Shown here piece by piece: positions 1 through 40,854 of a stretch of DNA of 40,854 nt (within the stretch, counting starts at the first letter, position 1; each line of letters starts with the position of its first letter). The notes beneath the pieces are model-generated. The model was not told where the DNA came from and made no database searches. It was given only the letters and a program-made list of their open reading frames with translations. This stretch comes from Kofleriaceae bacterium (GTDB taxonomy: Bacteria > Myxococcota_A > Polyangia > Haliangiales > Haliangiaceae): positions 302,515 through 343,368 of the forward strand of contig JAGPCY010000003.1 in assembly GCA_018057825.1 (NCBI GenBank). Direction: 5' to 3'. Both the position numbers and the translations under genes were made by a program.

Positions 1-114
1 CTCGGTCTCGGTCTCGGTCTCGGCCTCGGACTCGGACTCGGTCTCGGTCTCGGCCTCGGTCTCGGCCTCGGACTCGGTCTCGGCCTCGGTCTCGGCCTCC
101 GCCTCGGCCTCCGC
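1..114. repeat. Degenerate hexamer array 1 (CTCGGY)
   Basis: Tandem units CTCGGT/CTCGGC/CTCGGA run from the first base and decay into CTCCGC units before a C-rich tract. The window begins inside the array, so its true length is unknown. It lies immediately upstream of the GspE-like gene. The same unit recurs in six more arrays in this window. No reading frame in it contains a stop, so it produces spurious LG/SV/RS-repeat ORFs. Confidence 0.95.
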
Positions 115-138
115 ACCTCCCCCGCCTTCCCCCGCGCT

Positions 139-1647
139 ATGCTCACGCCCGTGCGAGCCCTGCGACGGAGCGTGTGGGCGCTGGCGGCGCTGGCGGCGCT
201 GGCCGGCCTGACCGCCTTCGTTCTCGCCGCTCGCCCGCGGGATCTCGAGGACGCCGCGCGCCAGTTCGCGCGCTACGCCGCCGACCGCGCGACCAGCGCC
301 GCGGTCTGGGCCGCGGTCGCTGCGCTCGTGGCGGCCATGGTCGCGACCCGCGTGCTGGCCGGGAGGCGCAGCGCGGCGCCGACGTCCGACGTGACGCCGA
401 GCCCGCTCGACCCCCTGCCGGCCGACGAGGTCCACGCCCGCCTCGACGGCCTCCAGGCCCGGCTCCGCCAGCTCGCCGCGCCGCCGGCGCCCGACCTGGT
501 CGGCTTCGTCGACGCCATGCTCGGCGGCGCGGTGCGAGTGGCGGCGAGCGATCTCCACCTGCATCCCCTCGAGGCCGGCACCGAGGTGTCGCTGCGGGTC
601 CAAGGCGTGCTCCACCACGTCGTGACCTTGCCCCGCGAGCACCACCGCCAGGTCGTCGCGCGCCTGAAGGTCATGGCCGAGCTCACGACCTTCCGCACCG
701 ATCGTCCGCAGGATGGTCACTTCGTGTGGTCGGGCTCGGGCCACCCCGCCGACCTGCGCATCTCGGTGATGCCGACCAACCACGGCGAGCGGGTGGTGAT
801 CCGGGTCGCCAACGTCGGCCTCACCGTCCCCGACCTGACGCGCCTCGGGGTCCCGCCCGCGCTGCTCGATCGCCTGCGCGCCCTGTTGGCGCGGCCGCAG
901 GGCATCGTGTTCGTCACCGGCCCGACCGGCAGCGGCAAGACCACGACGATCTACTCGGCTCTGGCCCACATCAAGCAAGCGCGCGGCGAGACCACGCAGA
1001 TCACCACGATCGAAGATCCGATCGAGTTCGACCTGCCGTTTCTGACCCAGTCACAGGTCCGGCCCGATGTCGGCATGACCTTCGCCGCCGGGCTGCGCTC
1101 GATCCTGCGCCAGGACCCGAACGTGATCATGGTCGGTGAGATCCGCGACGCCGAGACCGCGCACATCGCGGTCCAGGCCGGCCTCACCGGTCACCAGATC
1201 GTCACCACCGTCCACGCCGACTCGGCGGCCGGGGTGTTCAATCGCCTGATCGAGATGGGCGTCGAGCCGTTCCTGGTGGCGTCGGCGTCGCTCGGTTGCT
1301 TGTCGCAGCGGCTGGTGCGCGCGCTGTGTCCCCACTGCCGCGCCCGCGAGGCGCCGTCGGCCGACGAGCAGCTACGCCTCGCGGCCGCCGGGCTCGACGA
1401 AGCGCAGGTCTACGCGCCGCGCGGCTGCGCGAAGTGCGATCACACCGGCTACCTCGGGCGGATCGCCTTCTACGAGCTGCTCGAGGTGACCGCAGAGATC
1501 CGCGAGCTGGTGAACGCCAAGGTCCCGACGCCGCGCATCCACGACGCCGCGGTCGCGCAGGGGATGACCCCGCTCCTCCACGCCGGGCTCGCGCGCATGC
1601 GGGCCGGCGACACCTCGCTGCGCGAGGTCCTGCGGGTGTGCGGATGA
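139..1647 (+). CDS. GspE/PilB-family secretion or pilus ATPase
   Basis: A hexameric AAA+ ATPase of the type II secretion/type IV pilus family, which powers pilin or pseudopilin assembly at the inner membrane. The 502-aa product has Walker A GPTGSGKT at residues 261-268, an Asp-box/Walker B region ending in VGEIRD near residues 331-337, and the His-box region that follows. Paired Cys motifs CPHC (397-400) and CAKC (430-433) form the tetracysteine zinc domain typical of GspE. Unusually, the N-terminus carries two hydrophobic segments (about residues 15-32 and 52-70) in place of the usual N1 domain, so it is probably membrane-anchored. The start is the first ATG, just after array 1. The stop overlaps the start of the PEGA gene. 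No other Gsp or Pil genes are in the window, so the specific machine cannot be named. Confidence 0.9.
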   Translation: MLTPVRALRRSVWALAALAALAGLTAFVLAARPRDLEDAARQFARYAADRATSAAVWAAVAALVAAMVATRVLAGRRSAAPTSDVTPSPLDPLPADEVHARLDGLQARLRQLAAPPAPDLVGFVDAMLGGAVRVAASDLHLHPLEAGTEVSLRVQGVLHHVVTLPREHHRQVVARLKVMAELTTFRTDRPQDGHFVWSGSGHPADLRISVMPTNHGERVVIRVANVGLTVPDLTRLGVPPALLDRLRALLARPQGIVFVTGPTGSGKTTTIYSALAHIKQARGETTQITTIEDPIEFDLPFLTQSQVRPDVGMTFAAGLRSILRQDPNVIMVGEIRDAETAHIAVQAGLTGHQIVTTVHADSAAGVFNRLIEMGVEPFLVASASLGCLSQRLVRALCPHCRAREAPSADEQLRLAAAGLDEAQVYAPRGCAKCDHTGYLGRIAFYELLEVTAEIRELVNAKVPTPRIHDAAVAQGMTPLLHAGLARMRAGDTSLREVLRVCG

Positions 1648-2039
1648 GCGTCGAGGACGCCGTCGAGTCGCGGCCCCTCGCCTGGGCGCGCCTGGCGACC
1701 GCGATCGCCGAGCTGGCCCTGGTGATCGCGTTCTTCTACCCGGCCGCGCGAGCCGCCCTCGATCGCCGCTCGTCCACCACCGACCGTCGCGACACCCCGC
1801 CCGCGGCCGACCCGCCGATGACCCTCCTGGTCGCCGCCACGCCCCACGGCGCCACCGTCCTCGTCGACGGCCAAGTCGTCGGCCAGAGCCCGGTCGCGAC
1901 CCACGTCTCGTGTCGCGGTCGGCCGGTGGTCCACCTCGAGATCACCGCGCCCGGGTTCGCGCCGCACCGCGCCGAGCTGCCGTGTGCTGCCGGCGGCGAT
2001 CTCGACGTCGCGCCGACTCTCGCGCCCCGACGGTTCTGA
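1644..2039 (+). CDS. PEGA-domain membrane protein
   Basis: A 131-aa protein whose ATG overlaps the stop of the GspE-like gene (ATGA), so the two are translationally coupled. It has one membrane segment (about residues 15-36), a charged linker, and a single PEGA-like beta domain (about 58-105) with the recognisable VLVDG...GQSPVATHV pattern followed by APGFAPHRAEL. PEGA domains are surface- or periplasm-exposed beta modules common in myxobacteria, often attached to kinases or envelope proteins. Coupling to a membrane-anchored secretion ATPase suggests an accessory or anchoring role for that ATPase, but this is inference. It is in the same frame as a longer antisense-like ORF, but only the part from 1644 has coding character. 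Confidence 0.75.
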   Translation: MSVEDAVESRPLAWARLATAIAELALVIAFFYPAARAALDRRSSTTDRRDTPPAADPPMTLLVAATPHGATVLVDGQVVGQSPVATHVSCRGRPVVHLEITAPGFAPHRAELPCAAGGDLDVAPTLAPRRF

Positions 2040-2049
2040 CAGGTTCGGC

Positions 2050-2772
2050 TCACCCGAGCGCGCGGAGCTGCGGCGCGCCGTCCGACGCCTCGAGGACGTG
2101 GAGCGAGCGCTCGGGCAGCTCGCGCCAGGCCTCGTCGGTCAAGGCCTCGCTGGCGACGACCAGGGTCGGCGTCCGGCGATCGTCGCCGTCGGTGTGGCGC
2201 ACCAGCACGAACAGCGCCCGGCCCAGGCGGTGGGCGTAGATCCGCCGGTCGCAGGCCAGGAGGAAGCTCAGCGAGCCGAGGTCGCCGGCGGCGTGCAGGG
2301 CAGCGACCGCGGCCCGCACCCCGCCCTCGACGGCGCCGGCGCGATCGACGTGACTGGCGATGAACGCGAACAGCCGCTCGCTGTCGGTGTCGCCGACAAC
2401 CGCGGCGAGGCGCGAGGCCGAGGTCTGGGCCGCGAGCGCGTCGGGCCGCGCCACGGTGCCGTTGTGCGCGAACACCAGCCGGCCGTCGCGGAACGGGTGG
2501 GTGTTGGCCAGCGCGGTCGGGCCGACCGTCTTCTGCCGGACGTGAGCCACCACGACCCGGGCCCGGGTCGCCGCCGCGAGATCGGCGAACTCCGGCGAGC
2601 GCTGCGCGCACGCGGTGTCGCGGTGCACCGACCAGCCCTCGCCGTCATCGATCGCCACGCCCCAGCCATCGGGGTGCTCGGCCGACAGCGTCCACAGGCT
2701 GCGCGGACCGTCGCGCAGGAGCGCGCGTGGACTCACCGGCCGGGCCGCGAGCATGCCGAACATCCGACACAT
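2050..2772 (-). CDS. Class II glutamine amidotransferase (YafJ/EgtC-like)
   Basis: A 240-aa N-terminal-nucleophile glutamine amidotransferase that hydrolyses glutamine and passes ammonia to an acceptor. The start is ATG at 2772 rather than the GTG one codon earlier, because it gives M-C-R-M-F-G and places the catalytic Cys directly after the initiator Met, as the family requires. Visible family motifs are HPDGWG (oxyanion region), AHVRQKT, NTHPF and FAHNGTV. The length matches stand-alone YafJ/EgtC-type proteins. EgtC acts in ergothioneine synthesis, but no egtA/B/D genes lie nearby, so the substrate is unassigned. It converges with the PEGA gene with a 10-bp gap. Confidence 0.88.
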   Translation of the reverse strand: MCRMFGMLAARPVSPRALLRDGPRSLWTLSAEHPDGWGVAIDDGEGWSVHRDTACAQRSPEFADLAAATRARVVVAHVRQKTVGPTALANTHPFRDGRLVFAHNGTVARPDALAAQTSASRLAAVVGDTDSERLFAFIASHVDRAGAVEGGVRAAVAALHAAGDLGSLSFLLACDRRIYAHRLGRALFVLVRHTDGDDRRTPTLVVASEALTDEAWRELPERSLHVLEASDGAPQLRALG

Positions 2773-2862
2773 CACCCCTAGTATCGACCGCGCGCACCAG
2801 CCGTCGAGTTTTCGACCGGGCTGCCCATCATCTCCACGAGGGGCGTCACGGAGGTTGGTGCT

Positions 2863-3258
2863 CTACAGCTGGCGGTAGCGGAGCACCAGCACCGCACACC
2901 CTGCCGGGCCGGGGCCGTAGCGGGTCCCACGCAGCGTGTCGATCGCATCGGCGTCGAGGTCGGGCCAATCGCTGGGCGCCACGACCTCGAGGCGTGTGAG
3001 CGCGCCGGTATCAGCGACGCACACACGGACACCGACCTCGAGGGGGCCTCGACCCTCACGATGTAGGTCCGTGCGGGTGTCATCGCTGGGAAACGGCGGA
3101 CCAGCGCGACCGAGCAGTCGGGCCTCGAGGTGGGCCACCGTCAGGGTCGGTCCCTGAGCGGCGGTCGGGTCGCCCCAGCTCGTGGGCCTAGGTGTGGCGG
3201 TCGCGCAGGCCACGAGGGCGACCAGGGCGAGCCAGGGATGGCGCGTGCAGCGGCTCAT
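2863..3258 (-). CDS. TonB C-terminal-like lipoprotein
   Basis: A 131-aa product. The chosen ATG at 3258 gives a short signal ending ALVAC with Cys18 as the likely lipidation site. Upstream in-frame codons would add an Arg/Pro/Gly-rich stretch that does not look coding. The C-terminal half (about 65-131) has the alternating pattern of the TonB C-terminal/energy-transducer fold, with VGVRVCVADTGALTRLEVV, then the P-DLDADAIDTLRGTRY helix, then a final strand VLRYRQL. In myxobacteria such stand-alone domains often occur without ExbB/ExbD, as here. The role is unknown. Confidence 0.6.
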   Translation of the reverse strand: MSRCTRHPWLALVALVACATATPRPTSWGDPTAAQGPTLTVAHLEARLLGRAGPPFPSDDTRTDLHREGRGPLEVGVRVCVADTGALTRLEVVAPSDWPDLDADAIDTLRGTRYGPGPAGCAVLVLRYRQL

Positions 3259-3366
3259 GGCTCGATAGAGCCTACTCGCGCTCGGTCGTGACGGACCACC
3301 CGCGTCGAGGCCCTGGCCGAGGTGGTCGGACGGACCGCTGGGCCCCGCTCGGCCAGGCGCCATGCC

Positions 3367-4053
3367 TCACCCGCGGGCGCGGGCCTCGGCCAGCAAGGCG
3401 GCGAGCAGGTCCCGCAGCGCCGCCTCGTCGAGCAGCTCGACCACGCGGGTCGCCAGGGCGCCGGCAAGGTCCCGCGCGACCAGCTCGATCTCGCGCGGCG
3501 CGGCGTCGGCTAGGACCGCGACGGCGGCAGCCAGCGCCGGGCGATGCCACGCGAAGCGCCGCACGAAGAGCTGGATCGCCAGGGTCTGGCGCGCGAACAC
3601 CTCGGCGGTCAGCCGGTAGTCGTCGCCGTCGCGAGTGAGCTCGGCGATCCACCACAGCCGCGCGAACACGTTGCTGTCGTGGCGCACCCCGGGCGTCCAG
3701 TAGCGACTGCGGGTGGTCGACCACGCCTCGAAGGCCCAGCGATGGCGGACGAAGTCGGGCCGGTGGATCACGGCGAGGAAGCGCCACAGCCCCGGCTGGG
3801 CGGCGGCGCGGCGCGACAGCGGCAGCGCGCGATGGACCACCGCGGCGGCGCGCTGCTCGATCACCGGGTCGTGGCGCGGGGTCTCGGCGATGACCTGATC
3901 GAGCGCGCGATCGAGGTCGTCGAGGTCGAGGGCCGGATGGCATTCGTCGAGGAGCTCGGCGTAGACCTCAGGCGGGTGGCGGTCGAGGTCGCCGCGGGCC
4001 AGCGCCTCGGTGACGAGGACATGGCCGTCGGGCACCAGGTGGTGGAGCTTCAC
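3367..4053 (-). CDS. DUF6339-like protein, third gene of the GHKL operon
   Basis: A 228-aa protein starting at a GTG that overlaps the stop of the middle gene by 4 nt. The central block resembles DUF6339: a W-x-FLAV segment, PDFVRHRW, then an R-x-x-N-x-FARLWW-x-AEL signature near residues 125-140 and a GDDYRL turn. It is followed by a helical C-terminus ending in an Ala/Leu-rich helix. It is predicted soluble, with no signal or membrane segment. DUF6339 has no established biochemical activity. From memory, relatives lie near GHKL ATPases, Z1 proteins and DNA methyltransferases in actinobacterial accessory islands. The family assignment is by eye and needs a profile search. It is the last gene of the operon. 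The next gene starts 108 bp further on and looks unrelated. Confidence 0.65.
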   Translation of the reverse strand: MKLHHLVPDGHVLVTEALARGDLDRHPPEVYAELLDECHPALDLDDLDRALDQVIAETPRHDPVIEQRAAAVVHRALPLSRRAAAQPGLWRFLAVIHRPDFVRHRWAFEAWSTTRSRYWTPGVRHDSNVFARLWWIAELTRDGDDYRLTAEVFARQTLAIQLFVRRFAWHRPALAAAVAVLADAAPREIELVARDLAGALATRVVELLDEAALRDLLAALLAEARARG

Positions 4054-5042
4054 GTCAGCTCTCCCGCCAGGCGCTCGGTGGCGTCGGCGATCTCGAGCTC
4101 GACCTGGAGCAGATCGTCGAGTCGCGCCGCGATCGCGGCGTGTTGACCCTCAGCCAGCTCAGCGGCGATCGCGGCGACCCGCGACTCGTGGCCGCGGGCC
4201 TCGGGGTAGAGCCGCTTGAGCCAGTGGGCCAGGGTCGCGTCGTGCCACGGCCACGTCGCCTCGCCGGTCGCCTCGATCGCGCGCGCGGCGTCCCAGAACA
4301 GCCGCGGCCACACCACGAGCGCGAGCTGGGAGTGGACCAGGTTGCGCAGCCGCGCCGCCCGGCCGAGGTTGCCCCGGGCGTTGATCACCGAGGTCGTCAG
4401 CGGATGGTCGGTGTTGATCCACAAGACCGGCTCGTCGCCGCCGAGGTCGAGGCGATACAGCGCGCGCGGCTCGGGGAAGCGCGGCGGTCCCTTGCTCGCG
4501 AAGGACTCTTCGCGGATGTCGAGGTAGTGGCCCTGGGTCGGTCGCGCGGGATCGACGCGGAGCTCCCACGCGGCGCCGCTGGCCAGGCGACTGCCGGCCT
4601 CGGTGGCGAGGCCATCGTCGGCGGCGGGACGCGTGGTCGATCGCACCAGCACCGGCGTCAGCTCGACGACCCCGCGCAGGTCGCCTGCCGCCAGCGTGAG
4701 CGTGTGGTGGGCCTCGCCCAGCGCGCCGGTCGCGACGACGACGGCCCGGCGCAGGCGGGTCTCGGCGCAGGACACGATCACGGCGAGCGACACCGGCGGG
4801 CGCGGGTGCTCGACGAGCGGGAGGGTGAGCCCGGCCAGCTCCGGCCTGGGCGTCACGGTCACCGTGACGGTCAGCGCGGCGGCGCGCGCCAGCGCGACCT
4901 CGACGCCGCGACCGTCGGGGTCGGCGCCGTCGCAGGGTACCGGCCGGCCATCGACGGCGAGCTCGGTCAACCGCAGGGTCAGGCCGTCGTCGACGTGGCC
5001 AAACGGCCAGCCGCGGATCCGACGAGTGGTCGCGGCGGTCAC
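4050..5042 (-). CDS. Unknown protein, middle gene of the GHKL operon
   Basis: A 330-aa protein not recognised as any named family. The GTG start overlaps the ATPase stop (GTGA), and its own stop overlaps the start of the DUF6339-like gene in the same way. The first half (about 1-185) is rich in beta-strand patterns with repeated VTVTV, LPLVEH and SLAVIVSC stretches. A Trp/Tyr-rich middle (about 185-250) contains YRLDLGGDEPVLWINTDHP and an N-x-RGNLGRAARLR segment. The C-terminal third (about 255-330) is helical and ends in a likely coiled coil. There is no signal peptide and no recognisable nuclease motif. Its position between two tightly coupled genes implies a complex or shared pathway with the ATPase. 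Confidence 0.8.
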   Translation of the reverse strand: MTAATTRRIRGWPFGHVDDGLTLRLTELAVDGRPVPCDGADPDGRGVEVALARAAALTVTVTVTPRPELAGLTLPLVEHPRPPVSLAVIVSCAETRLRRAVVVATGALGEAHHTLTLAAGDLRGVVELTPVLVRSTTRPAADDGLATEAGSRLASGAAWELRVDPARPTQGHYLDIREESFASKGPPRFPEPRALYRLDLGGDEPVLWINTDHPLTTSVINARGNLGRAARLRNLVHSQLALVVWPRLFWDAARAIEATGEATWPWHDATLAHWLKRLYPEARGHESRVAAIAAELAEGQHAAIAARLDDLLQVELEIADATERLAGELT

Positions 5043-6868
5043 GTCTCGACCTCACGGCCGGTCACGATCAACGTGACGCTGCGCGGGCCACCGACGGTCG
5101 GCGGCAGCGCGGCGCTGGCCCCGTCGAACACCAGGAGCGGGCCATCGAGGATCACGCGCGCCACGCCGCCGTCGAGGTCGACCGCCGCCGCGGCCGCGAC
5201 GTCGAGGCGCTCGAGGGCCACCGGCGCCAGGGGTTGGCCGTGTTCGTCGGCGACGTGGAGCGCCAGCGTGCACGCCCAGCGCGTCAGTGGCACCGACGGC
5301 CGGACCTGTCCGCGCACGTGCCACCGTCCGCCGGCGAACCAGACCAGGGTATGGCGGACGTGGAAGGCCGCCGGTCCAGCCGCGGCGGCGCCCTGACGGC
5401 CCATCGGGAACAGCTTGCGCAGGCGTTCGGGACCGGCCCGGCCGCGGCGCGGCGCCTCGATCACGACCTGGCGAATGGCCTCGTCGACCTGGGCCTCGAG
5501 CTGGCTCAGGGCCTTGGCGTAGCCGCGCCGGTACTCGGCCTTGAGGGTCGCGGTCGACTCCCACAGATCGTGGCCGGGCGGCTCGGCGGCGCGCAAGAAG
5601 CGCTCGATCGCGCGATCGCCGTCGGTGATCGCCTCAGGCGCGCGGGCCTCACCACACGCGACGACGGCGTGGAACGGTCGGGCCCCGACCGCCAACCGTC
5701 GCCGATCGCCGTAGCGCACGACCATGCCCGGGCCGCGGAACCACGCGATCTCGCCCGCGGCCGAGGGCGCGTCGGCGTCGGCGGCGAGCCGGATGCACAC
5801 CCGGACCACGCCGGTGATCGCCGGCGTTCCGTCGACGCGCTCGGGCACCGCGAGCGTCAGCTCGCGCACCACCACGTCACCCGGCTCGTCGAGGCTGACC
5901 CGGGTCGAGGTCCGGCCGCGGTAGGCCTCGATGAACGGGCGCACCGCCGTGAGATCGCGGTCGGGCACCAGCGGCCGCGGCGCGCCGACCCCCATCCACA
6001 CCGTGAGCGGCGCGCCGGTCATGACCAGGGCCGGCCAGAAGTTGCGCGCGATCGCCGCCTGGACCTCGGCGACCAGCTCGTCGGCGGTGCGCTCGTCAGC
6101 GGTGGTCGGGTCGCGAAAGCCGACGATGGCGATGCTGGTGCCGGTGCTCTCGCGGCGGCCGATCATCAGGTCGCCGGCCAGGGTCGCGGCGGCCGCGCCC
6201 CACACCGACTCGGCGCGTCGCCGCGCGCCGGTGCCGCGCACGTGCCCGAACCAGCCGGCGCCGGCGTAGTGCTCGCCCGCGTGACCGTGGCTCGGCAGCT
6301 CGACGCGCCCGAACAGCCGCGGCGACACCTGCCCTGGGGCCTCGTCCGACAGCGTCGAGTTGAACAGCACCAGCGACAGCCCCGAGAACGCCCACAGCAC
6401 CGACTTGCCGAGCCCGTAGGAGCCGCCGGCCGCCTCGCTCCGCTTGTGGCTGAACAGCGTGTCCTTGCACAGCGCGCGGAAGTGCGAGTCGCCGCGCAGC
6501 TCGTCGCCGGTCAGGCCGACGGTGTGGCGATCCTCGACCACCAGGAGCAGCAGGCGCTGGCGCTGCTCGAGCTCCTCGAGGAACCGCCCGATCGCGCGGC
6601 CGCCGTGGGTCGCGGCGGCGTCCCGCAGGTGGCCGGCGAGGGTCGGCCACCGCGCCGCCTCTTGGAACCGCGTCAGGGCGGCGCCGGTCAGCTCGACGAA
6701 GCGCAGGTGAACCTCGGGAGCCTCGAGCCGCTGGTCGTTGGCGTTCTGCAGGACCTCGCGGACGAACGACGCCAGGCTGGGGCGGAAGACGTGGCTCGCG
6801 GGATCGCCGCCGCGGCGCGCCCCCGAGGGCGGCTCGGGGTCGAAGACCCAGGCGATCGGCTCGCTCAG
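5039..6868 (-). CDS. GHKL (Hsp90/MutL-type) ATPase, first gene of the operon
   Basis: A large ATP-binding protein with a GHKL fold. The N-box REVLQNANDQ (E38, N42, D45 if the start is at 6868), the D-containing box VVEDRHTVGLTG (D113) and the lid GGSYGLGKSVLW are all visible. The C-terminal two-thirds has no match I recognise and ends in beta-rich segments. The coding sequence is continuous back to about 6930, but there is no ATG, GTG or TTG in frame between 6541 and 6930. A GTG at 6541 would delete the N-box. The CTG at 6868 gives LSEPIAWVFDPE, which resembles a natural N-terminus, so it is proposed as the start (609 aa). The 3' end overlaps the next gene by 4 nt. It is related in kind to the MutL-like ATPase of Mza-type defence operons, but no Z1, AIPR or nuclease gene is present. 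Confidence 0.78.
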   Translation of the reverse strand: MSEPIAWVFDPEPPSGARRGGDPASHVFRPSLASFVREVLQNANDQRLEAPEVHLRFVELTGAALTRFQEAARWPTLAGHLRDAAATHGGRAIGRFLEELEQRQRLLLLVVEDRHTVGLTGDELRGDSHFRALCKDTLFSHKRSEAAGGSYGLGKSVLWAFSGLSLVLFNSTLSDEAPGQVSPRLFGRVELPSHGHAGEHYAGAGWFGHVRGTGARRRAESVWGAAAATLAGDLMIGRRESTGTSIAIVGFRDPTTADERTADELVAEVQAAIARNFWPALVMTGAPLTVWMGVGAPRPLVPDRDLTAVRPFIEAYRGRTSTRVSLDEPGDVVVRELTLAVPERVDGTPAITGVVRVCIRLAADADAPSAAGEIAWFRGPGMVVRYGDRRRLAVGARPFHAVVACGEARAPEAITDGDRAIERFLRAAEPPGHDLWESTATLKAEYRRGYAKALSQLEAQVDEAIRQVVIEAPRRGRAGPERLRKLFPMGRQGAAAAGPAAFHVRHTLVWFAGGRWHVRGQVRPSVPLTRWACTLALHVADEHGQPLAPVALERLDVAAAAAVDLDGGVARVILDGPLLVFDGASAALPPTVGGPRSVTLIVTGREVET

Positions 6869-6926
6869 CGGTGACCCCGGCGCGACATCCTGCGATCGTG
6901 CCAGAGTCGCGCCGCCCCGACCAACG

Positions 6927-8144
6927 TCACGGGCAGGTGAAGTCCCAGATGCCGCCGGCGCGATCGAAGGTCGGCACCAGCAGGTGGCCGTCGGCGTAGT
7001 GCAGGCTGGCCCCCGACACCATGGTCAGGAACTTGAGCGGGACCCGGCTGGCGTCGAGGGTGCCGGCGTAGTCGGCCGGCGTGAGCTCGCTGTTGCTCCA
7101 GCCGGTCCCGGCGATGTGGGTGGCGGTGGCGTCGGCGTGGACCCGATAGACGAAGCCGCCGTAGGCCAAGACGATCAGGTCGTCGCCGTCGGTGATCATC
7201 GCGATCGGCAGGCTGCTGGCCGGGGCGATGCCCTGGGTCGGGCGGTCGGTGAACTCGTCGTCGTTCCAGAACTCGGTCGACGCGCCGGTCGCCAGGTCGA
7301 TCCGCCAGATGCGCGTGGTGCCCGACCGGATCCCGCCGACGTACAGCGCGCCGTCGCGCAGCGCCATCGAGTTGACGTTCTCGATCCGGGCCTCGGCGGT
7401 CAGCGTCCACAGCGTGGTCACCGTGCGGTTGGCGTCGGCGGCGATGCGCTTGATCTTGCGGTTGCCGTTGTCCCAGAGATAGATGTTGCCGGCGGCGTCG
7501 ACCACCGGATCCCCCGGGCCGGCGAACCGCGCGCTGGCGCCCGGGCCGAGCACGTCGCCCGGCATGTACGAGTTGCTGCTGTTCAGGTCGGCGCGTGCGA
7601 CCGGGACCGCGGTGCCGGCGATCGCCCGCACCGTGCACGACGGCGACAGCGGATCCGACAGCTCGAGGACGCCGTTGGCGTAGTCGTCGGCGGTGATCAA
7701 GCGGCCGTCGGGCAACCAGGCCAGGCCGTGGGCCAGCATCGTGCGGCCCTCGGCGCAGGTCCCCGACGGCTGGAAGCTGCCGATGCCGCCGACGTCGTCG
7801 CCGAACACCCGGACGAAGGTCGGGTTGGCGGCCGCCAGGTCGAGCTTCCACATCGCCTGCTGGGTGTTGACGAGGACGGTGCGGCCGCGGGCCGCCAGGT
7901 TGAAGACCCGCAGCGGCGGCTCGCCCAGCGCCGGGAACCCGCTCGGGGTCCAGGCGGTCGGGTTCTCGGCGACGGTCGAGATCGGGTTGCCCGCGATCAG
8001 CCGCGCGGTGGTGCAGACGCCGGACGGGCCGGGCCCGGGGCCGCCGTCGGGGTCGTCGTCGCCAGGCAGCTCGGAGCAGCCGGTGGCGAGGGGGAGGCAG
8101 GCGGCGAGGGCGAGGGACAGAGACTGGGCGAGGCGCGAGCGCAT
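6927..8144 (-). CDS. Beta-propeller (NHL-like) lipoprotein
   Basis: A 405-aa secreted protein. The ATG at 8144 is preceded by a strong Shine-Dalgarno site (AGGAGG at 8150-8155, 5-nt spacing), which decides the start over an upstream in-frame codon. The signal ends LATGC with Cys23 as the likely lipidated residue, followed by a Asp/Gly/Pro linker. The body has repeating blade-like motifs of the NHL/SMP-30 type, for example GDPVVDAAGNIYLWDNGNRKI and GLAWLPDGRLITADDYANGV. These form propellers used for protein or ligand binding. No catalytic residues could be assigned. It stands alone, and its stop is 58 bp from the proposed start of the GHKL operon on the same strand. Confidence 0.82.
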   Translation of the reverse strand: MRSRLAQSLSLALAACLPLATGCSELPGDDDPDGGPGPGPSGVCTTARLIAGNPISTVAENPTAWTPSGFPALGEPPLRVFNLAARGRTVLVNTQQAMWKLDLAAANPTFVRVFGDDVGGIGSFQPSGTCAEGRTMLAHGLAWLPDGRLITADDYANGVLELSDPLSPSCTVRAIAGTAVPVARADLNSSNSYMPGDVLGPGASARFAGPGDPVVDAAGNIYLWDNGNRKIKRIAADANRTVTTLWTLTAEARIENVNSMALRDGALYVGGIRSGTTRIWRIDLATGASTEFWNDDEFTDRPTQGIAPASSLPIAMITDGDDLIVLAYGGFVYRVHADATATHIAGTGWSNSELTPADYAGTLDASRVPLKFLTMVSGASLHYADGHLLVPTFDRAGGIWDFTCP

Positions 8145-8330
8145 GAGATCCTCCTGGACGCGTGGTCCGGGCCTGGCGGCCAGCCGCACGGGGCGGGCCG
8201 GTTTGTCAGAACGCCTGCGGTATCGGCACCGCCCGCTTCGGGTTGCGTGCGCCCGCGAAAAAAGTGTCTGCCCCGTCGACGATCAGCGCGCCTGGGGGGC
8301 GGCGCAGACGTGCCGTGCTACGACCGCGCC

Positions 8331-9071
8331 GTGCCGTCGCTCACCACGCCGCTGCCGAGCTTCGCGCCGTGGGCCTTCGACCGCGCCGCGCTGACCGCCC
8401 TCGGGCGCGCGCACCACGCCGCCTACCGCGCCGCAGCGCCGTACCCCCACGTCGTCCTCGATGGGCTCCTCGGCGACGAGCGCTCAGGGGCGCTGGCGGA
8501 GGTCTTCCCGACCGCGGACCATCCGCACTGGAAGCGCCGCGATCACGTCGAGCAGGCCGGCCGCTTGGGGCAGCTCCAGCGCACTGGCTTCGCCGACGTC
8601 GCGCCGGCGCTGCGCTGGCTCCTCGCCGAGCTGGGCGGGATGGTCTTCCTCGACTTCCTCGCTGCGCTGACCGGGTGCCGCGGGCTGATCGCCGACCCGC
8701 ACTTCACCGGCGCCGGCCTCCTGGCGACCTTGCCCGGCGGCCACCTCGCGCTTCACGCCGACTTCAACCGCGACAGCACGCGCCACCTCGATCGCGCGGT
8801 CACGGTGCTGTACTACCTGCCGCGGACCTGGGACCCGACCTGGGGCGGCGATCTCGAGCTGTGGGATCGCGCGCGGACTCGCTGCGAGGTCGCGATCGCG
8901 CCGGTGCGCGATCGGCTGGTGGTCATGGCCTACGGCGACGACCACTGGCACGGCCACCCGTCGCCGCTCGCCTGTCCCCCGGGCCACCAGCGCTCGGTGG
9001 TCGCCGCGTACTACTACCTGGCTCGCGCCCAGCCCGGCGACGATGACCTGGCCCGCGGCGCGCGGTGGTGA
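8331..9071 (+). CDS. 2OG-Fe(II) oxygenase
   Basis: A 246-aa 2-oxoglutarate- and iron-dependent oxygenase of the prolyl-hydroxylase-like type. Iron ligands are the H-x-D pair His142/Asp144 in LHADFNRD, and a distal His in HWHGHP (His207 or His209). The 2OG-binding Arg is probably that of GHQRSVVAAYY. The YYLPRTWDPTWGGDLELW segment is characteristic of this family (compare prolyl 4-hydroxylase alpha-subunit-like proteins acting on proteins or small molecules). The start is GTG at 8331, with another GTG 7 codons earlier as an alternative. It is divergent from the propeller lipoprotein and convergent with the next gene. The substrate is unknown. Confidence 0.85.
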   Translation: MPSLTTPLPSFAPWAFDRAALTALGRAHHAAYRAAAPYPHVVLDGLLGDERSGALAEVFPTADHPHWKRRDHVEQAGRLGQLQRTGFADVAPALRWLLAELGGMVFLDFLAALTGCRGLIADPHFTGAGLLATLPGGHLALHADFNRDSTRHLDRAVTVLYYLPRTWDPTWGGDLELWDRARTRCEVAIAPVRDRLVVMAYGDDHWHGHPSPLACPPGHQRSVVAAYYYLARAQPGDDDLARGARW

Positions 9072-9137
9072 GCGCTGCCAGTCGAACGAGTTGCACGCGA
9101 ACGAGCGAGCGGCTCCCGCACGGCCGCGCGCCGGCCG

Positions 9138-9731
9138 CTACCGTCGGGTCAACGAGGTGCAGCTTTCGATCATCGGAGGCAGCTCGTCCTTCGCGAAGGG
9201 CACCGGCGCAGAGACGCACATGGCGCCGCCATCGCCGACCTTCGGGCGGGCGAAGAAGCCGTGGGCGTGCACGCCGTTGATCGTGCGCTGGAAGAACATG
9301 GTCCCGCCGAGCTTGCCCTGAAGTCGCTTCAGCTCCAGCGAGGGGGGCAGCGTCGCGAACAGCGCGGGGGGATCGAGCGATAGGAGGTAGGCGAAGCGCG
9401 GCCCGTGGGAGATCAACGCCGCGCTACCGGCGGTGGTCGCGGTCGCCCCGGCCGGCGCCGAGACGCTCAGGCCCTGCCAGGTCGGACCTAAGCTCGACAG
9501 CTCGATTCGCCCATCGGCCCCCACGGTCGCGGTTGGAGGAGCTGGCGTCGGAGGGGCTGGCGGTGAGGGAGCCGGCGGTGGTGGCGGCGCTGGCGATGGC
9601 GCCGTCGACGGGGCGCGCGCCTCGGCGACCCCCGGCTCCTTGCTCGAGGTCTTGCCCTTACAGCCCGCGCTCCACACAGAGAGAAGTACGAGGGAGGTGA
9701 GAGCGGCCCCCGAGGTCTTAGGCTGAGACAT
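9138..9731 (-). CDS. Proline-rich lipoprotein
   Basis: A 197-aa putative lipoprotein with a signal ending in SVWSAGC (Cys24), then a Pro/Ala-rich linker (about 40-68), then a compact C-terminal domain of about 125 residues. The C-terminal domain ends with CVSAPVPF...MIESCTSL, whose two Cys could form a disulphide. No family was recognised. It is predicted to be anchored in the outer or inner membrane with the linker spanning the periplasm. Confidence 0.75.
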   Translation of the reverse strand: MSQPKTSGAALTSLVLLSVWSAGCKGKTSSKEPGVAEARAPSTAPSPAPPPPPAPSPPAPPTPAPPTATVGADGRIELSSLGPTWQGLSVSAPAGATATTAGSAALISHGPRFAYLLSLDPPALFATLPPSLELKRLQGKLGGTMFFQRTINGVHAHGFFARPKVGDGGAMCVSAPVPFAKDELPPMIESCTSLTRR

Positions 9732-9788
9732 TTTCTTAGCATGTCACGACCCTGGCCGATCTGCCAACCCCGGCCCGGCGACGGTCGA

Positions 9789-10178
9789 TCACGCGACCTG
9801 CCAGGTCGCGCCGCGGCCGGCGAGCTGCTCGCGCAGCGCGGCGGCAAACCGATCGAAGTCGTCGACCATGAGACGATGGGTCTGACCGTCGGCGACGGTG
9901 ACGTCGAGGATCTTCTTGTTGACCCCGTACTTGCCGCGGGCCACCGAGCGGATCTGCGCGAGGTCGATCGACAGGGCCAGCTTGCCCTTGGCGCGCCGCG
10001 CCAACAGCATGCCGATCAGGCCGAACATCATGAAGAACCGGCTGGGCGTCATCACCCGCAGCTCGTGGGCGGTCAGCTCGACGCGACCGAGCCGGACGTT
10101 GAGCTTGCCGGCGATGAGGCCGCCGTTGGTGGTGGCGAGGGGAGGCGTCGGAGCGGTGGTGAGCGCAGTCGAGGTCAT
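9789..10178 (-). CDS. Small PH/GRAM-like cytoplasmic protein
   Basis: A 129-aa protein with the strand pattern of a bacterial PH or GRAM-like domain: GKLNVRLGRVELTAHELRV, a hydrophobic FFMMFGLIGMLLARRA segment, then IDLAQIRSVARGKYGVNKKILDVTVADG and a C-terminal helix FDRFAAALREQL. This order (strand, loop, 'IRSV' strand, terminal helix) is typical of small PH-like domains that bind membranes or partners. The hydrophobic segment could be a membrane-inserted loop. The start is ATG at 10178. It has no obvious operon partner. Confidence 0.6.
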   Translation of the reverse strand: MTSTALTTAPTPPLATTNGGLIAGKLNVRLGRVELTAHELRVMTPSRFFMMFGLIGMLLARRAKGKLALSIDLAQIRSVARGKYGVNKKILDVTVADGQTHRLMVDDFDRFAAALREQLAGRGATWQVA

Positions 10179-10322
10179 GGCGATCTTCCTGAGGCGAGGG
10201 GTGGCGAGACCACGCGCGGTGATCTCGGGGGCGTGACGTCGCGAGACGTCTACGAGTGGCGCGAGGCACCACCCGTGAGGGCGGGGAGCGGTGGGCGGAG
10301 CGGGCGCCCCGCCGCCGATGGC

Positions 10323-11714
10323 TCAGTCGAGGGTGATGGCGCCGGCGTCGTAGCGGCCGCCCGCGGTGAGCGCTTCGCAGCAGCTCCCGCCGAGCAAGAT
10401 CACCCACTGCGCGCCGGGCTTGACGGCGAAGCCGTAGCTGCCCACCGGCACGTCTGGCAACGCGAAGGTGCCGTCGGCGGCGGTGGTCGCGCGGTAGCGC
10501 GCGGTCGAGGCCTCACACGGCGTGCGCCGGAACATCGTGAGCGGCAGGTCGCACAGCTCGAGGTCGGCGCTGGCGACCGGCTTGCCGGCCCGCAAGACCT
10601 TGCCGACGATCGTGCCGGTGGCGGCGGCGGTCAGGGTCGGCAGGGTCGGCCCATCGCCGATCACCGCGACGGCGGTGACCTTGCCGGTGATGCCGGCGAC
10701 GGTGCCGGGCAGCCACTGCTGCGCCAACCCGCCGTCGCGGTCGAAGATCACCAGGCCGTGGTCGGTCGTGACCCAGGTGCGCCCGGTGCCGTCGACGGCG
10801 AGGACATCGCCGCGCTTGGCGCGGGCCGGGCCGTCGTCGACGTCGGCGGTGCGCACCGCGCCGGTCGGGGACTGGACCGCGATCGTGCCGACGCCGCCGG
10901 AGCCGGCGACGTGACCGGCCGGCCCGATCACCAGCTCGTCGAGGGAACCGTAGCGGCCGGTCAACCCGGTGCGCCGCCAGGTGCCGTCGGCGAACACGAA
11001 GGTGCCGCGGATGCACGCCACGTAGACCGAGCCGTCGGGGTGCATCGCGATCGCCGAGAAGTACGGCTCGGTCGTGCCGGTGAAGCCGATGTCGAGCTGG
11101 TTCCAGCGATCGCCGTCGAGGCGCCACAGCGCCGAGGCCTTGACCACCCAGACCCGACCGTCGCGATCGACCGCGAGATCCTCGATCAGGGGATCGGGTC
11201 CGGCGAAGGTCGCGGCCGGCTCCTCGGTCCAGGTGCCGTCCCAGCGATGGACCGCGGTGCGATCGGTGGCCCACAGGACGCCGTCCGGCCCGACCGCGAT
11301 CTGCTGGATCAGCTGCGGCGCGTTGTGCTCGAGGTTCTCGGGAGCGCCGCGGCCGAGCTTCCACAGCCCGCCGATCGCCGAGGCGAACACCACGCCGTCG
11401 GGGCCGATCGCCACCTCGTGGAACGAGTACGGGTGCTCGATGAGCTTGGTCACGATCCCGCCGTCGAGGCGAAATAGCCCGGCGCCGTCGACGCCGAGGT
11501 ACGCGGGACCGGCACCGCCGCGGTAGTCGACGGGCGCGGGCGTCGGCCGCGGGCTTGGACCAGGGTCGGTCGAGCCAGGGTCGGTCGGCGCGGGGTCGGT
11601 CGGCGCGGGGACCTCGGCGGTGGTCGCGGTCGGCGGCGGCGGGGCGGCGGTCCGGCCGTCGCGGTCGCAGGCGGCGAGGGCGGCCAGGGTCAAGGTCAGG
11701 CGAAGGCGCGACAT
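10323..11714 (-). CDS. Beta-propeller lipoprotein with C-terminal Cna-B/CarboxypepD-like domain
   Basis: A 463-aa lipoprotein: signal to Cys16 (LAALAAC), a Thr/Pro linker, then two-component-regulator-type propeller blades (repeated IGPDGVVFAS, VGPDGVLWATD, VDRDGRVWVV, MHPDGSVYVA, VDGTGRTWVTT). The final domain of about 95 residues contains GTIVGKVLRAGKPVASADLEL and ADGTFALPDVPVGSYGFAV, the carboxypeptidase-regulatory-like fold. The start at 11714 was chosen for the signal peptide. In-frame ATGs further upstream would translate six 9-bp repeats into an MLR repeat. It is a probable extracytoplasmic binding protein of unknown ligand. Confidence 0.8.
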   Translation of the reverse strand: MSRLRLTLTLAALAACDRDGRTAAPPPPTATTAEVPAPTDPAPTDPGSTDPGPSPRPTPAPVDYRGGAGPAYLGVDGAGLFRLDGGIVTKLIEHPYSFHEVAIGPDGVVFASAIGGLWKLGRGAPENLEHNAPQLIQQIAVGPDGVLWATDRTAVHRWDGTWTEEPAATFAGPDPLIEDLAVDRDGRVWVVKASALWRLDGDRWNQLDIGFTGTTEPYFSAIAMHPDGSVYVACIRGTFVFADGTWRRTGLTGRYGSLDELVIGPAGHVAGSGGVGTIAVQSPTGAVRTADVDDGPARAKRGDVLAVDGTGRTWVTTDHGLVIFDRDGGLAQQWLPGTVAGITGKVTAVAVIGDGPTLPTLTAAATGTIVGKVLRAGKPVASADLELCDLPLTMFRRTPCEASTARYRATTAADGTFALPDVPVGSYGFAVKPGAQWVILLGGSCCEALTAGGRYDAGAITLD

Positions 11715-11767
11715 GGCGAGCACGTGGAGCACGCGGAGCATGCGGAGCATGCGGAGCATGCGGAGCC
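11714..11767. repeat. Six 9-bp tandem units (NGCGGAGCA-like)
   Basis: Six consecutive 9-mers abut the start codon of the propeller lipoprotein: tggcgagca, cgtggagca, cgcggagca, tgcggagca twice, and tgcggagcc. Being multiples of 3, they keep frame with the lipoprotein and would encode an MLR/VLH repeat if translation began further upstream. Confidence 0.85.
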
Positions 11768-11968
11768 CGTATCCAAGTCTCATGCCGGGCCCGCGAGCGT
11801 CCATTGTCGCGCACTTCGCCGCCGGGGCGGAGCCCGCTGCCAACCTTGGCAGCCAAGGTTGGCTGGCGCGGCGGCGCGTGACGGGTTTGGCGCGCGACGG
11901 GTCGGCCCGGCCGCGAGTTGCCGACGACCCAGCCGATCACGACCCGGGACATCGGGTACCGTCCGGGC

Positions 11969-13371
11969 GTGACCCCCGCGTCGATCGGTCCATACCACGT
12001 CGAGCGCGTGCTCGGCGCCGGCGGCTGGTCGACCGTGTTCGCGGTGCGTGACGCCGACGGCGCGCCCTGGGCGCTCAAGCGGCTGCGCGCCGACCTGGGG
12101 CCCGAGGCGATGGCGCGGTTCCATCGCGAGGTCGACAGCCTGCGCCGGGTCGATCACCCCGGCGTGGTTCACTTGCACGACGCTGGGATCGCCGACGGTG
12201 CGCCGTACCTGGTGACGCCGCTCTTCGAGGGGCCGACCCTGCGCACGGCCCTGGCCGACGGACCGCTCGTGCCCGAGGTCGCGCAGGCGATCGTGCTCGA
12301 GGCGGCGCGCGCGGTCGCGGCGATCCACGCCGCGGGGCTGGTCCATCGCGACCTCAAGCCCGACAACCTGGTCCTCGACCGCGCCGGCACGGTGATCGTG
12401 ATCGATCTCGGGCTGGCGCTGGGACCCGAGCACAGCCGCCACACCGCGACCGACGCGCTGACCGGCTCGGTGCCGTACATGGCGCCCGAGCAGATCGAGG
12501 ATCGCCTGCCGTCGGCGGCGTCCGATGTGTGGGCGCTCGCCGTCGTGCTGTTCGAGGCCATCGTCGGGCGCCGGCCGTTCCAGCGCGCGCGCGGCAGCGA
12601 GGAGGTCGCGGCGATCCTGGCCGGTCGCGCCCCCGATCTGGCCGAGCAGGCGCCGGCGGCGAGCGACGAGCTCGCGGCGGTGGTGGCGCGGTGCCTCGAT
12701 CCAGTCGCGACCCGCCGCGTGCCCGACGCTGCGGCGCTGGTGGGGGAGCTGACGCGCCTGGTCGACCCGCGCGCGCCGGTGGATCTGGCGCGCTGGTGCG
12801 CCGCGCCGGCCGAGGTCGCGGCCGAGGTCGCGTCGCGGCGGGCGGGCGAGCTGGCGGCGGCGGCGACCGCGGCCCACGCCGCCGGCGATCGCTTCGCTGC
12901 GACCCGGCACCTCGAGCGTGGCCTGGCGTATCGCCCCGACGATCCGACGCTCCTGGCGCTGGTCGAGCGCGTGCTGGGCGCGCGCGGCCAGGCCCGGACC
13001 ATCCGGGGCGCGGCGCCGGCACCGTCGTCGTCGTCGGTGACCCGGCGGGCCGCGCCGTCGGTGGAGCGCCCGGCGCCGTCGGTGAGCCGGCCGCCGCCGC
13101 CGGTCGTGACCCCGCGACGTCGTCGGCCGTGGTGGATCGCCGCGGCGCTGGCGATCGCGCTGGCGATCGGAATCCTGGTCGCGCGGCCATGGTCGCGCTC
13201 GACCCCGTCCGGGTCGTCGCCGTCGTCGCCACCCTCGCCCTCCGCGCGGCCCCCGTCGTCCTCGTCGTCGCCCGCTTCTCCGTCGGGGGCGCTGGGGGCC
13301 TCGGCTCCGACCACCGGCGAGAGCCGTCCGGCCCACGTCCGCCCGTCGCGCCCGGCGTCGAGGACCGGCCC

Positions 13372-13375
<4 letters not shown>
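11969..13375 (+). CDS. Pkn-type Ser/Thr protein kinase with C-terminal membrane segment
   Basis: A 468-aa Hanks-type kinase. It shows the glycine loop GAGGWSTVF (16-24), ATP-binding Lys37 in WALKRL, HRDLKPDN (126-133, catalytic Asp128), a DLG metal motif in VIVIDLGLALG, and an activation segment ending in APEQ. All catalytic residues are present, so it should be active. After the kinase come an Ala-rich helical region, a Ser/Pro linker and one membrane span (about 388-406), then a Ser/Pro-rich tail, presumably extracytoplasmic. The start is GTG at 11969, with an upstream TTG (11918) less likely. The stop overlaps the start of the sigma-54 activator (GTGA), so the two are coupled, which suggests the kinase signals to the activator. 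Confidence 0.93.
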
Positions 13376-15111
<1,736 letters not shown>

Positions 15112-15217
15112 GCTGCGCGCCGACTCGCTGCCACGCTTTGCCGACCGCGCGCGGCGGTGGCCGCGTCACAGGCGGCGCGACCGCGGGCACTACGAGGCGA
15201 ACCTCATGGAGCCTCAC

Positions 15218-16816
15218 ATGTCTCGTCTGTCCTTCTCCCTCGGCGCGCTGGTCCTCGCGGTCGCCGGCTGCGCCGACCCCGCCGAGGTCGCGACCTCGGC
15301 CCACGACCTGATGATCCCGGACGGGGTCGAGCTGTGGACCAGCCGCGGCAACGTCATCCCGCTGTGCTGGCTCGAGCCCGGCGACGACGACGCCAAGGCC
15401 CTGGTCCGCGACGCCATCGCGCGGACCTGGGCGACGGTGGCGCCGATCACCGTCGTGTGGAGCGAGAGCTGCCCGACCTCGGGCGATCAGCCGGCGGTCC
15501 GAGTCAACCTGGTCCGCGTCGACGACACCGGCGCCGCTGGCGGCAACGCCGCGCTCGGCACCTCGGGCCTCTCGTGGCCCACCGATCCGATCTGGTGCCC
15601 GACGCCGGGCGGCGGCTGGCAGCGCTGCCATGCGGTCGGGCTGGTCCTACCGCGCGACCTGTCCGAGCCGGGCGCCCGCCGCGTCGCCGAGCACATCGCG
15701 ATCCACGAGTTCGGCCACGTCCTCGGCTTCAGCCACGAGCAGGATCGAGTCGACGCGCCGCCGTGCATGGAGACTGTCCACACGCCGGCCACCTTGCTCG
15801 GTCCCTACGATCCGGCCTCGGTCATGAACTACTGCGCCGGCCACCGCACCCGCCTGTCGGAGGGCGACGTCGCCGGGGTCCGGGCGGTCTACGGGAGCGG
15901 CGCCGCCCGGACCGACACGCTCGCCGATCTCGACGGCGACGGCCGCGCTGAGCCGATCGCCACCAACACCAACGCCAGCTACGGCCTGCGCTCGACCGGC
16001 TTCGGCTTCACCGATTGGCGCGTGTTGACCTCGGCCTTCTACGGCCAGCGCGCCACCGCGTACGCCGATCTCGACGCCGACGGCGACGCCGACGCGATCG
16101 CGGTCAACGACAACGCCATCTTCACGCTGCGCTCGAACGGCTCGACCCTGGGCGACTGGGGCATGTGGACCAGCGACGCGTTCTATGGCGATCGCGTGAC
16201 CCTGATCGGCGACGTCGATGGCGATGCCCGCGCCGATGTCGTCGCGGTCAACCTGACCGACACCTGCCTGCGCCGCTCCGACGGGCAGGCCTTCGTCGGC
16301 CACGCCTGCTTCGGCTGGCGCTCCTACGGCACGGTCCAGACCGACCTGGCCGACGTCGATGGCGACGGGCGCGCGGATCTGATCGCCAACTACGGCACGG
16401 ACGGTCTATGGGTGCGGCGCGCCCGCGATCCGTTTGGTCCCTACGGCCCGGGCTTCGAGATCTCCCTCGAGCCGTGGACCCTCTACCTCTGGCCCTTCGC
16501 GCGCGCCGGCTTCACCGCCGATCGCGAGCTGGCCTTCGGCGACGTCGACGGCGACGGCCGCGCCGACGCCCTGGCGGTGCGCTTCGATGGCATCTTCGTG
16601 CGGCGGTCGAACGGCGACTCGTTCCTGCCGGAGGAGCGCTGGATCGACGCCCCGGCCCTCGGCCAGCGCGCCACCCGCTTCGCCGACGTCACCGGCGACG
16701 GCCGCGTCGACGCGGTGCTCATCGACGACGACGCCGACCGCGTCCTGGTGTCGACCGGCGACGGCTTCGTGCCGTTCGGCGTGCCGTGGACGACTGGGCC
16801 GTTCTATACGCTGTAG
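15218..16816 (+). CDS. Astacin-like zinc metalloprotease lipoprotein with six FG-GAP repeats
   Basis: A 532-aa secreted protease. The ATG at 15218 has GGAG about 7 nt upstream. The signal ends AVAGC (Cys18 or so). The zinc site HEFGHVLGFSHEQ (His163, Glu164, His167, His173) and Met-turn SVMNYC match the astacin/metzincin pattern HExxHxxGxxHE. The C-terminal half (about 230-525) holds six calcium-binding-type repeats with D-x-D-x-D-G cores (DLDGDGRAEP, DLDADGDADA, DVDGDARADV, DVDGDGRADL, DVDGDGRADA, DVTGDGRVDA), which usually form a beta-propeller that binds polymer or cell surface. It likely acts outside the cell, for example in prey or matrix degradation (inference). Confidence 0.9.
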   Translation: MSRLSFSLGALVLAVAGCADPAEVATSAHDLMIPDGVELWTSRGNVIPLCWLEPGDDDAKALVRDAIARTWATVAPITVVWSESCPTSGDQPAVRVNLVRVDDTGAAGGNAALGTSGLSWPTDPIWCPTPGGGWQRCHAVGLVLPRDLSEPGARRVAEHIAIHEFGHVLGFSHEQDRVDAPPCMETVHTPATLLGPYDPASVMNYCAGHRTRLSEGDVAGVRAVYGSGAARTDTLADLDGDGRAEPIATNTNASYGLRSTGFGFTDWRVLTSAFYGQRATAYADLDADGDADAIAVNDNAIFTLRSNGSTLGDWGMWTSDAFYGDRVTLIGDVDGDARADVVAVNLTDTCLRRSDGQAFVGHACFGWRSYGTVQTDLADVDGDGRADLIANYGTDGLWVRRARDPFGPYGPGFEISLEPWTLYLWPFARAGFTADRELAFGDVDGDGRADALAVRFDGIFVRRSNGDSFLPEERWIDAPALGQRATRFADVTGDGRVDAVLIDDDADRVLVSTGDGFVPFGVPWTTGPFYTL

Positions 16817-16839
16817 AGGTGGTCGAGGATCTGATGGTC

Positions 16840-16926
16840 GAGACCGAGACCGAGACCGAGACCGAGTCCGAGGCCGAGGCCGAGACCGAGGCCGAGACCG
16901 AGACCGAGGCCGAGGCCGAGACCGAG
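16840..16926. repeat. Degenerate hexamer array 2 (GAGACC)
   Basis: About 14 units of GAGACC/GAGGCC/GAGTCC on the + strand. It lies between two convergent genes (stop of the metalloprotease at 16816 and stop of the cytochrome c peroxidase at 16948), so it sits in both 3' flanks. Confidence 0.95.
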
Positions 16927-16947
16927 AGCAGGCGCAGGCCGTGTCGG

Positions 16948-18087
16948 TCAGGAAGGATCGGGCTTGGGGGTCTTGGGCCCCGACGGCGGCAGGGTCGGCC
17001 GCGCGAGCAGCGCCGGCGGCGGCTCGCCGGTCAGGGCCTCGAGGAAGGCGACGATCGCCGCGACGTCCTCGGGCGGCAGGGTCTTGCCGAGCTGTAGCCG
17101 CGCCATCTCGGCCACCGCGGTCGGGAGGTCGGCGACCTTGCCGTCATGGAAGTACGGCGCGGTCCGAGCGACGTTGCGCAAGGTCGGTACCTTGAACAGG
17201 AACTTGTCGGTGTCGGCCTTGGTGACGGCGGCGCGACCGATGTCGGTCGTGTCGGCGTAGGCCGCGACTAGCCCGGTCTTCATGTACATCGTGCCGCCGA
17301 CCAGCGGTCCGCTGTGGCACCCGGTGCAGCCGTTGGCCATGAACACGCCGAGGCCGTGCTTGGCCTCCGCCGACAGCGCGGCCTCGTCGCCCGCCAGATA
17401 GCGATCGAAGGGCGCCGGCGTCACCAGGCGACGCTCGAAGGCGCCGATCGCCTTGGCCAGGTGGTCGTAGGTCACTGGGTCCGCCGCGCCCGGGAACGCC
17501 GTCGCGAAGGCGTCGACGTAGCCGGGGATCGAGCGCAGCACGGTGATGACGTGACCTTCGTCGGCCATCGCCATCTCGACCGGGTTCAACACCGGTCCCT
17601 TGGCCTGCTCCTCGATCGTCGCGGCGCGGCCGTCCCAGAACTGCGCGAACTGGCCGGCGGCGTTGTAGACCGTCGGCGAGTTGCGCGTGCCGACCTGGCC
17701 CTTGTGGCCCTTGGACACCGGCAGCCCATCGACGCCAAAGGTGTCGAGGCCGTGGCAGGTGTTGCACGACACGTCGTGGTTCTTGGACAGCCGCGGATCG
17801 AAGAAGAGCTGAGCGCCCAGCGCGAGCAGCGCCTCGCTCGGCGGCGCCGTCGGGTCATCGAAGTTCGCCGGCAGCGGCTTGAAGGCCGCCGCGACCTGGG
17901 CGCGATCAGGCGCCGCCGGAGGCGTCCCCGCGACCGGCGGCGCGGGGGTCGTCGGTGGCGCGGCGGTGGTCGGCGCGCCCGCGCTCGTCCCCGCGGCCTG
18001 GCTCGACGGTTCCGACTTCTTGCCGCACGCGCCAAGCGCGGCGATCGCGGCGGACCACAAGGCGACGGACCTGACCAACTTCGTCAT
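16948..18087 (-). CDS. Dihaem cytochrome c peroxidase-like lipoprotein (MauG/CcpA family)
   Basis: A 379-aa periplasmic protein with a lipoprotein signal (LGAC, Cys21) and Ala/Pro/Thr linker. Two c-type haem motifs are seen: CNTCH (108-112) and CTGCH (254-258). Family features also present are GRAATIEEQAKGPVLNPVEM between the haems and KVPTLRNVARTAPYFHDG after the second. Bacterial CcP reduces H2O2 using electrons from cytochrome c, while MauG oxidises protein substrates. Sequence alone does not separate them, but the length and motif order fit CcpA. The start is ATG at 18087. Confidence 0.92.
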   Translation of the reverse strand: MTKLVRSVALWSAAIAALGACGKKSEPSSQAAGTSAGAPTTAAPPTTPAPPVAGTPPAAPDRAQVAAAFKPLPANFDDPTAPPSEALLALGAQLFFDPRLSKNHDVSCNTCHGLDTFGVDGLPVSKGHKGQVGTRNSPTVYNAAGQFAQFWDGRAATIEEQAKGPVLNPVEMAMADEGHVITVLRSIPGYVDAFATAFPGAADPVTYDHLAKAIGAFERRLVTPAPFDRYLAGDEAALSAEAKHGLGVFMANGCTGCHSGPLVGGTMYMKTGLVAAYADTTDIGRAAVTKADTDKFLFKVPTLRNVARTAPYFHDGKVADLPTAVAEMARLQLGKTLPPEDVAAIVAFLEALTGEPPPALLARPTLPPSGPKTPKPDPS

Positions 18088-18190
18088 GCCGGCACCTTGG
18101 GCCCGCCGCGCCGGTCGACCACCGGGCATGACGTCGCGCGACGGGGCGCCGCGCGGCAGCCCGTCGCAACGCCGGTTCATCGCCGACGAC

Positions 18191-19678
18191 TCACGCCCGC
18201 ACCTTCGCAGCCTCGCCACCCGCGGTCGCCTCACCGGCGAACAGCCGGTGCAGCCCGTCGGCGCCGACCACGAGCTTGAGCTCGTGGATCTTCTCCGCGA
18301 CCTCCTTCATGGTCTCGAGCTCCTTCAGGCGCATGAGGACCGGATGCTCGGCGATGGTCTTGGCGGTGTTGGCGAGGTTGCGGGTCACCGCCGCGTCCTC
18401 GCGCCGCAAGATCACGTTGGCGGCCGCGGCCTTCTCGGCCTCGATCACCTTGTTGAGCAGCGTCTTCATCTCGCCGGGCAGGATCACGTCCTTGACGCCG
18501 ACCCGGTGGACCCGCAGGCCGAAGGTCTCGGCGCGCGGTGCGACCTGGGCCTCGAGGTAGCGGGTCAACGCCTCGCGCTGCTCGAGCAGGTCGTCGAGGG
18601 TGACCCCGGCGACGAACTCGCGCGCCGCGAGCTGCACCGCCAGGTACAGCGCGTCCTTGACGTCGGCCACAGCGTGGACGGTGGTCGGCGCGTCGGTCGG
18701 CGCGTACTCGGCGGTCAGCGTCAGGCGCAGCGTGACCTTGTCCTTGGTCATGAGCTCCTGGCCCTCGACCTTGAGCTGCTGCACCCGGGTGTCGAGGACG
18801 TTGATCGCGACCTTGGCGCCGGCGTGGTTCCAGAACACGTGCCGCCCCGGCTCCAGCGCGCCGGCGAACCGGCCCTGGACGTAGAGCAGCCCGCGCTCGA
18901 ACTGCCGGACCGTGGCCTCGACCACCTCACCGGCCGGGATGACCGCGCGCAGCTCGTCGGTCAGCTCGGGCACCGCACCGGTGACCGCGAAGACCTGGAC
19001 CGCCACCCCGGGCGCCAGCGTCCACACCCGATGCAGGCCCGGGCGCAGGAACTTGACCGGCCGCTGGTCGCGGAAGATCACGGCGCGCTGGTCGGCCTCG
19101 AGGGCGACGGTGGTGAACCAGGTCGGCGGCACCAGGGCCAGCACCTCGGCGGCGCCAGTGAACACCAGCTCGTCGAGGTTCCAGGTCACCAGGTGCAGGC
19201 GCTCGCCCCAGAAGGCGTGGCGGCCCGGGCCGAGCACGCGCTCGGGCGCGCCGTCGCGCACCAGGACCGCGCGCTGGTGGAGCTCGAGGGTGACCTCGAC
19301 CAGCTCGGCCTTGGCCAGGTTGCGGCGCAGCTCGTCGTTCAGCACCGGCAGCGGCGCGTCGGCGGCGAAGGCCCGCACCGTGATCCCGGTCTCGACCTTC
19401 CACACCCGGTGCACGCCCGGGCGCAGGAGCTTGACCGGCTGCTCGTCGCGGAAGACCAGCGCGTACTGCGCGGCGCCGACGTGGACGCGCTCGTACCAGT
19501 CACCCGGCACGGCGGCCAGCACCGCGGCCGCGCCGGTGAAGACCAGCTCGTCGGTGTTCCACCGGATCACGTCGTGGTGGGTCCAGCGGGTGTGACGTCC
19601 GGGCGCCAGGGCGGCGACCGGACGGCCGTCCTTCACCAGGACGGCGCGCTCGTTGAGGTTCAAGTGAATGTGCAACAT
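18191..19678 (-). CDS. SPFH/prohibitin-like protein with five-fold repeated N-terminus
   Basis: A 495-aa protein with an SPFH-domain C-terminal half (about 285-480: VAINVLDTRVQQLKVEGQELMTKDKV, LDDLLEQREALTRYLEAQVAPRAETFGLRVHRVGVKDV, then an Ala/Glu-rich coiled coil). SPFH proteins assemble membrane-associated cages. The N-terminal 280 residues are made of about 62-residue units beginning at residues 10, 71, 135, 197 and 261, each with an [EQ]R-A-V-L-V-x-D-G...L-x-PG-x-H-R-x-W pattern. No N-terminal membrane helix is evident, unlike typical slipins. The start is ATG at 19678; the in-frame ORF extends much further upstream but is Arg/Pro-rich and non-coding. Confidence 0.85.
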   Translation of the reverse strand: MLHIHLNLNERAVLVKDGRPVAALAPGRHTRWTHHDVIRWNTDELVFTGAAAVLAAVPGDWYERVHVGAAQYALVFRDEQPVKLLRPGVHRVWKVETGITVRAFAADAPLPVLNDELRRNLAKAELVEVTLELHQRAVLVRDGAPERVLGPGRHAFWGERLHLVTWNLDELVFTGAAEVLALVPPTWFTTVALEADQRAVIFRDQRPVKFLRPGLHRVWTLAPGVAVQVFAVTGAVPELTDELRAVIPAGEVVEATVRQFERGLLYVQGRFAGALEPGRHVFWNHAGAKVAINVLDTRVQQLKVEGQELMTKDKVTLRLTLTAEYAPTDAPTTVHAVADVKDALYLAVQLAAREFVAGVTLDDLLEQREALTRYLEAQVAPRAETFGLRVHRVGVKDVILPGEMKTLLNKVIEAEKAAAANVILRREDAAVTRNLANTAKTIAEHPVLMRLKELETMKEVAEKIHELKLVVGADGLHRLFAGEATAGGEAAKVRA

Positions 19679-19761
19679 GGGCGAACTCCGTGCGATCCGG
19701 CTCGAGGCCGGTGGAAGCGAAAGGGCGGTCGACGTCGGGCAGCGCCGGCGCGTCCTGGCGC

Positions 19762-19777
19762 GTCGCTCGCGAGCGAC
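19762..19777. repeat. 16-bp perfect palindrome
   Basis: GTCGCTCGCGAGCGAC is its own reverse complement. It lies 84 bp upstream of the SPFH gene start on the - strand, so it could be an operator, but a chance GC-rich palindrome is possible. Confidence 0.4.
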
Positions 19778-20049
19778 CCGCGGGGGCGCGAGGACTCCGG
19801 TTCCTCGGGGCGTGGACGGGCTCGTCGTGGGCGCGCGGGCGCGGGCCGTCGCCGGTTGGCGACCGCGGGGTGACACGACGAGGATCCGTTCAGGGCCCGG
19901 CGAGCCGTGGAGGTGCCGCGACGTGCGCGGCCCCTCCGGGCGACTCCCCGACGACGACCAGCTCAGGTTTTTTACCGTTCTCCGGACGGTTGGAATGTTG
20001 GGATGAGCAAGCCCAATGCGGATCCCGTTCCGCGTCCGCCGCATAGCTG

Positions 20050-20074
20050 TGCAGCGGGAAGGAGTCGAACCTTC
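20050..20074 (-). pseudogene. tRNA 3'-end-like fragment
   Basis: On the - strand, 20074-20058 reads GAAGGTTCGACTCCTTC, a perfect T-arm (5-bp stem, TTCGACT loop). It is followed by a 7-nt acceptor-like strand CCGCTGC and a discriminator A. No matching 5' acceptor strand (GCAGCGG), D-arm or anticodon loop with U33 was found in the upstream 100 nt, and no CCA is encoded. It therefore looks like a tRNA 3' end without a 5' half, possibly an old attachment-site remnant. Confidence 0.4.
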
Positions 20075-20308
20075 TATTCCGGGTCTCGCTGGGGGCCCGT
20101 GCCATACGGGACGCCGATGACGCGAACACGGCCGCGTGACCTCGAGATCCGGACTCCCGGGCACCCGAAGACCCACCGTGTGCCTCGGCGCCGCCGCGCG
20201 GTTGGTCGGTACCTCCGACCCATCCGCGCGAGCACGCACCACCCTGACGAGGACCGCACTACTACGGTATCGCGCGCCCGTCGTCAATCACAATCGCACG
20301 GCACCTGG

Positions 20309-21577
20309 TCAGTCGCACGGCGCAGCGCATGCGTCGCCGGCCGGATACAGGCACAGCGTGGCCGTGACGCGATTGTCGGTCTCATCGGACTCGACCACCG
20401 CGTTCTCGGGGTCGATCTCGAAGGCGAGCTGTCGCCGCGTCATCGCGGTCGGCCCGCCCCAGGGGAGCCCGGCGGCGGTCGCGGTGATCCGCAAGGTCGT
20501 CGTCCAGTCGTACTGGCCCAGGGGCTCGGCGCCGCTGGCCGGATCGATCGTGGTCGTCGCGAGGGGCGTCCACGCCGTCGGTCGCGGCGCCGCGTTCGCG
20601 ATCGACCAGCGCAGCGTGACGCTCTGCGCGGCCGTCCCGCCGCCGGTGTCCGAGAGCTGCGCCCGCCACGACGGTAGCCCGCCGCCAGCGGTGCAGACGT
20701 CGAAGCGCTGGGCCGTGGAGTTCCACCGCAACCTCACGTGGTTGAGGTCGTCGGCGAGGCCCGACTCCGGGTGGCGCTGGAAGCGGCGGTCGAGCGTGAT
20801 CTCGTCGCTCGCGCCCGTGACCGGATCGCCGAGCATCAGCACCGGGTGGGCGGTCAGCTCCGTCGTCGGCAACGTCGGCCAGCGCACCGGGTAGGCGGCG
20901 CGCAGATGCGCCAGGGTCGCGGCGTGGCGGGCCGTGCCCCGCGGATCGTCGCTGTGGTGCTTGGGCCCGTGGATCGTGGCGCGGGCGAGGTGCAGGTTGG
21001 CGCCGGCGCTGTTCTCCGGGTGGGTCATGCCGAACAGGTGACCTAGCTCGTGAAAGAACACGCCGACCGATGGCGAGCGTCCGGCGTCCCACGGATCCGT
21101 GTCGGTCACATAGTGCGCTTCGCTGAGCTTGATCCGGCCGCGGGTACACTCCTCCGTGGTGTCCGCGGTCCCGATCGGCCGGCAGCCATCCAGCGGGCCC
21201 GCCGCCCAGCCCTCATCGGGCAACGCCGCATAGTCGACCATGATCGCGTCGTTCAACCACAGCTCGGGCACGTGGGCGCCGGGGCGCGGCGCCAGCGTGA
21301 GGTCCAGCGCGACCCCGGGCATCGCCTCGTAGGCCGCGACCGCCGCCTCGAGGTTGGCGAAGGCCTGGGAGCCGGCCGGGAAGTGCTCGGCGCAGTAGTA
21401 GATGGTGAGCCCCGCCGCCGCCAGCGCCGGTGAGAAGCGCTTCGGGCCGGCCCAGTCGGCGAGGTTGAGCGGGGTCGGCGCGACCTCGCGCCGGATGAGC
21501 TGTGCCGACACCGGCGCCGCCGGGCCCGCGAGCAGGAGCGCCAGGGCCCCGAGGTGGAGGAGTCGTCGCTTCGACAT
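20309..21577 (-). CDS. Secreted zinc metalloprotease with C-terminal CARDB-like domain
   Basis: A 422-aa protein with an N-terminal signal ending PVSAQ (about residue 26). The zinc site HELGHLFGMTH places His176, Glu177, His180 and His186. The second half contains a beta-rich region (about 300-410) ending in IDPENAVVESDETDN, the typical CARDB-type motif used in cell-adhesion-like domains. The catalytic domain resembles matrixin-type metzincins rather than the astacin at 15218. The start is ATG at 21577, chosen for the signal peptide. Confidence 0.85.
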   Translation of the reverse strand: MSKRRLLHLGALALLLAGPAAPVSAQLIRREVAPTPLNLADWAGPKRFSPALAAAGLTIYYCAEHFPAGSQAFANLEAAVAAYEAMPGVALDLTLAPRPGAHVPELWLNDAIMVDYAALPDEGWAAGPLDGCRPIGTADTTEECTRGRIKLSEAHYVTDTDPWDAGRSPSVGVFFHELGHLFGMTHPENSAGANLHLARATIHGPKHHSDDPRGTARHAATLAHLRAAYPVRWPTLPTTELTAHPVLMLGDPVTGASDEITLDRRFQRHPESGLADDLNHVRLRWNSTAQRFDVCTAGGGLPSWRAQLSDTGGGTAAQSVTLRWSIANAAPRPTAWTPLATTTIDPASGAEPLGQYDWTTTLRITATAAGLPWGGPTAMTRRQLAFEIDPENAVVESDETDNRVTATLCLYPAGDACAAPCD

Positions 21578-21699
21578 GGCCTCGACCCGAGCAACTCCGG
21601 GTCCGCCCCGCGCCCGGTCGCAAACGCGCGAGATCGCGTCGGCGCACCGCCGGGCGCTGGCCGCCCTTGCCCGTCGCGTGGCCGATTCCGCCGGCCAGT

Positions 21700-22221
21700 T
21701 CAGCCGGCGCGGCGGTAGCGAAGCTGAACCAGGCCTGCCCCGATCGGTCGCGCGCTCACGAACTCTAGATGCGTGCGCCGCGCCGCGCCCGCGAACAGCG
21801 GCCGCCCCGCGCCGAGCACGATCGGCACCATCGTCAGCGTCAGCTCGTCGACCAGCGCCGCGTCCAGCGCCGCGCGCACCAGCGCTCCACCGTCGAGATA
21901 CACGTCGCCCGCGCCCGCGCGCGCCCGCGCCCGTGCGATCACCTCCGCGACCGAGCCACCACAGGCCTCGACCCCCGGCCGCGTCACGTCCAGCGGTCGC
22001 GACGTCGCGATGACCATCGGCCGCTCGCCGTAGGGCCACGGCCCAGGCATCGCGCTCACCACGTCGTACGTCCGGCGCCCCATCGCCAGCGCCCCGATCG
22101 ACGCCAGAAACGGCGTGAACGTGTCCTCGACTCCCTCCATCGGCAGCCAGTCCAGCTCATCCGCCGGCCCCGCCAAGAACCCATCGAGCGAACAAGCCAA
22201 GAACACGCGCACGAGCGACAT
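21700..22221 (-). CDS. RibD C-terminal/dihydrofolate reductase-like protein
   Basis: A 173-aa single-domain protein of the DHFR/RibD-C superfamily. It has the N-terminal strand and SLDGF turn (VFLACSLDGFLAG), AMGRRTYDVV, the PMVIATSRPL segment, and the NADPH-binding VYLDGGALVRAALDAALVDELTL motif, ending with VQLRYRRAG. Such proteins reduce pteridine or nucleotide-like substrates using NADPH. The gene stands alone and the exact substrate is unknown. The start is ATG at 22221. Confidence 0.85.
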   Translation of the reverse strand: MSLVRVFLACSLDGFLAGPADELDWLPMEGVEDTFTPFLASIGALAMGRRTYDVVSAMPGPWPYGERPMVIATSRPLDVTRPGVEACGGSVAEVIARARARAGAGDVYLDGGALVRAALDAALVDELTLTMVPIVLGAGRPLFAGAARRTHLEFVSARPIGAGLVQLRYRRAG

Positions 22222-22359
22222 CGCGGGAGCCTAGATCGGATCGAGCTCGGTGGGGTTCGATGAACACGTCGACGTCGACGCCATTGCCGCCCGCGGCTCG
22301 GACCGGATCGCCAGCGCGCGCGCCGCCGATCGCGTCCTCGACCCCGTGCGCCTCACGCG

Positions 22360-23766
22360 CTAGCGCGCGAAGAGCCACCACGCGCCGATCGGCGCGAGCA
22401 TCGCGATGCGCACGATCGTGGGGACGAACGGACCGAGGCCGAGGTCCCCGATGAGAGCGGCGCGCGGCCAGCGGGCGACGGCCGCCGGGGGCTGCGCGAG
22501 CAGCGGCTGCAGCGTGCGCAGATGCGCGGTCAGCCAGCGCAGAGCGCTGATCGCGATCGCGACGAATCTCTCCCACGCGGCCGCGAAGGCGAGGGCGAAG
22601 ACCCAGGCAGGGAGCGCCGGATGACCCGCCACTGACACGACGAAGAACGGCGCGATCAGGATGACGACCGCACCGAGCACGGCGGCGACGATGATCACGA
22701 AAGAACCAAGGCCGCGCCGCGAGACGCCGTACCAGGCGAGCCCCAGGACGCTCAAGCACGCCGCCGCGAGCATGGCCACGGCGAGCGGTCCGTGCCACCA
22801 CCGACCGATCGGCGCGGCGCTCGCGGTCAGGACCCCATCGCCGAGCCACGGGCTCCACCAGGCGAAGGTCACCGCGACCACGATCATGGCGAGGGGCTGG
22901 CTGAGGTAGGTGACGGCGGCGCTGACCAACGTGGCGGCCGCCCCCTTCGGCGGCCGCCCCAGGTGCGATCGCAGCAGGCGGTAGCCGATGACGCTCGCTA
23001 GCACCTCGCTCGCCAGGACCCACAGTCCGGCCACGAAGCCGAGCAGGATCAAGCCGAGCCCGAGCCACCGCACCGTCGTGCCGCCGACCAGCGCGGTCGC
23101 GATCACCAGGCCGGCGCCGAGCGCGAACAACTCCCAGCTCCACCGGCGGGCCAGGCGGTCGGCGCGATGCCAGCGCGGGTGGTCCCAGGTCGCCAGCGCA
23201 TGCCCGAGCTCGTGGGCGGCGATGGCGTGCGCGCGGGTGTCGGACCCCTCGAGGACGGCCGGCGACAACACCACCGCGTTCGCGTCCGGGGCGTAGAAGT
23301 TGCGATCGCTCGCGCGGGCGTCCCCGCTGTCGAGCGCGACGACGTGGATCCCCGGCACGCCGAGGTGCGCGATCACCCCGCGCAGCCAGGCCAAGGCGGT
23401 GGTCGGGTGCGGCTCCTCGATCGCGCCGCGCCGCGCCCGATAGGCGATGAGCGTGAGCGTGACGAGCACCGCGGGCAAGATCGGCAGCGCGAACACGGGC
23501 CACCGACTCCAGACCTCGGCCGGTGCGCGCCACCACGCGTAGAGCGCTGGGCCAGCCCACGCTCCCAGGATCACGAGCCAGACCGTCGCATAGCTCCAGA
23601 GCGGGCCGCGGCGGGGCTCCGAAAGGTGCGCAGTGCGGGACACCGGACCTGGGACTGCCAGGGCGGCCACCTCGTCGGCGCGAAGCCGGTCGCTGGTCAC
23701 GTACGGGTGGTTCCGTTCGTCACGACCGCCAGGTCCAACAGGTGAGCGATGGGCGATAGCAGTCAT
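22360..23766 (-). CDS. YugP-like membrane zinc peptidase
   Basis: A 468-aa membrane protein. The zinc site HELGH (His185, Glu186, His189) follows FYAPDANAVVLSPAVLEG, the signature of the YugP/Zn_peptidase_2 family. Several membrane segments flank it: about 60-80, 92-110, and six or more between 205 and 400. YugP proteins are poorly characterised neutral zinc peptidases of the membrane. The ATG at 23766 overlaps the stop of a 25-codon leader ORF by ATGA. The leader and the upstream element copy suggest regulated translation. Confidence 0.82.
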   Translation of the reverse strand: MTAIAHRSPVGPGGRDERNHPYVTSDRLRADEVAALAVPGPVSRTAHLSEPRRGPLWSYATVWLVILGAWAGPALYAWWRAPAEVWSRWPVFALPILPAVLVTLTLIAYRARRGAIEEPHPTTALAWLRGVIAHLGVPGIHVVALDSGDARASDRNFYAPDANAVVLSPAVLEGSDTRAHAIAAHELGHALATWDHPRWHRADRLARRWSWELFALGAGLVIATALVGGTTVRWLGLGLILLGFVAGLWVLASEVLASVIGYRLLRSHLGRPPKGAAATLVSAAVTYLSQPLAMIVVAVTFAWWSPWLGDGVLTASAAPIGRWWHGPLAVAMLAAACLSVLGLAWYGVSRRGLGSFVIIVAAVLGAVVILIAPFFVVSVAGHPALPAWVFALAFAAAWERFVAIAISALRWLTAHLRTLQPLLAQPPAAVARWPRAALIGDLGLGPFVPTIVRIAMLAPIGAWWLFAR

Positions 23767-23840
23767 CGTGTGCACCCCCGGTTCGCGGCGCAAGCTCTCA
23801 TCGAACCCGGGATGGCGACCGCGGCAGGAAAGACCGTCAT
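23763..23840 (-). CDS. 25-aa leader ORF coupled to the YugP-like gene
   Basis: A 25-aa ORF starting at ATG 23840 (MTVFPAAVAIPGSM...) whose TGA overlaps the ATG of the YugP-like gene. It sits inside one copy of a duplicated intergenic element. Its first 10 codons resemble the start of the lipoprotein ORF at 24958 (MTLFRVAVTV). It may be a regulatory leader, or merely the start of a decayed copy of that gene. Confidence 0.35.
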   Translation of the reverse strand: MTVFPAAVAIPGSMRACAANRGCTR

Positions 23841-23943
23841 GTCCGTCGCTCTCTGCAAGCCGCGTGCGATGCCGCTGCTCTCGCTGGTGCGAAGGAACTG
23901 TCGAGTCGCCGGCCTCGTCCCCTGGGTCGTCCCCGGGACGTGC
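23837..23943. repeat. Duplicated intergenic element, copy A
   Basis: Copy A of a two-copy element. Conserved block 1 is TGCAAGCCGCGTGCGATG (from 23853), and block 2 is a hairpin-forming GTCCCCTGGGTCGTCCC plus GGGAC ending by 23941. The variable middle is about 63 nt in A and 64 nt in B, so spacing is kept although sequence is not. Both copies lie upstream of - strand genes. Confidence 0.65.
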
Positions 23944-24019
23944 CGGCTCGTGGTTCCCTGCCGAAGCTCGCGAGCTGCCGATGCTCGCCGCCGCCGGACG
24001 TGGCAGCGGCACCGATCGC

Positions 24020-24180
<161 letters not shown>

Positions 24181-24199
24181 CTGAGCCGCGCCCGGACGA

Positions 24200-24868
24200 T
24201 CAGGGGCCGGTTGGCGGCAACGACCACTGGGTGCCCGCGCCGCTCTGCTCGACGAAGCCTGAGGTACGGAACAGCCACCACGAGAGCCCGGTCAGCGCCA
24301 CCCCGACCACGCCGTAGGTGATCGGGATCGAGCGCCGATCGTTGTCGATCGTGGCCAGCGCGGCGACGTCACTGAACGCGCCGACCGCACCGGTCAGCCA
24401 GGCCAGGGTACGTCTGCCGTACGGACGGCTGCGTCGTCCGAGCTTGTAGCGGTAGACGGAGGTCGCCTGATCGATGTTGATGAACGCGTCGCCGCGTCGG
24501 TCGTCATCGGTGCGCGAGACGAAGCGAAGTCCATGAGGCCCGGGGGTGAGATCGACCTGACAGGGAGTCACGCACAACGGCCGTGTCACCTCGAGCGATC
24601 CGGAGAACACCGCTCCAGCGCCACTGGCCCCAACCGAGCCGCCCGTGACCCGAAACACGGTCGCCTGGTCACCCTCGACATCGAGGACCACGCGCCCGAG
24701 GCCAGGCGCGGGCGGCCCCCCGCGATCGATCGGTGGAACGACCTGCGTGGGCGCGGCGGGCGGTGGTAGACGTTCAACCGAGAAACAGCCGGCGCTGACC
24801 AGCGCGACCATCACGACGATGATCGCAGCGCGACGCCCGACGGCGATGCGCGGGGCAGCGACGGGCAC
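24200..24868 (-). CDS. PEGA-like lipoprotein
   Basis: A putative 222-aa lipoprotein. The start is GTG at 24868, giving a 26-residue signal to the lipobox VSAGC. An in-frame ATG at 24958 would add a 30-residue Arg-rich extension, but that ATG belongs to the duplicated element, so the start is uncertain. A PEGA-like segment (RPLCVTPCQVDLTPGPHGLRF) follows, and near the C-terminus two membrane segments are predicted (about 145-165 and 185-200). Its 3' end, with array 3, has a decayed copy at 27383-27567. Confidence 0.7.
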   Translation of the reverse strand: MPVAAPRIAVGRRAAIIVVMVALVSAGCFSVERLPPPAAPTQVVPPIDRGGPPAPGLGRVVLDVEGDQATVFRVTGGSVGASGAGAVFSGSLEVTRPLCVTPCQVDLTPGPHGLRFVSRTDDDRRGDAFINIDQATSVYRYKLGRRSRPYGRRTLAWLTGAVGAFSDVAALATIDNDRRSIPITYGVVGVALTGLSWWLFRTSGFVEQSGAGTQWSLPPTGP

Positions 24869-24951
24869 GAAGACGCGACCGCTGGCACGGGGCCCTCGTC
24901 GAAGGCGCCAGCGACGAGCCCGAGAGGATACGGTGACGGCGACACGGAAGA

Positions 24952-25059
24952 GGGTCATGCGCGGCGCCCTGTGCAAGCCGCGTGCGATGTCGCTGCGCCG
25001 GCCGGCACGCCGCGATCGCCCTCGGCGCCTGCCGCGTCCCCTGGGTCGTCCCTGGGACA
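24952..25059. repeat. Duplicated intergenic element, copy B
   Basis: Copy B of the element at 23837-23943, upstream of the PEGA-like lipoprotein. It carries the same TGCAAGCCGCGTGCGATG block and the same hairpin block, with GTCCCTGGGAC at the end. The one base that differs in the stem lies in an internal loop, so the hairpin is kept. It overlaps the alternative start of the lipoprotein. Confidence 0.65.
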
Positions 25060-25077
25060 ATGGCCGAGTCGAGGCCC

Positions 25078-25539
25078 TTACTTCTGCACGGACTTCCACT
25101 GTTCCAGCAGCACGAAGAAGCCGGGATCGACGTGGAGAGTGCGCGACTTGAACCGCCAGCCGTCGCGCGTGCGGACCACGACGCTGCGATCGTAGCGGCC
25201 GGTCGCGATGACCCGCGGCTCCTGGGCGACCTCGAGCACGATCAGGTCATGGGTGACGTGAACCTCGTCATCGGACACCGGCTCGATGACGAGGTTGGTC
25301 ACCTGGTGGCGCTTGCCGTTCGCCATGCCGCCGGGCCCGACGTGGTGGCGCTCGAACTCGGACAGCTCCTGCCAGGTCTTCATGACGCCGAAGGACGCGC
25401 TGTCGTAGCCGCCGAACTCCTCGGGCGACACCCAGCAGGCCATGAAGCCGTCGGCGTCGGCGTTGTCGGTGGTCAGGCAATAGCGTGCGACGAGGTTGCG
25501 AATCGCACGGTCGTCGTCGAGGCTCATGGTCGCGGGCAT
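25078..25539 (-). CDS. NTF2/SnoaL-like protein
   Basis: A 153-aa single-domain protein with the SnoaL/NTF2 pattern: [20 protein letters not shown] at the N-terminus, [15 protein letters not shown], then alternating strands around [35 protein letters not shown] and a terminal [13 protein letters not shown]. These form cone-shaped pockets that bind small molecules or act as isomerases or cyclases. The start is ATG at 25539 with AGGAG upstream; 25527 is an alternative. It lies 53 bp downstream of the OMP gene on the same strand, so they may be co-transcribed. Confidence 0.78.
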
Positions 25540-25592
25540 GGAGCGGCTCCTGGCAAGGGGGGACGGGCAGAGCACCGAGCCTGTCGGTGGTT

Positions 25593-26198
25593 CTAGAAGC
25601 GGTAGCCGACCATGACGCCGGGGGACGGCTGCACGGTCGGCGGTTCGAAGGTGCGGTCAGCGAGCATCGGGTCACCGCCGGCGCGAACATGGAGCTCGAC
25701 ACCGAGGGACGGCTGGACGAACAGGTCGCGCCAGGCGAACCAGGTGTAGGTCACCCGCGGCACGAGGTAGAGCTGCGTGATGGCGGTCGTGTCGTCGGTC
25801 GCGGCGTTGCCGATCGCGAAGCGGGCGACGACCAGGCTGGCCCCGAACCCGAAGCCGGCGCCGCCGGTCTTGAGGTGGCGATCGACTGACAGGTACGCGG
25901 CCGGCCGGATCGCCACCTCCCAGCCCTCGTCGGCGTTGCCGGGGAGCTGATCGACGAACAGCCCGGGGAGCGTGAAGGCATACGCGCCGCCGCCGAAACT
26001 CCAGCGCGGCGCCGCGGCGAGGATCACGCGGCCGCCGAGGCTTGCGCCGCGGAACACCGGGGCCAGCGGGTTGGTCTCGAGCAGGACCCGGGGGCCGCGC
26101 GGCTCGGCGGCGACGACGCGGGCGCCGACCCCTGGCGTCGACAGCGCGACGACCAACCCGAGGGACATCGCGATGGTCAGCGTGGGACTCGGACGCAT
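25593..26198 (-). CDS. Outer-membrane beta-barrel-like protein
   Basis: A 201-aa protein with a signal peptide (about 1-25, ending near VVAAEP), and alternating amphipathic strands such as [37 protein letters not shown] and [12 protein letters not shown]. It ends in VMVGYRF, whose terminal aromatic residue is typical of outer-membrane barrels. No family was recognised. It is transcribed away from the LysR regulator across a 63-bp gap. Confidence 0.7.
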
Positions 26199-26261
26199 GT
26201 CGGCACTGTGGCCACGGCACGGTCTTGCGAGAAGGCGCCGGGTCCAGACACACTGTCTCCC
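26199..26261. promoter_or_regulatory. Divergent promoter region between OMP and LysR genes
   Basis: The 63-bp gap between divergent starts (26198 on - and 26262 on +) is where a LysR regulator normally binds. No specific T-N11-A motif is clear by eye. Confidence 0.4.
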
Positions 26262-27209
26262 GTGGCGTACCAATCAACCGAGCGTTCGGGCCTCCTCGCG
26301 CCGCTTCCGGAGCTGGAGGCCCTGGGCTGCTTCGTCGCCGTGGTCGACGCCGGTGGCTTCACCGCCGCGGCGCGCCGGCTCGGCCTCCGCAAGGCCACCT
26401 TGAGCCGGCGGGTCGCCGCCCTCGAGGCCCAGCTCCGCGCGCCGCTGCTGCGGCGAACCACGCGGGTCGTCCAGCTCACCGACGACGGTCTGGCGTACTA
26501 CGAACACGCGGTGCGGGCCTTGGCCGCGGCGCGTGACGCCGAGGCCGCGCTGGCGCGTCGGACCAGCGCGGTGTCGGGGCTGGTCCGCGTGGCGGCGATC
26601 CCGTTTCTCGCCGAGCTGATGATCGACACGGTGCTCGTGCCGTTCCTCATCCGGTACCCCGAGGTCCGCATCGAGGTCGAGGTCGGCGCGCGGGTGGTCG
26701 ATCTGGTCGGCGAGGGGTTCGATCTAGCGCTGCGGGTGGGGCCGCTGCGCCAGGCGAGTCACCACATGCGCCGCCTCGGCGCGGCGGGGGCCGGCTACTT
26801 CGCCGCTCCGGCGTATCTCGCGCGCCGCGGCGAGCCGATGCGGCCGGCCGACCTCGACGGCCACGATCTGCTCGCGCTGGTAGGGCAGGCCACCCCGAGC
26901 TGGGCCTTCGTCGAGGCCAACCGGACGATCGTGCGCCAGCTTCGGCCTCGGCTCCTGGCCTCGAACGAACTCGTGATCCGCGCCGCCTGCGCGGGCGGCG
27001 GGATCGTGCGACTGCCCTCGTCGCGCGGCGAGGAGCTGGCCAACCAGGGCGTGCTGGTACAGGTGCTCCGGTCGTACACACCCGCTCCGGCGCCGGTCCA
27101 CGTCGTCATGCCGGACGGCCATCCGTCGAAGGCGACGCGCCTCTTCGTCGACGCGCTCACCCGCCAGCTCGTCGGCCATCCCGCGCTCGTCGCGCGCCGC
27201 GACCCGTGA
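26262..27209 (+). CDS. LysR-family transcriptional regulator
   Basis: A 315-aa LysR regulator: N-terminal winged HTH (about 12-72, with FVAVVDAGGFTAAARRLGLRKATLSRRVAALEAQL) and a C-terminal substrate-binding domain (about 100-305) with the IEVEVGARVVDLVGEGFDLALRVGPL signature. It probably controls the divergent OMP and NTF2-like genes and itself, as LysR members commonly do (inference). The start is GTG at 26262; an upstream in-frame start at 26208 is possible but overlaps the other gene. Confidence 0.92.
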   Translation: MAYQSTERSGLLAPLPELEALGCFVAVVDAGGFTAAARRLGLRKATLSRRVAALEAQLRAPLLRRTTRVVQLTDDGLAYYEHAVRALAAARDAEAALARRTSAVSGLVRVAAIPFLAELMIDTVLVPFLIRYPEVRIEVEVGARVVDLVGEGFDLALRVGPLRQASHHMRRLGAAGAGYFAAPAYLARRGEPMRPADLDGHDLLALVGQATPSWAFVEANRTIVRQLRPRLLASNELVIRAACAGGGIVRLPSSRGEELANQGVLVQVLRSYTPAPAPVHVVMPDGHPSKATRLFVDALTRQLVGHPALVARRDP

Positions 27210-27260
27210 TGCCTCGCGCCCCACGCCGGTCACGCCGCCGAGCCCGCCCGCGCCACCTGA

Positions 27261-27383
27261 CTCGGTCTCGGTCTCGGCCTCGGTCTCGGCTCGTTTCGGT
27301 CTCAGTCTCGGTCTCGGTCTCGGTCTCGGTCTTGGTCTCGGTCTCGGTCTCGGTCTCGGCCTCGGTCTCGGTCTCGGCCTCGC
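27261..27383. repeat. Degenerate hexamer array 4 (CTCGGT)
   Basis: About 20 units of CTCGGT/CTCGGC with a short TCGTTTCGG interruption near 27290. The right flank (CCTGAGCCGCGCCCGG...) is the same as that of array 3. Confidence 0.95.
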
Positions 27384-27567
27384 CTGAGCCGCGCCCGGAC
27401 GATCAGGGGCTGGTTGGCGGCCACGGGCACTGAGTGCCCGCGCCGCTCTGATCGACGAAGCCAGAGGTACGGAACAGCCACCGCGAGCGCCCGGTCAGGG
27501 CCACTCCGACCACGCCGTAGGTGATCGGGATCGAGGTAGACGTTCAACCGAGAAACAGCCGGCGCTG
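27383..27567 (-). pseudogene. Truncated, internally deleted copy of the PEGA-like lipoprotein gene
   Basis: This segment is nearly identical to two parts of the gene at 24200-24868. 27383-27536 matches its 3' end, coding the last 40 or so residues (SIPITYGVVGVALTG...) to the stop at 27403. 27536-27567 matches the lipobox region (SAGCFSVERLP). About 435 bp in between is missing, and the junction throws the two parts out of frame. It therefore appears non-functional. Confidence 0.85.
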
Positions 27568-27637
27568 CCTAGCGTCCCCGAGACGGCGGTGGCGCGGCGA
27601 TGTGTCGGCCGGGTACAATCTCGCTCGGATCAAACCC

Positions 27638-28216
27638 ATGGCGCCACCACCGACAGGATCCCTGGCGCTGCTCGTGGTCGTGGCGGCCTGTGCGGGTACC
27701 CCGGACGAGGTCGTTCCTGTCGACGCGAGGTCGCCAGACGCGAGCCAGGCCGACGCGCGCGCCGTGGATGCGAGCCCGCCAGACGCCGCGCCAATCGCGG
27801 CATGTGCCACCGAGGTCGCGGCGGACGCGATCTACTCGCTGCTGTTCGAAGCGCAGGCCTCGCTCGTCTCCTACTACAACGAGAACCGGAGGTTTCCGGT
27901 CGGAAACACGGGATGGGTCCCGGCCGCGGAATGCTGCAGCGTCAACAGCGACGGCTGCTGCGTGACGAGCGCGGCCGACTGGGGCGTGTCCCCGTGGTCG
28001 GTGTTCGGCTTCTCCGTCGACCAGCCGAGCGCCTATCGCTTCCAGTACACCACCGACGCAAACGCGCAGATGGTTCGTCTCGTGGGCGAGCGAGACCTGG
28101 ACTGCGACGGCACGAGCGGTTTCGTCGACATGGCTTGCTTCGGCTCGTTGCAGGGCGTGACGTGCCGGCTCGCGATTCCCGTCCCGGGCACCGACCCCCG
28201 CGCTCCCGGCGGTTGA
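27638..28216 (+). CDS. Pilin-like lipoprotein
   Basis: A 192-aa lipoprotein (Cys18, VVVAAC) with an Asp/Ala/Pro linker. The globular part (about 60-190) resembles the C-terminal domain of deltaproteobacterial type IV pilins and pseudopilins: YSLLFEAQASLVSYYNENRRFPVG, W-VPA-x-x-CC, a VFGFSVDQPSAYRFQYTT strand set and several Cys that could form disulphides. It lacks the hydrophobic prepilin helix and G/E cleavage site. The start is ATG at 27638. This is the only pilin-like gene in the window. Confidence 0.65.
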   Translation: MAPPPTGSLALLVVVAACAGTPDEVVPVDARSPDASQADARAVDASPPDAAPIAACATEVAADAIYSLLFEAQASLVSYYNENRRFPVGNTGWVPAAECCSVNSDGCCVTSAADWGVSPWSVFGFSVDQPSAYRFQYTTDANAQMVRLVGERDLDCDGTSGFVDMACFGSLQGVTCRLAIPVPGTDPRAPGG

Positions 28217-28329
28217 CGGCGGGCGGCGGCGGGTCCGGCTCAGGGGCTGCGTCCGACGACGTCCGAGGAGAGGAACACGCGGGCTCGCTCGGGCGTTGGC
28301 AACCGACGCCCATGTGGGAAACTGCGCCG

Positions 28330-29865
28330 ATGACGCGCCTTGCGCTGGCCCTCGTGCTGGGAGCCGTGGCTTGCGGCGGCTCGCGCCGCCCCGCGGCCAT
28401 CGTGGCCGACCGCGAAGTCCCACCGCCGGTCGAGGCGGCGCCGCTCCGCGACCCTGCGCCGGCGGTGCCGGTCGCCGAGCCACCGCCCACGCCGATCACG
28501 CCACCGAGCCCGCCGGCCCCGCCGCCGCCGCCGTCGCCGAACCCGGCCACGCTCGCGAAGCTCGAGTGGCCGGCGACCACGCGCTCGTTCGTGCTGCGCC
28601 GCGATGCCCACGCCTACGCCGGGCCGGACCTGACCGCGGAGGTGCTGGGCAAGATCGTCGCCGGCACCCGCCTGCCGGTCGGCGACGCGGTCGATGGCGA
28701 CAAGCGCTGCGAGGTGTGGCTCGCCGCGATGCCGCGCGGCTGGGTCTGCGCGCGCCACGCCAAGGCGAGCGCCGAGGAGCCGCTGGCCACCACGTTGCCG
28801 GTCGTGCCCCCGGGCCACCTGGTGCCGAAGGACTACTACAACGTCGCCAAGGGCGCCGCGCGCTACGCCAACGCCGACGCCGTGCGCGCCGGCACGCCGC
28901 TGCCCGAGCCCAAGCACAAGTCGACGTACATGGTCACGCGGGACGAGGGCAGCGTCGAGATCGACGGCCTCGACTACGTGAAGACCAGCGTCGGTTGGGT
29001 GGCCGAGACCGACCTGACGTCGTTTCGCCCGTCGACCTTCGCGGGCGTCGACCTGGTCGCCACGCCGCCGCCGGCGTGGCCGTTCGCGTGGGTGTACGCC
29101 GCCGACCGCAAGAAGGTGGTGGCGCGCACCGACGCCGCGAAGAAGGCCCCCAAAGGCGCGACCTTCGCGCATCGCGCCCTCGTGCCCGTGCTCGAGGAGC
29201 GCGACGGCTTCGTCCGGGTCGCCGACGGCCAGTGGATCGCTCGGAAGGACCTGCGCGTGGCCCGCACCCGTCCGCGCCCGGCCATCGCCGACGCCCACGC
29301 CAAGTGGATCGACCTCGACCGCGACGAGCAAGTGATGATCGCGTACGACGGCGACACGCCGGTCTTCGCCACGCTGTTCTCATCGGGCCGGCGCAAGAAC
29401 GACACGCCGCCGGCGATCTACCGGATCCGCTCCAAGTCGGCGCTCACCAAGATGTCGGCCGAGGAGCGCGAGAGCTCCTTCTACGAGGTGTCCGAGGTGC
29501 CGTGGGCGACGCGCTTCCGCTCGGGCCTCTACTTCCACGCCGCGTACTGGCACGATCGCTTCGGCCAGGCGAACAGCCACGGTTGCGTGAACCTGTCGGC
29601 GGCGGACGCTCGGTGGGTCTACGACTGGACCGAGCCGGTGATGCCGGCCGGCTGGAGCGAGCTCGAGGTCCCGGCCGACGGCGCCATGGTCGTCCGCGTC
29701 CACGACGCCCGGCACCCCGATCCGCCGGTCTTCGACTACGTCAAGGAGAGCGTCGAGCGCGCGAAGATCCGCAAGCGCGAAGAGCGGCTCAAGCGCCAGC
29801 GCCTGGCCGCCGAGGCCGAGGCCGCCGCCGCCGCGGCCACCCCGGTCGTCCCCGTCGCGCCGTGA
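28330..29865 (+). CDS. L,D-transpeptidase (YkuD) lipoprotein
   Basis: A 511-aa envelope enzyme: signal to Cys15, Pro-rich linker, SH3-like domains (about 90-160), and a catalytic YkuD domain with SHGCVN (His417, Cys419) preceded by GLYFHAAYWHDRFG. L,D-transpeptidases make 3-3 peptidoglycan cross-links or attach proteins to peptidoglycan. The catalytic Cys and His are present. The C-terminus has a Lys/Arg-rich helix and Ala/Pro tail. The start is ATG at 28330; ATG at 28312 would add 6 residues. Confidence 0.9.
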   Translation: MTRLALALVLGAVACGGSRRPAAIVADREVPPPVEAAPLRDPAPAVPVAEPPPTPITPPSPPAPPPPPSPNPATLAKLEWPATTRSFVLRRDAHAYAGPDLTAEVLGKIVAGTRLPVGDAVDGDKRCEVWLAAMPRGWVCARHAKASAEEPLATTLPVVPPGHLVPKDYYNVAKGAARYANADAVRAGTPLPEPKHKSTYMVTRDEGSVEIDGLDYVKTSVGWVAETDLTSFRPSTFAGVDLVATPPPAWPFAWVYAADRKKVVARTDAAKKAPKGATFAHRALVPVLEERDGFVRVADGQWIARKDLRVARTRPRPAIADAHAKWIDLDRDEQVMIAYDGDTPVFATLFSSGRRKNDTPPAIYRIRSKSALTKMSAEERESSFYEVSEVPWATRFRSGLYFHAAYWHDRFGQANSHGCVNLSAADARWVYDWTEPVMPAGWSELEVPADGAMVVRVHDARHPDPPVFDYVKESVERAKIRKREERLKRQRLAAEAEAAAAAATPVVPVAP

Positions 29866-29886
29866 CCTGACGACCGGTCGCCGCCG

Positions 29887-30198
29887 TCAGTGGCCGAGGC
29901 CCTGAAAGGCCCCCCACACCTTGTCGACCGCCCGCAGCACCTTTGTCCCAACCGGGCCACCGGGCCGCGGCGGCGGCAGCTCGATGACCGGCGGCACGCC
30001 GCCGCTGAACAACTCGAAGATGAGACCTGGAATGCCGCCGCTGTCCGCGATGTCTCGGCGCAGGACACCCTCGCGCCGGATCGGGTCGACGACGTAGGCG
30101 ACGAGGCGTTGGCCTCGTCCGCGCACCAGCACGACCACGGCGAGCTTGCCGCCGCCCTTCAGCTTGGCGGGGGTGACGTAGACAGACACGATCTCCAT
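29887..30198 (-). CDS. Small protein downstream of the CHAT gene
   Basis: A 103-aa protein with an ATG at 30198, only 7 nt after the CHAT gene stop, so it is probably in the same operon. It is beta-rich (VSVYVTPAKLKGGGKLAVVVLVRGRGQRLVAYVV) with a Pro-rich IELPPPRPGGPVGT segment and a short helix at the end. No family was recognised. It could be a partner, inhibitor or substrate of the CHAT protein (inference from position). Confidence 0.65.
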   Translation of the reverse strand: MEIVSVYVTPAKLKGGGKLAVVVLVRGRGQRLVAYVVDPIRREGVLRRDIADSGGIPGLIFELFSGGVPPVIELPPPRPGGPVGTKVLRAVDKVWGAFQGLGH

Positions 30199-30205
30199 GG
30201 TGACC

Positions 30206-32104
30206 TCACTGGTATAGGTGAACCGTTCGCGTCCAGCTCGCCGCATCTCGCTGCATCCAAGCCAGACGTTCGTCGCGCAGCGCGATGGCCAAGGACCCGC
30301 CGGCGGCGGCGCGCGCGCGCACCGCGGCGAAGAACTGGGTGGCCTCGTCATCGGGGATGGTGTCGGCGGTGGCCAGGACGGCGCGCGCACCGGCGCGCAG
30401 GAACGCCGCCGGCAAGCTGTCGCGCAGGTGGAGGTACGGTTCGCCGCCGCCGCTGCCGCAGCCGGCGAGGGTCACGATCGGCGCACCGCGCAGGCGCAAC
30501 CCGTCGACGCGCGCCGGCGTGAGCGCGAAGTCGCCATCGGCGTCGGGCGCGAGCGCCAGATACGAGGCGTCCGAATGCCGGCGATCGCGCAAGCCATGGG
30601 CGTGTAGCTCGAGCTCGGTGGCGATGGTGGCCTCTGCCAGCACCCGGCTCGGCGTGGCATCGCGGCCGCGCAAGTCGACGTCGACGCCGTCGCTGGCCCG
30701 GCCGACGGGCGGCAGCGGGGCGAGCCCGAGGTCGGGCGGCGCGGCTGGGGCCGACACCCGCACGCGGCGCGGCGGCGCGGCGGTAGCTGGCAGAGCGCGT
30801 GGCGGTGCCAGGTACGCCCAGGCGATCGTCGACGGCAGGAGCTCGGCGGTGCCCTCGAGCGGCGCGACCGCGATTACGCCGACCTGTGCGCAGTCCGCGA
30901 GCGCCGAGACGAGACCGGGCGGCACCAGCGCTCGACCCGGCGGTGGCGCGGCGTTCGGGAACGGCCACGCCGCATCGTAGTGCCCATGGAGGCCACCTTT
31001 GCGATCGCGCGCGATCGCCACCATCCGCTCGTCATCGACCGCCACCGCGAGGACACACGTCGCTGGCGTCGCCAGGCGTTTGCCCTTGGCCACCGCGTCC
31101 AACGCACCGGCATGATCTCCATGCCTCGCGGCGTCGATGGCGAGCAGCGTCTGGGCCCACCCGCGCAACCGCTCCGCGGCGCTTTGAGCGTCAGGCCCGG
31201 CCGCCAGCCGATCGGCCCGCGCGACGGCCTGGAGCAGGATCGCCTGACCGCCCCCGCGATCGCGCTCGATCTCCAGGGCCCCCGCCAGGGTCTCGGCCTG
31301 CACGGTCGCGACGCCATCGCCGTTCGGGGTCGCCGCAGCCAGGTCGGCCGCGAGGGCTTCAGCCGTCGCCGGGTCCGGGGCGCGGCGCCACAGCGAGAGC
31401 CGCACCGCGAGCGAGGCCAGGTCGCCCGCGTAGTACGGGCACGGCGGCGCTGCGTCGAGGGCCGCGCGCGCGGCCCTCGGGTCGCCGCGCAAGATCTCGG
31501 TCTGCGCCAGCATCACGTTGGCGTGATAGGCGGTGCTGCAGTCGGCAGACGTGCTGCGCGCCGCTTGCTCCTGAAAGAACCCGCGCGCGGCCGACAGCTG
31601 AAAGCGCCGGAGGGCGATCTGCCCGCGGATGGGCAGCGCGTTGTTCACCCGGGCCGATTCGCCAGCCGCCACGGCCCGGGCCCAGGCCTGGTGGGCGTAG
31701 GTCGCGGCCTCGTGCAGGCGGTCGAGCCGCAGGTAGAGGCGCGCCAGCTCGAGCTCGAGCTGCTCAGCGCGGTAGAAGACGCGCGCGTCGGTCGCCGCCG
31801 CCGCCGCGCGTCGCAAGATCTGCTCGGCCGCGCGATCGTCGCCACGCGCGCTCGCGGCGGCCGCGCGATGCTGCTCACCGAGCGCGGCGAACCAGGGATC
31901 ACCGCTGGCTGCGACCAGCCGCAGATACCGCTCCAGGTCGGCGGCCACGCGCCCGGTCAGCACGAGACTGCCCAGGGCGAGGTCGTCCGTGAGCGCCCCG
32001 GCGCGCGTCAGGTCGCGCAACAGGACCGTCGTGGCCTCGGGGCTCAACCCACCGGTCACCGCCAGCGCTCGGTAGCGCGCGCTCAGCGGACGCCGCCGCG
32101 CCAT
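30206..32104 (-). CDS. CHAT-domain caspase-like protein with TPR-like N-terminus
   Basis: A 632-aa protein. The C-terminal CHAT domain (about 390-632) keeps a catalytic dyad: His503 in HAHG and Cys549 in LAGCGSG. It is followed by LRDSLPAAFLRAGARAVLATADTIPDDEA, characteristic of CHAT. The N-terminal half (about 50-370) consists of helical repeats with TPR-like Ala-rich patterns. CHAT domains are caspase-like proteases in bacterial signalling and defence. Neither a transmembrane nor a signal segment is visible. The start is ATG at 32104, but the N-terminus begins mid-repeat and may have been trimmed. A short + strand ORF overlaps the 5' end. Confidence 0.85.
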   Translation of the reverse strand: MARRRPLSARYRALAVTGGLSPEATTVLLRDLTRAGALTDDLALGSLVLTGRVAADLERYLRLVAASGDPWFAALGEQHRAAAASARGDDRAAEQILRRAAAAATDARVFYRAEQLELELARLYLRLDRLHEAATYAHQAWARAVAAGESARVNNALPIRGQIALRRFQLSAARGFFQEQAARSTSADCSTAYHANVMLAQTEILRGDPRAARAALDAAPPCPYYAGDLASLAVRLSLWRRAPDPATAEALAADLAAATPNGDGVATVQAETLAGALEIERDRGGGQAILLQAVARADRLAAGPDAQSAAERLRGWAQTLLAIDAARHGDHAGALDAVAKGKRLATPATCVLAVAVDDERMVAIARDRKGGLHGHYDAAWPFPNAAPPPGRALVPPGLVSALADCAQVGVIAVAPLEGTAELLPSTIAWAYLAPPRALPATAAPPRRVRVSAPAAPPDLGLAPLPPVGRASDGVDVDLRGRDATPSRVLAEATIATELELHAHGLRDRRHSDASYLALAPDADGDFALTPARVDGLRLRGAPIVTLAGCGSGGGEPYLHLRDSLPAAFLRAGARAVLATADTIPDDEATQFFAAVRARAAAGGSLAIALRDERLAWMQRDAASWTRTVHLYQ

Positions 32105-32112
32105 GGCCGCCG

Positions 32113-32199
32113 GTGACAACGCGGCGATCCGTGAAGAAGTACTGGACCAAGGCCCACGGCGGCAAGTACTGGCTGCACTTCGACTGGCACCTGCACTGA
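32113..32199 (+). CDS. Possible micro-ORF rich in aromatic, Lys and His
   Basis: 28 codons from GTG 32113 (or 22 from GTG 32131), ending at TGA 32197-32199, encode KKYWTKAHGGKYWLHFDWHLH. Its composition (Trp, Tyr, Phe, Lys, His) is unlike the Arg/Pro/Ala runs of spurious high-GC ORFs, and every third base is G or C. There is no clear Shine-Dalgarno. It could be a real peptide or the remnant C-terminus of a lost gene. Confidence 0.3.
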   Translation: MTTRRSVKKYWTKAHGGKYWLHFDWHLH

Positions 32200-32274
32200 G
32201 CGCACGACCGCAGACTCGGGACGCGGCCCGCTTTGGGGGGCGACGGTGGTCGCGGCGCGCGGGCCGCGCGCGGA

Positions 32275-32784
32275 TCAGTAGCGCGCGCCGACCGCGACCC
32301 AGCCGGTGAACATCGGTGAGATCATCCCGCCCACGGACAGCTCGGGCGATACCGCCCAGCTCGGGACGAGGGCGGCGCCCACGCTGGCCTGCACCTGGAT
32401 CTCGCCATCGCTACCGTTGATCGTGCCTGCCCCCCAGCGTGCCTGGTAGCCACCGCCGACCTCGAGCCACACCACGCGGCCGTACCGTAGCGATGGCACC
32501 AGCATGATCTTCTGCTGATGCGTCGGTGACATCGGGGCCAGCACCGGCTCGCCACCGACCTCACCGCTGGCGTACCCGACGCGTCCGAGCACCGCGAGGC
32601 GGTGGGTCAGCCGCGCGCCGGCGAAGCCCGAGATCAACACGCCATCGAAGGTCGAGAAGCCCATGCCGCGCTCGGCCACCCACCCGACGCCGAGGCCGCC
32701 GGTCGGCGTGACCTCGTCGGCGTGTGCCGCGGTGCTCGCCCCGAGCCCGAGGCCGATCGCGATCAAAGCCGCGCCGTAGTGCAT
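32275..32784 (-). CDS. Outer-membrane beta-barrel-like protein
   Basis: A 169-aa protein with an N-terminal signal (about 1-22, ending AAHA) and a repeated amphipathic strand pattern (GVLISGFAGARLTHRLAVLGRVGYAS, LVPSLRYGRVVWLEVGGGYQARWG, IQVQASVGAALV), ending in VAVGARY with a terminal aromatic. This fits a small barrel of the outer membrane. No family was assigned. The start is ATG at 32784. Confidence 0.7.
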   Translation of the reverse strand: MHYGAALIAIGLGLGASTAAHADEVTPTGGLGVGWVAERGMGFSTFDGVLISGFAGARLTHRLAVLGRVGYASGEVGGEPVLAPMSPTHQQKIMLVPSLRYGRVVWLEVGGGYQARWGAGTINGSDGEIQVQASVGAALVPSWAVSPELSVGGMISPMFTGWVAVGARY

Positions 32785-32890
32785 GCGCTAACGGTGTCAC
32801 AGGAACCCGAGCCGGTGGGATCTTTCGCCGACCCCGGCCCAGGGGCGTACGAACCGGGCGGAGTGACGACGTCGCGCTTCGCGTCAGGTC

Positions 32891-32913
32891 CTGACCGTCC
32901 GGGTCCTGGTCAG
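32891..32913. terminator. Terminator-like inverted repeat
   Basis: CTGACC at 32891-32896 pairs with GGTCAG at 32908-32913, giving a 6-bp stem with an 11-nt loop, 35 bp beyond the stop of the barrel gene at 32948 (- strand). There is no following T-tract, so it would be an atypical or rho-dependent signal at best. Confidence 0.25.
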
Positions 32914-32947
32914 CGCGAGCGTCAGGCTGATCGATCGGCCCCTCAGG

Positions 32948-33538
32948 TCACAGCGTCCAGCCGACCAGCAGGTTGACGATCGGGCGCACCCGCGAGGGGC
33001 CGACCATGTCGCCGTCGTGGGTGTCGAGGTCGCGCCGCCAGGCCGCGCCGACCTGCGCGGTCACGGCCGCGCCGATCGGCGAGGTCCACTTGCCGCCGAG
33101 CCACAGCGACGCCTCGGCGCCATCGCCCACGACGAGCGGCGCGACCGAGCCCGGGACGTCTTGCTCGTCGAGGGACGATAGCTGGCCCTCGAGCCCGATC
33201 GCGGCGCCGGTCGCGAACGAGCCGAGCAGGTAGTACGCGATCGAGCCGCCGAACGACAGGCCGACGTTGGCGCGCTCGTCGGGGCCGTCGGCGGCGCGCA
33301 CGCCGAGCATGACCGCGACGGCCAGGCGCGGCAGCCCGGGCATCGAGACCTCCCCGGTCACTTCGAGCATGTCGGCGGCGAGGTGGACCGGTGAGAACGA
33401 CAGCGTCCCGTTGGGCCGCGCGGCCGGCGGCGGCATGGCGGTGAGCGCGCGCGGGGTCAGGGCCGGCGGCGCGACCTGGGCCCGCGCCAGAGACGGTGCG
33501 CCCGCTACCACGACGATCGCGAAGGGCCACGCGCGCAT
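32948..33538 (-). CDS. Outer-membrane beta-barrel-like protein
   Basis: A 196-aa protein with a signal peptide (about 1-20, ending SLARA-Q) and strand patterns such as LAVAVMLGVRA, VGLSFGGSIAYYLLGSFATGAAIG, AAVTAQVGAAWRRDL and a terminal IVNLLVGWTL. It is probably an outer-membrane barrel. It is separated by 163 bp from the similar-size barrel gene at 32275-32784, so a shared transcript is possible but unproven. The start is ATG at 33538. Confidence 0.68.
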   Translation of the reverse strand: MRAWPFAIVVVAGAPSLARAQVAPPALTPRALTAMPPPAARPNGTLSFSPVHLAADMLEVTGEVSMPGLPRLAVAVMLGVRAADGPDERANVGLSFGGSIAYYLLGSFATGAAIGLEGQLSSLDEQDVPGSVAPLVVGDGAEASLWLGGKWTSPIGAAVTAQVGAAWRRDLDTHDGDMVGPSRVRPIVNLLVGWTL

Positions 33539-33568
33539 GGCGGTAGTGTAGCGCGGCGCGTCGAGTCC

Positions 33569-33793
<225 letters not shown>

Positions 33794-33805
33794 TCGACCT
33801 GCTGG

Positions 33806-34432
33806 CTAGCCCGCGGTCATCATCGAGCAGGTGATCGTGGCCCAGTCGGGCACCTTCTTCTTGGTCTCCGAGGTCGGCAGGGTACAGGTGAAGACGATCG
33901 CGGACCCGGTGGGTCCGGGCGGCGTCTCGAACGCGAGCGTGTACTCGGTCTGGGCGCCGCTCGGGACCACGCTGGTGCGGACCTTGGGGTAGTCCGGGGA
34001 CACGAGGTTGATCATCTGCACCATCGCGTTGCGATCGGCGGTGACGACCAGCTCGATGCGCGGTGGGATCTTCTGCTTCTTGCGCAGCTTCTGCTCGCGG
34101 GTCGTGAGCGCGCGGATACACGACCGGTCCGCCGCCGACAGCGCGGGATCCTTGTTGGTCGTCGCCTCGTACCAGTCGCCGTCGAGCACGAACACGCGGG
34201 TCAGCTCGGCGGACTTGAAGATCTTGCCACCCAGGGCGTAGGGGACGTTGCGCAGGACGCGGGCGACCAGCGGCGAGCCCACCTTCGACACGTCGCAGCC
34301 GCTGTCGCGGAGGTTGGCGTAGGCGCTCCGGAGATCGCCTTGCTCGTCGTCGCCGCCGGCGTAGGCGGCACGGCTACCGGCGGTGAAGGCGAGGGCCGAG
34401 AGCAAGGTGAAGGCGACGCGCGGGGTGGTCAT
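33806..34432 (-). CDS. YARHG-domain secreted protein
   Basis: A 208-aa protein with a signal peptide (about 1-25, ending AAYA). The segment RNVPYALGGKIFKSAELTRVFVLDGDWYEATT and DRSCIRAL match the YARHG domain, in which Tyr-Ala-(Arg/Leu)-(His/Gly)-Gly precedes an FKS-EL helix and a W-Y pair. The domain is extracellular and poorly characterised. The rest is beta-rich with a terminal ITCSMMTAG. Its stop is 13 bp from array 5. The start is ATG at 34432. Confidence 0.75.
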   Translation of the reverse strand: MTTPRVAFTLLSALAFTAGSRAAYAGGDDEQGDLRSAYANLRDSGCDVSKVGSPLVARVLRNVPYALGGKIFKSAELTRVFVLDGDWYEATTNKDPALSAADRSCIRALTTREQKLRKKQKIPPRIELVVTADRNAMVQMINLVSPDYPKVRTSVVPSGAQTEYTLAFETPPGPTGSAIVFTCTLPTSETKKKVPDWATITCSMMTAG

Positions 34433-34543
34433 CGCTCCAAAGGTACCCGAACCGCCCCGAGGGACGGGTAGCGGTGAGGTCGCGCGCGGTTGAACTCGCG
34501 GGGCTCCTTGGACTGGCCGAGCGGCGTTCGGCCGCGCGCTCGC

Positions 34544-35862
<1,319 letters not shown>

Positions 35863-35872
<10 letters not shown>

Positions 35873-36189
35873 AGCGCCAGGAGCTCGGCTCCCACGTACG
35901 GTTTGGACACGAACACGATGTCCTCGCCGACGTCGATGTCGACGTAGCCCGACAGCAGCACCCTCCGCGCCGCTGGAAATCGCGCGCCGATCACCTGCAG
36001 CAGCTCGACCCCGGTCATGCCGGCCATCCGGTGGTCGGTCACGACCACGTCGGGCGTGAACTCGTCGAGGATCGCCAGCGCCGCCTCCGCGCTCGGCGCG
36101 CTCCTCACCTCGGCGCCCGTGCGCGTGAACAGCCGGGTCAGGGCGTGGAGCACGCCAGGTTCATCGTCGACGAGGAGGACGCGCGGCAT
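35863..36189 (-). CDS. Single-domain response regulator
   Basis: A 108-aa receiver domain with acidic pair Asp8/Asp9 (VLLVDDEPG), phospho-acceptor Asp52 (VVVTDHRM), and a conserved Lys in VSKPY. No output domain is present, so it acts by protein interaction or as a phosphate sink. The start is ATG at 36189 rather than the GTG at 36198, because it fits the M-P-R-VLLVDDE pattern. Its stop lies within the 5' end of the kinase gene, so the pair is co-transcribed and co-regulated. Confidence 0.9.
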
Positions 36190-36398
36190 CGTGGACACCG
36201 GGCATTCGCCCAGCTCTCGTAGTATCGACCGGTTTCGATCACCGTGTAGGGGTGAAGTTCGTCCCCGGGTGAGAATTCGGCGATCGCCGGTCGTCCTCGT
36301 CCATCACGGGGGTGCTCTCGCCTCAGGGGGTTGCGACGCGGCGCGGGACCATCGAAAATTCTCTCTCTCGTGCCTCTTCTGGATGGGTGGAACCGCTG

Positions 36399-36854
36399 AT
36401 GAGCGACGTGCCGGAGACGGCCGCGGGCGACGGCGAGCCCACGCTCCACGAGCTGGAGGCGGTGGCGGCGATGCTCCCTGGGCTGCTGCGGACCGAGCAC
36501 AGGCCCGTCGAGGTGCGCGGTGGGAACCGGTTGCCGAGCGGTATCCTCGTGATGCCGTACGTCGAGGAGCCGCGCGAGGTGTGGACGCTGATCGAGGCGC
36601 TCTACGATAACCACATCATCCTGCCCCAGTTCGACTGGGGGGAGTGGCGTGCGGAGGCCGAGCGCTACCAGGATCCCGCGGCGGTGGCTGTAGCGCCGTT
36701 GCTAGAGCTCCGGCGACTGCTCACGCTTCATGTGCGCGCGGACCGTTTCAGCGAGGGTCACTTCAGCGCGATGGTCCGCTCGGGTCACATCGGCGCGGTG
36801 TTGCGTCGGCTAGGCGCGATCGCCACCGAGAGGCGTGCGGGGGCACGCCGGTGA
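36399..36854 (+). CDS. DUF6508-like protein
   Basis: A 151-aa soluble protein with the DUF6508 pattern: HIILPQFDWGEWRAEAERYQDP, then LLELRRLLTLHVRADRFSEGHFSAMVRSGHIGAVLRRL, which is the family's conserved end. The family occurs in many high-GC bacteria and has no known function. It is divergent from the two-component pair across 209 bp. The start is ATG at 36399. Confidence 0.75.
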   Translation: MSDVPETAAGDGEPTLHELEAVAAMLPGLLRTEHRPVEVRGGNRLPSGILVMPYVEEPREVWTLIEALYDNHIILPQFDWGEWRAEAERYQDPAAVAVAPLLELRRLLTLHVRADRFSEGHFSAMVRSGHIGAVLRRLGAIATERRAGARR

Positions 36855-36881
36855 CGCCGCCCGCTCGGCGAGGCTGGGTAA

Positions 36882-37613
36882 ATGCGGTACGAGATCGCGA
36901 TGACGAACCAGCGCGCAGCAGTAGTCCTCGGGGCCTCGGGCTCGGTCGGCGGGGCGGTGATCGCCGCGCTCGTGCGCGACGGGACGCTGACGCCGATCGT
37001 GAGCTTGGTGCGGCGGTCGCAACCTGAGCAGGTGGAGCTGGCGCGGTCGGCGGGGGTGGAGCTGCGCGAGGTGCTCGTGCCGACGATGACGCCGGCGGAG
37101 CTCGAGCGGGCGACGCGGGACGTCAGCACCGACGCGGCGGTGGGGCTGAGCGCCCTCGGGGTGGGCGCGGGCACCGGCAAGCTGACGATCGACGAGCATC
37201 GGGCGATCGATGTCGAGCTGAACGCGGCGTTCGCGCGTGGGCTGGCCGCGGCCGGCGTGCGGCACCTGGCGCTTTTGTCCGCGGTGGGCGCCGATCCGAC
37301 GGCGAAGACGACGGGCTCGGGCGCCGCCGGGATGGCGCGCTACGCCCGGGTCAAGGGCGAGGCCGAGGAGGCGGTGAAGCGGGATGGGCCGCCGGTGGTG
37401 AGCGTGTTCCGACCGGCGATGATCATCGGTTCGCAGCACACGCCATGGCTGCTCGAGAAGGCGCTGCCGGTGTTCTCGTTCGCGACGCCAAAGAAGTACC
37501 GGTCGATCACCGTCGAGACGATCGCGCAAGCGATGGTGGCGACCTCGCGGCAGCCGCCGCAGGCCTCGGCGGTCTACCACTATCCGGAGATGACTCGGCT
37601 CGCGGCCGGGTGA
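36882..37613 (+). CDS. Atypical SDR / TIP30-like NAD(P)-binding protein
   Basis: A 243-aa Rossmann protein. The nucleotide-binding motif is GASGSVGG (about 17-24) near the N-terminus. YARVKGEAE has the Tyr-x3-Lys pair. VFRPAMIIGSQ and YRSITVETIAQAMV match HTATIP2/TIP30-type atypical SDRs. Substrate unknown; these bind NADP and often act as regulators or reductases. The start is ATG at 36882 (GAGG upstream), with ATG 36900 as an alternative. Confidence 0.85.
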   Translation: MRYEIAMTNQRAAVVLGASGSVGGAVIAALVRDGTLTPIVSLVRRSQPEQVELARSAGVELREVLVPTMTPAELERATRDVSTDAAVGLSALGVGAGTGKLTIDEHRAIDVELNAAFARGLAAAGVRHLALLSAVGADPTAKTTGSGAAGMARYARVKGEAEEAVKRDGPPVVSVFRPAMIIGSQHTPWLLEKALPVFSFATPKKYRSITVETIAQAMVATSRQPPQASAVYHYPEMTRLAAG

Positions 37614-37625
37614 CGATCTCGAATC

Positions 37626-37728
37626 GGCCTCGGTCTCGGTCTCGGCCTCGGTCTCGGTCTCGGTCTCGTCTCGGTCTCGGTCTCGGTCTCGGCCTCGGTC
37701 TCGGCCTCGGCCTCGGTCTCGGTCTCGG
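37626..37728. repeat. Degenerate hexamer array 6 (CTCGGT)
   Basis: About 17 units of CTCGGT/CTCGGC on the + strand, between two convergent genes (stop at 37613 on +, stop at 37740 on -). Near 37669 one unit is a 4-nt partial. Confidence 0.95.
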
Positions 37729-37739
37729 AATCCTCGCGT

Positions 37740-38627
37740 CTACGGCCGCGGATCCGTCGCCAGCGTGGCCAGGAACGCGTCGAGGGCGCGGTTGACGGCG
37801 TCGGGGTCGTCGAGCTGGAGCCAGTGCGAGACGTCGGCGATGCCGACCCGCCGCGCGCCGAGGGCGAGCGACGCCAGGTCAGGGCTCTGGTTGGTAGCGT
37901 CCTCGATCGCCACCATCGGGCCGCGGTACGGGGCCACGCGCGCCTTGCCGTCGCGCAGCTCGCCGATCGCCGTGAACAGCTCGCCGAAGGCGGTCGCGTC
38001 GAGCTTGGCCAGGCCGGCCTCGACCCGCTCGCGGGTGCCGGGCCGGGCGCGACCGAACTGATCGGCGAAGAACGCCACGCGCGCCGCCGGATCCGCCGCG
38101 GCGCGGGCCGCGGCGACGAACGGGTCGACCTCCTCGCGCGGGATCGCCGCGAGGTCGCCGATCGCGTCGAGGTAGACCAGGCCGACGACCTGCTGCGGGT
38201 GGCGCCCAGCGTAGGTGGAGATGACGCCGCCGCCCATGCTGTGACCGACCAGGACGATCGGCCCGAGGTCGAGGGCGCGCGAGACCGCCTCGAGATCATC
38301 GGCCAACGCGTCGACGGTGTAGCCGCCCGCCGCCGCCGGCGTCGACTCGCCGTGACCGCGCTGATCGAAGGCCACCACCCGGTGACGGGCGCGCAGATGG
38401 GCGACCTGCGCATCCCACACGGTGTAGTCGCCGCCCAGGCCATGGACGAAGACGATGGTCGGTGCCCCGGTCCCACCGTCGGACACCCGCAGCCGTCCGG
38501 CTCCTCCGTCGACCCAGAGGAGGGTCGGCGCTGCGGCCGTGATCGGCGCGCTCGGTCTGGCCGAGGAGCCGCCGCAGGCCACGGCGAACGAGGAGACCAG
38601 CGTCAGGATCAGCGAGCGAGTGCGCAT
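37740..38627 (-). CDS. Alpha/beta-hydrolase lipoprotein
   Basis: A 295-aa hydrolase with a lipoprotein signal (VAC, Cys18). It shows HGLGG (oxyanion region), nucleophile elbow GHSMGG with Ser, and a His in ISDVSHWLQLDDP. The acid residue may be the Asp in DATNQSP. It resembles epoxide hydrolase/haloperoxidase-type enzymes that act on ester or small-molecule substrates. It is envelope-anchored, which is unusual for the family. The start is ATG at 38627. Confidence 0.87.
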   Translation of the reverse strand: MRTRSLILTLVSSFAVACGGSSARPSAPITAAAPTLLWVDGGAGRLRVSDGGTGAPTIVFVHGLGGDYTVWDAQVAHLRARHRVVAFDQRGHGESTPAAAGGYTVDALADDLEAVSRALDLGPIVLVGHSMGGGVISTYAGRHPQQVVGLVYLDAIGDLAAIPREEVDPFVAAARAAADPAARVAFFADQFGRARPGTRERVEAGLAKLDATAFGELFTAIGELRDGKARVAPYRGPMVAIEDATNQSPDLASLALGARRVGIADVSHWLQLDDPDAVNRALDAFLATLATDPRP

Positions 38628-38752
38628 GGCGCGAGGATGCCCGAATCCCGGTGGCGCCGCGTTCCCCCCGCCGGTGTGAGCGGCGTCCCACGAGCCGCGA
38701 CTCGCCGGCGTGCCCGCTTGGCCGAGATCCGCGAACTGGCTACGATCCCCTC

Positions 38753-39385
38753 ATGAAGCGCGGATGTCTGCTCGTGTTCGTCGTCACGGCCTGCGGCGAC
38801 TCCGAGGACCTACCGGCGCCGACGATCACGTCGGTCACGCCGGCGGCAACGTGTGGCCGCGACGTGGCGCTGGTGGAGATCCGGGGCACGGGCTTCGCGG
38901 ACGAGGCCGAGGTCGTGTTCGACCGTCCCGGCGGTGGGGGCTACACGCCATCGCCCGGCGCGGTGTCGACGCTGAGCGACGAGCACATCATCGTGTTCAC
39001 CAACGAACTCGAGGGGGCACCGGCCGCGTTCGAGCCGCCGGCGGTCTACGACGTGCTGGTGCGGAACCCCGACGGCAAGGAGGCTCGGCTCGCGGCCGGG
39101 CTCACCAAGTACTCGGAGCTGGAGATCGCCAGCGTGACGCCGCCGGTGGGCGCGCGCGGCACGTCGGTCGACGTCACGATCAACGGCCGGGGCTTCTACG
39201 ACGAACTCGAGGTTCACCTGGGCGTGGGCCCGCAAGCGCAGGTGCTGCAGGTGCCCGCGACGACCGGCTCGACCGCGACCGTGACCTTCGACCTCGCCGG
39301 GGTCAACGCCGGCAGCTACGCGGTCGTGGTCGCCAACCGCGGCGGCTGCAGCGCCGGCCGCGACGGCGCGTTTCTCGTCGAGTAG
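38753..39385 (+). CDS. IPT/TIG-domain lipoprotein
   Basis: A 210-aa lipoprotein (VVTAC, Cys14) with two immunoglobulin-like IPT/TIG domains: the first (about 25-115) begins PTITSVTPAATCGRDVALVEIRGTGF, and the second (about 120-210) begins IASVTPPVGARGTSVDVTINGRGF. These are beta-sandwich domains typical of surface and adhesive proteins. The start is ATG at 38753. Confidence 0.85.
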   Translation: MKRGCLLVFVVTACGDSEDLPAPTITSVTPAATCGRDVALVEIRGTGFADEAEVVFDRPGGGGYTPSPGAVSTLSDEHIIVFTNELEGAPAAFEPPAVYDVLVRNPDGKEARLAAGLTKYSELEIASVTPPVGARGTSVDVTINGRGFYDELEVHLGVGPQAQVLQVPATTGSTATVTFDLAGVNAGSYAVVVANRGGCSAGRDGAFLVE

Positions 39386-39411
39386 CGCGTCGCCGACCAG
39401 GCGCGGGTGCG

Positions 39412-40053
39412 CTAGAGGCGCCAGCTCATGTACGCGGTCAGGTGCAGCGACAGGTACTGGCCGTCGCCGTCGCGCCACGGCACACGGGCGCCCGGCAGCG
39501 CGACCTCGGTGTACTGTTCGCCGAAGATGCGCTGCGCGCCGAGCTCGAAGCCGAGCTTGGTGCGATCGGACAGCCACAGGTACTCGCCACCGGCGAACTC
39601 GACGAGCGGCGTGTTGGCGGCGTCGGTGAGGAGGCCGGCGCGGGCCGCCAGGTAGAAGCCGCCGCGCGCCGAGAGCTGGAGGAGGCCGCCGCGACGCTGC
39701 GAGAACGCGAGGTCTGCACGCGCGCCGACCATGAGGAAGCCATCGGAGTTGTCCTCGCGATCGCCGGTCCGGCGATCGTTGACGTAGAGCACCCCGGCGA
39801 TCACCTCGGGGACGAAGCTGCCGCGCCAGCGGTAGCCGCGCGGCTCCTTGTACGCCAACCGCGGATCTTCCCAGCTCAAGACCAGGCGGGCGCCCAGGGT
39901 GCCCTCGGGCTCGTAGTCGCCGCCGACGTGGTTCATGCCGTCGACGGTCGTGCCGATGCCGATCGTGCCGCCGGCCGACACGAACATGTCGTCGTCGGCC
40001 CAGGCCAGCGACGGAGCCGCGGCGACGACCGCGGCGAGCGCGAGGAGCCTCAT
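39412..40053 (-). CDS. Outer-membrane barrel-like protein
   Basis: A 213-aa protein with a signal peptide (about 1-19, ending AWA-DD), repeated amphipathic strands (GTLGARLVLSWED, GFLMVGARADLAFSQR, LQLSARGGFYLAARAG, LGFELGAQRIFG, YLSLHLTAYMSW) and a terminal SWRL. It fits an outer-membrane barrel. It converges with the IPT/TIG gene. The start is ATG at 40053. Confidence 0.72.
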   Translation of the reverse strand: MRLLALAAVVAAAPSLAWADDDMFVSAGGTIGIGTTVDGMNHVGGDYEPEGTLGARLVLSWEDPRLAYKEPRGYRWRGSFVPEVIAGVLYVNDRRTGDREDNSDGFLMVGARADLAFSQRRGGLLQLSARGGFYLAARAGLLTDAANTPLVEFAGGEYLWLSDRTKLGFELGAQRIFGEQYTEVALPGARVPWRDGDGQYLSLHLTAYMSWRL

Positions 40054-40130
40054 GGCGCGAGCATCGCATGAAGCCCCGGCGGTGCGGACGTCGTTGCGGT
40101 GACCGAGCGCACATGCGCTATCCTGCCGCC

Positions 40131-40556
40131 GTGGCCGATCTCGTGGTGTCCCCGCGCGTGACCATCCCCGACGACGAGCTGGCCTGGCACTTCGCGCGCT
40201 CAGGCGGGCCAGGCGGGCAGAACGTGAACAAGGTGTCGTCGAAGGCTGAGGTGCGCTGGACGCCGGCGACCTCGCGGGCGCTGACGCCGGCCGATCGCGA
40301 CTGGCTCCTGGCCAAGCTGGGCGGACGCCTGACCACCAGCGGCGAGCTGATCGTGGTGAGCGACCGGACGCGCGATCAGATCGTCAATCGCGGCGACGCC
40401 CTGGCCAAGCTGGTGGCGACGGTGGCGGCGGCGCTGGTGCGGCCCAAGGTCCGGCGCGCGACCCGGCCGACCAAGGGCAGCAAGGAGCGCCGGATCGCGG
40501 CGAAGAAGGGGCGCGCGGTGGTGAAGTCGGCGAGGGGCAGGGTCAAGGACGACTGA
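40131..40556 (+). CDS. arfB: Alternative ribosome-rescue factor ArfB (peptidyl-tRNA hydrolase)
   Basis: A 141-aa release-factor-like protein that frees stalled ribosomes. It has the catalytic GGQ in SGGPGGQNVNKVSSKAEVRW (about residues 24-43), and a Lys/Arg-rich C-terminal tail (about 105-141: RRATRPTKGSKERRIAAKKGR), which in ArfB enters the empty mRNA channel. The start is GTG at 40131 (MADLVVSPRV pattern); an ATG at 40113 would add 6 residues. The gene lies next to array 7. Confidence 0.92.
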   Translation: MADLVVSPRVTIPDDELAWHFARSGGPGGQNVNKVSSKAEVRWTPATSRALTPADRDWLLAKLGGRLTTSGELIVVSDRTRDQIVNRGDALAKLVATVAAALVRPKVRRATRPTKGSKERRIAAKKGRAVVKSARGRVKDD

Positions 40557-40580
40557 AGGCGGAGGGACGGGGCGGGGAAC

Positions 40581-40763
40581 GAGGCGGAGGCGGAGGCGGA
40601 GGCGGAGACCGAGACGAGACCGAGACCGAGACCGAGACCGAGTCCGAGGCCGAGACCGAGACCGAGGCGGAGGCGGAGACCGAGACCGAGGCGGAGACCG
40701 AGGCCGAGACCGAGGCGGAGACCGAGTCCGAGTCCGGGACCGAGACCGAGTCCGAGTCCGAGT
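40581..40763. repeat. Degenerate hexamer array 7 (GAGACC)
   Basis: About 30 units on the + strand beginning as GAGGCG repeats and becoming GAGACC/GAGTCC. It follows the ArfB gene by 25 bp. Confidence 0.95.
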
Positions 40764-40854
40764 TCCCGACCCCGACCCCGACCCCGATCCCGAACCCGAC
40801 CCGGCCCCGAACCCCCACCCGCCCCCGACCCCGATCCCGACCCCCCTCCCCAAC
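40764..40854. repeat. C-rich CCCGAC/CCCGAT repeat to the window end
   Basis: Units of CCCGAC, CCCGAT and CCCGAA follow array 7 directly and continue to the last base. It resembles the GAACCC units at the end of array 5. The window ends inside it. Confidence 0.8.

What the first reader, a model, noticed from the sequence alone, without database searches (positions are those of the whole stretch)
3367..6868. Three-gene overlapping operon: GHKL ATPase, unknown protein, DUF6339-like protein
The three genes overlap at each junction by GTGA, so their products are made in fixed ratio and probably act together. The first has all three GHKL motifs (N-box REVLQNANDQ, D-box VEDRHTVGLTG, lid GGSYGLGKSVLW). 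The last resembles DUF6339, and the middle one is unrecognised. GHKL ATPases with unknown partners occur in defence operons such as Mza (MutL-like ATPase, Z1, DUF, AIPR), but here there is no nuclease, helicase or methyltransferase. So it may be a minimal, undescribed ATP-driven system, possibly defence.
Basis: partly seen in the sequence, partly recalled or inferred. Interest (0 to 1): 0.8.

Follow-up and report, generated by a model that had tools for sequence, protein, structure and literature searches.

The report
Stand-alone GHKL ATPase defence module
Three tightly linked genes (a MutL/MORC-like ATPase and two partner proteins of unknown function) form a unit found across bacteria and haloarchaea, usually beside DNA-methylation and anti-phage genes; here, in a myxobacterial branch, it stands alone, which suggests a pared-down and so far untested defence machine.

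Summary
On the minus strand lie three genes joined by two GTGA overlaps: A (GHKL ATPase, 5039-6868, probable CTG start), B (4050-5042) and C (DUF6339, 3367-4053). The trio is a real unit. In 379 genomes of the phylum, separate searches found A, B and C in 15, 16 and 15 genomes; 13 have all three. A-B-C order also holds in other bacteria, haloarchaea and on plasmids.

It is not undescribed. A and C match PADLOC's untested candidate PDC-M33. A carries the ExxxH motif of paraMORC2 (Iyer 2008). In 58 of 79 loci the trio sits near a C5-cytosine methyltransferase, often with Vsr or a glycosylase, the Z1 ATPase (MzaC-like), DUF4420 nuclease (MzaD-like) or DISARM genes. The Z1 form is probably the putative 'Type I' system of Miller et al. 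2022.

New is the window's own branch: 15 myxobacterial tree rows, none with a methyltransferase in the fetched flanks. Of eight such genomes tested, none has DUF4420 and one has an unlinked Z1.

Most likely: an ATP-gated DNA clamp with an adaptor pair, acting in defence. The defence role is inferred; how it works without a recognised nuclease is open.

The parts
5039..6868 (-). Gene A: GHKL-type ATPase (609 aa from the CTG at 6868), PDC-M33A / paraMORC2-like
   Evidence: translation; PADLOC PDC-M33A E 1e-18; invariant GHKL residues in 47 relatives; start position
6731..6763 (-). A, N-box VREVLQNANDQ (residues 36-46; E38 and N42 invariant)
6506..6535 (-). A, D-box EDRHTVGLTG (residues 112-121)
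6404..6427 (-). A, ATP lid GGSYGLGK (residues 148-155)
6137..6142 (-). A, GHKL motif IV Gly-Thr (G243 T244); the stretch that hhalign pairs with MutL's motif IV
5570..5584 (-). A, EPPGH: the ExxxH motif of paraMORC2 (E429, H433 invariant in 47 relatives)
   Evidence: Iyer 2008
4050..5042 (-). Gene B: 330 aa, predicted Ig-like beta-sandwich (about 15-165) plus helical part (about 214-329); no family
   Evidence: AlphaFold2 pLDDT 92.0, pTM 0.65
3367..4053 (-). Gene C: 228 aa, DUF6339 / PDC-M33C, nearly all-helical, no PDB or BFVD match by fold
   Evidence: AlphaFold2 pLDDT 96.2, pTM 0.91
5039..5042 (-). A/B 4-nt GTGA overlap (B start GTG, A stop TGA)
4050..4053 (-). B/C 4-nt GTGA overlap (C start GTG, B stop TGA)

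Best explanation
The operon encodes the conserved three-protein core of a predicted restriction-linked anti-phage system: a paraMORC2-like GHKL ATPase (A) and two obligate partners (B and C = DUF6339). Here it is in a stand-alone form that has no linked methyltransferase or nuclease. Proposed mechanism: A dimerises on ATP binding through its GHKL domain and closes as a clamp on DNA (MutL/MORC-type); B (Ig-like sandwich plus helices) and C (helical, highly conserved) bind A and couple clamp closure to recognition of foreign DNA. In relatives, the loaded complex would license a linked nicking enzyme (Vsr or HhH-GPD) or the Z1/DUF4420 nuclease, with the C5 methyltransferase marking self. In the window's branch the loaded clamp itself, or an unrecognised activity of C or of an unlinked nuclease, would be the effector. 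Shown here: the unit, its order and coupling, conserved ATPase residues, patchy spread, and the methyltransferase/defence-gene neighbourhood of relatives. Inferred: complex formation, DNA clamping, defence, and every step of the effector route.
For: A-B-C order across bacteria and archaea: 89 of 104 A copies or fragments are followed by B then C, most exceptions being contig edges or broken copies. Reciprocal searches in 379 genomes gave A 15, B 16, C 15, with 13 shared. Patchy: absent from the two same-genus and four same-family genomes sampled in that phylum-wide set; on five plasmids. C5 MTase in the fetched flanks of 58 of 79 loci, in Actinobacteria, haloarchaea, Gammaproteobacteria, Gemmatimonadota, Thermoleophilia, Myxococcota and directly downstream of C on a Synechococcus plasmid. 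Vsr, HhH-GPD, Z1/MzaC, DUF4420/MzaD, DrmA/B/C beside it. PADLOC lists A and C as PDC-M33. Invariant E38/N42, lid glycines, R378, E429/H433. N-terminal XRE-type HTH on A in actinobacterial and some other copies, i.e. DNA-related work. Precedent: VcSduA, a GHKL-nuclease of the paraMORC3 type, needs its GHKL glutamate for anti-phage defence (PMC12137116).
Against: No experiment. The window copy is flanked by ordinary chromosomal genes (T2SSE ATPase, glutamine amidotransferase, 2OG oxygenase), not a defence island; most stand-alone relatives have no recurrent neighbours. No Pfam GHKL model (HATPase_c_3) is hit by any of 47 A proteins, and hhalign to MutL gives only 29.7% probability, so GHKL rests on motifs, their order, and PADLOC/literature context. 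No effector is recognised in the stand-alone form.
Confidence: 0.55

Rival explanations
1. Same defence role, but the stand-alone operon works in trans with an unlinked methyltransferase or nuclease elsewhere in the genome.
For: The window's genome has two C5 methyltransferases (G000:C12:189957-191006 and G000:C5:87719-88747).
Against: At least the C12 methyltransferase already has its own partner genes (a second MTase-like gene and a different GHKL; HATPase_c_3 8e-10). DUF4420 is absent from all eight stand-alone genomes and Z1 from seven of eight (the one hit, in G218, is unlinked), against DUF4420 in 6 of 6 and Z1 in 5 of 6 diverged-type genomes.
Confidence: 0.17
2. An abortive-infection or toxin-type system: A with B senses infection by ATP-driven rearrangement and releases or activates C, an unrecognised effector, so that the infected cell stops growing.
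For: C has a conserved polar set (D/E66, H74, R81, R105, R132, E138) on a confidently predicted fold with no PDB or BFVD match, so an enzymatic activity cannot be excluded. Related Z1 systems carry AIPR, called an abortive infection protein.
Against: No known toxin motif; no sign of an antitoxin logic; the C5-methyltransferase link of relatives points to modification-based self marking rather than to suicide.
Confidence: 0.15
3. A housekeeping or DNA-maintenance function (mismatch repair, chromosome topology) unrelated to defence.
For: GHKL proteins include MutL and gyrase; the window's neighbours are ordinary genes.
Against: Present in only about 4% of sampled genomes of the phylum, absent from the sampled genus and family members, spread over distant phyla, archaea and plasmids, and repeatedly beside Dcm, Vsr, Z1 and DISARM genes.
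Confidence: 0.08
4. A decaying relic of a methyltransferase-linked system that lost its partners and no longer does anything.
For: No Dcm in the branch; one myxobacterial copy (L094) has A split over several frames and L016 has A in two frames; the window copy has an unusual CTG start.
Against: The branch holds 15 rows at 43-57% identity to the window in the compared members, with intact frames and all catalytic residues, in different families. A relic would not keep these over such divergence.
Confidence: 0.05

Closest known systems
PDC-M33 (PADLOC-DB 2.0 multi-gene phage defence candidate)
   Same: Gene A matches PDC-M33A (E 1e-18, 65 bits, residues 45-274) and gene C matches PDC-M33C (E 4e-10).
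   Different: Matches are partial and modest; B matches no PADLOC model; no paper in the held library names PDC-M33, so nothing about it has been found tested.
paraMORC2 GHKL family in restriction-modification operons (Iyer, Abhiman, Aravind 2008, PMC2292703)
   Same: GHKL motifs followed by an S5-like part, ExxxH motif (EPPxHxxW in 87 of 92 relatives), sporadic spread, operons with Dcm, Vsr and the SFII helicase whose DThhQXuRhFG motif is present in 13 of 15 Z1 proteins here.
   Different: The window's branch has no helicase, methylase or nuclease. The paper's text does not name B or C (its figure is not held). Direct comparison with the paper's sequences was not possible.
Putative defence system 'Type I' of Miller, Stern and Burstein 2022 (PMC9523054)
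   Same: Core Z1 + PD-(D/E)XK + C5 MTase plus three additional genes, associated with DNA repair endonucleases. This fits the layout Z1-DUF4420-A-B-C + Dcm + Vsr/HhH-GPD of L033-L037.
   Different: The window has only the three additional genes; that these are A, B, C is my inference because the figure is not held.
Mza (mzaABCDE, Gao et al. 2020)
   Same: Diverged relatives carry MzaC-like Z1 and MzaD-like DUF4420 next to a GHKL gene.
   Different: No Z1, DUF4420 or AIPR in the window's genome or locus where tested; A is not the MzaB-type GHKL, which occurs separately as cluster c9 in Streptomyces loci.
VcSduA / paraMORC3-type Shedu (PMC12137116)
   Same: GHKL ATPase used in phage defence, ATPase residue needed.
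   Different: VcSduA has its own DUF4263 nuclease domain; A has none recognised, and B and C have no counterpart there.

Membership tests
GHKL ATPase superfamily | Conserved N-box Glu/Asn, D-box Asp/Gly, glycine lid and motif IV in this order | tested here: met
   R37 E38 Q41 N42 D45, G121, G149, G152, G154, G243 invariant and D113, G118, L119, T244 in at least 90% of 47 relatives
GHKL ATPase superfamily | Match to a curated GHKL profile (Pfam HATPase_c_3 and others) or to MutL by profile | tested here: inconclusive
   no HATPase family listed for any of 47 members; hhalign to a MutL-rich profile pairs motif IV, E 5.6e-4 but probability only 29.7%; PDB profile search nothing
[quoted passage not shown]
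   EPPGH at 5570-5584; EPPxHxxW in 87 of 92 relatives, E429 and H433 invariant in 47
paraMORC2 (Iyer 2008) | Operon with DNA methylase, Vsr, and SFII helicase with DThhQXuRhFG | tested here: not met
   met by relatives, not by the window locus
paraMORC2 (Iyer 2008) | Direct sequence grouping with the paper's named members | not testable with these tools
   sequences and figures of the paper are not held
PADLOC PDC-M33 | PDC-M33A and PDC-M33C model matches | tested here: met
   1e-18 and 4.1e-10
PADLOC PDC-M33 | Match of the middle gene to a PADLOC model of the same system | tested here: inconclusive
   B has no hit at E 10; the system's full gene list is not held
DUF6339 (PF19866) | Pfam gathering score | tested here: met
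   51.6 bits against 23.2
Miller 2022 putative Type I system | Z1 + PD-(D/E)XK (DUF4420) + C5 MTase core | tested here: not met
   window genome has no Z1 and no DUF4420; C5 MTases lie far away
Mza | mzaC (Z1), mzaD (DUF4420), mzaE (AIPR) genes | tested here: not met
   no Z1 or DUF4420 in the genome; AIPR not searched
DISARM | drmA, drmB, drmC with a methyltransferase | tested here: not met
   none in the window; present beside relatives
Anti-phage defence system (function) | Measured protection against phage | not testable with these tools
   needs an experiment

The most novel reading that the evidence does not exclude
The stand-alone myxobacterial operon is a complete, nuclease-free immune machine: an ATP-driven MORC-like clamp with an Ig-like adaptor and a DUF6339 subunit that silences or traps invading DNA without cutting or methylating it, i.e. 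a bacterial counterpart of eukaryotic MORC silencing that split off from methyltransferase-linked ancestors.
Probability: 0.18. Interest if true: 0.8.

Novelty: new variant of a known kind. Interest (0 to 1): 0.55.

Why it matters
GHKL ATPases of the MORC/paraMORC radiation are widespread in predicted restriction systems, yet most of them have no tested function. The trio is a small genetic unit whose context varies from full Z1/nuclease/methyltransferase systems to a stand-alone form. The stand-alone branch would let one ask what the GHKL ATPase and its two unknown partners do without a nuclease or methylase in the way. B and C are confidently modelled but match nothing informative in the PDB.

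Tried and rejected
Pfam/NCBIfam/PHROGs on B: nothing. PDB sequence searches with A alone and with profiles of A, B and C: nothing meaningful. Fold search of B: only generic Ig-like sandwich matches (Z up to 8.1, residues 15-165; the helical part barely tested). Fold search of C: PDB best Foldseek E 1.4, VIA Z up to 5.7 on the C-terminal helices only, BFVD best E 0.6; not taken as proof of a new fold. Viral contigs and phage records: no relative of A. Empty-site test: flanking genes are scattered in a congener, so no clean insertion site. Linking the genome's two C5 methyltransferases to the operon: rejected as unproven. Stand-alone neighbours scanned against PADLOC: mostly generic Ser/Thr kinase-type matches, with DISARM genes beside one member (L045) and PbeA-type helicases in two. 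Promoter/terminator scan: none found. Paper searches for DUF6339 and PDC-M33: none.
Full report
What is there. Three genes lie head to tail on the minus strand: A 5039-6868, B 4050-5042 and C 3367-4053. Each junction is a GTGA overlap. A has no ATG, GTG or TTG upstream of its N-box. Relatives start with ATG or GTG a few codons before a conserved Trp-x-Phe, and in the window that place holds CTG (6868), so CTG is the likely start, or a base is wrong. A carries the GHKL motifs; in 47 diverse relatives R37, E38, Q41, N42, D45, G121, G149, G152, G154, G243, R378, E429, P430, H433 and W436 are among the invariant positions. No HATPase family is listed for any of these 47 proteins in the Pfam scan, and a comparison with a MutL-rich profile only pairs motif IV (E 5.6e-4, probability 29.7%). 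The GHKL label therefore rests on motifs, their order and the match to PADLOC PDC-M33A. C is DUF6339 and matches PDC-M33C. B matches no family.

The trio is a unit. Searches of 379 genomes of the phylum found A (PDC-M33A model) in 15, B (profile) in 16 and C (PF19866) in 15; 13 genomes have all three. The rest are explained by a contig end (G209, G179), by sequence just below threshold (G029, where C was found next door by a family profile), or by divergence (G151, with B and C adjacent; G088 with B only). A scan of named genomes gave 72 loci, 66 of them not fetched before, from Myxococcota, haloarchaea, Actinobacteria, Gammaproteobacteria, Gemmatimonadota, Kuenenia and Thermoleophilaceae. In all loci together 89 of 104 A copies or fragments are followed by B and then C on the same strand, and 122 of 184 junctions have the 4-nt NTGA overlap. 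Five plasmids carry A: four haloarchaeal and one cyanobacterial. No phage record or viral contig does.

The neighbourhood of relatives. In a set of 79 loci (the window included) a C5-cytosine methyltransferase lies in the fetched flanks of 58: 56 by gene clustering plus L078 and L088 by profile (identity by Pfam). Other recurrent neighbours are Vsr, an HhH-GPD glycosylase, a Z1 ATPase (MzaC-like), a DUF4420 PD-(D/E)XK protein (MzaD-like), a Sacsin-helicase, UvrD, and DrmA/DrmB/DrmC of DISARM. The diverged PDC-M33A loci L033-L037 have the layout Z1, DUF4420, A, B, C with Dcm near by and, in four of the five, HhH-GPD or Vsr. Annotated plasmids show the same: Synechococcus pIITB6_1 has A, B, C (DUF6339) and a DNA cytosine methyltransferase in a row, and haloarchaeal plasmids have the trio with a methyltransferase and DISARM-type genes. 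Haloarchaea often hold two or three trios around one methyltransferase. Flanks are at most about 10 kb and gene calls come from my own simple caller, so absences are less certain than presences.

The window's branch. In a tree of A the window lies in a set of 14 rows (support 99) that grows to 15 with L013 (support 89). All are from Myxococcota and related delta-group genomes and none has a methyltransferase in the sequence fetched; profiles of the neighbours found none either. The group next to it (haloarchaea) always has one. Among 14 genomes tested, DUF4420 is in none of the eight with the stand-alone type (window's branch plus G365) and in all six of the diverged type; Z1 is in one of eight (G218, unlinked) and five of six. 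The window's genome has two C5 methyltransferases elsewhere; the one on C12 has its own partner genes, including another GHKL. So the branch lives without the usual partners. Whether it lost them once or the link was made several times is not settled. The window copy's own neighbours are ordinary and no clean empty site could be shown.

Structure. B models well (pLDDT 92.0, pTM 0.65): an Ig-like beta-sandwich (about 15-165) and a helical C-terminal part. Only the sandwich finds matches, and these are generic. C models very well (pLDDT 96.2, pTM 0.91), is nearly all helical and has no credible match in the PDB or in BFVD. C has conserved D/E66, H74, R81, W90, R105, R132, W134 and E138; B has P13, R98, F181 and N210. 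Neither set looks like a known nuclease site, but an unknown activity is not excluded. In actinobacterial and a few other copies A has an N-terminal XRE-type HTH, which points to DNA.

How it most likely works. From established GHKL biology (MutL, MORC; my own knowledge, and Iyer 2008) A should dimerise on ATP and close on DNA. B and C, never found far from A, should be its partners. In most relatives the complex would work with a self mark (C5 methylation) and a nicking or cutting enzyme. In the window's branch none is recognised, so the loaded clamp, C, or an unlinked nuclease must be the effector. VcSduA, a paraMORC3-type Shedu protein, shows that a GHKL ATPase can be essential in phage defence (PMC12137116). 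Steps shown: gene unit, conserved ATPase residues, spread, neighbourhood. Steps inferred: complex, clamp, defence, effector.

What is known already. PADLOC lists PDC-M33 as a candidate; no paper in the held library names it or DUF6339. Iyer et al. 2008 described paraMORC2 with an ExxxH motif, in operons with Dcm, Vsr and a helicase bearing DThhQXuRhFG. A has EPPxHxxW in 87 of 92 relatives, and 13 of 15 Z1 proteins here carry DTL[LM]QMGRWFG. Miller et al. 2022 proposed a Z1 + PD-(D/E)XK + C5 MTase system whose Type I has three additional genes and is associated with DNA repair endonucleases. I infer that these three are A, B and C. None of this has been tested in the papers I could read. New here are the demonstration that the three genes form a unit of their own, found in archaea as well, and the existence of a stand-alone branch.

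Verdict. It is a new variant (stand-alone) of a known but unvalidated kind. Confidence in a defence role is about 0.7 by my judgement, and in the clamp-with-adaptors mechanism about 0.5.

Noticed in passing
window 1-111, 16839-16927, 24020-24179, 27261-27382, 33570-33787, 37624-37728, 40580-40844: Seven arrays of CTCGGT/GAGACC-type hexamer repeats in 41 kb, mostly between genes; a recurrent spacer element of this genome, cause unknown.
   Followed up: no
L119 7643-16023 (G000:C12, about 188-197 kb): Another restriction-like cluster in the same genome: C5 methyltransferase, a second MTase-like gene and a GHKL protein (HATPase_c_3 8e-10), with a transposase-like gene near by.
   Followed up: partly
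L056, L057, L059, L060, L063, L065-L068, L072, L073: Haloarchaea carry two or three diverged A-B-C sets around one DrmMII-type methyltransferase, often divergently oriented; some of the second A copies lack the ExxxH motif. Possibly hetero-complexes.
   Followed up: partly
L068 6987-7760 and 5396-6922 (clusters c7 and c13): Two unrecognised protein families recur beside haloarchaeal trios (13 and 6 loci); no Pfam (c7) or PADLOC match.
   Followed up: no
L098, L111, L086, L080, L088, L089 (gene A, first about 70 residues): XRE-type helix-turn-helix fused to the N-terminus of the GHKL protein; possible autoregulation or DNA recognition.
   Followed up: partly
L094 9929-11829 and L016 8957-10790: Gene A split over several frames in Nannocystis pusilla and over two frames in G372: broken copies or sequencing errors.
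   Followed up: no
window 6868: Apparent CTG start codon for gene A; no ATG/GTG/TTG lies upstream of the catalytic N-box.
   Followed up: partly
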